From assembly GCF_000092045.1 (NCBI RefSeq), contig NC_007761.1, positions 1,739,001-1,803,000 of the forward strand: a stretch of DNA of 64,000 nt. The letters are read 5' to 3'. This stretch comes from Rhizobium etli CFN 42 (GTDB taxonomy: Bacteria; Pseudomonadota; Alphaproteobacteria; Rhizobiales; Rhizobiaceae). Positions 1-64,000 of the stretch are shown in pieces (the stretch's first letter is position 1; every line of letters begins with the position of its first letter). The translations under genes and the position numbers were made by a program. A model generated the notes under the pieces. The model was given only the letters and a program-made list of their open reading frames with translations, was not told the origin of the DNA and searched no databases.

Positions 1-1304
1 CCATCGACGCCAAGAGCATGCAGTGGGCCTACCGCTCGGCGGACGGCTCGCGCAAGACCGCAAAATCGCCGGCCGGCGTCTTGAGCCCGGGCGACGTCGT
101 CTATGTCGAGAAGCTCGGCGACGAGTCGTCGACCTCCTACCGTCTGCGCCAGCCCCCGAAGGTACAGGGCGGCCTTGTCGCCATGGATCCGAAGACTGGG
201 CGCGTGCTCGCCATGGTCGGCGGTTTCTCCTATGCCCAGTCCGAATTCAACCGCGCCACCCAGGCGATGCGCCAGCCGGGCTCCTCCTTCAAGCCCTTCG
301 TCTACGCAGCGGCGATGGACAATGGCTATACGCCAGCCTCCGTCATCATGGACGCGCCGATCGAGATCGTCTCGGGCGGCCAGGTCTGGAAGCCGGAGAA
401 CTACGGCGGCGAAGTCGGCGGCCCGTCGACGCTGCGCTCGGGCATCGAGCATTCGCGCAACCTGATGACGGTGCGCCTCGCCAACGATCTCGGCATGAAT
501 ATCGTTGCCGAATATGCCGAACGCTTCGGTATCTACGATCACATGCTGCCGGTTCTCTCCATGTCGCTCGGCGCAGGCGACACGACAGTGCTGCGCATGG
601 TCTCCGCCTATTCGGTCATTGCCAATGGCGGCAAGCAGATCAAGCCGACGCTGATCGACCGTATCCAGGACCGCTACGGCAAGACGATCTTCAAGCATGA
701 GGAGCGCCTCTGCGAGGGCTGCAATGCCGGCGACTGGCAGAACCAGGAAGAGCCTAATGTCGTCGACAACCGCGAAACCGTCCTCGACCCGATGACCGCC
801 TACCAGATCACCTCGATGATGCAGGGCGTCATCCAGCGCGGCACCGCTGCCGGCAAGATCGATCTCGGCGGCCGCGACGTCGCCGGAAAGACCGGCACCA
901 CCAATGACGAGAAGGATGCCTGGTTCGTCGGTTTCACGCCGGATCTGGTCGCCGGCCTCTATATGGGCTTCGATACGCCGGCCCCGCTCGGCCGCGGCGG
1001 TACCGGCGGCGGTCTATCCGCGCCGATTTTCAACGAATTCATGCAGGCCGCCGTCAAGGACATGCCGGAATCGAAATTCGTCATTCCGCAGGGCATGAAC
1101 CTGATCCCGATCGACCGCAAGACCGGCATGGCCGCCGCCGACGGCGATCCGAACACGATCGTCGAAGCCTTCAAGCCCGGCACCGGACCTGCCGACAGCT
1201 TCTCCGTCATCGGCATGGACAGCACCATGGCGCCGGAGGAGATCTTGAAGACCTCGCCTCAGGCCAACCAGGCCGTTCAGACCGGCACGCCAGGCCTCTT
1301 CTGA
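1..1304 (+). CDS. mrcA: Penicillin-binding protein 1A, C-terminal part (gene starts before window)
   Basis: Partial gene; the reading frame is open from base 3 and stops at 1302-1304. The product is the transpeptidase end of a class A (bifunctional) penicillin-binding protein that cross-links peptidoglycan in the periplasm. All three penicillin-binding motifs are visible: the SxxK nucleophile motif SSFK (Ser codon near 282), SRN (near 453) and KTG (near 888, in GKTGTTNDEKDAWFVG). The glycosyltransferase half and membrane anchor lie upstream of the window. A weak inverted repeat (1324-1330/1349-1355) follows, but it has no U-tract. prfB begins 101 bases downstream on the same strand. The family call is secure; the choice of mrcA over another class A paralogue rests on sequence flavour and the prfB neighbour. 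Confidence 0.93.
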   Translation, partial: IDAKSMQWAYRSADGSRKTAKSPAGVLSPGDVVYVEKLGDESSTSYRLRQPPKVQGGLVAMDPKTGRVLAMVGGFSYAQSEFNRATQAMRQPGSSFKPFVYAAAMDNGYTPASVIMDAPIEIVSGGQVWKPENYGGEVGGPSTLRSGIEHSRNLMTVRLANDLGMNIVAEYAERFGIYDHMLPVLSMSLGAGDTTVLRMVSAYSVIANGGKQIKPTLIDRIQDRYGKTIFKHEERLCEGCNAGDWQNQEEPNVVDNRETVLDPMTAYQITSMMQGVIQRGTAAGKIDLGGRDVAGKTGTTNDEKDAWFVGFTPDLVAGLYMGFDTPAPLGRGGTGGGLSAPIFNEFMQAAVKDMPESKFVIPQGMNLIPIDRKTGMAAADGDPNTIVEAFKPGTGPADSFSVIGMDSTMAPEEILKTSPQANQAVQTGTPGLF

Positions 1305-1405
1305 GCCTCATCCAATTTTGGAAGCCCGCCCCGGCTCTTTACATCCGCGGCGGGCGTCTCTATGTCACCAGCACTCGAAGAAGACCGTTACAGAGAAGCA
1401 GGAAA

Positions 1406-2537
1406 ATGCGAGCCGAAATCGAAAACGTGGTCGATGAAACCAAGCAGGCTATCACCCTGCTGAGGAGGCATCTTTGACTGGGACCAGGCGATAAGACGAC
1501 TGGACTGGTTGAACAACAAGGCAGAGGATCCGAACCTCTGGAACGATGCGCAGGAAGCGCAGAAGCTGATGCGCGAGCGCCAGCAGCTCGATGACGGAGT
1601 TAACGGCGTCCGGCAGCTGGAACAGCAGCTGAAAGACAATGTCGAACTGGTCGAGTTGGGTGAGGAAGAAGGCGACGAAGGCATCGTCAAAGAGGCCGAG
1701 GACGCCTTGAAGGCACTGAAGGCAGAGGCCGCGCGCCGCCAGGTGGAGGCGATGCTCTCCGGCGAGGCCGACAGCAACGACACCTATCTGGAAGTCCATT
1801 CCGGCGCCGGCGGCACCGAAAGTCAGGACTGGGCCAACATGCTGTTGCGCATGTACACCCGCTGGGCGGAACGCCAGCGCTTCAAGGTCGAGCTTCTCGA
1901 AGTCCATGACGGCGAAGAGGCTGGCATCAAGTCCGCCACCCTGCTCGTCAAGGGCCACAATGCTTATGGCTGGTTGAAGACGGAATCGGGCGTGCATCGT
2001 CTGGTGCGCATTTCCCCCTACGACAGCAATGCGCGCCGTCACACGTCCTTCTCGTCGATCTGGGTCTATCCGGTCGTCGACGACTCGATCAACATCGACA
2101 TCAACGAAAGCGATTGCCGCATCGACACCTATCGTTCGTCCGGCGCCGGCGGCCAGCACGTCAACACGACGGACTCGGCCGTGCGCATCACCCATATCCC
2201 GACCGGCATCGTGGTGGCCTGCCAGCAGGAACGTTCGCAGCACAAGAACCGCGCCAAGGCCTGGGAAATGCTGCGTGCCCGGATGTACGAAGCAGAGTTG
2301 AAGAAGCGCGAAGAGGCCGCCAACGCCGAAGCCGCTTCCAAGACGGATATCGGCTGGGGTCACCAGATCCGCTCCTACGTGCTGCAACCCTATCAGCTGG
2401 TCAAGGACCTGCGCACCGGCGTTGCCAGCACCGCGCCGGATGACGTGCTCGACGGCGATCTGAATGAATTCATGGAAGCAGCACTTGCCCACCGCATCAG
2501 CGGCGCCGCCGATGCGGTCGTCGAGGATGTCGACTGA
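1406..2537 (+). CDS. prfB: Peptide chain release factor 2, expressed by programmed +1 frameshift
   Basis: Release factor 2 recognises UGA and UAA in the ribosomal A site and triggers peptide hydrolysis. Translation starts at ATG 1406 and runs 23 codons to an in-frame TGA at 1475-1477, in the context CTT TGA C. A Shine-Dalgarno-like AGGAGG (1463-1468) lies just before it. Slipping +1 from CTT continues at GAC 1476 into the 353-codon main frame, giving 376 residues, normal for the family. The catalytic GGQ is at about residues 248-250. The stop-recognition tripeptide is SPY (about 203-205) where E. coli has SPF. The slippery site and internal SD match the known prfB autoregulatory frameshift: low RF2 favours frameshifting and so more RF2. 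This is not a pseudogene. Confidence 0.96.
1463..1478 (+). promoter_or_regulatory. prfB +1 recoding site (internal SD plus CTT TGA C)
   Basis: AGGAGG, three spacer bases (CAT), then the slippery CTT codon, the in-frame TGA stop and a following C. Element order and spacing match the E. coli prfB recoding signal. The downstream frame continues without a gap into conserved RF2 sequence ([11 protein letters not shown]). Confidence 0.95.
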
Positions 2538-2560
2538 TAATTCGGCAGTATGGAAATCAG

Positions 2561-2586
2561 AAAAGCCCTGGGAACAGCGCTTTTTT
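2561..2586. terminator. Terminator between convergent prfB and hydrolase gene
   Basis: The hairpin is AAAAGC, a C:C mismatch, CTG, loop GGAA, CAG, GCTTTT, followed by a T run. The A-run on one side and T-run on the other allow function in both directions, which suits the two convergent genes. Confidence 0.7.
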
Positions 2587-2588
2587 GT

Positions 2589-3644
2589 TCAGCCTATCGC
2601 GCCGGCATCGCCGTCATGAAACAGAGCTGCCGATAGAGCGGCAATCTCGTCATGAACGGCCCCCCGTTCGATGCCCGGCGGATCGGTGAAGAGCTCGGCG
2701 GCGAAGGCAAGGCCGAGCCCGGTGCCCTCCGGCACAAAGATATAATGCCCGAGGCCGCCGCCGAAGATTTTCAGGGCGCTGCCGGTCAGCCGCTCATGCA
2801 GCCAAGAAGAACATTCCTCGGCTGGTGCCGCCTTGTCGGCATCGCCGACAAGGATAAGAGCGGGTGCCACGACAGTTTTCAGGCTCTCTTCGCTGAAACC
2901 GAGAATGGAACGACCTGGTGCGCACAGCAGCGCCGCCGTAATCCGGTCGTCCCGGTAGCATTGCGACATGCGGGACCATGATTCGCGAAAAACATCGCTG
3001 GTACGAAGTAAGGCGGAGATATGATCGGCAAGATCGGGAAATTCCCTTGGGCAGCGTGGAGCACCCGGCTTCAGCCTTGACGGTTCGAACTGCGAGAACT
3101 GGGTGACAGCGCCGAGAAGCAGCATGACGCTATAGGCTCCGGCCGAAAATCCGGCCGCGAATACACGGTCTGCATCGATCCCACCGGCAAGATCGCCAAG
3201 CCAGTCGCGACGGCGGTCGAGCATCAAGCTCAGATCCGGCGCCCGTTCCCAGAGACAGGCAAAACCTTCGGCGCGATAAGGCTCACTGCCCGTATTGCCG
3301 TGATGATCGACGCCGAGCGCTGCAAATCCGCGATCGACCAGGCGTCGCGCCAGCCATTCCAGTCCGGCCGCAGAACCGCCGGTGCCGTGTGACAGCAGGA
3401 CGAGCGGATAAGGCCGGTCTGAGGGCCGAATCGGTGCGTCGCGGGCGACCGCGGCCTTCCGAAACCAGCTTCTCTCCTGGATCTCGCATTCCTGCGCGTT
3501 ATCGGCAGCCGGATACCATAGCGACCAGCGGACGGGTCTTGGGCCGGCTGAGTCCCAGTCCTGTCTCCGGTCGTCGTAGAGGACGCCCTCGCGAAAACCG
3601 AGTTTCATCTTCGTCGCCTGTGCGAACAGCGTCTCGCTGCTCAA
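2589..3644 (-). CDS. Alpha/beta hydrolase (dienelactone-hydrolase/PAF-acetylhydrolase-like)
   Basis: Predicted serine hydrolase of 351 residues. Visible features are an oxyanion-type HGTGG (about 86-90), the nucleophile elbow GFSAG (Ser about 167), an acid candidate in LVGDAD (about 266-270) and a histidine in GLGH (about 300). No clear signal peptide is seen. The longest frame begins with TTG at 3644, overlapping the stop of the upstream lipoprotein gene by two bases. An ATG at 3608 (MKLGFREG) is an equally good start and would give 339 residues. It is the last gene of the minus-strand group nadK-lipoprotein-hydrolase. The substrate cannot be read from the sequence; esterase or lipase-like activity is the family expectation. 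Confidence 0.8.
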   Translation of the reverse strand: MSSETLFAQATKMKLGFREGVLYDDRRQDWDSAGPRPVRWSLWYPAADNAQECEIQERSWFRKAAVARDAPIRPSDRPYPLVLLSHGTGGSAAGLEWLARRLVDRGFAALGVDHHGNTGSEPYRAEGFACLWERAPDLSLMLDRRRDWLGDLAGGIDADRVFAAGFSAGAYSVMLLLGAVTQFSQFEPSRLKPGAPRCPREFPDLADHISALLRTSDVFRESWSRMSQCYRDDRITAALLCAPGRSILGFSEESLKTVVAPALILVGDADKAAPAEECSSWLHERLTGSALKIFGGGLGHYIFVPEGTGLGLAFAAELFTDPPGIERGAVHDEIAALSAALFHDGDAGAIG

Positions 3645-4147
3645 TTGGTCGCTTTCTCGATGGTGATGTCGCCGAGTTCGTCGATCAGCACGGTCCAGCC
3701 GTCCGGCTCGGCCGCGGGATCAGTCTTCAGATAGATTGTGGCGAAGAGACCGGGTTGCTTGATGATGCCGCTCGAGTTTTCGGGGCGGATATCGGTCACG
3801 TAAGGCTTCAGATCGCTGATCTCCTGCAGCTCGATGGTCGAGGCAATCGCCGGACCGGTCTCGGTCTGCGCGATCTGCTGAAGATAGACTTTCGACGTCC
3901 TGTCCGGCTGACGCACGGCAAAGAGCTTATAGTAACCATGGCGCCTTTCCTGGGAGTCGGAAACGCTTTCGGCAGTGGCGGGCGCCCGCTCGACGGCCGG
4001 TGCGTTGCCGTCGTCCTCCCAGTAGCCGGTGCTGGTCGCGAAAATCACAGAAGCCGGCAGGATGACGTCCTGCGTGGGAGCAGCGATCGCGGCCGAGCAT
4101 CCGACGAGGAAAATCGTGGTCATCAATGTCAGGCGCATTGCCATCAT
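3641..4147 (-). CDS. Small predicted lipoprotein, function unknown
   Basis: A 168-residue protein with an N-terminal hydrophobic segment ending in LVGC, a good lipobox, so it is probably exported and lipid-anchored with mature Cys near residue 17. The mature part is polar, with a PAVERAPATAES stretch and a C-terminal segment containing GWTVLIDELGDITIEK. Three near-N-terminal ATGs (4147, 4144, 4138) are possible starts; 4138 (MRLTLMTT) gives the tidiest signal peptide. It lies one base downstream of nadK and overlaps the next gene by four bases, so it is probably co-transcribed. I do not recognise the family. Confidence 0.75.
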   Translation of the reverse strand: MMAMRLTLMTTIFLVGCSAAIAAPTQDVILPASVIFATSTGYWEDDGNAPAVERAPATAESVSDSQERRHGYYKLFAVRQPDRTSKVYLQQIAQTETGPAIASTIELQEISDLKPYVTDIRPENSSGIIKQPGLFATIYLKTDPAAEPDGWTVLIDELGDITIEKATN

Positions 4148-4148
4148 T

Positions 4149-4922
4149 TCAATCCTTGAACTGCTCGGCGAGAATGCGGTCGGACCAGGAGCGGTCCGGA
4201 TCGGAGAGGATACGCGCCGTCATATGCTCCGACTGGGCGATGCGGACATGCAGCACCGATTTGACTTCCGTATTGTCTGCCACCGCATTCACCGGCCGCT
4301 TCACCGGCTCGAGCACGTCGATATCGACAGTCACCTTGTTCGGAAGCAGGGCGCCCCTCCAGCGCCGCGGCCTGAAAGCGCTGACGGGCGTCATGGCGAG
4401 CAGCGGCGCCTCGAGCGGCAGGATGGGGCCATGGGCGGAAAGATTATAGGCCGTCGATCCGGCGGGGGTGGCCACCATCAGCCCGTCGCAGATCAGCTCC
4501 TCCAGGCGCACGCGCCCGTCGACCACGACCCTCAGATTGGCGGCCTGATAAGACTGGCGGAAAAGATAGACTTCGTTGATGGCGAGCGCTGTGGAATTGG
4601 TACCGTCGGCATTGGCCGTTGTCATCTTCAAGGGACGGAAGGCGTTTTCGACGGCGACGCAGATACGCTCCTGAAGCCGTTCCGTGCTGTAATCATTCAT
4701 CAGAAAGCCGACCGAGCCTCGATTCATGCCATAGACCAGCTTGCCCGAGTTCATGGTGCTGTGCAGCGTCTGCAGCATGAAGCCATCGCCCCCCAGAGCG
4801 ACGATGACATCAGCCTTGTCCTGCGGCACGTCGCCATAGATGCGAATCAGCTCTTCGCGCGCTGCGAGCGCCTCCATCGTTGGCGAGGCGATAAAGGAAA
4901 GCGTCTGGAATGAACGGCCCAT
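4149..4922 (-). CDS. nadK: NAD kinase
   Basis: Phosphorylates NAD to NADP in the cytoplasm. The 257-residue protein carries the diagnostic GGDG motif (about residues 44-47, ALGGDGFML), then YGMNRGSVGFLMN, and the second NAD-kinase signature near TPAGSTAYNLSAHGP. The length is typical of the short rhizobial form. The start ATG at 4922 is followed directly by conserved-looking sequence. First gene of a three-gene minus-strand group. Confidence 0.95.
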   Translation of the reverse strand: MGRSFQTLSFIASPTMEALAAREELIRIYGDVPQDKADVIVALGGDGFMLQTLHSTMNSGKLVYGMNRGSVGFLMNDYSTERLQERICVAVENAFRPLKMTTANADGTNSTALAINEVYLFRQSYQAANLRVVVDGRVRLEELICDGLMVATPAGSTAYNLSAHGPILPLEAPLLAMTPVSAFRPRRWRGALLPNKVTVDIDVLEPVKRPVNAVADNTEVKSVLHVRIAQSEHMTARILSDPDRSWSDRILAEQFKD

Positions 4923-5079
4923 ACAATGCCCTTTGTGAAGCTGCTCTAGCTAAAGGATAAATGGCAGTCGCGACAAGGCCGTTTTGCACGACAAGGTGTT
5001 TTGGATCCGCGCCGACTTGGCCGCGCCGGCACGGATTTTCCTTTACAGGATCGCAGAATCTGTTAGTTGGGCAGCTATT

Positions 5080-5155
<76 letters not shown>

Positions 5156-5356
5156 GCCTACACTCTGTGAGCTTCGACTCCGCGAGCCGAAGAGAGCGGC
5201 CAAGCGAAGGCTGTCGCGCCGTCGTCCCGTTGGGAACGAAGGCGGACTGGTTCCGATAATGCCCGGCGCGCTTTTGAACCTTGCCTGAAGGATTGCTTCA
5301 GCGGCAGTTCAGCCGTGGCGGCGCAGTGTCTCCTCATCGTCAATGAGGAAACAGCC

Positions 5357-5695
5357 ATGAAGTTCGCGCATATTTTTCTGACCGCGGCCATCTCCCTCGG
5401 TGCGGCCGTTGCTGCCGTTGCGCCGGCCGCCGCCGTGCCTGTCGACCGGTCGGCGCTATCGGTGCAAAGCGGCATCGTCCAGATTCATGACAGCTGGCGA
5501 AACGACCGCTGGCGTGACGACCGTGATTGGCGGGATGATCGTGACTGGCGGGGTGATCGTGATTGGAGGGATGGCCGCGATTGGCGCCGGTCCGAATGGC
5601 GCTATGAACGCCGCCATTGGCGGCCGTGGCGCTGGGAAGAGCGTCGCGAGTGGCGCCAATATGATCGCGGCATGCCCCGGTTCTATCGCAGCTGA
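5357..5695 (+). CDS. Secreted small basic protein with Arg/Asp/Trp repeats
   Basis: A 112-residue protein with a clear signal peptide (MKFAHIFLTAAISLGAAVAA, cleavage probably after APAAA). A tandem low-complexity block follows, with four consecutive units of the form RDDRDW/RGDRDW/RDGRDW, and then an Arg/Trp-rich tail ending near MPRFYRS. The start at 5357 is chosen because GAGGAA lies about seven bases upstream and the signal peptide begins there. It resembles short periplasmic RW-rich proteins common in rhizobia, whose function is unknown. The repeats are imperfect at DNA level, so expansion looks old. Confidence 0.75.
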   Translation: MKFAHIFLTAAISLGAAVAAVAPAAAVPVDRSALSVQSGIVQIHDSWRNDRWRDDRDWRDDRDWRGDRDWRDGRDWRRSEWRYERRHWRPWRWEERREWRQYDRGMPRFYRS

Positions 5696-5707
5696 GGACA
5701 GTCGGTC

Positions 5708-5857
5708 TCAGCCACCGGCCGTTTCCGGTTCAATGCGCGACGGGTCGTTGACTCTCGCCTCGATCCTGTCGCCGTTGCCGGTCTGTCCGGCACCGGAAGG
5801 TGACATCATTGCGATGCTGAGCACCGAGGCGACCATCACGGTGACGATGGCGATCAT
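5708..5857 (-). CDS. Putative 49-residue exported or membrane peptide
   Basis: ATG at 5857 opens a frame of 49 codons ending in TGA at 5708-5710. A TGA six codons upstream in frame rules out a longer N-terminus. The first 18 residues (MIAIVTVMVASVLSIAMM) are strongly hydrophobic and the rest is polar and acidic, as in a small membrane-anchored or exported peptide. No convincing ribosome binding site is seen. It lies convergent to the RW-rich protein gene and downstream of another minus-strand small membrane protein gene. No family is recognised and it may be chance. Confidence 0.35.
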   Translation of the reverse strand: MIAIVTVMVASVLSIAMMSPSGAGQTGNGDRIEARVNDPSRIEPETAGG

Positions 5858-5928
5858 TACGCGCGTAAGCGTTCAATCCTCGTTCCGGTTGGGATTAACG
5901 CACAATCGCCGCCCGCGTTTCTCTCGGC

Positions 5929-6087
5929 CTATTGCACCGGTCCCGGCGTCGCGGGCCCGGGCGCCGTCGGCGACAGGGGATCGGGCTGGCGGACGGGGTG
6001 CGACGTGTCCACCCAGATGATGCTGAGGATGATTCCCACAAAGGCCGCGATGAAGAGGATACCGAAAATCAGCGGTCGAATGGCCAT
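5929..6087 (-). CDS. Putative 52-residue single-pass membrane protein
   Basis: ATG at 6087 is preceded on its strand by AAGGAG about ten bases upstream, a strong ribosome binding site. Residues 4-26 (from RPLIFGIL to LSIIWV) form one transmembrane helix. A short proline-rich tail follows (VRQPDPLSPTAPGPATPGPVQ region) and ends at TAG 5929-5931. Base composition matches the neighbours. No family is recognised. The topology is probably N-in with a periplasmic Pro-rich tail. Confidence 0.6.
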   Translation of the reverse strand: MAIRPLIFGILFIAAFVGIILSIIWVDTSHPVRQPDPLSPTAPGPATPGPVQ

Positions 6088-6211
6088 GATGGGAATCGCT
6101 CCTTCTTACTTGTGACCGGTCGCTACGGATCGATCGCCGCCAGATCATAATGCTCCAGAAGGTCATTCCAAGGCAAAAGTGGATTTCTCCGGGTCGAGCC
6201 CTGCGTCGGGA

Positions 6212-6904
6212 TCAGTGGCGCACGAGCGAAAGCGGCTTGCCGCCTTCCTCTCTGGACTTGTCGAAATTGCCGTCGGCGCGCATGTCGAAGCTGAGCGACG
6301 AACCATCATGGCTCATCAGCGTCAGCCCGAAACCATCGATATTCCATACGGCGAGCTTGAGCCTGGCGACATTGGCGGCGCAGTCTGCGGAAAGCGACAA
6401 GGGCGCGTGGCCGTCCGTATCGAGGGTGCCGTCGAGTGTCACGCTGCAGAGCTTTTCGCCGCCCGGTCTTTGCATCGCCCATGTCCCGGCAAGGCTCCTG
6501 AAGGTCGGCAGGCGATCGACACCATCGGGTGCCGAGAGCAGCAGGAGCGGTGTTTCATCTTCCGTTTTCATCGGCGAACCCTCATTCTCGACGAAACGGG
6601 CGATGGCCTTGCGCGTCGGATCGATCAGGATGAGGCCGCCATTGCCGTCGAAATTCCAGGCAGCGGCTTCGGCAAGCGCTGGCAGCGGCTTGGAACAATG
6701 GTCCTGGCCCGAGAGCGAATAGCCGCCGATCGCAAGGTCGGTTTCGAGCGTCAGCCGGCATCCGGCGCGTCCGTTTTCGGGCGCGACCAGATAGGTTCCC
6801 GCTTGCGCCCTCAGAATATCGGGATCGATATCCTGCGCCCCAGCCGAACCGCAGTCCAGCAGCATGGCTGCTGGAATTGTGAGCCGAAGCATGAAACCAA
6901 TCAT
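6212..6904 (-). CDS. Secreted protein with two AprI/Inh-type protease-inhibitor domains
   Basis: A 230-residue protein with an N-terminal signal sequence (about 1-23, LLDCGSAGAQ). Two similar beta-barrel-like repeats follow: AGTYLVAPENGRAGCRL...GQDHC (about 35-106) and LAGTWAMQRPGGEKLCSVTL...SADC (about 138-215). Each holds a matching pair of cysteines (C49/C70 and C153/C175) and a conserved Trp-Asn near its end (W83, W187). AGTW, the paired cysteines and this spacing are hallmarks of the AprI/Inh metalloprotease-inhibitor fold, also found in Omp19-like lipoproteins. Known members are usually single-domain, so this copy appears duplicated within one chain. The target protease is unknown. It stands alone upstream of rlmB on the same strand. 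Confidence 0.75.
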   Translation of the reverse strand: MIGFMLRLTIPAAMLLDCGSAGAQDIDPDILRAQAGTYLVAPENGRAGCRLTLETDLAIGGYSLSGQDHCSKPLPALAEAAAWNFDGNGGLILIDPTRKAIARFVENEGSPMKTEDETPLLLLSAPDGVDRLPTFRSLAGTWAMQRPGGEKLCSVTLDGTLDTDGHAPLSLSADCAANVARLKLAVWNIDGFGLTLMSHDGSSLSFDMRADGNFDKSREEGGKPLSLVRH

Positions 6905-6951
6905 CGCAATCCCCCCTCTGCCGCGGCCCGTAAGCCGCTTTTAAGTCCAGC

Positions 6952-7842
6952 CTATGCCTTTAAGTAAAGCCGCGCGGCGTAGAGCGCGATCGCCGCGGCG
7001 TTCGAAACGTTCAGCGATTTGATCGCGCCCGGCATGTCGAGGCGGGCAAGCGCCGTCACGGTCTCACGTGTCTTCTGCCTGAGCCCCTTGCCCTCCGAGC
7101 CGAGCACCAGCGCCACCTTGTCGCCTGAGAAGGTGCCTTCGAGCGGCGCCGGCCCTTCCGAATCGAGGCCGATGGTGGAGAAGCCGAGCTTGTGCAATTC
7201 GCCGAGCGCATCGGCGAGGTTGGTGATCTGTATATAAGGTATCAGTTCCAGGGCGCCGGAGGCGGATTTGGCGAGCACGCCTGACTCGGTCGGGCTATGT
7301 CTCTGAGTGGTGATAACGGCCCCGGCATTGAAGGCGACGGCCGAGCGCATGATCGCGCCGACATTGTGCGGATCGGTGACCTGATCGAGCACGAGCAGGA
7401 GAGGGCTGTCCTTTAGCGCTTCGAGCCGGCGCACCGGTAGCGGCCGCGTTTCCAGCATGACGCCCTGATGGATCGCCTCGGGACCGAGCACCTTGTCGAT
7501 CTCGTGCGGCGAGACGATTTCGAAGGGAATGCCGAGCGTCTCGACGTCGATTTCCAGACGCGCGAGCGCATTCTGCGTCGTAAACAGCTTGATCTTCTTA
7601 CGCTCCGGATTGTCGAGAGCGGCGCGCACCGTATGCAGGCCGTAAAGATATACCTGGTCGGGCGCGAGCGCCGGTGGCTTCCAGTCCTCAGCTCCACGCC
7701 GGCGCTTCTGTGGCTGGGGTGTCGGGATCTCGCCGCGTTCGCGCTTGGCGTCGCGGTGCGCGCGCCTCAGATTGGCGTAGTGCGTATCCTTGGCGGATGG
7801 GTCTGTTGCGGCCTTGCCGCCGGATTTGTTGTCTTTGCTCAT
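6952..7842 (-). CDS. rlmB: TrmH/SpoU-family 23S rRNA 2'-O-methyltransferase
   Basis: A SPOUT-fold methyltransferase using S-adenosylmethionine. RlmB homologues methylate the 2'-O of G2251 in 23S rRNA. The 296-residue chain has a basic, disordered N-terminus (about 1-55), an RNA-binding substrate domain beginning at VYLYGLHTVRAAL (about 64-75), and three SPOUT motifs. These are DPHNVGAIMRSA (about 157-168), LVLGSEGKGLR (about 245-255) and SLNVSNAAAIAL (about 276-287), which supplies the knot. Assignment to RlmB rather than another TrmH paralogue rests on the substrate-domain start and overall length. Confidence 0.88.
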   Translation of the reverse strand: MSKDNKSGGKAATDPSAKDTHYANLRRAHRDAKRERGEIPTPQPQKRRRGAEDWKPPALAPDQVYLYGLHTVRAALDNPERKKIKLFTTQNALARLEIDVETLGIPFEIVSPHEIDKVLGPEAIHQGVMLETRPLPVRRLEALKDSPLLLVLDQVTDPHNVGAIMRSAVAFNAGAVITTQRHSPTESGVLAKSASGALELIPYIQITNLADALGELHKLGFSTIGLDSEGPAPLEGTFSGDKVALVLGSEGKGLRQKTRETVTALARLDMPGAIKSLNVSNAAAIALYAARLYLKA

Positions 7843-7944
7843 GCGGCTTTATAGCCATGGCGTTCGCTGCCGCATAGGCTTTCTTTCATGTGCCGGCTTT
7901 CGGCGGCGAATGAAATTTTTCGTGTTTTTTCCATTGTCATCGTG

Positions 7945-7973
7945 TTGACAGACGGAAATGCTCCGGTCATATA
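7945..7973 (+). promoter_or_regulatory. Promoter for tRNA-Tyr/tRNA-Gly (and possibly tuf)
   Basis: TTGACA at 7945-7950, a 17-base spacer, then CATATA at 7968-7973. This is an almost ideal sigma-70 promoter about 70 bases before tRNA-Tyr. Confidence 0.65.
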
Positions 7974-8045
7974 CGCGGCGCAGACGACGGGCGGCAACGC
8001 TTCGAAGTCTGACGAACTTGGTCTTCAAGATCCGGACGAAAAACT

Positions 8046-8130
8046 GGAGAGATGCCCGAGTGGTTAAAGGGGACGGACTGTAAATCCGTTGGCTCAGCCT
8101 ACGTTGGTTCAAATCCAACTCTCTCCACCA
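8046..8130 (+). tRNA. tRNA-Tyr (anticodon GTA)
   Basis: A class II tRNA of 85 bases with a long variable arm and encoded CCA. Acceptor GGAGAGA pairs with TCTCTCC, the anticodon arm CGGACTGTAAATCCG exposes GTA, and the T arm contains GGTTCAAATCC. Confidence 0.96.
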
Positions 8131-8154
8131 TTCGTCATTGGATCGGACCATCCC

Positions 8155-8228
8155 GCGGGTATAGCTCAATGGTAGAGCAGCAGCCTTCCAAGCTGAATAC
8201 GCGGGTTCGATTCCCGCTACCCGCTCCA
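8155..8228 (+). tRNA. tRNA-Gly (anticodon TCC)
   Basis: A 74-base cloverleaf with encoded CCA. Acceptor GCGGGTA pairs with TACCCGC, the anticodon loop CTTCCAA exposes TCC, and the T arm contains GGGTTCGATTCCC. It lies 24 bases after tRNA-Tyr and is probably on the same transcript. Confidence 0.97.
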
Positions 8229-8561
8229 GTCTCCCTTAAAACCAATTGATGCGATCGCAGTCGCGGTCGTCGCGCACGCTGTTCCCAGCCGTGGGTGGAC
8301 GCCGGCCGGTGTTGCCGCAGGCGAGGGACGTCAATGGCGGCCGCTCGTCCCTGGCGATCCGTGGGATTTTCTCCGAGATTTCAGCGATTTTTGGAAGGGC
8401 CACGGCGAATCGCCTTGCAGGCGGCGAATTGTCTCCCATATGCGCTGTCACGCCAAGATTGGCGTCTGCAATTAAGTCTTGCGCAATTTCGCCGAAAGCC
8501 TTAAACGGCGGCACTAAACCGGTTCGCCGGGGCCACCATTTCGTTCACAGGAAGCATTCAA
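8229..8561 (+). other. 333-base gap between tRNA-Gly and tuf copy 1
   Basis: No plausible gene. It holds small hairpins (GGCG-AAT-CGCC at 8404-8414; CGCCA-AGAT-TGGCG at 8451-8464). A weak promoter-like pair, TTGCGC followed by TTAAAC, lies before tuf; I do not regard it as established. Confidence 0.5.
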
Positions 8562-9737
8562 ATGGCAAAGAGTAAGTTTGAGCGCAACAAGCCGCACGTC
8601 AACATTGGCACGATCGGCCACGTTGACCACGGCAAGACGTCTCTGACGGCAGCGATCACGAAGTACTTCGGTGAGTTCAAGGCGTACGACCAGATCGACG
8701 CGGCTCCGGAAGAGAAGGCACGCGGCATCACGATCTCGACGGCGCACGTTGAGTATGAGACGCCGGCCCGCCACTACGCGCACGTTGACTGCCCCGGCCA
8801 TGCCGACTACGTGAAGAACATGATCACCGGTGCGGCGCAGATGGACGGCGCGATCCTGGTTTGCTCGGCTGCTGACGGCCCGATGCCGCAGACGCGCGAA
8901 CACATCCTGCTCGCCCGCCAGGTCGGCGTTCCGGCAATCGTTGTGTTCCTGAACAAGGTCGACCAGGTTGATGACGCCGAGCTTCTCGAGCTGGTTGAAC
9001 TCGAAGTTCGCGAACTTCTGTCGTCCTACGACTTCCCGGGCGACGACATTCCGGTCGTCAAGGGTTCGGCGCTTGCTGCTCTTGAAGACTCCGACAAGAA
9101 GATCGGCGAAGACGCGATCCGCGAACTGATGGCAGCGGTCGACTCCTACATTCCGACGCCTGAGCGTCCGGTTGACCAGCCGTTCCTGATGCCGATCGAA
9201 GACGTGTTCTCGATCTCGGGCCGTGGTACGGTCGTGACCGGCCGCGTCGAGCGTGGCATCATCAAGGTTGGTGAAGAAGTCGAGATCGTCGGCATCCGTC
9301 CGACCTCGAAGACGACGGTGACCGGCGTTGAAATGTTCCGCAAGCTGCTCGACCAGGGCCAGGCCGGCGACAACATCGGCGCGCTGATCCGCGGTGTGAA
9401 CCGTGACGGCGTCGAGCGTGGTCAGATCCTGTGCAAGCCGGGCTCCGTCAAGCCGCACAAGAAGTTCAAGGCAGAAGCCTACATCCTGACGAAGGAAGAG
9501 GGCGGCCGTCATACGCCGTTCTTCACCAACTACCGTCCGCAGTTCTACTTCCGCACGACGGATGTGACCGGCATCGTGACGCTTCCGGAAGGCACGGAAA
9601 TGGTCATGCCGGGCGACAACGTCACGGTTGACGTCGAGCTGATCGTTCCGATCGCGATGGAAGAAAAGCTGCGCTTCGCCATCCGCGAAGGCGGCCGCAC
9701 CGTCGGCGCCGGTATCGTCGCTTCGATCGTCGAGTAA
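8562..9737 (+). CDS. tuf: Elongation factor Tu, copy 1
   Basis: GTPase that carries aminoacyl-tRNA to the ribosomal A site. The 391-residue protein has the P-loop GHVDHGKT (about 19-26), the DCPGHADY switch II and NKVD specificity motifs, followed by the two beta-barrel domains. It is identical through residue 387 to copy 2 at 27733; only the last residues differ (SIVE here, IESLE there). It follows tRNA-Tyr and tRNA-Gly, as tufB does in E. coli. A strong terminator follows. Confidence 0.98.
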
Positions 9738-9765
9738 CCTTTCAGGTTATCCACAATCAGGAAGA

Positions 9766-9797
9766 CCCCGCTGGAAACAGCGGGGTTTTTCGTTTTT
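9766..9797 (+). terminator. Rho-independent terminator of tuf copy 1
   Basis: The perfect 8-bp stem CCCCGCTG/CAGCGGGG with a GAAA tetraloop is followed by TTTTTCGTTTTT. Confidence 0.93.
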
Positions 9798-9939
9798 GAT
9801 GCATCCGAGCCGCTTAACAGGTGTTGTAAAAATATCGTTAAGAATGCCCGTCACAGTATTTTGTTCATCTCACGTTCAGAAAGCAGTTGTGATTGGCTCA
9901 TTTTAGTCCAGACTCCTCCTTGTAAAGAGGAGAGTCGGG

Positions 9940-10074
9940 ATGATTCCAAAGGCCACATTCGTTGCGACGATATTCGCGATGTATGTTTTCACGATGTTTT
10001 TCATCGCTGCGATTCCGCAAGAGGTTGTTCAGTCGGCCGGAGTGCAGATCGGTGAGGTAAGCGTCGTCAAGTGA
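9940..10074 (+). CDS. Putative 44-residue membrane protein
   Basis: ATG at 9940 is preceded by GAGGAGAG (ribosome binding site) and opens 44 codons ending in TGA at 10072-10074. The peptide starts MIPKATFVATIFAMYVFTMF and has one predicted transmembrane segment (about residues 4-22), then a polar tail. The ribosome binding site lies in an imperfect hairpin (GACT-CCTC at 9911-9918 with GAGG-AG-AGTC at 9927-9936), which could modulate translation. It sits alone between tuf and an epimerase-like gene. No family is recognised. Confidence 0.55.
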   Translation: MIPKATFVATIFAMYVFTMFFIAAIPQEVVQSAGVQIGEVSVVK

Positions 10075-10247
10075 CGACCTTTCCAGTTCATCGCACGGGG
10101 CTGCGGTGATAGGGCAATAATGGGCCAGGTGCTCCCGGACAGGGTGCTCCTGGCGCGGCGGGGTGAAACCCTTGCAGGACGCTCGCTTGCTCTTCGCGCG
10201 GAAGCGTCTAACTATGCCTCCGGTTTAATGATGCGGAGGACCTTTCG

Positions 10248-11141
10248 ATGAAAAAGCGGATTCTGTTCACAGGCGGTTCCGGCAAGGCAGGTCGCCATGC
10301 CGTGCCATGGCTCGTCAATGCAGGGTACGAGGTTCACAACCTCGATCTCGTGCCTCTGGACAGCCCCGGCGTCACCAATCTCATCGCCGACATCACCGAT
10401 AGCGGCCAAGTCTTCAACGCGCTGTCGATGCATCGCGATTTCCCCGATCTCGACGGGGGCAGGGGCGTTCAACCCTTTGATGCGGTCGTGCATTTCGCCG
10501 CCATTCCGCGCATCCTGATCAAGCCGGACAACGAGACTTTCCGAATCAACGTGATGGGCACTTACAATGTCATCGAGGCTGCGGTGAAACTCGGGATCCG
10601 GAAGATCATCGTCGCGTCGAGCGAAACAACCTACGGCGTCTGCTTCGCCGAAGGCCATCGCGACTTCCACCAGTTCCCGCTGGAGGAAGATTACGACGTC
10701 AATCCGATGGATTCTTACGGCCTTTCCAAGGTCGTCAACGAAAAGACGGCGCGCGCTTTTGCCGAACGATCGGGCTTCGACATCTATGCGCTGCGCATCG
10801 GCAACGTTATCGAGCCGCATGAATATGAGCGGTTTCCGACCTATTTTGCCCATCCCGAGATGCGCAAGCGCATCACCTGGAGCTATATCGACGCTCGCGA
10901 CCTCGGACAGATCTGCCATCTCTGCATCGAGAAGGACGGGCTTGGCTACCAGGTCTTCAATGCCGCTAACGACACAGTTTCGGCCAATACGCCGGCGAAG
11001 GAACTGGCGAAGCGATTCTTTCCCAACGTACCCTTCACCCGCGAGATCGGTGAATATGAGGGGCTGCTTTCCAACCGCAAGATTCGCGAGGTGCTGGGCT
11101 TCAAGGAAGAACACGACTGGCGAAAATATGTGAAGGTTTGA
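10248..11141 (+). CDS. NAD-dependent epimerase/dehydratase family protein
   Basis: An extended short-chain dehydrogenase of 297 residues. The N-terminal Rossmann motif is TGGSGKAG (about 8-15), followed by VVHFAAIP (about 80-87). The catalytic Ser/Thr region is VASSETTYG (about 122-130) and the YGLSK dyad has Tyr157 and Lys161. The likely substrates are nucleotide sugars or uronic acids, but this cannot be fixed from sequence. The start ATG 10248 follows GGAGGA at about ten bases. It is flanked by tuf copy 1 and tRNA-Trp, and its presence in this core chain looks like a lineage-specific insertion. Composition is like its neighbours. Confidence 0.85.
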   Translation: MKKRILFTGGSGKAGRHAVPWLVNAGYEVHNLDLVPLDSPGVTNLIADITDSGQVFNALSMHRDFPDLDGGRGVQPFDAVVHFAAIPRILIKPDNETFRINVMGTYNVIEAAVKLGIRKIIVASSETTYGVCFAEGHRDFHQFPLEEDYDVNPMDSYGLSKVVNEKTARAFAERSGFDIYALRIGNVIEPHEYERFPTYFAHPEMRKRITWSYIDARDLGQICHLCIEKDGLGYQVFNAANDTVSANTPAKELAKRFFPNVPFTREIGEYEGLLSNRKIREVLGFKEEHDWRKYVKV

Positions 11142-11307
11142 AAGCTTTGCGGTTGCGCGATCGAAAAGCGGACACTCGCAAATGAGTGGAAGACTTCGAA
11201 AATCGAAAATCGTGCTTGCCAATCCGCTGCCGCCGTCTTAAAGGGAGCGCCATGCATTTCAGCAGCGATTTGCGGGTCTTGGCCCGGGCGCTGAAGGACA
11301 GGCATGA

Positions 11308-11383
<76 letters not shown>

Positions 11384-11475
11384 TCTTCCCTGATTCGGAC
11401 AGCGCGGCGCTGCTCGCGGCATTCCGGCTGGGGTCAATTGGTGGCAACTAATTTCGTTAAACCTCGGTTTCCCTC

Positions 11476-11504
11476 TTGTGCATTCGGAAATCGGTGTTTA
11501 TTTA
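11476..11504 (+). promoter_or_regulatory. Candidate promoter of secE-nusG
   Basis: TTGTGC at 11476-11481, a 17-base spacer, and TATTTA at 11499-11504, about 70 bases before secE. Good spacing, moderate consensus match. Confidence 0.5.
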
Positions 11505-11575
11505 GGGTTCAACAGACACGCGGTGCGTGGGGCTGATAGTTTCAGCTTTACGCGCCGTAATTGCGTGGGCAGTCG

Positions 11576-11776
11576 ATGGCATCCAAATCCAATCCAATTG
11601 CGTTTCTGCAGCAGGTTCGCTCCGAGACGTCCAAGGTCACATGGCCGTCGCGCCGCGAGACGATGATCTCGACGGTCATGGTGCTGGTGATGGTGGTTTT
11701 TGCCGCGCTGTTTTTCTTTGCCGCTGACCAGCTGATCGGCTGGGTCCTGAGCTTCGTGCTCAATACCGGCAACTGA
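11576..11776 (+). CDS. secE: Preprotein translocase subunit SecE
   Basis: The small essential clamp of the SecYEG protein-conducting channel in the inner membrane. The 66-residue single-helix form has the conserved amphipathic segment FLQQVRSETSKVTWPSRRE (about 10-28) followed by one transmembrane helix (about 32-60). ATG 11576 is chosen over an upstream in-frame TTG at 11561 because conserved SecE sequence begins there. nusG follows 17 bases downstream. Confidence 0.95.
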   Translation: MASKSNPIAFLQQVRSETSKVTWPSRRETMISTVMVLVMVVFAALFFFAADQLIGWVLSFVLNTGN

Positions 11777-11793
11777 TACGGGTGGAGATGAAA

Positions 11794-12324
11794 ATGGCGG
11801 CACGTTGGTACATCGTCCACGCGTACTCGAATTTTGAAAAGAAGGTGGCTGAGGACATCGAGAACAAGGCTCGCCAGAAGGGGCTTGAGCACCTGTTCGA
11901 GAAGATTCTCGTGCCGACCGAAAAGGTCGTGGAAGTGCGTCGCGGCCGCAAGGTCGATAGCGAGCGTAAGTTCTTCCCGGGCTATGTTCTGGTCCGCGCC
12001 AATCTGACGGACGAGGCTTACCACCTGATCAAGAATACGCCGAAGGTCACGGGTTTCCTCGGCTCCGACAATAAGCCCGTTCCGATTCCGGATTATGAAG
12101 CCGAGCGCATTCTCGGTCAGGTTCAGGAAGGCGTCGAGCGGCCGAAAGCGTCCGTCACCTTCGAGATCGGTGAGCAGGTCCGCGTTTCCGACGGTCCCTT
12201 TGCTTCGTTCAACGGAACGGTTCAGGATGTGGACGAAGAGCGTTCGCGCCTGAAGGTGGAAGTGTCGATCTTCGGTCGCGCAACGCCGGTCGAACTGGAA
12301 TACGCGCAGGTCGAGAAGGTCTGA
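11794..12324 (+). CDS. nusG: Transcription termination/antitermination protein NusG
   Basis: Binds RNA polymerase through its N-terminal domain, suppresses pausing, and links to Rho or ribosomal S10 through its KOW domain. The 176-residue protein starts with WYIVHAYSNFEKKV. It contains the FFPGYVLVRANLTDEAY polymerase-binding region and ends with the KOW motif region (GEQVRVSDGPFASFNGTVQDVD). ATG 11794 is preceded by GGTGGAGATGAAA. Two upstream in-frame starts (11782, 11788) would only add MEMK. Confidence 0.97.
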   Translation: MAARWYIVHAYSNFEKKVAEDIENKARQKGLEHLFEKILVPTEKVVEVRRGRKVDSERKFFPGYVLVRANLTDEAYHLIKNTPKVTGFLGSDNKPVPIPDYEAERILGQVQEGVERPKASVTFEIGEQVRVSDGPFASFNGTVQDVDEERSRLKVEVSIFGRATPVELEYAQVEKV

Positions 12325-12363
12325 TCGCGAGAGATGGGAGGCGGGTCCTTGTGGCCTGCTTCT

Positions 12364-12380
12364 TGCGGACCTTGTCCGCA
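12364..12380 (+). promoter_or_regulatory. Hairpin in the rplK leader
   Basis: The perfect 7-bp stem TGCGGAC/GTCCGCA with loop CTT lies in the 177-base nusG-rplK gap. L1-dependent autoregulation is known for the L11 operon in E. coli; whether this hairpin is the L1 target here is inference. Confidence 0.35.
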
Positions 12381-12501
12381 TCCGCGTGGAAGGTGAGGGG
12401 TCTTAGCCGGACCCTAATGATCCGCACCACGCAACCGCAGCCGCCGGAGCGATCCGGCATCACGGGTCGGGCGACCGGCCGTTCATGAAAGGCAGAGAGA
12501 T

Positions 12502-12933
12502 ATGGCTAAGAAAGTTGCAGGCCAGCTCAAGCTTCAGGTCAAGGCAGGATCGGCAAACCCGTCCCCGCCGATTGGTCCGGCGCTTGGTCAGCGTGGCATT
12601 AACATCATGGAATTCTGCAAGGCGTTCAATGCCGCCACGCAGGAAATGGAAAAGGGTATGCCGATTCCGGTCGTCATCACCTATTACCAGGACAAGTCCT
12701 TCACCTTCGCGATGAAGCAGCCGCCGGTCAGCTATTGGCTGAAGAAGGAGGCGAAGATCACCTCCGGTTCCAAGACGCCCGGCAAGGGTGCAAAGGCCGG
12801 TACCCTCACCAAGGCTCAGATCAAGACGATCGCCGAAGCCAAGATGAAGGACCTGAACGCAGCAGATATCGAAGGTGCAATGGCGATGATCGAGGGCTCT
12901 GCCCGCGCCATGGGCCTGGAAGTGGTGGGTTAA
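12502..12933 (+). CDS. rplK: 50S ribosomal protein L11
   Basis: Binds the GTPase-associated centre of 23S rRNA and is needed for stringent-response signalling through RelA/Rsh. The 143-residue length is standard. Signatures include the proline-rich N-terminal loop [25 protein letters not shown] and the C-terminal RNA-binding region [20 protein letters not shown]. rplA starts four bases downstream, so the two form one operon. Confidence 0.98.
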
Positions 12934-12937
12934 GACC

Positions 12938-13639
12938 ATGGCAGGCAAGCGCACTCGCAAAATCAACGAAGGTGTTGATCCGACCAAGCTCTACGCTCTG
13001 ACGACCGCCATCGGCATGGTCAAGGAACGGGCTGTCGCCAAGTTCGACGAAACCATCGAAGTCTCGATGAACCTCGGCGTCGATCCGCGCCATGCGGACC
13101 AAATGGTTCGCGGCGTCGTCAACCTGCCGAACGGCACGGGCCGCACGGTTCGAGTCGCCGTCTTCGCTCGTGGCGCCAAGGCTGATGAAGCCAAGGCTGC
13201 CGGTGCCGATGTCGTTGGCGCCGAAGACCTCGTCGAAATCGTCCAGGGCGGCAAGATCGAATTCGACCGCTGCATCGCCACCCCCGACATGATGCCGCTC
13301 GTCGGCCGTCTCGGTAAGGTTCTCGGCCCGCGCGGCATGATGCCGAACCCGAAGGTCGGCACCGTCACCATGGACGTCGCCGGCGCCGTCAAGGCTTCCA
13401 AGGGCGGCGCTGTCGAGTTCCGCGTCGAGAAGGCTGGTATCGTCCACGCCGGTATCGGCAAGGCTTCTTTCGACGCCAAGGCTCTGGAAGAAAACATCCG
13501 CGCCTTTGCCGACGCCGTCATCAAGGCGAAGCCGGCTGGCGCCAAGGGCAACTACGTCAAGCGCGTGGCGATTTCCTCGACCATGGGCCCGGGCGTCAAG
13601 ATCGAAGTCGGCTCGGTCACCGCAGCTCCGACTGCATAA
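12938..13639 (+). CDS. rplA: 50S ribosomal protein L1
   Basis: Forms the mobile L1 stalk that gates exit of deacylated tRNA, and in E. coli represses its own operon. The 233-residue protein contains the family motif [16 protein letters not shown] preceded by [12 protein letters not shown]. The start ATG 12938 lies four bases behind the rplK stop. A 330-base gap separates it from rplJ. Confidence 0.98.
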
Positions 13640-13969
13640 GTTTAAGGTCGGGCTTGCGCCCGGCTTCTGAATTTCCGGCCTCACAAGGGGCCGGAATATT
13701 CCGGAGAAATCCGGAATCCTGTCCGAGATTGCAGGTGGTTTTCCCTTAATCACTTGGCCTGCATGAGACGGGTAAGACCCGAATTGCATGAAGTTCGCTT
13801 CTTGGAACTCGGTTCGAGCCTTGGATGCCTTGTGCCTCTTTAGCCTTGATTGGCGCGGAGCGCGAGGGGACAGGATCCTCAAGCGTCGCTTGGGATCTCT
13901 TTTGATCCCAAGGGGCAAAAGGCAACCCGGTGGGTCCGTTCAAACGGTCCCGCCAACTGGAGATAGGCA
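13640..13969 (+). promoter_or_regulatory. Structured leader of rplJL-rpoBC (candidate L10 leader)
   Basis: No gene is present. Two adjacent hairpins share one sequence unit: TTCCGGCC/GGCCGGAA (13673-13680/13689-13696) and ATTCCGG/CCGGAAT (13698-13704/13711-13717). Because all four arms are variants of TTCCGG or its complement, alternative pairings are possible. L10(L12) binding to its own mRNA leader is known in bacteria; equating this region with that element is inference from position and structure. Confidence 0.5.
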
Positions 13970-14488
13970 GTGGAAAGAGCGGAAAAACGCGAATTCGTCA
14001 CGGAACTGAACGAAGTCTTCAAGGCTTCGGGCTCGGTTGTCGTGGCCCACTATGCTGGTGCTACAGTCGCGCAGATGAACGATTTTCGTTCGAAGATGCG
14101 CGCTGCTGGCGGCACCGTCAAAGTCGCGAAGAACCGCCTGGCCAAAATTGCCCTTCAGGGTACGGAAGCGGAAGGGATTTCCAATCTCTTCAAGGGTCAG
14201 ACCCTCATTGCTTACAGCAATGATCCGATCACCGCTCCGAAGGTCGTCATGGATTTCGCCAAGACCAACGACAAGATCGTGGTTCTCGGCGGCGCCATGG
14301 GCACGACAACGCTGAACGCCGAAGGTGTCAAGTCGCTCGCGACCCTGCCTTCGCTGGACGAACTGCGTGCGAAGCTGCTGGGCATGATCCAGACCCCGGC
14401 TACCCGCATTGCAGGCGTTGTTGCAGCACCGGCAAGCCAGCTTGCTCGCGTGTTCTCGGCCTACGCCAAGAAGGACGAAGCCGCTTAA
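13970..14488 (+). CDS. rplJ: 50S ribosomal protein L10
   Basis: Base of the ribosomal stalk: the N-terminal domain binds 23S rRNA and the C-terminal helix carries L7/L12 dimers. 172 residues. The start is GTG at 13970 after GGAGATAGGCA, giving [18 protein letters not shown]. The helix with [21 protein letters not shown] and an Ala-rich end matches the family. rplL follows 56 bases downstream. Confidence 0.97.
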
Positions 14489-14544
14489 GGCGGTTTTTCG
14501 CTGTACATACTCAACAGTTCGAACCGAACAAAAGGAACTAGAAA

Positions 14545-14928
<384 letters not shown>

Positions 14929-14942
14929 TCTTGAACTGCACG

Positions 14943-14980
14943 TGGGAGGCGGCATTTACTGCCTCCCATTTGCCGTTTTC
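14943..14980 (+). terminator. Terminator-like hairpin (attenuator) after rplL
   Basis: TGGGAGGC/GCCTCCCA (14943-14950/14961-14968) with a ten-base loop, followed by TTTGCCGTTTTC. Only part of transcription should stop here, since rpoBC continues downstream without an obvious new promoter. Confidence 0.65.
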
Positions 14981-14988
14981 CTGAACGA

Positions 14989-15026
14989 ATTACCCAAAAG
15001 CCGCGTGAAAACGGCTTTTGGGTAAT
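14989..15026 (+). promoter_or_regulatory. Perfect 15-bp RNA hairpin between rplL and rpoB
   Basis: ATTACCCAAAAGCCG (14989-15003) pairs without a mismatch with CGGCTTTTGGGTAAT (15012-15026) around loop CGTGAAAA. There is no U-tract. In E. coli the rplL-rpoB gap holds an RNase III cleavage site, so processing is a plausible role here by analogy. Confidence 0.75.
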
Positions 15027-15186
15027 GGGTTCTTCAAGAGCATGGTCTCGAACCGAAGTGCCAAGGCAATCCGGCCTGGCTGTTTCGGGAGGTGGGACGA
15101 GGTTGAACTACTCATTGATCGGCGGGGTCGACTGGCCATCGGTTCCCGTCCGTTGCAGGCCCGGATGCAATTTTGAAGGAGCGACG

Positions 15187-19326
<4,140 letters not shown>

Positions 19327-19336
19327 ACATTGATAG

Positions 19337-19364
19337 GGCGTGCGCTGCTGATGCGGCGCACGCC
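19337..19364 (+). promoter_or_regulatory. Intercistronic hairpin rpoB-rpoC
   Basis: Perfect 9-bp GC-rich stem GGCGTGCGC/GCGCACGCC with a ten-base loop and no U-tract. Likely an mRNA stability or processing element rather than a terminator. Confidence 0.5.
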
Positions 19365-19515
19365 GGTCCCGCCGGAAGCCGCGTCCATGTCGGCCCGGAA
19401 GGGATGTTTCGCCGCATCTTGCGGTTATTCTCGTTTAAGCGAGGGAGGCGGCTCCCGGGAAATTGCCGCCGGCCATCGCATTTTGAGGGCGCTTTAGCCC
19501 ATGAAGGAGACAGGC

Positions 19516-23724
<4,209 letters not shown>

Positions 23725-23747
23725 TCCGCAGCTGAGGTCCACGAATT

Positions 23748-23779
23748 GAAAACCGCCCGGAGCGATCCGGGCGGTTTTC
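23748..23779 (+). terminator. Terminator after rpoC
   Basis: Perfect 13-bp stem GAAAACCGCCCGG/CCGGGCGGTTTTC with loop AGCGAT. The A-rich left arm and T-rich right arm could also serve the convergent gene at 23825. Confidence 0.93.
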
Positions 23780-23824
23780 GTTTGTGCTAGTCTTTGATTG
23801 ATAGCGGGAGGGAAGGCGTTCCCG

Positions 23825-24118
23825 TCAGCTGAACCGGATGATCGCGACCTCGCCATCGACCGCACCCTGATAGGCCGAGGCATGCGGCTCTTCCGCCGGA
23901 ATTTCGGTCAGCATGCCGATCTGGTCGAGGTCGGCCTCGATGAAGCCCTCCTCGGCAAGAGCGTTCAAGGCTTCGCGCACGGCGGTGTCGTCATCGGGCG
24001 CCTTCAGCAGGATGTGCAGGTCGATGCCTTCGCTGGCCTCGGACTCATAGCCTTTGCCGATGATGATGAAGATCATCGGCCCGTCGAAGTTATTGTCGTT
24101 ATCAGGTGTCGTGATCAT
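23825..24118 (-). CDS. Conserved-looking acidic 97-residue protein, function unknown
   Basis: No signal peptide or membrane segment. The N-terminus is Asp/Asn-rich (MITTPDNDNNFDGP), followed by an alternating hydrophobic strand (MIFIIIGKGYE), then an alpha/beta pattern typical of a small folded domain (GIDLHILLKAPDDDTAVREAL... and EVAIIRFS at the end). It is convergent to rpoC, with the rpoC terminator between them. Codon use is like the surrounding genes. I do not recognise the family; similar short proteins seem characteristic of Rhizobiales, but that is recall rather than a search result. Confidence 0.65.
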   Translation of the reverse strand: MITTPDNDNNFDGPMIFIIIGKGYESEASEGIDLHILLKAPDDDTAVREALNALAEEGFIEADLDQIGMLTEIPAEEPHASAYQGAVDGEVAIIRFS

Positions 24119-24614
24119 CGCCTGTCCTCGGTTCCTGGAGATTCGCTTTGTCGAATCCGCTGAGAGGACCTAACGCCGCAATTGCTGATTCCTTAATCGT
24201 TTTTGCTGCAAGGCCCAAGTTTTTATCTTGGCGCACGTTCCTGAATGCGTCTAGAAGGATGAAAACAGGGCGTTTGGCCCGCATATCAAGGTGATGCGGC
24301 CAAGTTTATTTCTTAACCGGCCTTGACGGGACGGGTGGAAACCAGTAGTACCCCGGCCATCAGATCCCATGTGAGGCTTGGCTGTTCGGGGCGACGCGCC
24401 CTGAAGTTCACCTCAAACAAGGTTCTAAACGCACGTTGAAGTCATGATGCTGCACGCATGACGCAGGATTTTATGCGTCCTCTGCTCCTTGTGGTCCATC
24501 TGCGGAAGCGGATCGGGCCATATTTTGCGCATTGACGGAAAGCATGCGTCATTGCCGGAGACGGCGTGAGTTCAAGCCCGCAAGGGTACTGAGATAAACG
24601 TAAGGGATGGTTGA
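24119..24614 (+). other. 496-base region upstream of the str operon
   Basis: It contains no credible gene (a 60-codon minus frame lacks coding signs). It must carry the rpsL promoter; TTGACG at 24323 with TAGTAC 17 bases later is a weak candidate. Small hairpins are CCAAG-TTTTTAT-CTTGG (24215-24231) and GACGCA-GGATTTTA-TGCGTC (24460-24479). The words ATGCGTC and GACGCA recur four times between 24455 and 24555. Confidence 0.5.
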
Positions 24615-24986
24615 ATGCCTACCGTAAACCAGCTGATCCGCAAGCCTCGCCAGGCGAACGTAAAGCGTAATAAGGTTCCCGCTCTTCAGGAGAACCCGCA
24701 GAAGCGCGGCGTTTGCACGCGCGTCTACACGACGACGCCGAGGAAGCCGAACTCGGCTCTGCGTAAGGTCGCCAAGATCCGCCTGACCAACGGCTTCGAA
24801 GTCATTGGTTACATCCCCGGTGAAGGTCACAACCTTCAGGAACACTCCGTCGTCATGATCCGTGGCGGGCGCGTCAAGGACCTTCCGGGTGTCCGTTATC
24901 ACATCATCCGCGGCGTTCTCGATACCCAGGGTGTCAAGAACCGCAAGCAGCGTCGCTCCAAGTACGGTGCGAAGCGTCCGAAGTAA
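24615..24986 (+). CDS. rpsL: 30S ribosomal protein S12 with Arg at position 43
   Basis: Decoding-centre protein, 123 residues. The conserved loop reads [13 protein letters not shown]: codon 43 (24741-24743) is AGG, Arg, where the family normally has Lys (AAG). K43R is the classical high-level streptomycin-resistance substitution; the second resistance position (Lys88, in GGRVKDLPG) is the usual Lys. All other conserved parts match. First gene of rpsL-rpsG-fusA-tuf. The change is read directly; the resistance phenotype is inferred. Confidence 0.98.
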
Positions 24987-25034
24987 TTCGGATTTTGAAT
25001 AATCCGGCGCTGCGCGAGGTCCTCCGCGTGATGA

Positions 25035-25535
<501 letters not shown>

Positions 25536-25564
25536 TTCCGAACGGTATCGAAAGGCAGTCCACA

Positions 25565-27664
<2,100 letters not shown>

Positions 27665-27732
27665 CCGGAATACCAATTGACCGATAACAAGAATTAGACC
27701 CCCTCGGGGACTAGCAAAACGGAGAGCCGAAA

Positions 27733-28911
27733 ATGGCAAAGAGTAAGTTTGAGCGCAACAAGCCGCACGTCAACATTGGCACGATCGGCCACGTTGACCA
27801 CGGCAAGACGTCTCTGACGGCAGCGATCACGAAGTACTTCGGTGAGTTCAAGGCGTACGACCAGATCGACGCGGCTCCGGAAGAGAAGGCACGCGGCATC
27901 ACGATCTCGACGGCGCACGTTGAGTATGAGACGCCGGCCCGCCACTACGCGCACGTTGACTGCCCCGGCCATGCCGACTACGTGAAGAACATGATCACCG
28001 GTGCGGCGCAGATGGACGGCGCGATCCTGGTTTGCTCGGCTGCTGACGGCCCGATGCCGCAGACGCGCGAACACATCCTGCTCGCCCGCCAGGTCGGCGT
28101 TCCGGCAATCGTTGTGTTCCTGAACAAGGTCGACCAGGTTGATGACGCCGAGCTTCTCGAGCTGGTTGAACTCGAAGTTCGCGAACTTCTGTCGTCCTAC
28201 GACTTCCCGGGCGACGACATTCCGGTCGTCAAGGGTTCGGCGCTTGCTGCTCTTGAAGACTCCGACAAGAAGATCGGCGAAGACGCGATCCGCGAACTGA
28301 TGGCAGCGGTCGACTCCTACATTCCGACGCCTGAGCGTCCGGTTGACCAGCCGTTCCTGATGCCGATCGAAGACGTGTTCTCGATCTCGGGCCGTGGTAC
28401 GGTCGTGACCGGCCGCGTCGAGCGTGGCATCATCAAGGTTGGTGAAGAAGTCGAGATCGTCGGCATCCGTCCGACCTCGAAGACGACGGTGACCGGCGTT
28501 GAAATGTTCCGCAAGCTGCTCGACCAGGGCCAGGCCGGCGACAACATCGGCGCGCTGATCCGCGGTGTGAACCGTGACGGCGTCGAGCGTGGTCAGATCC
28601 TGTGCAAGCCGGGCTCCGTCAAGCCGCACAAGAAGTTCAAGGCAGAAGCCTACATCCTGACGAAGGAAGAGGGCGGCCGTCATACGCCGTTCTTCACCAA
28701 CTACCGTCCGCAGTTCTACTTCCGCACGACGGATGTGACCGGCATCGTGACGCTTCCGGAAGGCACGGAAATGGTCATGCCGGGCGACAACGTCACGGTT
28801 GACGTCGAGCTGATCGTTCCGATCGCGATGGAAGAAAAGCTGCGCTTCGCCATCCGCGAAGGCGGCCGCACCGTCGGCGCCGGTATCGTCGCTATCGAGT
28901 CGCTCGAGTAA
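27733..28911 (+). CDS. tuf: Elongation factor Tu, copy 2
   Basis: The str-operon copy of EF-Tu, 392 residues. By eye the nucleotide sequence matches copy 1 (8562) from two bases before the ATG to codon 387, then diverges at once: the C-terminus is IESLE rather than SIVE, and flanks share nothing. This confinement of identity to the coding region is the usual mark of concerted evolution by gene conversion. GGAGAGCCGAAA precedes the start. Confidence 0.98.
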
Positions 28912-29217
28912 TTCATTCGGCCGCTCCGGTGGGGTGGCCGATTCGATGACAATAATATGATGCAGGCGGCGTAAGCCGCTTGCTTATTACACAGAAATGT
29001 AGCAAATGGCGCGCGAGCGCGATTTGCGTGCCGCTTTGGACGACGAAGCGGTGACTGAACAAGCAAATAAGGTGGGCTAGAAGGCCCTGAAGACTGGATA
29101 GGGACGCCGACATCGGCGCCCTCTCGATCTTTGAAACCGGTGGTCCGCCTTAGGAAGAAAGAACAGCCCGTGTCTTGTTGAGAGACATGCGGAAAACAAA
29201 CACAAGGATAACGTCGA
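28912..29217 (+). promoter_or_regulatory. Structured leader of the S10 operon
   Basis: No gene. Three hairpins are visible: GCAAAT-(GG)-CGCG-CGAG-CGCG-ATTTGC (29002-29027), CCGCTT-TGGACGACG-AAGCGG (29031-29051) and CGCCG-ACAT-CGGCG extended by GGG/CCC past a bulged A (29101-29120). None has a clear U-tract. In E. coli the S10 leader mediates L4 autoregulation; a similar role here is inference from position. Confidence 0.45.
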
Positions 29218-29526
29218 ATGAACGGCCAAAATATCCGCATTCGCCTGAAGGCGTTCGATCACCGGATTCTCGATGCTTCCACGCGCGAGATCGTGTCGAC
29301 GGCGAAGCGCACCGGTGCAAGCGTCCGGGGCCCCGTTCCGCTTCCGACCCGCATCGAGAAGTTTACGGTCAACCGGTCCCCGCACATCGACAAGAAGAGC
29401 CGCGAACAGTTCGAGATGCGCACGCATAAGCGCCTGCTCGACATCGTAGACCCGACCCCGCAGACGGTAGACGCGCTGATGAAGCTCGATCTCGCCGCCG
29501 GTGTCGATGTTGAGATCAAGCTCTGA
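29218..29526 (+). CDS. rpsJ: 30S ribosomal protein S10
   Basis: Head protein of the 30S subunit, also NusE in transcription antitermination and NusG coupling. 102 residues; contains [14 protein letters not shown] at the start and the loop signature [29 protein letters not shown]. First gene of the S10 operon; rplC follows 33 bases later. Confidence 0.98.
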
Positions 29527-29559
29527 GCTTGCTCGAGCTGAGTTGGAAGGATTGAACCG

Positions 29560-30201
29560 ATGCGTTCAGGTGTGATTGCACAAAAGGTGGGAATGACCCG
29601 CGTCTACAACGACGCCGGCGAGCATGTCCCGGTAACGGTACTGCGTATGGACGGCTGCCAGGTCGTCGCCACGCGCACTGTCGAGAAGAATGGCTATACC
29701 GCAGTTCAGCTCGGTGCCGGCCAGGCGAAGGTAAAGAACACGTCGAAGGCGATGCGCGGCAACTTTGCCGTTGCCAACGTCGAGCCGAAGGCCAAGCTCG
29801 CAGAATTCCGCGTGTCGGAAGACAATCTGCTGGAGATCGGCACGGAGCTCAAGGCGGATCACTTTGCCGCCGGTCAGCTCGTCGATGTGACGGGTACGAC
29901 CATCGGTAAGGGTTTTGCCGGCGCCATGAAGCGCCACGGTTTCGGCGGTCTGCGCGCCACGCACGGTGTGTCGGTTTCGCACCGTTCGCATGGTTCGACC
30001 GGCTCGCGCCAGGATCCGGGCAAGGTTTTCAAGAACAAGAAGATGGCTGGTCACATGGGCCAGACGCGCGTCACGACGCAGAACCTGGAAGTGGTTTCGA
30101 CCGACGAAGATCGCGGTCTGATCCTGATCAAGGGTGCTGTTCCCGGTTCCAAGGGTGCCTGGATCATCGTGCGCGACGCCGTCAAGTCGGCCGCGAAGTA
30201 A
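29560..30201 (+). CDS. rplC: 50S ribosomal protein L3
   Basis: Assembly-initiating 23S rRNA protein whose long loop reaches the peptidyl transferase centre. 213 residues. It starts [21 protein letters not shown]; the loop has [42 protein letters not shown]. rplD starts 13 bases after the stop. Confidence 0.98.
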
Positions 30202-30214
30202 GGGAGCCAGATCA

Positions 30215-30835
30215 ATGGAATTGAACGTCAAGACCCTCGAGGGAAAAGACGCCGGGAAGGTCTCCCTTTCGGACGAGATTTTCGGCCTCGAGCCCCGCGA
30301 AGACATTCTCGCCCGCGTTATCCGCTGGCAGCTTGCCAAGAAGCAGCAGGGCACGCACAAGGCAAAGGGCCGCGCTGAAGTCTCGCGCACCGGCGCCAAG
30401 ATGTACAAGCAGAAGGGTACGGGCCGCGCTCGTCACCATTCGGCTCGCGCTCCGCAGTTCCGCGGCGGCGGCAAGGCCCATGGCCCGGTCGTTCGCAGCC
30501 ACGAGCACGACCTTCCGAAGAAGGTTCGCGCACTCGGCCTTCGCCATGCCCTTTCGGCCAAGATCAAGGCTGATGACGTCATCGTCATCGACAACCTGGT
30601 CGCAGCTGAAGCCAAGACCAAGGCTCTCGCGTCCGCTTTCGAGACGCTCGGCCTGACCAACGCCCTCTTCATCGGCGGCGCAGAGCTTGACGGCAACTTC
30701 AAGCTTGCAGCGCAGAACATCCCGAACATTGATGTTCTGCCGATCCAGGGCATCAATGTTTACGACATCGTGCGCCGCGGAAAGCTCGTGCTTTCCAAGG
30801 CTGCGGTTGAAGCGCTAGAGGAGCGATTCAAGTGA
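30215..30835 (+). CDS. rplD: 50S ribosomal protein L4
   Basis: Lines the peptide exit tunnel and in E. coli is the autogenous regulator of the S10 operon. 206 residues. ATG 30215 is preceded by AAGGGAG; the frame is open further upstream but overlaps rplC. The extended loop contains [28 protein letters not shown]. The stop overlaps the rplW GTG start. Confidence 0.97.
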
Positions 30836-31125
30836 CCGATCTTCGCCACTACGATGTGATCGTCTCTCCGGCGATCACCGAAAAGTCCACGCTGGTATCT
30901 GAAAACAACCAGGTTGTTTTCAATGTCGCCAAGCAGGCGACAAAGCCGGAAATCAAGGCTGCTGTCGAGGCGCTGTTCGGCGTCAAGGTTACGGCCGTCA
31001 ACACTCTGCTGCGCAAGGGCAAGACCAAGCGGTTCCGTGGTTTCGTCGGCAAGCAGAAGGACGTGAAGAAGGCTGTCGTGACGCTGGCTGAAGGCCAGAC
31101 GATCGATGTCTCCACCGGTCTCTGA
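30832..31125 (+). CDS. rplW: 50S ribosomal protein L23
   Basis: Tunnel-exit protein that docks trigger factor and SRP. 97 residues. The start is GTG in a GTGA overlap with the rplD stop, implying translational coupling. Contains [24 protein letters not shown] and [15 protein letters not shown]. rplB follows after 11 bases. Confidence 0.97.
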
Positions 31126-31136
31126 GGAATAAGAAA

Positions 31137-31973
31137 ATGGCATTGAAAACATTCAATCCGACGACCCCGAGCCAGCGTCAGCTGGTCATCGTGGACCGCT
31201 CCTCGCTCTACAAGGGCAAGCCGGTCAAGGCGCTGACGGAAGGTCTGACCAAGAGCGGTGGTCGTAACAACCTCGGCCGCATCACGGCTCGCTTCATCGG
31301 TGGCGGTCACAAGCGCAGCTACCGTCTGGTCGACTTTAAGCGTCGCAAGTTCGATATCGAAGGCACGGTCGAACGTATCGAATACGACCCGAACCGCACG
31401 GCTTTCATCGCGCTGGTAACCTATTCGGATGGCGAACAGGCCTACATCATCGCTCCGCAGCGTCTCGCTGCCGGCGACAAGGTCATCGCTTCGGAGAAGG
31501 CAGTCGACGTCAAGCCCGGCAACACCATGCCGCTGCAGTACATCCCGGTCGGCTCCATCATCCACAACGTGGAAATGAAGCCGGGCAAGGGCGGTCAGAT
31601 TGCCCGTTCCGCCGGTTCATACGCGCAGCTCGTCGGTCGTGACCAGGGCATGGCGATCCTTCGCCTGAACTCCGGCGAACAGCGTCTGGTCAGCGGCGTC
31701 TGCCTCGCTTCGATCGGCGCCGTCTCCAACCCGGACCACGCCAACATCAACGACGGCAAGGCCGGTCGTACCGTCTGGCGCGGCAAGCGTCCGCATAACC
31801 GCGGTGTTGTCATGAACCCGGTCGACCACCCGCACGGCGGTGGTGAAGGCCGCACCTCCGGTGGTCGCCATCCGGTGACACCGTGGGGCAAGCCGACCAA
31901 GGGCAAGCGCACTCGGTCGAACAAGTCGACCGACAAGATGATCATGCGCTCGCGTCATCAGCGTAAGAAGTAA
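31137..31973 (+). CDS. rplB: 50S ribosomal protein L2
   Basis: Core protein at the subunit interface, required for peptidyl transferase assembly. 278 residues with the functional His region [25 protein letters not shown] near the C-terminus and a basic tail (RSRHQRKK). Next gene rpsS begins 15 bases downstream with a GAGGAAG ribosome binding site. Confidence 0.98.
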
Positions 31974-31988
31974 GAGAGGAAGTCTCCA

Positions 31989-32267
31989 ATGGCTCGTTCA
32001 GTATGGAAAGGTCCGTTCGTTGACGGCTATCTTCTCAAGAAGGCTGAGAAGGTTCGTGAAGGCGGACGTGCAGAAGTGATCAAGATCTGGAGCCGTCGCT
32101 CCACGATCCTGCCGCAGTTCGTCGGTCTTACCTTCGGCGTCTACAACGGCAGCAAGCATATCCCGGTCAGCGTCAATGAAGACATGGTCGGCCACAAATT
32201 CGGTGAATTCTCTCCGACCCGCACCTACTACGGTCACGGCGCGGACAAGAAGGCGAAGAGGAAGTAA
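31989..32267 (+). CDS. rpsS: 30S ribosomal protein S19
   Basis: Head protein contacting the A-site tRNA and the B1 bridge. 92 residues. Signatures are [17 protein letters not shown], the central [12 protein letters not shown] and [24 protein letters not shown] at the end. rplV begins two bases after the stop. Confidence 0.98.
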
Positions 32268-32269
32268 CA

Positions 32270-32659
32270 ATGGGCAAGGCAAAAGCCGAACGCCGGCTGA
32301 AGGACAACGAGGCGCAAGCAGTCGCCCGCACGCTCCGCGTCAGCCCCCAGAAGCTCAACCTGGTTGCTGCGGCCATCCGCGGCAAGAAGGTCGAGCGTGC
32401 ACTCGCTGAGCTGGAGTTCTCCCGCAAGCGCATCGCGGGCGCCGTCAAGAAGACGCTCGAATCCGCGATCGCCAACGCCGAGAACAATCACGATCTCGAC
32501 GTCGACGCGCTCGTCGTCGCCGAAGCCTACGTCGGCAAGTCGATCGTCATGAAGCGCTTCCACGCTCGTGGCCGCGGTCGCGCGTCGCGCATCGAAAAGC
32601 CCTTCGCGCACCTGACGATCGTCGTTCGTGAAGTGCAGGCAGCAGAGGAGGCCGCATAA
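32270..32659 (+). CDS. rplV: 50S ribosomal protein L22
   Basis: Spans the 50S subunit and its beta-hairpin lines the exit tunnel at the macrolide constriction. 129 residues. Visible are [30 protein letters not shown] and the hairpin region [23 protein letters not shown]. The stop shares one base with the rpsC ATG (TAATG). Confidence 0.98.
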
Positions 32660-33393
32660 TGGGTCAGAAAATCAATCCGATCGGTTTCCGTCTCGGCATC
32701 AATCGTACCTGGGATAGCCGCTGGTTCGCGGACAATGCCGAGTATGGCCAGCTGCTGCACGAAGACCTGAAAATGCGCAAGTTCGTCATGAGCGAACTGA
32801 AGCAGGCCGGCATCTCCAAGGTGGTGATCGAGCGTCCGCACAAGAAGTGCCGCGTCACGATCCACTCGGCCCGTCCGGGCCTGATCATCGGCCGCAAGGG
32901 CGCCGACATCGACAAGCTCCGCAAGAAGCTGTCCGACATGACCAATTCGGAAACGCACCTCAACATCGTCGAAGTGCGCAAGCCCGAAGTCGACGCGACG
33001 CTGGTTGCTCAGTCGATCGCCCAGCAGCTCGAGCGCCGCGTGGCTTTCCGCCGCGCCATGAAGCGCGCCGTTCAGTCCGCGATGCGTCTTGGCGCCGAAG
33101 GCATCAAGATCACCTGCGCCGGCCGTCTCGGCGGTGCGGAAATCGCCCGTACTGAATGGTACCGCGAAGGTCGGGTGCCGCTGCACACGCTGCGCGCCGA
33201 CATCGATTACGGCACGGCAGAAGCCGAAACCGCATTCGGTATCTGCGGCATCAAGGTCTGGATCTTCAAGGGCGAAATCCTTGAGCACGATCCGATGGCT
33301 TCCGAACGTCGCGCGCTGGAAGGCGACGCACAGGGTCCGGCAAGCCGCGAACGCGACCGTGGCGATCGTCGCCGCGAACGCGACAACGCGTAA
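32659..33393 (+). CDS. rpsC: 30S ribosomal protein S3
   Basis: Part of the mRNA entry tunnel with helicase function. 244 residues. The KH domain contains the GXXG loop ([16 protein letters not shown], about 75-90). The C-terminal domain has [32 protein letters not shown] highly charged Arg/Asp tail ([15 protein letters not shown]) extends it past the E. coli length. Confidence 0.98.
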
Positions 33394-33431
33394 TTAGCGC
33401 TGGCGAAAGATAAGCTCGGAGAAGTAAGAAA

Positions 33432-33845
33432 ATGTTGCAGCCAAAGCGTACTAAGTACCGCAAGCAGTTCAAGGGCCGCATCAAGGGCGTCGCCAAGGGC
33501 GGTTCTGACCTGGCATTCGGCGAATTCGGCCTGAAGGCTCAGGAGCCCAACCGCGTCAACGCACGCGAGATCGAAGCGGCCCGCCGCGCGATCACGCGTT
33601 ACATGAAGCGCGCCGGCCGTGTATGGATCCGCGTGTTCCCGGACGTTCCGGTAACCGCAAAGCCGACCGAAGTCCGCATGGGTAAAGGTAAGGGCTCCGT
33701 CGAATACTGGGCATGCAAGGTCAAGCCCGGTCGTATGATGTTCGAGATCGACGGCGTCAGCGAAGAGATCGCCCGTGAGGCGCTTCGTCTCGGCTCTGCC
33801 AAGCTCTCGGTCAAGACGCGCTTCGTACAGCGCATTGCAGAGTAA
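33432..33845 (+). CDS. rplP: 50S ribosomal protein L16
   Basis: Binds near the A-site tRNA elbow and is essential for late 50S assembly. 137 residues. It starts [24 protein letters not shown]; later [14 protein letters not shown] and [23 protein letters not shown] match the family. rpmC is 11 bases downstream. Confidence 0.98.
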
Positions 33846-33856
33846 GGATTGAGCTC

Positions 33857-34057
33857 ATGAAAGCCTCAGACGTTCGCGCGTTGACCGCCGACCAACTCAA
33901 GGAGGAGCTTGCCAAGCTGAAGAAGGAGCAGTTCAACCTGCGCTTCCAGAAGGCGACCGGCCAGCTCGAAAAGTCCTCGCGCATCAACGAAGTCCGCAAG
34001 GACATCGCCCGCGTGAAAACCATTGCCCGCCAGAAGGCGGCAGAAGTTAAGGCCTAA
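33857..34057 (+). CDS. rpmC: 50S ribosomal protein L29
   Basis: Small two-helix protein at the tunnel exit. 66 residues. It contains [25 protein letters not shown] and [15 protein letters not shown]. rpsQ follows 12 bases later after AGGAAG. Confidence 0.97.
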
Positions 34058-34069
34058 AGGAAGAAAAAC

Positions 34070-34309
34070 ATGCCGAAGCGCATCCTGCAGGGCGTCGTCG
34101 TTGGCGACAAGAACGAGAAGACGGTAGTGGTTCGCGTTGAGCGTCGTTTTGCTCATCCGCTGCTCCAGAAGACCGTTCGTCGTTCCAAGAAGTACAAGGC
34201 CCACGACGAAAACAACGAGTACAAGATCGGCGATACCGTATCCATCGAGGAATGCGCGCCGATTTCCAAGGACAAGCGCTGGACGGTCATTGCCGCCCAG
34301 GGCAAGTAA
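34070..34309 (+). CDS. rpsQ: 30S ribosomal protein S17
   Basis: Early-assembly OB-fold 16S rRNA protein. 79 residues, with [27 protein letters not shown] and [18 protein letters not shown]. Last gene of the S10 group here; a 259-base gap with a terminator-like hairpin follows, rather than the tight junction to rplN seen in E. coli. Confidence 0.98.
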
Positions 34310-34364
34310 CAGAATTTTGTGCGAGGCCTTGCGTCTCGCCGAAATATCTGTATGAAGCAGCGTC

Positions 34365-34397
34365 AGAACGCTCGAATGCCGGGCGTTCTTTTGCTTT
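34365..34397 (+). terminator. Terminator-like hairpin between rpsQ and rplN
   Basis: AGAACGC (34365-34371) pairs with GCGTTCT (34383-34389) and is followed by TTTGCTTT. The position marks the S10/spc operon boundary. Read-through is likely as well, since no strong new promoter is evident before rplN. Confidence 0.6.
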
Positions 34398-34568
34398 GAG
34401 CGCACGGAAGGTCCCGTTCGGGAAACCACCCTGGCACGATCGATCCCGCGCTATTCAGCTATTGCCGCGTCTGTGCTGCCGTTTGGCAGGTCGGCCGGCA
34501 GAAAATTTTCATAAGCCGGAGTAGGGGGCTAGCCCAACCATTCCGGTAAACCAAGAAGGCGACCTGAT

Positions 34569-34937
34569 ATGATTCAGATGCAAACAAACCTCGACGTCGC
34601 GGATAATTCCGGCGCACGTCGTGTCATGTGCATCAAGGTGCTGGGCGGCTCGAAGCGCAAGTATGCCTCGATCGGCGACGTCATCGTCGTTTCGATCAAG
34701 GAAGCGATCCCGCGCGGCCGCGTGAAGAAGGGTGACGTGATGAAGGCGGTTGTCGTTCGCACCGCCAAGGACATCCGCCGTCCGGATGGCTCCGTCATCC
34801 GCTTCGACACCAACGCAGCAGTCCTCATTGACAACAAGAAAGAGCCGATCGGCACCCGTATCTTCGGACCGGTTCCGCGCGAACTTCGCGCCAAGAACCA
34901 CATGAAGATCATCTCGCTGGCTCCCGAAGTACTGTAA
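34569..34937 (+). CDS. rplN: 50S ribosomal protein L14
   Basis: Interface protein of intersubunit bridges. 122 residues. It starts [28 protein letters not shown]; later [22 protein letters not shown] and [11 protein letters not shown] are diagnostic. First gene of the spc group; rplX is 12 bases downstream. Confidence 0.98.
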
Positions 34938-34949
34938 GGAGCGGAAGCG

Positions 34950-35258
34950 ATGCAGAAGATTCGTAAAGGCGACAAGGTCGTCATGCTCGCTGGCAAGGAC
35001 AAGGGCCGTACCGGCGAAGTCGTTCAGGTCATGCCGAAGGAAGATCGTGCGGTCGTCCGTGGCGTCAACGTCGTGAAGCGCCACCAGCGCCAGACGCAGA
35101 CCCAGGAAGCCGGCATCATCAACAAGGAAGCCCCGGTTCACCTGTCCAACATTGCAATCGTCGACAAGGACGGCAAGCCGACCCGCGTCGGTTTCAAGGT
35201 CGTTGACGGCAAGAAGGTCCGCGTGGCCAAGCGTTCTGGAGAAGTGATCGATGGCTGA
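34950..35258 (+). CDS. rplX: 50S ribosomal protein L24
   Basis: Assembly-initiator 23S rRNA protein with an N-terminal KOW motif ([27 protein letters not shown]). 102 residues. The end overlaps rplE by eight bases, suggesting translational coupling. Confidence 0.98.
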
Positions 35259-35808
35259 GGCAAAGTACGAGCCGCGGCTCAAGAAAGAATATGTCGAGCG
35301 CATCCGCAAGGCGATGCAGGAGAAATTCTCCTACGCCAACGAGATGATGATTCCGAAGCTCGACAAGATCGTCATCAACATGGGCGTCGGTGAAGCGACC
35401 GCTGACTCGAAGAAGCCGACGGTTGCTGCCGCCGACCTCGCAGCGATCGCCGGTCAGAAGCCGGTCATCACCCGCGCACGCAACTCTATCGCAGGCTTCA
35501 AGGTCCGCGAAAACATGCCGATCGGCGCGAAGGTCACCCTGCGCGGCGCCCGCATGTACGAGTTCCTGGATCGTCTGGTCAACATCGCGCTCCCGCGCGT
35601 TCGCGACTTCCGCGGCCTGAACCCGAAGAGCTTTGACGGCCGTGGCAACTTCGCCATGGGCATCAAGGAGCACATTGTGTTCCCTGAGATCAACTACGAC
35701 AAGGTTGATCAGATGTGGGGCATGGACATCATCGTTTGCACGACGGCGACGACCGACGACGAAGCACGGACTCTCCTGAAGGAGTTCAGCTTCCCGTTCC
35801 GTCAATAA
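35251..35808 (+). CDS. rplE: 50S ribosomal protein L5
   Basis: Binds 5S rRNA and contacts P-site tRNA. 185 residues. Contains [45 protein letters not shown] and [21 protein letters not shown] 35251 lies within the rplX 3' end. Confidence 0.98.
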
Positions 35809-35840
35809 CCGTAACGACGAGCGTAGAAAAGGAACCTGAC

Positions 35841-36146
35841 ATGGCGAAGACAAGCGCAGTTGAAAAGAACAAGCGCCGCCGTACTACGGTCGCCAACCAG
35901 GCCGCTAAGCGGGCTGCGTTGAAGGCGATCATCATGAACCAGGCTCTTCCGATCGAAGAGCGGTTCAAGGCCTCGATCAAGCTGGCATCCCTGCCGCGCG
36001 ATGGATCGAAGACCCGCATTCGCAACCGTTGCGAAGTGTCGGGCCGTCCGCGCGCATATTACCGCAAACTGCGCATGTCGCGTATTGCGCTGCGTGAACT
36101 CGGCAATCTCGGCAAGGTGCCGGGCATCGTCAAGTCGAGCTGGTAA
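35841..36146 (+). CDS. rpsN: 30S ribosomal protein S14 (long, zinc-free type)
   Basis: Head protein needed for S10/S3 assembly. 101 residues from ATG 35841 after AAAGGAACC; an upstream extension of the frame overlaps rplE and is not used. It lacks the CxxC pairs of the short zinc-binding form and has the long-form ending [28 protein letters not shown]. Confidence 0.98.
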
Positions 36147-36158
36147 GGAGCAGGTTAG

Positions 36159-36557
36159 ATGACAATGACTGATCCGTTGGGCGATATGCTCACCCGTATC
36201 CGTAACGGCGCTTCCCGCCGCAAGTCGTCGGTCTCGACGCCTGCGTCCAAGCTCCGTGCGCGTGTTCTCGATGTCCTGCAGTCCGAAGGCTACATCCGTG
36301 GCTATTCCGTTGTCGATTTCGGCAATGGCAAGTCGGAGCTCAACATCGAGCTGAAGTACTATGAAGGCGCATCGGTGATCCGTGAGATCGGCCGTGTGTC
36401 CAAGCCGGGCCGCCGGGTTTATGTCTCGGTCAAGTCCATTCCGCAGGTCGCGAACGGCCTCGGCATCACCATCCTTTCGACTCCGAAGGGCGTGATGGCC
36501 GATCACCAGGCTCGCGAACAGAACGTTGGTGGCGAGGTTCTTTGCTCGGTCTTCTAA
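36159..36557 (+). CDS. rpsH: 30S ribosomal protein S8
   Basis: 16S rRNA-binding assembly protein and, in E. coli, repressor of the spc operon through the rplE mRNA. 132 residues. Contains [13 protein letters not shown] at the start and [28 protein letters not shown] at the end. Confidence 0.98.
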
Positions 36558-36599
36558 GATCGGGCAGGGATCTCCATGGCGAACAGACAGGATTGAAAC

Positions 36600-37133
36600 A
36601 TGTCTCGTATCGGTAAGAAGCCCGTTCAGGTGCCTGCTGGAATCACGGCTACGGTCGAAGGCCAGAAGGTTACCGCAAAGGGCCCGAAGGGCGAGCTGTT
36701 CTTCGTCGCTAACGACGAAATCAGCCTCAAGCTCGAAAACAACGCGGTCGTCGTGACGCCCGTAAACCAGTCCAAGGATGCGCGTTCGAAGTGGGGCATG
36801 TCCCGCACGATGATCGAAGGCATCTTCAAGGGCGTCAAGGACGGTTACGAGCGCAAGCTCGAAATCAACGGCGTCGGCTACCGTGCCGCCATGCAGGGCA
36901 AGAACCTGCAGCTGGCCCTCGGTTTCAGCCATGACGTGGTCTATGAACCGCCGGTCGGCATCTCGATCGCTGTTCCGAAGCCGACTGAAATCATCGTCAG
37001 CGGCATCAACAAGCAGCAGGTCGGTCAGGTTGCCGCCGAAATCCGCGAATATCGCGGTCCCGAGCCGTACAAGGGCAAGGGCGTCAAGTATGCCGACGAG
37101 CGGATCGTCCGCAAAGAAGGCAAGAAGAAGTAA
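36600..37133 (+). CDS. rplF: 50S ribosomal protein L6
   Basis: Lies near the GTPase centre; two similar alpha/beta domains. 177 residues with [14 protein letters not shown] at the N-terminus and the family signature [22 protein letters not shown] near the C-terminus. rplR starts 12 bases later. Confidence 0.98.
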
Positions 37134-37145
37134 GGATCACGCGAA

Positions 37146-37508
37146 ATGGCTAGCAGGAAAGAAGCACTTGCACGTCGTGCCAACCGCGTGCGCCGTCATA
37201 TCAAGTCGGTGGCCAATGGCCGTCCGCGCCTGTCGGTTCATCGCTCCTCGAAGAACATCTATGCCCAGATCATCGATGACGTGGCCGGCAAGACGCTTGC
37301 GTCCGCCTCCACCCTCGACAAGGATCTGCGCGGTTCTCTGAAGACCGGTGCCGATACCGCCGCCGCCGCCGCCGTCGGCAAGCTCGTCGCCGAGCGCGCC
37401 TCCAAGGCCGGTGTTACGGACGTCGTATTCGACCGTGGCGCCTTCATCTATCACGGCCGCATCAAGGCTCTCGCCGAAGCGGCCCGCGAAGGCGGTCTGA
37501 CCTTCTGA
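37146..37508 (+). CDS. rplR: 50S ribosomal protein L18
   Basis: 5S rRNA-binding protein of the central protuberance. 120 residues; contains [20 protein letters not shown] and [31 protein letters not shown] palindromic hairpin follows before rpsE. Confidence 0.98.
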
Positions 37509-37514
37509 TCAGTT

Positions 37515-37547
37515 TCCGGCCGGACGCTGTCGCTCCGGCCGGATTTT
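37515..37547 (+). terminator. Terminator-like hairpin between rplR and rpsE
   Basis: Two copies of the self-complementary word TCCGGCCGGA (37515-37524 and 37534-37543) around a nine-base loop, then TTTT. Each arm is itself a palindrome, so each can also fold locally or pair in DNA. Confidence 0.6.
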
Positions 37548-37642
37548 CGCCGGACTGCAGGCACTCCCTGGCAAGAAGGGGAGGCTGATGCGGTCCACAT
37601 TCATTTGCCGATTGCACCCGGAAAAGAAAAAGGAAGAGGACA

Positions 37643-38212
37643 ATGGCACAGGAAAGAAGGCCGCAGCGGGAAGACCGCCAGAGCCGTGAAGAGCGCGATA
37701 GCGAATTCGTCGACAAGCTGGTCGCGATCAACCGCGTCGCCAAGGTCGTCAAGGGCGGCCGTCGTTTTGGTTTCGCAGCACTCGTCGTCGTCGGCGACCA
37801 GAAGGGCCGCGTCGGCTTCGGTCATGGCAAGGCACGCGAAGTGCCGGAGGCTATCCGCAAGGCAACCGAAGCGGCCAAGCGCGAGCTGATCTTCGTACCG
37901 CTGCGTGATGGCCGTACACTGCATCACGACGTTCATGGCCGCCACGGCGCCGGCAAGGTTCTGCTGCGCTCCGCCAAGGTCGGTACCGGCATCATCGCCG
38001 GCGGTCCGATGCGCGCCGTATTCGAAACGCTCGGCATGCACGACGTCGTTGCCAAGTCGACCGGTTCGTCGAACCCCTACAACATGGTTCGCGCCACCTT
38101 CGACGCTCTGAAGCACCAGGTTCACCCGAAGGACATCGCAGCTCAGCGCGGCATCAAGTATGCAACGCTGCAGGCTCGTCGTAGCGCCTCCGGCAACGCC
38201 TCTGAAGAATAA
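37643..38212 (+). CDS. rpsE: 30S ribosomal protein S5
   Basis: Decoding-fidelity protein at the mRNA entry. 189 residues. The N-terminal loop [19 protein letters not shown], the site of known spectinomycin-resistance changes, looks like wild type. It is followed by [17 protein letters not shown] and [26 protein letters not shown] precedes the ATG. Confidence 0.98.
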
Positions 38213-38225
38213 GAGGAGCTGACCA

Positions 38226-38435
38226 ATGGCCAAGGCTACCAAGAAGGCTGAAGCGAAGACTGTCACGATCGAACAGATCGGCAGCCCTATTCGCCGTCCG
38301 GACGTCCAGCAGCGCACGCTGATCGGTCTCGGATTGAACAAGATGCACCGTCGCCGCACGCTGGAGGATACTCCTTCCGTTCGCGGCATGATCCGTGCTG
38401 TCCAGCATCTCGTTCGCATCGTCGACGAGAAGTGA
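38226..38435 (+). CDS. rpmD: 50S ribosomal protein L30
   Basis: Small 23S rRNA-binding protein. 69 residues with a short Lys-rich N-terminal extension ([10 protein letters not shown]), then [38 protein letters not shown] and VQHLVRIV. Located, as usual, between rpsE and rplO. Confidence 0.97.
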
Positions 38436-38451
38436 GACGGAGGAAACGCTC

Positions 38452-38928
38452 ATGAAACTCAATGAAATCAAGGACAACGAAGGCTCGACCCACAGCCGCA
38501 AGCGCCTCGGCCGCGGTATCGGTTCGGGTTCCGGCAAGACGGCTGGTCGCGGTGTCAAGGGTCAGAAGTCCCGTTCCGGCGTCGCCATCAACGGCTTCGA
38601 AGGCGGCCAGATGCCGATCTATCGCCGCCTGCCGAAGCGCGGCTTCAACAACATTTTCGCTTCCGACTTTGTTGTTGTGTCGCTTGCTCGCATTCAGGCG
38701 GCGATCGACGCCGGCAAGCTCGATGCCAAGGCGACTGTCGACGCAGCTGCCCTGAAGGCCGCCGGCGTTATCCGCCGCGCCAAGGACGGCGTTCGCGTTC
38801 TCGCCGACGGCGACCTCAAGGCCAAGATCACCATCGTCGTCGCAGGCGCTTCCAAGCCCGCTGTCGAGAAGATCGAAAAAGCCGGCGGGACAGTGACGCT
38901 GCTTTCGGCTCCGGCTGCAGCAGAATAA
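38452..38928 (+). CDS. rplO: 50S ribosomal protein L15
   Basis: Late-assembly 50S protein. 158 residues. ATG 38452 follows GGAGGAAACG; upstream in-frame sequence overlaps rpmD. The glycine/lysine-rich N-terminal arm ([23 protein letters not shown]) and [18 protein letters not shown] are diagnostic. A terminator-like hairpin separates it from secY. Confidence 0.98.
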
Positions 38929-38941
38929 TATCTGATGATAT

Positions 38942-38974
38942 ATCGCCCGGGGTGCTTCACACCGGGCGATTTTG
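38942..38974 (+). terminator. Terminator-like hairpin between rplO and secY
   Basis: ATCGCCCGG (38942-38950) pairs with CCGGGCGAT (38962-38970), followed by TTTTG. The inner bases extend the stem further around one mismatch. Confidence 0.65.
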
Positions 38975-39161
38975 CTCCCATATGTGGGCCTCACAAAATG
39001 TTGGCTGGCGCGCTCGCGTCATGCCGGTAAGACTGGAAAACAAGGGTGAGGCATGGGGTTGCGCTGCAATCCGTCCCAAACCCGGTTTTGAATTATTTTC
39101 ATACTGATTCCGGGGCCGGTATTTCTCCAGAGACGCCGGGATTGGTAGGGCGGAGAATCGC

Positions 39162-40502
39162 ATGGCTTCTGCAGCGGAACAATTGGCATCCAACCTCAAT
39201 TTTTCGACCTTTGCCAAAGCCGAGGATTTGAAGAAGCGCCTGTGGTTCACACTGGCAGCTCTCCTCGTCTACAGGCTCGGCACCCATATCCCGCTTCCGG
39301 GGCTCAATCCCGAAGCCTATGCCCAGGCGTTCCGCGGCCAGGCAGGCGGTATTCTCGGCCTTTTCAACATGTTCTCGGGTGGCGCCGTTCAGCGCATGGC
39401 GATCTTTGCGCTCGGCATCATGCCCTATATCTCCGCTTCGATCATCGTGCAGCTGATGACTTCGGTCGTGCCGACGCTTGAAAACCTGAAGAAGGAAGGC
39501 GAGCAGGGTCGCAAGATCATCAACCAGTACACCCGCTACGGCACCGTCGTTCTGGGTGCGCTCCAAGCTTACGGCATTGCCGCCGGCCTTGAGAGCGGCC
39601 AGGGCCTTGTCGTCGATCCGGGCTGGTTTTTCCGTATTTCCACCGTTCTGACGCTGCTCGGCGGCACGATGTTCCTGATGTGGCTCGGGGAGCAGATCAC
39701 CTCGCGCGGTATCGGCAACGGTATTTCGCTGATCATCTTCGCCGGTATCGCGGCCGGCCTTCCGAGCGCTCTTGCCGGCACGCTTGAGCTTGGCCGCACC
39801 GGCGCGCTGTCGACCGGCCTCATCCTGCTCGTCATCATTGTCGCGATCGCCGTCATCGGTGTCATTGTCTTCGTCGAGCGCGCCCAGCGCCGGCTGCTGA
39901 TCCAGTATCCGAAGCGCCAGGTGGGCAACCGCATGTTCCAGGGCGATACGTCGCACCTGCCGCTGAAACTGAACACCTCGGGCGTGATCCCGGCGATTTT
40001 TGCCTCTTCGCTGCTGCTGCTGCCGGCGACAGTCGCGGGTTTTGCCAACACCACGGCGATGCCTGCCTGGGCGACGTCGATCGTCGCCGCCCTCGGCCAT
40101 GGCCAGCCGCTCTACATGGTGCTCTATGCGGCGCTGATCGCCTTCTTCGCCTTCTTCTACACGGCCATCGTCTTCAATCCGAAGGACACGGCCGACAATT
40201 TGAAGAAGCACGGCGGCTTCATTCCCGGCATTCGTCCGGGTGAGCGCACCGCCGAATATATCGACTACGTGCTGACCCGCATCACGCTGATCGGCGCGAT
40301 CTATCTCGTCTTCGTCTGCATCCTTCCGGAGATTCTGGTGTCGCAAACCGGCATTCCATTATCCCTTGGTGGGACTTCGCTTTTGATCGTGGTTAGCGTA
40401 ACTCTTGATACGGTTGCACAGATCCAGGGTCACCTGATCGCGCAGCAATACGAAGGCCTGATCAAAAAATCGAAGTTGCGTGGAGGAAAGAGGGGGCGAT
40501 GA
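39162..40502 (+). CDS. secY: Preprotein translocase subunit SecY
   Basis: Channel-forming subunit of the Sec translocon, with ten predicted transmembrane helices. 446 residues. Conserved parts include [16 protein letters not shown] [17 protein letters not shown], the plug region [29 protein letters not shown], and the cytoplasmic loops [15 protein letters not shown] and [24 protein letters not shown]. It starts at ATG 39162 after GGGCGGAGAATCGC. The stop overlaps the adk start (ATGA). Confidence 0.98.
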
Positions 40503-41149
40503 GACTTATCCTTTTGGGGCCGCCGGGCGCGGGTAAGGGAACCCAGGCCCAGCGGATCGTGGAAAAGCACGGCATTCCGCAGCTTTCCACGGGAGATATG
40601 CTGCGTGCGGCGGTCAACGCCGGCACGGAGGTCGGCAAGCGCGCCAAGGCGGTCATGGATGCCGGCAAGCTGGTCTCGGACGAGATCGTCATTGCCATCG
40701 TTTCGGAGCGAATCGACCAGCCCGATTGCGCCAACGGCTTCATTCTCGACGGCTTCCCCCGGACGCTGGTCCAGGCGGACGCCACCGAGGCGATGCTGAA
40801 AGCCAAGGGACTCGACCTTTCGGTGGTTATCGAGTTTCGCGTCGACGACGAGGAACTCGTCCGCCGCGTGGATGGCCGTTACACCTGTGCTCAGTGCGGC
40901 ACTGTCTATCACGACACGGACAAGGTTCCGGTCGAGGAAGGCGTATGCGACAAGTGCGGTTCGACTCACTTCAAGCGTCGTCCTGACGACAACGCCGAGA
41001 CGATGATCAAGCGTCTCGAGGTCTACTATAAGGAGACCTCGCCGCTGATCGGTTACTACCATGCCAAGGGTAAGCTCAGGCCCGTCGACGGCATGGCTGA
41101 AATCGATCAGGTGACTGCCGAGGTCGAAGCCATTCTTTCCAAGCTGTAA
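40499..41149 (+). CDS. adk: Adenylate kinase with zinc-finger type LID
   Basis: Interconverts ATP, AMP and ADP in the cytoplasm. 216 residues. The P-loop [10 protein letters not shown] is at about 8-17; [10 protein letters not shown] and DGFPRT follow. The LID is the long form with four cysteines (C130, C133, C150, C153: YTCAQCG and GVCDKCG), expected to bind structural zinc. E. coli Adk uses a hydrogen-bond network instead. Translationally coupled to secY by a four-base overlap. Confidence 0.97.
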
Positions 41150-41371
41150 GGCTTGAAAATAAACTTGGCGGAAACGGTTGCTTTTCAGCAGTGATTCCGC
41201 TAAACACCGCGCCAACTCGCGACATTCCCTGCGATCGGCGCGGATTTCCCTGGGAAGTCCGGGTGCGGTCGTTTTGACATGTTACGGACACTAAATCTGA
41301 ACGGGCGGTCCTGAGGGCCGCATAACGAAGCCCACTTGCCGGATGGCAACTGGAATGCAAGGAGAACAGGC
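41150..41371 (+). promoter_or_regulatory. Gap between adk and rpsM (alpha operon leader)
   Basis: 222 bases without a gene. GCGGTCC-TGA-GGGCCGC forms a compact seven-pair hairpin near 41306-41322. TTGACA occurs near 41275, but no good -10 lies at 16-18 bases. In E. coli the alpha operon leader is the S4 target; rpsD is not in this cluster here. Confidence 0.35.
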
Positions 41372-41740
41372 GTGGCACGTATCGCTGGCGTCAACATCCC
41401 GACTGCGAAGCGCGTAGTCATCGCGCTGACCTACATTCACGGGATCGGTCCGAAATTCGCACAGGAAATCGTCGAGAAGGTCGGTATCCCGGCTGAGCGT
41501 CGTGTGCATCAGCTGACGGACGCTGAAGTCCTTCAGATCCGCGAAACCATCGACCGTGACTATCAGGTCGAGGGTGATCTTCGTCGCGAAACCGCGATGA
41601 ACATCAAGCGTCTGATGGATCTCGGCTGCTACCGCGGCCTGCGTCATCGTCGCGGCCTTCCGGTCCGCGGTCAGCGCACGCACACCAATGCCCGCACCCG
41701 CAAGGGCCCGGCAAAGGCGATCGCTGGCAAGAAGAAGTAA
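41372..41740 (+). CDS. rpsM: 30S ribosomal protein S13
   Basis: Head protein forming intersubunit bridges with L5. 122 residues starting at GTG 41372 after AAGGAGAACAGGC; the protein begins [21 protein letters not shown], and earlier in-frame sequence has no family match. The C-terminal [25 protein letters not shown] is characteristic. Confidence 0.98.
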
Positions 41741-41761
41741 TTTCCGGGAAACCGGGGTGGG

Positions 41762-41790
41762 GAGGCTGGCGGTCCGCGCCGGCCTCTTTT
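41762..41790 (+). terminator. Terminator-like hairpin between rpsM and rpsK
   Basis: Ten-pair stem GAGGCTGGCG (41762-41771)/CGCCGGCCTC (41777-41786) with one G:T pair and a five-base loop, then TTTT. Confidence 0.65.
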
Positions 41791-41873
41791 GAGTTTGGAA
41801 CGGGGCCATATAGGCGCCGTTCCGGTGTAGCCGCTGGTATTACGGCGGTGAAGAGATCAACGAAAGGAATAGC

Positions 41874-42263
41874 ATGGCCAAGGAAGCCGTCCGCGTTCGC
41901 CGTCGCGAGCGCAAGAATATCTCGTCGGGTGTCGCTCACGTCAACTCGACCTTCAACAACACGATGATCACCATCACAGACGCGCAGGGCAATGCGATCG
42001 CCTGGTCTTCGGCTGGCGCCAAGGGCTTCAAGGGCTCGCGCAAGTCGACCCCGTTTGCTGCCCAGATCGCTGCCGAAGACTGCGCCAAGAAGGCCCAGGA
42101 ACACGGCATGAAGTCGCTGGAAGTCGAAGTCTGCGGTCCGGGTTCGGGTCGTGAATCGGCTCTGCGTGCGCTCCAGGCTGCGGGTTTCATGATTACGTCC
42201 ATCCGCGACGTGACCCCGATCCCGCACAATGGCTGCCGTCCGCGCAAGAAGCGCCGCGTCTGA
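41874..42263 (+). CDS. rpsK: 30S ribosomal protein S11
   Basis: Platform protein lining the mRNA exit path. 129 residues with [46 protein letters not shown] and the C-terminal [23 protein letters not shown]. rpsD, usual next neighbour in enterics, is absent; rpoA follows directly, as in other alphaproteobacteria. Confidence 0.98.
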
Positions 42264-42276
42264 TCATCGCTCTCGT

Positions 42277-42310
42277 CACCGGTGAGCGCTTCTGTGCTCC
42301 CGGTGGTTTT
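42277..42310 (+). terminator. Terminator-like hairpin between rpsK and rpoA
   Basis: CACCGG-(T)-GAGC (42277-42287) pairs with GCTC-CCGGTG (42296-42305) around GCTTCTGT, followed by GTTTT. Confidence 0.5.
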
Positions 42311-42360
42311 CAAGCTCGGTTGTCACGATTGGATGGTGGCAACGAACGGAAGGCAAACTC

Positions 42361-43371
42361 ATGATTCAGAAGAACTGGCAGGAACTGATCAAGCCGAACA
42401 AGGTGGAGTTCTCCTCGAGCTCGCGCACCAGGGCGACGCTTGTCGCCGAACCGCTGGAGCGCGGCTTCGGTCTCACCCTCGGCAACGCGCTGCGCCGCGT
42501 TCTGCTCTCCTCGCTGCGCGGTGCTGCCGTCACGGCGGTGCAGATCGACGGCGTGCTGCATGAATTCTCCTCGATTCCCGGCGTCCGCGAAGACGTCACG
42601 GATATCGTGCTCAACATCAAGGAAATCGCCATCAAGATGGATGGCGACGACGCAAAGCGCATGGTCGTGCGCAAGCAGGGCCCGGGCGTTGTCACGGCTG
42701 GCGACATTCAGACGGTCGGCGATATCGAAATCCTCAACCCCGAGCATGTGATCTGCACGCTCGACGAGGGTGCCGAAATCCGCATGGAATTCACCGTCAA
42801 CAACGGCAAGGGCTATGTTCCGGCCGAACGCAATCGTGCGGAAGATGCTCCGATCGGCCTTATCCCGGTCGACAGCCTCTATTCGCCGGTCAAGAAGGTG
42901 TCCTACAAGGTTGAAAATACCCGCGAAGGACAGGTTCTCGACTACGACAAGCTGAATATGACCATCGAAACCGATGGCTCAATCACCGGCGAGGACGCCG
43001 TCGCTTTCGCGGCGCGCATCCTCCAGGATCAGCTTGGCGTCTTCGTCAACTTCGACGAGCCGCAGAAGGAAACCGAAGAGGAAGCAGTCACCGAACTCGC
43101 TTTCAACCCGGCTCTCCTCAAGAAGGTGGACGAACTCGAACTGTCGGTCCGTTCGGCAAACTGCCTGAAGAACGACAACATCGTCTACATCGGCGACCTC
43201 ATTCAGAAGACCGAAGCAGAAATGCTCCGCACGCCGAATTTTGGTCGCAAGTCGCTGAACGAAATCAAGGAAGTTCTCGCTTCCATGGGCCTGCACCTCG
43301 GCATGGAAGTGCCGGCATGGCCGCCCGAGAACATCGAAGATCTCGCCAAGCGTTACGAAGACCAATATTGA
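42361..43371 (+). CDS. rpoA: RNA polymerase alpha subunit
   Basis: The dimer of alpha scaffolds polymerase assembly; its C-terminal domain contacts UP elements and activators. 336 residues. The N-terminal domain has [27 protein letters not shown] sequence (about 32-54). A linker lies near 235-250. The C-terminal domain has [45 protein letters not shown]. rplQ follows after 122 bases. Confidence 0.98.
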
Positions 43372-43378
43372 GAAAACA

Positions 43379-43404
43379 AAAGGCAGGCTCTTTCGACTGC
43401 CTTT
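43379..43404 (+). promoter_or_regulatory. Hairpin between rpoA and rplQ
   Basis: Perfect eight-pair stem AAAGGCAG/CTGCCTTT with a ten-base loop, followed by CCCC rather than T. A second small stem GCAGGC/GCCTGC lies near 43419-43435. Possible mRNA-processing or stability structure. Confidence 0.4.
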
Positions 43405-43493
43405 CCCCGTCAAACAGCAGGCCGATCGCCTGCATGTGCCAGGAAACGGCAGGCCCACCTAACGTAAGGGCACTGCATTAAAGGAGAATAGCA

Positions 43494-43916
43494 ATGCGCC
43501 ATGGTAAAGCCGGCCGCAAGCTGAACAGAACCGCAAGCCACCGCAAGGCGATGTTCGCCAACATGGCGGCTTCGCTGATTACCCACGAGCAGATCGTCAC
43601 GACCCTGCCGAAGGCCAAGGAAATCCGTCCGATCGTCGAAAAGCTCGTCACGCTCGGCAAGCGCGGCGACCTGCACGCTCGCCGTCAGGCGATCTCGCAG
43701 ATCCGCGATGCCGCCGTCGTCTCGAAGCTGTTCGACACGATCGCAACGCGTTACGCCACCCGCAACGGCGGCTACCTGCGCATCATGAAGGCCGGCTTCC
43801 GCCAGGGCGACAACGCCGCCATGGCCGTGATCGAGTTCGTCGACCGCGACACCTACGCCAAGGGCGCCGCCGACAAGGCCCGCGTCGCTGCCGAAGAGCA
43901 GGCCGTCGCCGCCTAA
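43494..43916 (+). CDS. rplQ: 50S ribosomal protein L17
   Basis: Tunnel-exit side protein. 140 residues. It starts [51 protein letters not shown], diagnostic of the family. AAAGGAGAATAGC precedes the ATG. Last gene of the ribosomal cluster. Confidence 0.98.
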
Positions 43917-43936
43917 GTCTTCCGCTTCGGCGGATA

Positions 43937-43975
43937 GAAAACAGCCGGGCTGCAAAGCCCGGCTGTTTTCGTTTG
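43937..43975 (+). terminator. Terminator after rplQ
   Basis: Perfect 14-bp stem GAAAACAGCCGGGC/GCCCGGCTGTTTTC with loop TGCAAA, then GTTTG. The strongest terminator in the ribosomal cluster, closing it. Confidence 0.95.
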
Positions 43976-44065
43976 TGCATCGGTCAAAAACGGAAGTGGC
44001 GCAAGCTTCTTTGGCGACGGAGCCATTCGTAGTCCGTCCCGGAGCCCCAAACTGTGGAGATCAAT

Positions 44066-44470
44066 ATGGAAGGTGCTATGCGCGAAGCGCATTCTCGAGC
44101 GCAGTTCCTCCGTCTCGCGGCCGTGCTTGTGGTGATTGCGGCCGGCCTGGCGCTCAGGCGCTTCGGCTACACGGTTAATCTGCCTTTCGTCGTCGTCAAA
44201 TATGGCGGGTCGGCGCTGTGGGGGGCGATGGTCTATCTGCTGGCGGCGCTCGTTCTCGGAAAGTCACCGCGGTCAGTCATTGCGGTCATGGCACTGTTCA
44301 TGGCAGTCGCAGTCGAATTGTTTCGGTTTTATCATACACCCTGGTTGGACGCGTTTCGGCTGACGACTGCAGGCGCCTTGTTGCTTGGCCGGATATTTTC
44401 CGTCCGGAACATACTGGCCTATGCGATCGGCATCGCTGCGGCCTGTGCCTTTGATTCCGCGCGCCGTTGA
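44066..44470 (+). CDS. DUF2809-type integral membrane protein
   Basis: About 134 residues with four to five hydrophobic helices. The pattern GLALRRFG, YGGSALWGAMVYLLAALVLG, AVAVELFRFYHTPWLDAFRLTTAGALLLGRIFSVRNILAYAIG matches the DUF2809 family, whose function is unknown. ATG 44066 is preferred because GGAG lies about eight bases upstream; GTG 44054 and ATG 44078 are alternatives. It stands alone between the ribosomal cluster and the convergent msrQ. Confidence 0.8.
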   Translation: MEGAMREAHSRAQFLRLAAVLVVIAAGLALRRFGYTVNLPFVVVKYGGSALWGAMVYLLAALVLGKSPRSVIAVMALFMAVAVELFRFYHTPWLDAFRLTTAGALLLGRIFSVRNILAYAIGIAAACAFDSARR

Positions 44471-44488
44471 CCCTTGGCTGGCTACACT

Positions 44489-45145
44489 TCAGGAAACCGA
44501 CGCCACCGCACGATTGCGTTGCCGCCCCGGGCTTTTCTTCCGACTGCGCGCGATCGGCCGCCAGGAGCGGTAAAGGATGAGCGCGATGATCAACCCTACA
44601 TAAATAAACTGCTCGAAATCGAGGATCTTGGTCGAAAGCGCAAAATGCAGAGCCCCGCAGGCGGCAATGATGTAGACGAAGCGGTGCAGCCAGATCCAGC
44701 GATTGCCGAGGCGACGGATCGAGAAATTATTGGATGTCACCGCCAAGGGAATAAGCATCGCAAGGCCAGCCATGCCGAACATGATGAACGGGCGCTTCAG
44801 CACGTCGTTGACGACGGCCTGAATATCCATCGCCTGGTCGAGCATCATGTAAACGGTGAAATGCATCAGCGCGTAATGGAAGGTCAAAAGGCCGAGAGCG
44901 CGGCGGTAGCGCAGATAATTCCAGCCGAACAACTCGCGGGCAGGGGACACTGCAAGTGTTGCGATCAGGAAGCGGATTGTCCAGATGCCAAGGAAGAGCT
45001 CGAAGGTCTTGACCGGATCGGCGCCGAGCTGATCGGTCGCGCCGAGATAAAAGGTCCAGGCCGCCGGCGCGAGCCCAGCGATATAGAGCAGCCAGACGGA
45101 GGCAGGCTGCCAGCGCTTTGGAATGGCAAGCGACAGTTCGGCCAT
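44489..45145 (-). CDS. msrQ: Heme-binding membrane subunit of periplasmic methionine sulfoxide reductase
   Basis: MsrQ passes electrons from the quinone pool to MsrP. 218 residues with about six transmembrane helices and the ferric-reductase-like heme region. Family features: WTIRFLIATLAVSPARELFGW, YRRALGLLTFHYALMHFTVYM and NRWIWLHRFVYIIAACGALHF, with histidines on successive helices. ATG 45145 overlaps the msrP stop by one base (TGATG). Sequence further upstream in frame is the shadow of msrP. Confidence 0.93.
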   Translation of the reverse strand: MAELSLAIPKRWQPASVWLLYIAGLAPAAWTFYLGATDQLGADPVKTFELFLGIWTIRFLIATLAVSPARELFGWNYLRYRRALGLLTFHYALMHFTVYMMLDQAMDIQAVVNDVLKRPFIMFGMAGLAMLIPLAVTSNNFSIRRLGNRWIWLHRFVYIIAACGALHFALSTKILDFEQFIYVGLIIALILYRSWRPIARSRKKSPGRQRNRAVASVS

Positions 45146-46092
45146 CAGAAATTCGCCTTCAGGTCCATGCCGGCATAAAGGCTCGCCACCTCGTCGGCAT
45201 AGCCGTTGAAGGGCAGGGTGGGGCGGCGGCTCGCGCCGAAGAAACCGCTTCCGCCGATTCGTCGTTCGCTTGCCTGGCTCCAGCGCGGATGGTCGACGGC
45301 GGGGTTGACGTTGGCGTAGAAGCCGTATTCCTGCGGATTGGTCACTTGCCAGGTGTTCTTCGGCTGCTGGTCGGTGAGCGTGATCCTGACGATCGACTTG
45401 ATGCCCTTGAAGCCGTATTTCCACGGCACGACCAGGCGGATCGGCGCACCATTCTGGTTCGGCAGCGTTTCACCATAAAGCCCGACGGCAAGCAGCGTCA
45501 GCGGGTGCCGCGCCTCGTCCAGCCGCAGCCCCTCGACATAGGGCCAGTCGAGCGATTGAAAGAAGCCCTTCTGCCCCGGCATCTCCTCCGGTCGCACGAC
45601 GGTTTCGAAGGCGACATATTTGGCGCTGCCGAGCGGCTCCACCTTGTTGAGCAGCGCCGCCAGCGGAAACCCGTTCCACGGAATGACCATCGACCAGGCC
45701 TCGACGCAGCGCATCCGATAGGTGCGCTCCTCGATCGGGAATTCCTTGATCAGCGCCTCGACGTCGAAGGTGCCAGGCTTGTTGACCATGCCGTCGACCT
45801 TGACCGCCCAGGGCAGTGGCTTGAACTCGCCGGACAGAGCGGCGGGGTCGCCCTTGTCGAGACCGAATTCATAGAAATTATTGTAGGTCGTGACGTCCTT
45901 GATCGGTGTCGTCTTCTCATCGACCTTGTACTTGCTCTCGACGGCGGAAAAGGCGGCCGCGCTCGCCTTGCCGGCGCCATAGAGCGCCATGGCGCCAAGC
46001 GTCGCCGCGCCGAGGAATTCACGGCGGCGCAGATAGACCTGGCGCGGCGTGATCTCCGACGACGCGATCTTCGGGGGGCGATAGCTTGGCAT
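45145..46092 (-). CDS. msrP: Periplasmic protein-methionine-sulfoxide reductase, molybdopterin subunit
   Basis: Repairs oxidised methionine in envelope proteins. 315 residues from ATG 46092 ([18 protein letters not shown]). It carries a twin-arginine signal with [18 protein letters not shown] (about 22-39). The molybdenum-coordinating cysteine is in [17 protein letters not shown] (Cys about 129). Other family blocks are [23 protein letters not shown] and [21 protein letters not shown]. An upstream in-frame start at 46149 would put extra sequence before the Tat signal and is less likely. Coupled to msrQ. Confidence 0.94.
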
Positions 46093-46431
46093 GTCGAAAA
46101 CCTCCAGGGCGGATATTCCGAATATAGTCTTTAAACGAACCGCCCGCATGTTCGGATCAATCTCTATGCCTTGAATATTGCTGACGGGAAGCCAATTTTT
46201 TGTGTTCGGCTGTGATGGATGAGGTTGTAACCAAAAGTCCCGCCAACCGTATATATTCGAATGGCCCTCAACGCGCTTCTCCCGGCAGCGTACCGGATTT
46301 GGCTTTGCCGGTAGTGACAGCCCCCATCGATTGGATTAGGACAATTCCAAAAAGCGGCGTTCGCCCGGCCTTGAGGCTTCATTGCCGCCCCGGCTTCGCC
46401 TGATGTTTCCGACATGTCGAGGAAGACACCG
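46093..46431. other. Divergent intergenic region msrP / ilvD
   Basis: 339 bases without a convincing gene, holding the promoters for both directions. Two related AT-rich palindromes are present: ATATTC-C-GAATAT (46113-46125), 21 bases before the msrP start, and ATTCGAAT (46255-46262) preceded by TATAT. Their role is unknown. Confidence 0.4.
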
Positions 46432-48270
46432 ATGCCAGCTTACCGTTCCAGAACCACGACCCACGGCCGCAACATGGCGGGCGCGCGCGGCCTTTGGCGC
46501 GCCACGGGCATGAAGGATTCGGATTTCGGCAAGCCGATCATCGCGGTGGTGAATTCCTTCACCCAATTCGTTCCCGGCCATGTGCATCTGAAGGATCTCG
46601 GCCAGCTGGTCGCTCGCGAAATCGAGGCGGCCGGCGGCGTTGCCAAGGAGTTCAACACGATCGCCGTCGACGACGGCATCGCCATGGGCCATGACGGCAT
46701 GCTCTATTCGCTGCCGTCGCGCGAGCTGATCGCCGACAGTGTCGAATACATGGTCAATGCCCATTGCGCCGACGCCATGGTCTGCATCTCCAACTGCGAC
46801 AAGATCACCCCCGGCATGCTGATGGCGTCGCTGCGCCTCAACATCCCCACGGTCTTCGTTTCCGGCGGTCCGATGGAAGCGGGCAAGGTCGTCCTGCACG
46901 GCAAGCAACACGCGCTCGACCTCGTGGATGCCATGGTCGCGGCTGCCGATGACAAGATCTCCGATGAAGACGTCAAGGTTATCGAGCGTTCAGCCTGTCC
47001 GACCTGCGGCTCGTGCTCCGGCATGTTCACGGCGAACTCGATGAATTGCCTGACCGAGGCGCTCGGCCTGTCGCTGCCCGGCAACGGCTCGACGCTTGCC
47101 ACCCATGCCGATCGTAAGCGCCTCTTCGTCGAGGCCGGCCACCTGATCGTCGATCTCGCCCGCCGCTATTACGAGCAGGACGACGTCAAGGCGCTGCCGC
47201 GCACCATCGCCTCCAAGCAAGCTTTCGAGAATGCCATGGCGCTCGATATCGCCATGGGCGGTTCGACCAACACGGTCCTGCACATCCTTGCAGCCGCCCA
47301 TGAAGGCGAGGTCGATTTCACCATGGCCGATATTGACGCACTGTCGCGCCGGGTGCCGTGCCTGTCGAAGGTCGCGCCCGCCAAGAGCGATGTGCATATG
47401 GAAGATGTCCACCGCGCTGGTGGCATCATGTCGATCCTCGGGGAGCTCGATAAGGGTGGCCTCCTGAACCGCGATTGCCCGACCGTCCATGCCGAGACGC
47501 TCGGCGATGCGATCGATCGCTGGGATATCACCCGCACCACCAGCGACACCGTCCGCGACTTCTATCGCGCCGCTCCCGGCGGCATCCCGACCCAGGTTGC
47601 TTTCAGCCAGGAGGCCCGTTGGGACGAGCTCGACACCGATCGCCAGAACGGCGTCATCCGCTCGGTCGAGCATCCCTTCTCCAAGGATGGCGGTCTTGCC
47701 GTGCTGAAGGGTAATCTCGCGGTCGACGGCTGCATCGTCAAGACGGCCGGCGTCGATGAATCGATCCTGAAATTCTCCGGCCCGGCCCGGGTCTTCGAAA
47801 GTCAGGATGCGTCGGTCAAGGCGATCCTCGCCAACGAGATCAAGGCCGGCGACGTCGTCGTCATCCGCTATGAAGGCCCGAAGGGCGGTCCCGGCATGCA
47901 GGAAATGCTCTATCCGACGAGCTACCTGAAGTCCAAAGGCCTCGGCAAGGCCTGCGCACTGATCACCGACGGCCGCTTCTCCGGTGGCACCTCCGGTCTG
48001 TCGATCGGCCATGTCTCGCCAGAAGCGGCAAACGGCGGCACGATCGGCCTGGTGCGCGAAGGCGACATAATCGATATCGATATCCCGAACCGCACGATCA
48101 GCCTGCGTGTCGGCGAAGCAGAGCTCGCCGCCCGCCGCGCCGAGCAGGACGCTAGGGGCTGGCGGCCGACCGAGGTTCGCAAGCGCAACGTGACCACAGC
48201 GCTGAAGGCCTATGCGGCTTTCGCAACCAGCGCCGACCGCGGCGCCGTGCGGGATCTCGACGCCCGCTGA
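46432..48270 (+). CDS. ilvD: Dihydroxy-acid dehydratase
   Basis: Iron-sulfur enzyme of valine, leucine and isoleucine synthesis; dehydrates 2,3-dihydroxy acids to 2-oxo acids. 612 residues from ATG 46432 ([20 protein letters not shown]), the usual start, with GAGGAAGACACC upstream; an in-frame ATG at 46414 would add six residues. Cluster-binding candidates are C122 ([11 protein letters not shown]) and C195 ([15 protein letters not shown]), the numbering used in E. coli IlvD. A tRNA-like remnant follows the stop codon directly. Confidence 0.97.
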
Positions 48271-48314
<44 letters not shown>

Positions 48315-48317
48315 GCC

Positions 48318-48354
48318 AACCGGCCGCCGTCAAAGCGGCCGGTTGATGTTTTTG
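48318..48354. terminator. Second hairpin between ilvD and the convergent LprI-like gene
   Basis: Perfect ten-pair stem AACCGGCCGC/GCGGCCGGTT with loop CGTCAAA, then GATGTTTTT. It overlaps the stop codon of the minus-strand gene, so it may end transcription from ilvD, and weakly in the other direction. Confidence 0.7.
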
Positions 48355-48683
48355 TAGGTCTCGCCGAGCTGCTTCATCCGCTCGTCATAGGCAGCCTTGA
48401 TACAGGCCGCGTCGGCCCCGCATTCCTGTCGCTTCTTCAGCCAGGCGGTCTGCTCGTCCTGCAATGTTCCGCGCGAGCCCATGGCCAGCAGCCCGGAGAG
48501 CAGCTCGAAGGTCGTCACCATCTTGACGTCGGCGTCGTTGAGGGCGCGGTTGTCGCAGATCGCCTTTTCGTCCGGCTTCAATTCCTTCGCATCACAATCG
48601 AAGCTCGCCGACCATGCCGGATCCGATGGGAAAATCAGGATCGCCAAACCAAGCGCGGCCGACATTCGCCATGTCATCATCAT
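48330..48683 (-). CDS. LprI/DUF1311-like small secreted protein
   Basis: 117 residues with an N-terminal signal peptide (about 1-26, ending near AWSA). The mature part has SFDCDAKELKPDEKAICDNRALNDADVKM and QTAWLKKRQECGADAACIKAAYDERMKQL. This arrangement of four cysteines and the WLKKRxxC...C...YxxR pattern matches the DUF1311/LprI family (lysozyme-inhibitor-like periplasmic proteins). Inhibitory activity is not proven for this member. Starts at 48683, 48680 or 48677 are all possible. It lies 16 bases after a DUF1232 gene on the same strand. Confidence 0.78.
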   Translation of the reverse strand: MMMTWRMSAALGLAILIFPSDPAWSASFDCDAKELKPDEKAICDNRALNDADVKMVTTFELLSGLLAMGSRGTLQDEQTAWLKKRQECGADAACIKAAYDERMKQLGETYKNINRPL

Positions 48684-48699
48684 CTTCCTTTGTTGCCGA

Positions 48700-49080
48700 T
48701 CAAATCAGCTTGCGCACTGCCAGAGCCAGAAAGATGATGCAGGCGAGCCAGACGGCAAGCACGAAGATCAATCCTGCCCGGCCGGCCGGGCGTTCGATCC
48801 GCCTCGCAGCTTCGACGCGAAGCGCAGCCATCACCTTTGCCGGAACAAGACGCGTCGCCAGCAGGATCCCGAGCGGAACGATGACGAGATCGTCGAGATA
48901 GCCGAGCACGGGAATGAAATCGGGGATCAGATCGATCGGCGAAAGCGCATAGGCTGCGACAGCACCGGCGACCGCTTTCGCATACCAGGGCACGCGAGGA
49001 TCGCGGGCGGCAAGCCACAGCGCTACGATGTCACGCTTCAGTGACTTTGCCCAGATTTTGGCTTTTGATATCAGTTCCAT
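48700..49080 (-). CDS. YkvA/DUF1232 family membrane protein
   Basis: 126 residues. The family core DPRVPWYAKAVAGAVAAYALSPIDLIPDFIPVLGYLDDLVIVPLGI (about 27-71) is unmistakable. A basic segment and a C-terminal transmembrane helix (about 101-122) follow. Function of the family is unknown. It is divergent from the DegP-type protease gene and upstream of the LprI-like gene in the same direction. Confidence 0.87.
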   Translation of the reverse strand: MELISKAKIWAKSLKRDIVALWLAARDPRVPWYAKAVAGAVAAYALSPIDLIPDFIPVLGYLDDLVIVPLGILLATRLVPAKVMAALRVEAARRIERPAGRAGLIFVLAVWLACIIFLALAVRKLI

Positions 49081-49213
49081 GGCTGATCTTCCTGAATCAA
49101 ATTCGCAGCGACTTCAGGGCATACCCTTGCCTTATTCTTCCATGCTTCCGCCCTCTTTCCTTTCTAGCGTCGGACGCTACAACGTTGCTCAAGAGGATTC
49201 AAAAGGGATACCC

Positions 49214-50617
49214 ATGCAAGGCCTGTTCAAGCGCGCCTCCGTTTCGCTGTTCGCTCTCATGCTCGTTCTGCCGGCTGCAGCCCAGGCGCAGACGGCAAAG
49301 ACGGTGCCTGAGAGCCAGATGCAGATGCAGCTCTCCTTCGCGCCGCTGGTCAAGCAGACGTCGGGCGCAGTCGTCAACGTCTATGCGGAAAAGATCATCC
49401 AGCGCCAGTCGCCCTTTGCCGGCGATCCCTTCTTCGAGCAGTTTTTCGGCCAGCAGATGCCGAATCGATCCGAGAAGCAGTCCTCGCTCGGTTCCGGCGT
49501 CATCGTCGAGGCGAACGGAACCGTCGTCACCAACAATCACGTCGTCGAAGGCGCTGACGACATCAAGGTGGCGCTGTCGGACGGCCGCGAATTCCCCTGC
49601 AAGGTGGTGCTGCGCGACGACCGCGTCGACCTCGCCGTGCTGAAGATCGACACCAAGGAGAGCTTCCCGACGCTGCCGATCGGCAATTCCGATACCGTCG
49701 AGGTCGGCGATCTCGTGCTGGCGATCGGCAATCCCTTCGGCGTCGGTCAGACGGTGACGAGCGGTATCGTCTCCGCACTTGCCCGCAACCAGGTGGTCAA
49801 GAACGAGTTCGGCTTCTTCATCCAGACCGATGCATCGATTAATCCGGGCAATTCCGGCGGCGCGTTGATGAACATGAAAGGCGAGCTAATCGGCATCAAC
49901 ACCGCGATCTTCTCGCGCGGCGGCGGCTCGAACGGGATCGGCTTTGCCATTCCCGCCAATCTCGTCAAAGTCTTCCTCGCTTCCGCCGATGCCGGCGTCA
50001 AATCCTTCGAGCGGCCCTATGTCGGCGCTAGCTTCGATGCGGTGACCTCGGAAGTCGCCGAAGCCCTTGGGCTCAATAAAGTGCGCGGCGCACTCGTGGT
50101 CAAGGTTTCGGAAGGCAGCCCGGCGGCGAAGGCCGGGCTGAAGGCCGGTCAGATCGTCACATCAGTCAACGGCATCGCCGTCGAGCATCCGGACGCGTTG
50201 CTCTATCGCCTGACGACAGCCGGCCTCGGCAAAACGGTCAATCTGACCGTCATCGACAATGGCCGCGAGGAGCAGTTGTCGCTGGCGCTCGACCGCGCGC
50301 CGGAGACCTCGCCGCGCGACCAGCGCGTTATCGGCGGGCGCACGCCCTTTACCGGCGCCGTCGTCGAAAACCTGTCGCCGCGTGTCGCAGACGAATTGCG
50401 CATGCCCTCGGAATCGGCAGGCGTCGTCGTTGCCGATGTCAAGGAGGATTCGCCGGCAGCCCGCCTTGGTTTTGAGCCCAAGGATATCATCGTCTCGATC
50501 AACGGGACGGAAGTGAAATCGACCAAAGAGCTCTCTCAGATTGCCGAAAGCGACCCTGGCCTCTGGCGGGTCGAGATCGAGCGCGATGGTCAGCGCATCA
50601 GGCAGTTCTTTCGATGA
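49214..50617 (+). CDS. DegP/Do-type periplasmic serine endoprotease
   Basis: Envelope quality-control protease. 467 residues from ATG 49214, preceded by AAAAGGGA; the frame is open further upstream but the signal peptide (MQGLFKRASVSLFALMLVLP, cleavage near AAAQA) starts here. The catalytic triad is His109 (NNHVVEG), Asp139 (RVDLAVLK) and Ser214 (NPGNSGGAL). Two PDZ domains follow (near 285-370 and 395-465). It is shorter than DegP and lacks a long Q-linker, more like DegQ. Translationally coupled to rarA by an ATGA overlap. Confidence 0.93.
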   Translation: MQGLFKRASVSLFALMLVLPAAAQAQTAKTVPESQMQMQLSFAPLVKQTSGAVVNVYAEKIIQRQSPFAGDPFFEQFFGQQMPNRSEKQSSLGSGVIVEANGTVVTNNHVVEGADDIKVALSDGREFPCKVVLRDDRVDLAVLKIDTKESFPTLPIGNSDTVEVGDLVLAIGNPFGVGQTVTSGIVSALARNQVVKNEFGFFIQTDASINPGNSGGALMNMKGELIGINTAIFSRGGGSNGIGFAIPANLVKVFLASADAGVKSFERPYVGASFDAVTSEVAEALGLNKVRGALVVKVSEGSPAAKAGLKAGQIVTSVNGIAVEHPDALLYRLTTAGLGKTVNLTVIDNGREEQLSLALDRAPETSPRDQRVIGGRTPFTGAVVENLSPRVADELRMPSESAGVVVADVKEDSPAARLGFEPKDIIVSINGTEVKSTKELSQIAESDPGLWRVEIERDGQRIRQFFR

Positions 50618-51930
50618 GCAATGATCTCTTCGCGCCGCGTGTTCCGGAAGAGGTTGCCGCCAGGCGGCCGCTTGCCGACAGGTTGCGGCCGAAGACGCTT
50701 GCCGATGTCACCGGTCAGGAACATCTGACCGGTGAAGACGGCGTGCTGAAGCGGATGATCGAAAGTGGTTCGCTCGGATCGATGATCTTCTGGGGTCCGC
50801 CAGGCACCGGCAAAACGACGGTGGCGCGGCTGCTTTCCGGTGAGGCGGGGCTGGCCTTTGAGCAGATATCGGCGATCTTTTCCGGCGTCGCCGATCTGAA
50901 GAAGGTGTTCGAGGCGGCTCGCATGCGCCGCATGGACGGCCGCCAGACGCTGCTGTTCGTTGATGAGATCCACCGTTTCAACCGCGCCCAGCAGGACAGT
51001 TTCCTGCCGGTTATGGAGGACGGCACCGTCATCCTCGTCGGTGCCACCACCGAAAATCCCTCCTTCGAGCTCAACGCCGCTCTATTGTCTCGCGCCCGCG
51101 TCCTCACCTTCAAGTCACATGACGAGGAGAGCCTGGAGGAGCTGCTGACGCGCGCCGAGGCGATCGAGCAGAGGCCGCTGCCCCTGACCGGGGAGGCGCG
51201 CGCCAGCCTGATCCGCATGGCCGATGGCGACGGCCGCGCGGTGCTGACGCTTGCCGAAGAGGTCTGGCGTGCCGCCCGCGAGGGCGAGAGCTTCGATACC
51301 GAAGCGTTGACGCGTATCGTCCAGCGCCGCGCCCCGGTCTACGACAAGGCGCAGGACGGCCACTACAATCTGATTTCGGCGCTGCATAAGTCGGTGCGCG
51401 GCTCGGATCCGGATGCTGCGCTCTATTATCTCGCCCGTATGTTCGATGCCGGCGAGGATCCGCTCTATCTCGGCCGGCGGCTGGTGCGCATGGCAGTGGA
51501 GGATATCGGGCTTGCCGATCCGCAGGCGCTGGTGATCTGCAACGCCGCCAAGGATGCTTATGACTACCTCGGGTCGCCGGAGGGGGAGCTGGCGCTCGCC
51601 CAGGCGTGCGTCTATCTCGCCACCGCTCCGAAATCGAATGCCGTCTATACCGCCTTCAAGGCGGCAAGCCAGGCCGCGAAGCAGAACGGTTCGCTGCTGC
51701 CGCCCAAGCATATTCTCAATGCGCCGACCAAACTGATGAAAGGCGAGGGTTATGGTGAAGGTTATCGCTACGACCATGACGAGCCGGATGCCTTTTCCGG
51801 CCAGGATTATTTCCCGGAGAAAATGGGCCGCCAGACCTTCTACGATCCGCCGGAACGCGGTTTTGAACGCGACATCCGCAAGCGGCTGGAATGGTGGGCC
51901 AAGCTTCGCAAGGAGCGCAATCCGCGCTGA
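50614..51930 (+). CDS. rarA: Replication-associated recombination protein A (AAA+ ATPase)
   Basis: MgsA/RarA/WRNIP1 family clamp-loader-like ATPase acting at stalled replication forks. 438 residues. Walker A is GPPGTGKTTVARLL (about 53-66), Walker B LLFVDEIHRFN (about 112-122), then GATTENPSFELNAALLSRARV (sensor 1 and arginine finger). The C-terminal tetramerisation domain contains YNLISALHKSVRGSDPDAALYYLARM. The start overlaps the protease stop. Confidence 0.95.
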   Translation: MSNDLFAPRVPEEVAARRPLADRLRPKTLADVTGQEHLTGEDGVLKRMIESGSLGSMIFWGPPGTGKTTVARLLSGEAGLAFEQISAIFSGVADLKKVFEAARMRRMDGRQTLLFVDEIHRFNRAQQDSFLPVMEDGTVILVGATTENPSFELNAALLSRARVLTFKSHDEESLEELLTRAEAIEQRPLPLTGEARASLIRMADGDGRAVLTLAEEVWRAAREGESFDTEALTRIVQRRAPVYDKAQDGHYNLISALHKSVRGSDPDAALYYLARMFDAGEDPLYLGRRLVRMAVEDIGLADPQALVICNAAKDAYDYLGSPEGELALAQACVYLATAPKSNAVYTAFKAASQAAKQNGSLLPPKHILNAPTKLMKGEGYGEGYRYDHDEPDAFSGQDYFPEKMGRQTFYDPPERGFERDIRKRLEWWAKLRKERNPR

Positions 51931-51942
51931 TCCGTCTGAATG

Positions 51943-52254
51943 TCAGGAGGAACGCGGCGTCTTCTGATTGGGTGGCGCGGCGATCACCTTGACGGCAGAT
52001 TCGGCAAGGCCGTGATGGCCTTCCATATCGACAACGACATGCCAGTGGCCGCTTTCCGGAACGGTAAGCTTCACCGGCGACTTGCGCGCTACGCCGCCGA
52101 CATATTTGAAGTCAAGAACCTCGGTGAAGCGCTGGAAATTCGGCGCCGTCATCAGACGAACATTGTTCACCGCATTCAGCGACACTTCGACGATCGTTCC
52201 GGCTCGCTGTTCCTTGAGATCGTAATGGGTGAAGCGGAAATTCGGTTTCGGCAT
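51943..52254 (-). CDS. DUF1883 family protein
   Basis: 103 residues, no signal peptide. FTHYDLKEQRAGTIVEVSLNAVNNVRLMTAPNFQRFTEVLDFKYVGGVARKSPVKLTVPESGHWHVVVDMEGHHGLAESAVKVI matches the DUF1883 domain along its whole length; it looks like a small beta-sandwich. Family function is unknown. It is convergent with rarA, with only 12 bases between the stops. Confidence 0.82.
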   Translation of the reverse strand: MPKPNFRFTHYDLKEQRAGTIVEVSLNAVNNVRLMTAPNFQRFTEVLDFKYVGGVARKSPVKLTVPESGHWHVVVDMEGHHGLAESAVKVIAAPPNQKTPRSS

Positions 52255-52377
52255 CGGTCTCGCGGCGTCTGATAACTTGGGCGACGAGATTTTACCAGCA
52301 TGCCGGTTAACGAAAAGTTGGAAATCGCCCCTTCAGCCCATGCCTTCTCTCGCTTGTGGAAAACACGCGCAGAGGGC

Positions 52378-52536
52378 TCAGAGCGCGGAGTAGACGACGT
52401 AAAGTTCGACGCAGGCCAGCAGGACGCTGAAGGCGATCAGCGCCCAGGCGGTGCGCTTCTCGCGCATCCGCCGGTCGCCGCGCGTGATCCGGTGTGGGCG
52501 TAGAGCGTGGAAAGCGCAGGGCATGATATTTCGCAT
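52378..52536 (-). CDS. Putative 52-residue single-pass membrane protein
   Basis: ATG at 52536 and stop TGA at 52378-52380. The N-terminal half is basic (RPHRITRGDRRMREKRTA) and residues 31-50 (WALIAFSVLLACVELYVVYS) form one transmembrane helix, so an N-in orientation is likely. A later in-frame Met at residue 24 could be the real start. AAAGG lies about 11 bases upstream of 52536, a weak ribosome binding site. No family is recognised. Confidence 0.5.
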   Translation of the reverse strand: MRNIMPCAFHALRPHRITRGDRRMREKRTAWALIAFSVLLACVELYVVYSAL

Positions 52537-52705
52537 GGCATTCGACCTTTGCCGTTACGGCGAGAATCTACAGCCGGCTGCGATAGGAAATCCATTCGAG
52601 GCGAGGGGCAAAAATATAGGAATAGCATAAAGACGGGCGGTGGAAATTTCCGCGCGCCATGTCAGAAAGGAATGATCGCCCTGATAGCCGCCGTTCTCCT
52701 CGTTG

Positions 52706-53704
52706 TCAGTTGCCGCGCCGGTTTTCCCGATCCAGCTGCGTCACCAGCGCCAAGATCGTCTCCGATACCGGTGTCGGCACGGAGGTCAGGCGTCCAAGCG
52801 CCACCAGCATGCCCACAAGCGGCGTAATTTCGAGCGCCTTGCCGCCGATCAAGTCCTGCAGCATCGAGGTTCGAACGCCGCCGATGTGGCGTGATTGTTC
52901 CAGCCGTTGCTCGACGGTCATGCTGAAATGCACGCCGAGCGCATCGCCGACCGCACGCACCTCCTTCATCACTTTGCTCACCATATCCATCAGCGCCGGA
53001 TCCGCCATGATGTCTGTCATCAGGGCCCGCGTCAGAGCACTGATCGGGTTGAAGGCGGCGTTGCCCATAAACTTGCTCCAGATTTCACTGCGGATGTCCT
53101 CCGTAGTCGTAATGCTGAGACCGGCACCGGTCAGCACCGCTCCTATGGCCGCGAGATCAACAGACATTTCGCCGGACGGCTCACCAAGCACGAAGCGACC
53201 TTTGTGGGAAAGCTCGATCTCACTAGGCTTGACCACTTCCGCACCCTGATAGGCAACGCAACCAATCACGCGCTCGGGGCCGATCAGCCGCCAAAGCTTG
53301 CCGCCGGGATCGAGCTCATCAAATTGCAGCTCCGCATGTCCGCTCCTGGCATCACGATGGAAATACCACCACGGAATGCCGTTGAGGATCATGACGACGC
53401 GGGTGCCTTGCTTGAGCAGACCGGCGATCCCCTCGGCGGCGGACGGCAGCTGATGCCCCTTGAGGCCGGTGATGACGAGATCCTGCCGCGGCAATGTCTT
53501 CGGATCGTCTGTTGCCGTCACGCGCACCTTGAGCGGGGTTTCCGCATCGGCCTCGCGCAAGCTGAGACCGTGGCTGCGGATCGCATCGAGATGCGCTCCA
53601 CGCGCGACGACGGAGACGTCGTTATCTTCCTTGCCTGCGAGCTTGGCGGCGATGGCGCCGCCAAGGGCGCCGGCGCCATAAATACAGATGGTCTTGATGG
53701 ACAT
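52706..53704 (-). CDS. 2-dehydropantoate 2-reductase family (PanE/ApbA) oxidoreductase
   Basis: NADPH-dependent ketoacid reductase family; PanE makes pantoate for coenzyme A. 332 residues. The N-terminal Rossmann motif is GAGALGGAIA (about 10-19), VVARGAHLDAIRSHGL follows, and the C-terminal helical domain has the catalytic-Lys region SEIWSKFMGNAAFNPISALT. Genomes of this group carry several paralogues, so the true substrate is uncertain and no gene symbol is given. Confidence 0.87.
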   Translation of the reverse strand: MSIKTICIYGAGALGGAIAAKLAGKEDNDVSVVARGAHLDAIRSHGLSLREADAETPLKVRVTATDDPKTLPRQDLVITGLKGHQLPSAAEGIAGLLKQGTRVVMILNGIPWWYFHRDARSGHAELQFDELDPGGKLWRLIGPERVIGCVAYQGAEVVKPSEIELSHKGRFVLGEPSGEMSVDLAAIGAVLTGAGLSITTTEDIRSEIWSKFMGNAAFNPISALTRALMTDIMADPALMDMVSKVMKEVRAVGDALGVHFSMTVEQRLEQSRHIGGVRTSMLQDLIGGKALEITPLVGMLVALGRLTSVPTPVSETILALVTQLDRENRRGN

Positions 53705-53859
53705 GTGTTGCCTCTTCTAGGGGGTCGCGGTCTGACTTACATCTAGGCCATCCCCGGCGAGAGGCGAATGCGAATTTGCCGCAAGGCGTTCTTTGCATTA
53801 TCTCCATGGTGCCGCCGCCACATCCCCAATCCCAATGCGGCGGCATTGGTCTTGGCTGC

Positions 53860-54711
53860 TCAGGCCCCAGCGGTCGCGTTGCTTGCAAAATCCGTGGAGG
53901 CGGCAAGCTCGCGCCAGACGGCCAGCTCCTTTTCGACACTCGCATGCTGCGCCTCGATCATGGCGACCGTATCGCTCCCGAACGGCATGCGCAACGGCGG
54001 GTTGGCCGAGTTGACCATCGTCATGATGCCAGCCGCGAGCTTGGCGGGGTCGCCGGGCTGGGCGTGATTGGCGTCGGCGGCGAAACTGCGCATGTCGCCG
54101 GCCGGGGTGCCTTCGTAATCGGCGATCGAGGCCGGGCTTATTGCCAGCGAGGTGTCGGCGAGGAAGTCCGTGCGGAAGAAGCCGGGTTCGACGATCGTCA
54201 CCTTGATGCCGAAAGGTTCGAGTTCGGCGGCCATGGATTCCGACAGTCCCTCGACGGCGAATTTGGTCGAGCCGTAGACGCCCCAGCCGGGATAGCCGAA
54301 ATAGCCGCCGATCGAAGAGAAGTTCAGGATATGGCCGGAACGCTGGCGACGCATATAGGGCAGCACGGCGCGTGTCACCTTCAGGAGACCGAAGACATTG
54401 GTGGCATAGATCTTTTCGATCTCTTCGGCTGTGGCTTCCTCGACGGCGCCGAGCAGGCCGTAGCCGGCATTATTGGCGAGAACGTCGATACGGCTGAAGC
54501 GGGCGATGCCGGCGGCCGCAGCCTCCTTCGCCTGCGTCTCGTTGGCGACGTCGAGTGCAACGGCCAGCAGGTTCGGATGGTTCCCGAATTGCTCGATGAT
54601 GGTCTTCGGGCTGCGGGCGGTGGCGATGACGGCATCGCCTAATGCAAGTGCTTCCTTGGTCATCAACGCGCCGAAACCTCGGGATGCACCAGTAATGAAC
54701 CAGACTTTCAT
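53860..54711 (-). CDS. Short-chain dehydrogenase/reductase
   Basis: Classical SDR of 283 residues. Cofactor motif TGASRGFG (about 7-14), NNAGYG (about 80-85), catalytic Ser133 (NFSSIGG), Tyr146 and Lys150 (YGSTK). VIATAR after the second strand suggests NADP preference. Divergent from the LysR gene 113 bases away, so it is probably that regulator's target. Substrate unknown. Confidence 0.93.
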   Translation of the reverse strand: MKVWFITGASRGFGALMTKEALALGDAVIATARSPKTIIEQFGNHPNLLAVALDVANETQAKEAAAAGIARFSRIDVLANNAGYGLLGAVEEATAEEIEKIYATNVFGLLKVTRAVLPYMRRQRSGHILNFSSIGGYFGYPGWGVYGSTKFAVEGLSESMAAELEPFGIKVTIVEPGFFRTDFLADTSLAISPASIADYEGTPAGDMRSFAADANHAQPGDPAKLAAGIMTMVNSANPPLRMPFGSDTVAMIEAQHASVEKELAVWRELAASTDFASNATAGA

Positions 54712-54780
54712 GACGAATTCCTTTCATGGCGTCGCATCTTTGTGCTGACGGACTGAATTTGACCGAAGTTCCGATGCTGT

Positions 54781-54794
54781 ATAAGATTTGTTAT
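54781..54794. promoter_or_regulatory. AT-rich dyad in the SDR/LysR divergent region
   Basis: ATAA-GATTTG-TTAT lies 31 bases before the LysR start, in the only gap between two divergent genes. LysR regulators bind interrupted dyads; this one does not exactly fit T-N11-A. Confidence 0.3.
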
Positions 54795-54824
54795 TATTGA
54801 AACCATGATGAGCAAAATTCAGCA

Positions 54825-55712
54825 ATGCGGGCTACCGAACTTTCCGAACTGGCGGCCTTCGCGGCCGTGGCGCGGCACAAGAGCTTCCGCAAGGCGGGGG
54901 AGGAGCGGGGCGTCACAGCCTCTGCCGTCAGCCATGCCGTGCTCAATCTGGAAGACCGAATTGGCATCCGCCTGCTCAACCGCACGACACGTAGCGTTTC
55001 GCTTACGGAAGCCGGCGAACTCCTCATCTCACATCTCGCTCCGGCGTTCGGGGAGATGGCGGCCGCGCTCGATGCGCTGAACCGTTACCGCTCCACCCCG
55101 TTCGGCAGGGTGAGGATCAACGTGCCGAATTCGATCGGTCCCTTCGTCATCGGCCGTGTGATCGCCCCATTGCTTCAACGCAATCCCAATTTGCAGCTGG
55201 AAATCAACGCCACCGACAGGCTGGTCGACATTGTCGAGGAAGGCTTTGATGCCGGCATCCGTTTCGGCGAGCGCGTCACTGAAGGCATGATCGCCCTGCG
55301 CATCAAGCCACGCATCCGACTGGTCGTCGTCGGGTCACCCGCTTATTTCGAGGGGCGCCCGAAGCCACAAACGCCTTACGAGCTCAAGCGCCACCTCTGC
55401 ATCCAGAACATGTTTCCGTCAGGTGCACGTTATGCCTGGGAATTCGAGAAGGACGATCAGATGGTGAGTTTTCAGCCGACCGGACCGCTTTCGCTCGATG
55501 ATCACGAACTGATGCTGCAGGCAGCGCTCGGCGGCGTCGGCCTTGCCTATATCTGGGAGCCTCGCGTCGAAAAAGCCATTGCCGACGGCGAACTCATCCA
55601 GGTGCTCGATGACTGGTGTCAGCCGGAGGAACCGCTCTATCTTTATTATCCGAGCCGCCGCCACATGTCCGCGGGCTTCAGGGCGGTGATCGATGCGATC
55701 AGGGCGGAGTGA
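54825..55712 (+). CDS. LysR-family transcriptional regulator
   Basis: 295 residues. N-terminal winged helix-turn-helix (about 5-64: ELAAFAAVARHKSFRKAGEERGVTASAVSHAVLNLEDRIGIRLLNRTTRSVSLTEAG), followed by a periplasmic-binding-type effector domain with VRINVPNSIGPFVIGRVIAPLL and DAGIRFGERVTEGMIALRI. The effector is unknown. Divergent arrangement with the SDR gene suggests local regulation. Confidence 0.94.
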   Translation: MRATELSELAAFAAVARHKSFRKAGEERGVTASAVSHAVLNLEDRIGIRLLNRTTRSVSLTEAGELLISHLAPAFGEMAAALDALNRYRSTPFGRVRINVPNSIGPFVIGRVIAPLLQRNPNLQLEINATDRLVDIVEEGFDAGIRFGERVTEGMIALRIKPRIRLVVVGSPAYFEGRPKPQTPYELKRHLCIQNMFPSGARYAWEFEKDDQMVSFQPTGPLSLDDHELMLQAALGGVGLAYIWEPRVEKAIADGELIQVLDDWCQPEEPLYLYYPSRRHMSAGFRAVIDAIRAE

Positions 55713-55722
55713 AAGCGCAATC

Positions 55723-56286
55723 CTACCTGCGTATGCCGGCGATCGTCTGAAGCGCCTCAAAATAAACCGTCAGGTCGCGGGCAGGATCCGCCGGCAGGGT
55801 GGTCGCACGGAATACCTTGCCTCCCGCCGCCCCGACGCCGCCGTCGATCATCAGGTTGTCGGCCATGCCGTGATTTTCGATCGCGATGCCGTCAGGCCCG
55901 CGCGGGCGCCCGCTCGTCTCGTCAATCTCCATTCCCGCATACCAGATCGAGCGAACGCGCAGCCCGTAGTCATCGGGGTGATTGGTATAGGCGAAGACCG
56001 ATTTACCGAGAGCAATCATGAAGCCGATTTCGTAGACTGTACCTGGATCAGCGCTGACGCCGCGAAAGGGAGTGATGTTGGCGAGGCAGATTTCGGCCCG
56101 ACGCATGGCGACGTCGTTGCGAGCGTAGATCTCCGCAGCCGTCCGCTTTATCGGCGTCTGGTTTTCATCGCTGCCGGGACCGGTCGGTTCGAAGCCGAAC
56201 TGACGCGCCAATCGGCGTTTTTCGGCCATGATGGGCAATGCATCGGGAAGAAAGACTTCCGGGCCTGCAAGGTAAATGGTGGTCAT
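55723..56286 (-). CDS. Nucleoside 2-deoxyribosyltransferase-like protein
   Basis: 187 residues. It begins TIYLAGPEVFLPDALP and contains RNDVAMRRAEICLANITPFRGVSADPGTVYEIGFMIALGKSVFAYTN. The GPEVF start, the acidic D-GTVYEIG motif with its candidate catalytic Glu and the overall length match the nucleoside 2-deoxyribosyltransferase superfamily (PF05014). This superfamily also contains nucleotide hydrolases, so the exact reaction is not settled. Convergent with the LysR gene, 10 bases between stops. Confidence 0.85.
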   Translation of the reverse strand: MTTIYLAGPEVFLPDALPIMAEKRRLARQFGFEPTGPGSDENQTPIKRTAAEIYARNDVAMRRAEICLANITPFRGVSADPGTVYEIGFMIALGKSVFAYTNHPDDYGLRVRSIWYAGMEIDETSGRPRGPDGIAIENHGMADNLMIDGGVGAAGGKVFRATTLPADPARDLTVYFEALQTIAGIRR

Positions 56287-56567
56287 CGGTATCCTTCATT
56301 CCTACGCGAGCCGACACGGGAGTTGAGGGCAGGGCGGCACCTATTTCCGATGGAAGCCGGGCAGATGGCAAGCCGCGCCGGCAGCAATTGTCGATTTTTC
56401 CAATGATAGTCCAATCAGCCCGCATCAGGCCGGCAGCTGCCGCGGGCCGGCATCAGCCTGCTCGTTGGAGAGGTGAAAAAGCGGAAGGTTGCGCTTGTCA
56501 CCCTTTTGACTTCGCTGGTCGAAGCGGCCAAAGATACGGCCATCGGCAGCATCATCGGGAGAGATTG

Positions 56568-57611
56568 ATGAAGGCGCGGATTTTGTCAAATGCTGATCGA
56601 AGAGCGCCGAAGCGGCTCGGATATCTGTTTCACGCCCTGGTCGCGCTGATCCTATCGGCACCACTGGCACTGGGACAGGAAATTGGGCCGCAAAGCCAGT
56701 CCTCGCGTGCGCAGGTCGAAAAACTGCTCGGCCTCTGGAAAGAGCATTTTGCTGGGGCCGATAGCCTGCAAGAGCGCAGGGCGGCTTTCGCCAAGCTGAT
56801 GGAAACGATGCCGGGGCCGACGCGCATCCAGGTCCGGCAGGTCGATGCCGACGGTGTGGATGGCGAGCTGATGTGGCCCGCCCGGCTTCATCACCCAATC
56901 GGCAAAAGGGCGATTCTCTACATCCATGGTGGCGGCTTTTCCGGCGGTTCCATCCGCACGCACGGCCTGTTCGCCGGTTCGCTCGCCAAGGCTGCATCCA
57001 GCGACGTGCTTCTGATCAATTATCGGCTGATGCCGGAATATACCTATCCCGCCCAGATCAACGACGCGCTGACGGCCTATCGCTGGCTTCTCGATAACGG
57101 CTATCGCAACGAGAATGTCGTCGTGGCAGGAGACGGCGCCGGTGGCAATATCGCGCTTGAGACGGTGCTGCGGCAGAAGCAGGCGGCAAAACCCCTGCCG
57201 GCGGCCGTGATTGCGCTGAGCCCGATCACCGACCTTGCCGCGACGGGCGGATCGATGCTGGCGAATGCCGGCAACGACCCGCTGGTCGACAAGGCGTGGA
57301 TCGAGACTTTGCGTAAGACCTATCTCGGCAGCCGGCCTGCGACCGATCCTCAGGCATCACCGCTTTACGCCGACATGACCGGATTCCCACCGCTGCTGCT
57401 GCAGGTCGGTTCCGGCGAAGCCCTGCTTGACGACACGCTGCGCCTTGCCGACAAAGCGCGCCGGGAGGGCGTGGATGTCACCACCGAGGTGTGGGCGGGC
57501 ATGCCGCACCAGTGGCAGCTGTTTCCCGCGATGCTCGACGATGCCGATCGCTCAAGCCAGAATATTGCCGAGTTTGCGATCCGGCACTTTGCCGACAGGC
57601 CGGAAGAGTAG
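56568..57611 (+). CDS. HSL-type alpha/beta hydrolase homologue lacking the nucleophile serine
   Basis: 347 residues from ATG 56568, preceded by GGGAGAGATTG, with a signal-like N-terminal helix (FHALVALILSAPLALGQ). Family motifs are the oxyanion HGGGF (about 120-124), an acid in GSGEALLDD (about 281-289) and His314 (GMPHQWQLF). The nucleophile motif, normally GDSAGG, reads GDGAGG (188-193): codon 190 at 57135-57137 is GGC, one transition from AGC. The rest of the fold looks intact, without stops or frameshifts. It is therefore either an inactive or altered-function homologue, or has a very recent loss. Confidence 0.88.
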   Translation: MKARILSNADRRAPKRLGYLFHALVALILSAPLALGQEIGPQSQSSRAQVEKLLGLWKEHFAGADSLQERRAAFAKLMETMPGPTRIQVRQVDADGVDGELMWPARLHHPIGKRAILYIHGGGFSGGSIRTHGLFAGSLAKAASSDVLLINYRLMPEYTYPAQINDALTAYRWLLDNGYRNENVVVAGDGAGGNIALETVLRQKQAAKPLPAAVIALSPITDLAATGGSMLANAGNDPLVDKAWIETLRKTYLGSRPATDPQASPLYADMTGFPPLLLQVGSGEALLDDTLRLADKARREGVDVTTEVWAGMPHQWQLFPAMLDDADRSSQNIAEFAIRHFADRPEE

Positions 57612-57637
57612 CGGTCACGGCAGCCGGCGTCACCGCA

Positions 57638-58261
57638 TCATTGCGATGCGCCGCTGGCCGATGAAGGCGCCAGGGGCCGTTCGACCTCCCGGCCGACACT
57701 GAGCGTCCTTCGCACATTCGGCTCCAGCCGTTCGATATAGGCGTGGTCGGGGGCAGCGCCGAGTGCATCCAGCATTTTCGAGAAGAAGCACCGGGCGGCG
57801 GCGGCGGCCGTGACGTCGAATATTTCGGCGTCGCTCAGCCCGTGTTTTTTCAACCCGTCTATATCCTGCTGCGTGACCGACGTCGCATCGCGCGCTACCT
57901 TGGCCGCAAAGGCCATGATCGCCCGTTCGCCGGCATCGATCGGCGCCTTTTCCGTCTCGTTGACAACGGCCGTCAGCCCGTCGCTGGTAAATCCCTCGCG
58001 CAGCAGCACCGAGCCGTGCGCCAGCATGCAATAAGAGGATTTGAGTTCCTTGGCGGCCGCCAGCGTCACTAATTCGTAGCGCCTGAGGCTCATATGGCTG
58101 CGAATGCTCGAAAGCAGCCCCGCCCAGCTCTCCATCACCTCCGGCCGATGGCCGAAGGCACGATACATGTTCGGCAGATAACCATAATTCGCCTCGGCCG
58201 AGGCGTACATCGACGTCGTCTTCTCGCTGGCGGATGCATCTGGGGTGTGAATGAAAGCCAT
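57638..58261 (-). CDS. AhpD-like/carboxymuconolactone decarboxylase family protein
   Basis: 207 residues. The region LRRYELVTLAAAKELKSSYCMLAHGSVLLREG (about 59-90) matches the AhpD core. In AhpD the active motif is ExxxCxxCxxxH. Here Glu72, Cys78 and His82 are kept, but the first cysteine position is Ser75, as in many peroxidase-related (single-Cys) members. A second half, ERAIMAFAAKVARDATSVTQQDIDGLKKHGLSDAEIFDVTAAAAARCFFSKMLDAL, completes the family fold. Convergent with the esterase-like gene. Confidence 0.85.
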   Translation of the reverse strand: MAFIHTPDASASEKTTSMYASAEANYGYLPNMYRAFGHRPEVMESWAGLLSSIRSHMSLRRYELVTLAAAKELKSSYCMLAHGSVLLREGFTSDGLTAVVNETEKAPIDAGERAIMAFAAKVARDATSVTQQDIDGLKKHGLSDAEIFDVTAAAAARCFFSKMLDALGAAPDHAYIERLEPNVRRTLSVGREVERPLAPSSASGASQ

Positions 58262-58379
58262 GGCATGGTTCTCCTCTATTGCGAGAAGGATAGGGTAGAT
58301 ATGCCGGACAGCAATCCTGCACCTTCAGTTCGGGAACGAGCCATCGGCCCGACGGGGCGCCATTTGAGTGCCTGAATGA

Positions 58380-59958
58380 TCAGGCAACGTCGTTGCTCGC
58401 CAAAACGTCAGCGGCCCTCTTGATTGGAAGAGTGACGGTGAAGGTGGATCCGCACCCTCTTGCACTTCGCACCTCTATCGAGCCTTGATGCAGTTCGATG
58501 ATCTGCTTCACAAGATTGAGGCCGATACCAGTTCCCGCAATCCCGGTCGACGTGCGCGCGGACATAGCGCTGAAACAAGCGGGGAACGTCTTCAGCATCG
58601 ATCCCGACGCCATCGTCGCTGATCGAAATCTTGACGTTGCCCGTCTCCTCCCATGCCGCAACACGAATTTCGGAGGTTCCTGGCGCATATTTTACCGCAT
58701 TCGAGAGCAGATTGGTAACGACCTGGCTTAAGCTGCGGGGATCGGCATCGATGAATTCCGGCAACCCATCTATGTCAAGCACGAAGCCATGCGTCTTCGA
58801 GATCGCCGACTGCCGTTCGCAGCAGGTTCTGATCAATGCTCCCACGGCGCAGTCGTCGTAACCGATGTCGATCTTGCCGGCATCGAGCCGTCCGTCTGAA
58901 CAGGATGCTCTCCATGAGATCGACGATCCGGCTCACCGATGCACGGATTTGTCGGACCTTGTCATTGAGAAATTCGGGCTCGACCGCGCCTCCCTTCCGC
59001 AACAGCCGCTGAGCGGCAGCATCGATGATTGCAAGCGGAGTGCGGAATTCATGTGATGCCATCGCCACGAACTGGCGCTGCAATTCGTTGATGCTCCGCT
59101 CCTGGGCGAGCATCCGCTCAAGCTCGCGCGCCTGCCGCTCAACCTCCGCCGTTCGGCTTTGCACCGTAATCTCGAGCTGGTCGTGATGGCGGCGCAGCGC
59201 TTCCGCGAGCCGCACGGTCTTGGTGACATCCTCGTGGGTCGCCACGTATCCGCCGTTCTGCATCGGATTGTGGGTGATTTTGATGATGCGCCCGTCGGTG
59301 AGCGCAATGTTCTGGCTCGCCGGTGCGCCGAGTGCGGTCGCTTCGAAGACGACGTCAAAATAGGTGGCGGTATCGGCCGGGCCATTTCCCTGCCGACTTC
59401 GATAGGCGAGGATGTCCACCAGCGACGTGCCGGGCTGAGTCAGGAAATCCGGCAGATCGTACATCCGCGCATAGGATGCGTTGCACAATATCAGCTTCTT
59501 CGTCGAATCGAACATGCACAGCCCATGCGGCCTATTGGCGAGGGCTGCGTCGAACCGGTGATGCTGTTCGCTCAGACTGTCTGCGACGCGGCTGAGGGTC
59601 GAGATATCTTCGTGGCTCAGGATCCAGCTTCCCTCTCTCGAGCGCAGGTCAGTGAAATCATCCGTCCGTCAGACAGCGCAAATTGCGAGGTGTTCCGCCT
59701 GCCGATCGTCAGCCGTGAACAAGTCGCTGCACGGCACTCGGCGGTGCCGGGCAAACCGTCGATATTCATTCCCCTGCGCAGAGCGCCATCCGGAAGGCCG
59801 AGAATGTCGAGCGCGCGGGAATTGAAAGCCGTCACCGTATCGGCAGAATCAAGGAGAACAATGCCCTGCGGCAGGTTCTCCAGAACGGCTTCAAACGAAT
59901 GCGGCATTTCCGGCCCCGCTTTAGATCTGGCACGTGCCCTATCCGTAGCATTGGCCAC
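58380..59958 (-). pseudogene. PAS-PAS sensor histidine kinase broken by three frameshifts
   Basis: Translation fragments in three frames make one consecutive histidine kinase. They are a PAS domain (59958 to about 59640; FEAVLENLPQGIVLLDSADT), a second PAS (about 59600-59270; ALANRPHGLCMFDSTKKLILCNASYARMYD), a coiled coil, the phospho-acceptor MASHEFRTPLAIIDAAAQRLL (near 59050), then the ATP-binding domain (LLSNAVKYAPG, DDGVGI, AGTGIGLNLVKQII). The breaks fall at a CT repeat near 59633-59639, at a tandem CCGTCCGT (58888-58895) and at a GC repeat (58554-58560). Removing one CCGT unit restores the second frame exactly. No partner response regulator is adjacent. Sequencing error at all three is possible but unlikely. 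Confidence 0.85.
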
Positions 59959-60308
59959 AAACGATAAAGTTTCGCTAATGCCTCTGGTCGGCAGTTTCTT
60001 GAGAGCAATTCCAGCAAAACTGCATCGCGATTCTGCGTCAGGCTATTGGATCAACGACATCTGCCGCGCTTCATCCTCGGACTTGAAGAGTCGGAGATTT
60101 CGCAGGCTGGCCCGAGCTCGCAACGTTGGGAAAGAGCCTGTCTGGTTGATTCCACGATTTAAATCGTTCCAAAAGTACGTCCCCTCGCGACCTGATGAGA
60201 GGGAGAGAAAGCTCAATAAAGGTGAGCTTCAAGTTGGAATGGCTCTTGACATTTTTGGAACGTTCCAAATAAATAGGCATCAGTCAGTGATGACGTCGGG
60301 AGGGTGAA
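59959..60308 (+). other. Intergenic region upstream of the LacI-type gene
   Basis: 350 bases with no credible gene. The last 70 bases hold the promoter and operator listed separately. A lone half-operator GTTCCAAA lies at 60166-60173, about 90 bases upstream of the full palindrome, a possible second, weaker contact for a looping repressor. Confidence 0.5.
60246..60275 (+). promoter_or_regulatory. LacI-family operator inside a sigma-70 promoter
   Basis: TTGACA (60246-60251) and an AT-rich -10 candidate (ATAAAT/TAAATA, 60269-60275) flank a perfect 16-bp palindrome TTTGGAACGTTCCAAA (60254-60269). The central CG and even symmetry are typical of LacI/GalR operators. Binding here would block polymerase, so the regulator and the operon behind it should be repressed together. 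Confidence 0.75.
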
Positions 60309-61364
60309 GTGACAAAGGCGCGGGTGACCGTCATCGACATTGCGAAGGCCGCCGGCGTCTCCAAGTCGACGGTGTCGCTCGTGCTTCAGGGCTCCTCGCT
60401 GGTCAATGAGGCGACGCGTGCCAAGGTCAATGCCGTGATGCGCGAGCTCGGATACGTCTATAATCGCGGCGCAGCCAATCTTCGGCAGGCCGGTTCCAAA
60501 TCGAGGATCATCGGCGTCGTCGTGAACGATCTGACGAACAGCTTCTTTGCGGAGTTGGCGGTCGGGGTCGATACGGTCGTGCAATCAGCGGGTTTCGTGC
60601 AGTTCCTGTCGAACACCGGCGAGAGCATCGACAGGCAGCGCGAGGTTGTCGCATCGATGCGCGAACATGGCATTTCGGGCCTGATCGTCTCGCCGGCGCG
60701 CGCCACCGATGCTGCCGACTTCAAGCCGCTGGTCGCGGCAGGCATTCCCGTGGTGGTCGTCGTTCGAAATCTGCCCGGCGCCAAGGTCTCGTCCATCGTC
60801 TCCGACAATCGCGCGGGCATGATATCCGCCGTTCAGCATCTGGTGGGTCTCGGTCATAAGCGCATCGCATTTCTCGGCGGCTTTCCCGACACCGCTGTCT
60901 TCGATGATCGCCTTGCCGGTTACCGCAGCGGAACAGAGGCGGCCGGGCTCAGCTACGACGAGGCACTCGTGATCTCGTCCGCCCCGTCGCGAGCGGGTGG
61001 CGTGGAGGCGATCGGAAAAGCGATCGCTGTTGGCGATAGGCCCACTGCAGCCGTCTGCTTCAACGATGCCGTCGCCTTCGGAGTCTGCGACGGATTGCGT
61101 GCGCGCCGTTTGGAGCCTGGCGCCGACTTCGCCGTCGTAGGCTTCGACGACGTCATCGAGGCTCAGGCGGCGGTTCCCGCGCTGACGACGGTCTCAGTCG
61201 ATCCTCAAGGCATCGGGCGCCGCGGTGCGCAAATGCTCCTCAAGCAGATCAATGCCGGCAAGGCCGAAGCGGAGACGGTGACGACAGCTGTTCGGCTGGT
61301 CGTCCGCGAGAGTTGCGGCGCCGGCACAGCCTCGCCGGCGAGGGCCGGCAGAGCGGTAAATTGA
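60309..61364 (+). CDS. LacI-family transcriptional regulator
   Basis: 351 residues from GTG 60309 after GGGAGGGTGAA. The N-terminal helix-turn-helix (VTVIDIAKAAGVSKSTVSLVLQG, about 6-28) and hinge (RGAANLRQAGSKSRIIGVVV) are followed by a periplasmic-binding-like effector domain (IVSDNRAGMISAVQHLVGLGHKRIAFLGG; AVVGFDDVIEAQAAVPALTTVSVD). It is directly followed by a CoA-transferase gene (one base between stop and next ATG) and is probably autoregulated through the palindrome upstream. The effector is likely a substrate or CoA intermediate of the operon; this is inference. Confidence 0.94.
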   Translation: MTKARVTVIDIAKAAGVSKSTVSLVLQGSSLVNEATRAKVNAVMRELGYVYNRGAANLRQAGSKSRIIGVVVNDLTNSFFAELAVGVDTVVQSAGFVQFLSNTGESIDRQREVVASMREHGISGLIVSPARATDAADFKPLVAAGIPVVVVVRNLPGAKVSSIVSDNRAGMISAVQHLVGLGHKRIAFLGGFPDTAVFDDRLAGYRSGTEAAGLSYDEALVISSAPSRAGGVEAIGKAIAVGDRPTAAVCFNDAVAFGVCDGLRARRLEPGADFAVVGFDDVIEAQAAVPALTTVSVDPQGIGRRGAQMLLKQINAGKAEAETVTTAVRLVVRESCGAGTASPARAGRAVN

Positions 61365-61365
61365 A

Positions 61366-63000
61366 ATGGGGTTCGAAGTGACGCACATGAAGAAGCATCT
61401 CACACCAGCCGAAGCGGCGGCATTGATCCCGGACGGCGCCGTTGTGACGGTGTCGTCGTCGAGCGGTCTCGGCTGCCCTGACCTGATGCTGAAGGCGATC
61501 GGCGAGCGTTTCGATGCGACCGGCCATCCCCGTCACATTACAACCCTTCACCCGATCGCTGCCGGCGATATGAGCGGCATCAAGGGCGTCGACTATATCG
61601 CGAGGAAGGGGCTGCTCAAGCGCATCATCGGCGGTTCCTATCCCTCAGGCCCGTCCTCGGCCGAGCCACCGCTGATCTGGCAGATGATCACCGACAACCA
61701 GATCCCGGCCTATAACATTCCCTCTGGCATCCTGTTCGACATTCATCGCGAAGCCGCCGCCAAGCGGCCTGGCGTATTGACCAAGGTCGGCATCGACACC
61801 TTCGTCGATCCTCGGCGGCAGGGCTGTGCGATGAACGCTCTCGCTTCGGACGATCCGGTGGTCAAGCGCGTCAGCTTCGAGGGCGAAGACTGGCTGTTCT
61901 TTCCCTCGATCGTTCCTCAGGTCGCCATCATCCGCGCCACGACCGCCGACGAACGCGGCAATCTCACCTATGAGCATGAAGGCGCCTATCTCGGCGGCCT
62001 CGACCAGGCGCTCGCCGCCCGCAACAATGGCGGGCTCGTCATCGCGCAGGTTAAGCGAATCACCAAGGAAGGCTCACTGAAACCGCATGACGTCCGCGTG
62101 CCGGGAATGCTGGTCGATTATGTCATCGTCGATCCCGATCAGAAGCAGACGACGCAGACGGGGTATGATCCGGCAATCTCGGGTGAGATCTTCCGCCCGC
62201 TCGATAGTTTTCACGTTCCGGAATTCAATGTTCAGAAGGTCATCGCACGCCGCGTCGCGCAGGAGCTTGAGACCGGAAGCTGCGTCAATCTCGGCTTCGG
62301 AATTTCGGCCAACGTACCGCGTATTCTGCTGGAGGAGGGGCTCCATGGCGCCGTCACCTGGGTCATTGAGCAAGGCGCGGTCGGTGGCGTGCCGCTGCTC
62401 GATTTCGCCTTCGGCTGCGCCTCCAATGCGGACGCCTTCATGCCGTCCCCTTATCAGTTCACCTATTTCCAGGGCGCGGGTTTCGATGCGTCGCTCTTGT
62501 CCTTCCTCGAGATCGGTAAGGACGGCTCCGTAAACGTCTCCAAGCTTTCCTTCCGGCCGCATGTGACTGCCGGCGCCGGCGGCTTCGTCGACATCACGGC
62601 GCGGGCGAAGAAGATCGTCTTCTCCGGCATGTTCAACGCCGGCGCGAAGCTTTCGATCGCTGATGGTACTCTTCTCATCGAGAAGGAAGGCAAGCTGAAG
62701 AAGCTGGTGAACGAGGTCGAACACGTGACCTTCAGCGGCAGGCGGGCGATCGAGCAGGGGCAGGACATCACCTATGTCACGGAGCGGTGCGTGATGAAGT
62801 TGACCCCTGATGGCATTGTGCTGACCGAGATCGCGCCAGGCGTCGATCTTCAGTCCCACATATTGGACCAGTCGGATTTTCCGCTGATCGTTGCGCCCGA
62901 CCTGAAGGTCATGGACGCGGCACTCTTCCACGAAGCAGGCATCGGCTTGTCGCTTCCTGCCAAAAAGGCACGGACGCTGGAGGGCAGCTTCCATGGCTAG
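61366..63000 (+). CDS. Acyl-CoA:acetate/3-ketoacid CoA-transferase (fused alpha-beta, YdiF-like)
   Basis: Transfers CoA between carboxylic acids. A single chain of 544 residues holds both the alpha-type (about 10-260) and beta-type (about 290-520) halves. The expected catalytic Glu lies in WVIEQGAVGGVP (Glu about 335). The N-terminal half has LTPAEAAALIPDGAVVTVSSSSGLGCPD. ATG 61366 is one base behind the regulator stop; ATG 61387 (MKKHLTPAEA) is an alternative. The end overlaps the enoyl-CoA hydratase gene by eight bases. Confidence 0.9.
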   Translation: MGFEVTHMKKHLTPAEAAALIPDGAVVTVSSSSGLGCPDLMLKAIGERFDATGHPRHITTLHPIAAGDMSGIKGVDYIARKGLLKRIIGGSYPSGPSSAEPPLIWQMITDNQIPAYNIPSGILFDIHREAAAKRPGVLTKVGIDTFVDPRRQGCAMNALASDDPVVKRVSFEGEDWLFFPSIVPQVAIIRATTADERGNLTYEHEGAYLGGLDQALAARNNGGLVIAQVKRITKEGSLKPHDVRVPGMLVDYVIVDPDQKQTTQTGYDPAISGEIFRPLDSFHVPEFNVQKVIARRVAQELETGSCVNLGFGISANVPRILLEEGLHGAVTWVIEQGAVGGVPLLDFAFGCASNADAFMPSPYQFTYFQGAGFDASLLSFLEIGKDGSVNVSKLSFRPHVTAGAGGFVDITARAKKIVFSGMFNAGAKLSIADGTLLIEKEGKLKKLVNEVEHVTFSGRRAIEQGQDITYVTERCVMKLTPDGIVLTEIAPGVDLQSHILDQSDFPLIVAPDLKVMDAALFHEAGIGLSLPAKKARTLEGSFHG

Positions 63001-63772
63001 CGGAACGGTCAGAGTCGACGTCGATAGGCATGTTGCAATCCTGACGATTTCTCGTCCGGAGAAGCTGAACGCGCTCGATCTCGATATGCTGAAAGCGCTG
63101 GCCGATGCGGCGGATGCGGTGGAGGCGAATCCGGATTTGCGCGTTGCCGTTCTGACGGGTGAAGGAAAGGGCTTTTCCGCCGGAGGTGACATCAAGGCCT
63201 GGGGCGGGATGCTGCCGCAGGTGTTCGGCCATGCCTGGGTAAGGCACGGTCACCGGATCTTCGAACGGTTGGCGACGCTCCGGGTGCCGCTGATAGCGGC
63301 GCTGAACGGCCACGCGCTTGGCGGCGGGCTCGAACTGGCGGGCGTTGCCGACATTCGCGTCGCCGAGGAACACATCAAGATCGGCCTGCCGGAGACCGGC
63401 CTTGGAATGGTGCCGGGCTGGTCCGGCACCCAGCGTCTCGTGCGCCGGTTCGGCGCGCAGGCCGTCCGCCGTATGGCGCTCGGTGGCGAGATATTCACCG
63501 CCGAGGAAGCCCGCCTGCTCGGCATCGTCGACGCGGTCGTTCCGACAGGAAATTCGGTCGCCGCCGCCAGGCAATATGCCGGGCGGATTGCCGCGCGTGG
63601 GCCGGCTGCCGTCGAGATCGCCAAGTTGATGATCGCATCGGCGAACGGCGAAGACAACGGAACAGCGGTCGAAGCCCTGGGCTCGATCCTCGCCGCGAAG
63701 ACCGGCGATCTGAAGGAGGGCGTCGCATCATTCAGCGAGAAGCGTCCGGCAACGTTCAAGGGAGAATGGTAA
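62993..63772 (+). CDS. Enoyl-CoA hydratase/isomerase family protein
   Basis: Crotonase-fold enzyme of 259 residues. Oxyanion-hole blocks are GKGFSAGGDIKAWGG (about 59-73) and LNGHALGGGLELAGVADIRVAE (about 103-124), followed by LPETGLGMVPGWSGTQRLVRRFG with a catalytic Glu candidate. Probable hydration of an unsaturated acyl-CoA made by the pathway. It overlaps the genes on both sides (eight bases and one base), indicating tight translational coupling. Confidence 0.92.
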   Translation: MASGTVRVDVDRHVAILTISRPEKLNALDLDMLKALADAADAVEANPDLRVAVLTGEGKGFSAGGDIKAWGGMLPQVFGHAWVRHGHRIFERLATLRVPLIAALNGHALGGGLELAGVADIRVAEEHIKIGLPETGLGMVPGWSGTQRLVRRFGAQAVRRMALGGEIFTAEEARLLGIVDAVVPTGNSVAAARQYAGRIAARGPAAVEIAKLMIASANGEDNGTAVEALGSILAAKTGDLKEGVASFSEKRPATFKGEW

Positions 63773-64000
63773 TGACGGTCCTCGTCAACCCCACGGCGCT
63801 CAGCGACCACCAGGCGCGTGATTTCAAGATGCTGATTGACGGCAAATGGGAGGCCGGCGCCTCCCATCCGATCGAACGTATCGCGCCGAGCCATGGTGTG
63901 ACGGTCAGCCGCTTCCCCGCCGGAAGCGCGACCGACGCCGAGCGTGCCATTGCTGCGGCACGCAAGGCCTTCGACGAGGGGCCGTGGCCGCGCATGACCG
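63772..64000 (+). CDS. NAD(P)-dependent aldehyde dehydrogenase, N-terminal part (runs off window)
   Basis: ATG 63772 overlaps the preceding stop (TAATG). The 76 codons present read as the start of an aldehyde dehydrogenase: FKMLIDGKWEAG, then IERIAPSHGVTVSRFPAGSATDAERAIAAARKAFDEGPWPRM, the conserved N-terminal strand-helix region. The cofactor and catalytic Cys/Glu regions lie beyond the window. Third structural gene of the LacI-controlled operon. Confidence 0.88.
   Translation, partial: MTVLVNPTALSDHQARDFKMLIDGKWEAGASHPIERIAPSHGVTVSRFPAGSATDAERAIAAARKAFDEGPWPRMT

What the first reader, a model, noticed from the sequence alone, without database searches (positions are those of the whole stretch)
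24741..24743. S12 codon 43 encodes Arg (K43R), the classical streptomycin-resistance residue
The conserved S12 loop TTTPKKPNSA reads [10 protein letters not shown]; codon 43 is AGG, one transition from AAG. K43R in S12 is an established high-level streptomycin-resistance change, and several reference rhizobial strains are selected streptomycin-resistant derivatives. The window may therefore come from such a derivative rather than a wild isolate.
Basis: partly seen in the sequence, partly recalled or inferred. Interest (0 to 1): 0.75.

Follow-up and report, generated by a model that had tools for sequence, protein, structure and literature searches.

The report
Streptomycin-resistance mutation in reference genome
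The public reference genome of the bean symbiont Rhizobium etli CFN42 carries a classic streptomycin-resistance change in ribosomal protein S12, so the DNA that was sequenced most likely came from a laboratory-selected resistant derivative rather than the wild-type strain.

Summary
Confirmed: codon 43 of the only rpsL copy is AGG (Arg) at 24741-24743. Arg43 is exceptional: of 120 Rhizobium genomes read, 117 have Lys and 3 have Arg. In a family sample, 102 of 103 S12 frames from 101 other genomes have Lys; 8 further genomes gave no match. On a tree of 30 loci built without codon 43, Arg43 needs three separate changes.

The window belongs to R. etli CFN42: positions and bases match those published against GCF_000092045.1. 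[quoted passage not shown] The third is probably R. favelukesii LPU83, unproven. Papers call CE3 the streptomycin-resistant derivative of CFN42. K43R gives extremely high resistance in Agrobacterium and was found in UPM791 but not in its parent.

Best reading: the sequenced "CFN42" DNA is streptomycin-selected material, most likely CE3. Neither the original CFN42 allele, nor CE3's, nor the 2006 genome paper could be seen, so this is inferred. The mutation is well known; the provenance of a type-strain reference is what is new here.

The parts
24615..24986 (+). rpsL, ribosomal protein S12 (123 aa), single copy in the genome
24741..24743 (+). codon 43, AGG (Arg); Lys (AAG in 116, AAA in 1) in 117 of 120 Rhizobium genomes
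25065..25535 (+). rpsG (S7), next gene of the same str-type cluster
   Evidence: ORF; name recalled from sequence and position, not tested by a family search
25565..27664 (+). fusA (EF-G), same cluster
   Evidence: ORF; name recalled, not tested by a family search
27733..28911 (+). tuf (EF-Tu), same cluster
   Evidence: ORF; name recalled, not tested by a family search

Best explanation
rpsL here is a K43R streptomycin-resistance allele fixed by laboratory selection. Streptomycin binds where 16S helices meet S12 (introduction of PMC10521367), and Lys43 lies at that site (recalled). Replacing it with Arg by one A-to-G transition keeps the ribosome working but stops streptomycin from acting effectively, giving very high-level resistance. 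The sequenced stock of R. etli CFN42 was therefore most likely a streptomycin-selected derivative, and CE3 (str-1), the standard laboratory derivative, is the best candidate. Shown: the codon, the single copy, the rarity of Arg43, its separate origins in three Rhizobium genomes, and the identity of the genome. Inferred: the resistance phenotype of the sequenced stock, and that the DNA came from CE3 or a sister derivative.
For: Single-copy Arg43. Lys43 in 117 of 120 Rhizobium genomes. On a codon-43-free tree of 30 loci Arg43 needs three changes, all forced by well-supported branches, and this genome's sister on the tree has Lys (97.4% identical over rpsL plus flanks). Genome identity: 6,530,228 bases in 7 contigs, and two published CFN42 variant positions with matching gene type and reference base (chromosome 2848592 T; p42f 343028 C). 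CE3 is described as a streptomycin-resistant derivative of CFN42 in PMC3518184, PMC4274787, PMC6514139 and PMC7273348, and PMC6514139 lists CFN42 as nalidixic-acid resistant only (passages). The second Arg43 genome matches plasmid NC_008379.1 of strain 3841 over 12,000 of 12,000 bases; [quoted passage not shown] K43R occurs in streptomycin-resistant UPM791 and not in its parent 128C53 (PMC5852556, passages). In A. fabrum K43R is a major rpsL allele among mutants selected at 800 ug/ml and gives extremely high resistance with or without strB (PMC10521367, passages). rsmG, another common target, is an uninterrupted frame here.
Against: No rpsL sequence from a streptomycin-sensitive CFN42 stock or from CE3 was available. 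[quoted passage not shown] One genome of another genus in the family (G124, 2.0 Mb, codon AGA) has Arg43 with no laboratory history known to me, so Arg43 can arise or persist otherwise. The third Rhizobium Arg43 genome (G112) is taken for LPU83 only by recall and a weak check, and I saw no text calling LPU83 a selected derivative. 16S rRNA genes could not be read: the search missed them in 5 of 5 genomes.
Confidence: 0.86

Rival explanations
1. Arg43 is natural in the CFN42 lineage: the soil isolate itself was streptomycin resistant, and CE3's str-1 lies elsewhere.
For: Arg43 also occurs in 1 of 103 S12 frames sampled from other genera of the family, in a genome with no laboratory history known to me. 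The genomes held are one per species, so within-species variation could not be read. PMC4274787 credits the genome sequence to wild-type CFN42 (passage).
Against: Papers treat streptomycin resistance as acquired by CE3, and PMC6514139 lists CFN42 as nalidixic-acid resistant only. Lys43 in 117 of 120 Rhizobium genomes.
Confidence: 0.09
2. Sequencing or assembly error, or a mixed culture, in the reference.
For: A single base decides the call, and reads were not available.
Against: The change is exactly a standard resistance substitution, and the same codon AGG appears in the 3841 genome, a documented resistant strain. CE3 reads mapped to this reference gave no confident fixed change in annotated protein-coding genes in pooled evolved populations (PMC8150021, section 15), although the text I read does not say whether changes shared with the ancestor were removed.
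Confidence: 0.03
3. Arg43 was selected for something other than streptomycin, for example altered translation speed or accuracy during long laboratory growth or symbiosis.
For: None found; that S12 tunes translation accuracy is recalled.
Against: The known resistant-derivative history explains it without further assumption.
Confidence: 0.02

Closest known systems
rpsL K43R of R. leguminosarum UPM791 (parent 128C53)
   Same: Same gene and same substitution in a streptomycin-selected Rhizobium whose genome was sequenced (PMC5852556, passages).
   Different: There the parent's sequence was compared; here the parental allele is not available.
rpsL of strain 3841 (R. leguminosarum bv. viciae; R. 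johnstonii in the plasmid record)
   Same: Codon AGG at 43 (locus L083); [quoted passage not shown]
   Different: Separate origin on the tree; its genome paper openly describes a derivative.
rpsL K43R selected in Agrobacterium fabrum
   Same: Same substitution, with measured extremely high resistance (PMC10521367, passages).
   Different: Experimentally tested; here no phenotype was measured.

Membership tests
rpsL K43R high-level streptomycin-resistance alleles | Gene is bacterial S12 | tested here: met
   TIGR00981 224 bits, cut-off 113
rpsL K43R high-level streptomycin-resistance alleles | Residue aligned with conserved Lys43 is Arg | tested here: met
rpsL K43R high-level streptomycin-resistance alleles | No second wild-type rpsL copy to mask it | tested here: met
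   1 match in the whole genome
rpsL K43R high-level streptomycin-resistance alleles | Derived, not the usual state of relatives | tested here: met
   117 of 120 Lys; three changes on a tree of 30 loci
rpsL K43R high-level streptomycin-resistance alleles | Immediate parent has Lys43 | not testable with these tools
   one genome per species held; records very near the window's genome may be left out
rpsL K43R high-level streptomycin-resistance alleles | Streptomycin resistance measured | not testable with these tools
   no bench data for the sequenced stock; CE3 is resistant by literature
rsmG loss-of-function resistance | rsmG broken by stop or frameshift | tested here: not met
   207-aa uninterrupted frame, TIGR00138 104.5 bits, cut-off 99.5; a missense loss was not excluded
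rrs (16S) resistance mutations | Change at a known 16S site | tested here: inconclusive
   16S search found no copy in any of 5 genomes, a miss of the search

The most novel reading that the evidence does not exclude
The type-strain reference genome of R. etli is in fact the genome of its streptomycin-resistant ribosome mutant CE3, so CE3 data mapped to this reference cannot show str-1, and work that treats CE3 as wild type has been done in a ribosome mutant.
Probability: 0.68. Interest if true: 0.35.

Novelty: new member of a known kind. Interest (0 to 1): 0.28.

Why it matters
A reference labelled as a wild-type type strain appears to carry a laboratory-selected ribosomal allele. Variant calls against it, S12 or translation comparisons, and statements about natural streptomycin resistance in R. 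etli would need this caveat. In the Rhizobium set sampled, Arg43 also marks 3841, a documented streptomycin-resistant derivative, so codon 43 of rpsL is a quick first check of provenance for rhizobial genomes, though not proof (G124).

Tried and rejected
Rejected: that Arg43 is the normal rhizobial state (117 of 120 Lys); that a second rpsL copy keeps Lys43 (1 match); that a broken rsmG is the resistance lesion (uninterrupted frame). A rifampicin marker in rpoB was considered and rejected: the core stretch is identical in this genome and in the 11 other Rhizobium genomes whose stretch was read; 12 other Rhizobium genomes were searched, and the twelfth, G003, gave only a partial match and no locus. 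Eight genomes of other families, also printed, differ from it at one or more places.

Led nowhere: the 16S rRNA family search (0 of 5 genomes). Megablast of two G000 plasmid ends named no CFN42 record; the tool says near records may be left out. Megablast of G112's 151,687-base contig named no strain. The 2006 CFN42 genome paper and the 2003 symbiotic-plasmid paper are not held. Searches joining R. etli with rpsL and streptomycin listed 1 paper and 3 papers; the relevant one was PMC5852556, and the other two were judged by title and start of abstract only. Searches for the sequenced culture gave no statement that CE3 DNA was used in the passages I opened; most listed papers were not opened. 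PMC7674921, PMC4294206, PMC1994971 and PMC4167512 (passages) did not settle it.

Full report
Observation. The + strand ORF 24615-24986 encodes ribosomal protein S12 (123 aa; TIGR00981). Residue 43, counted from Met, is Arg, codon AGG at 24741-24743, in the loop [10 protein letters not shown]. The whole genome has one S12 match, so no second copy with Lys was found.

How unusual it is. I read rpsL in 120 Rhizobium genomes including this one (drawn evenly from the genus by the tool; letters from the loci and; counted). Lys43 occurs in 117 (116 AAG, 1 AAA) and Arg43 in 3, all AGG: this genome (G000), G038 and G112. In those 120 genomes S12 differs from the window's protein only at positions 14, 15 and 43. 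A family-level sample had 111 genomes, of which 103 gave a match and 8 did not. Two of the 103 are this genome and one Rhizobium already counted (G016); the other 101 genomes gave 103 S12 matches (one genome, G144, gave three). Of these 103, 102 have Lys and 1 has Arg (G124, codon AGA; two frames missed by the script's pattern were read and have Lys).

Separate origins. A maximum-likelihood tree of 30 rpsL loci with flanks (the first 30 of the 120 in the ranking), built with codon 43 left out, needs three changes between Lys and Arg, and its well-supported branches force all three. The window's sister on the tree is L109 (G100), which has Lys and is 97.4% identical over rpsL and flanks. The shuffle test says only that Arg43 is not clustered (3 changes; shuffled mean 2.9).

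Which genome this is. G000 has 6,530,228 bases in 7 contigs, including the 4,381,608-base contig with the window and contigs of 371,254 and 194,229 bases; that these are the sizes of the CFN42 chromosome, p42d and p42a is recalled. PMC5852556 gives 6.53 Mb for R. etli CFN42 (passages), and PMC3518184 gives a chromosome and six plasmids (passages). PMC8150021 mapped reads to CFN42 GCF_000092045.1 (section 12) and lists positions (section 15): a sorbosone dehydrogenase at chromosome 2848592 (T to C) and an alpha-L-fucosidase at p42f 343028 (C to G). In G000 an open frame with a GSDH-family match spans C2:2848592, where the base is T, and an alpha-L-fucosidase match spans C7:343028, where the base is C. 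I take this as identification of the CFN42 reference.

History of the strain. PMC3518184, PMC4274787, PMC6514139 and PMC7273348 (passages) describe CE3 as a streptomycin-resistant derivative of CFN42; PMC6514139 lists CFN42 as nalidixic-acid resistant only. If CFN42 is streptomycin sensitive, it can hardly be the source of an Arg43 sequence, because K43R gives extremely high resistance in the related A. fabrum whether or not strB is present (PMC10521367, abstract and passages). The DNA sequenced as CFN42 then came from a streptomycin-selected stock, CE3 being the obvious one. This step is inference. The 2006 genome paper is not held. [quoted passage not shown] None of the passages I opened says which culture was used.

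Independent parallels. G038 matches plasmid NC_008379.1 (352,782 bases) of strain 3841 over 12,000 of 12,000 bases. [quoted passage not shown] for pRL7 the table prints 151,546 where G038:C2 has 151,564. UPM791 has K43R while its parent 128C53 does not (PMC5852556, passages). G112 is probably R. favelukesii LPU83: this rests on recall of its replicon sizes and on GH16 genes on both its chromosome-sized contig and its 151,687-base contig (a third lies on C62), in line with exo genes on the chromosome and on the smallest plasmid of LPU83. That paper uses streptomycin at 400 ug/ml for Rhizobium and Ensifer (PMC7902896, passages). In the listings and passages I saw, nothing says that LPU83 is a selected derivative.

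Other resistance loci. rsmG is an uninterrupted 207-aa frame. An APH(6)-like gene lies at G000:C2:3120976-3121683; it scores 302 bits against NF033614, under that model's cut-off of 460, so its action on streptomycin is unproven. 16S genes were not read.

A further hint. CE3 and its evolved lines were resequenced against the CFN42 reference, and pooled data had no confident fixed change in annotated protein-coding genes (PMC8150021, sections 12 and 15). If the reference had Lys43 and CE3 Arg43, a fixed rpsL change could have appeared. The text I read does not say whether ancestral differences were removed, so this is weak.

Evidence against my reading. Arg43 in G124 shows that the residue alone is not proof of laboratory selection. 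The CFN42 parental allele and the CE3 allele are both unseen. Only one genome per species was available, and the streptomycin phenotypes of the Lys43 relatives were not checked.

Verdict. The mutation and its mechanism are well known; the instance, in a type-strain reference labelled wild type, is a useful provenance correction that I did not find in the held library.

Noticed in passing
L215:1378-2280 (G000:C2, family match 3120976-3121683), outside the window: A 300-aa APH(6)-like phosphotransferase (PF04655; NF033614 302 bits, under its cut-off), between ORFs that look like an alkene reductase and a LacI-type regulator (names recalled, not searched). The family is found in 4 of 5 Rhizobium genomes tested, not in G001, whereas PMC10521367 reports strB as absent from the other Rhizobiaceae genera it examined.
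   Followed up: partly
L296 (G124:C47:99189-99557): S12 with Arg43 (codon AGA) in a 2.0 Mb genome of another genus of the family; possibly a natural case.
   Followed up: no
L328-L330 (G144): Three S12 matches of 87, 79 and 73% identity in one genome, two of them on contigs under 5 kb; perhaps a mixed assembly.
   Followed up: no
family sample: 8 of 111 genomes gave no S12 match, 5 of them rated at least 90% complete; probably assembly gaps.
   Followed up: no
window 15025-15186: The rpoB ORF is open 54 codons upstream of the likely start MAQTLSF (15187); several relatives have stops in matches that include this stretch, so it is probably not coding.
   Followed up: partly
window 23825-24118 (-): A 97-aa ORF on the minus strand between rpoC and rpsL, opposite to the surrounding genes; not searched.
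   Followed up: no
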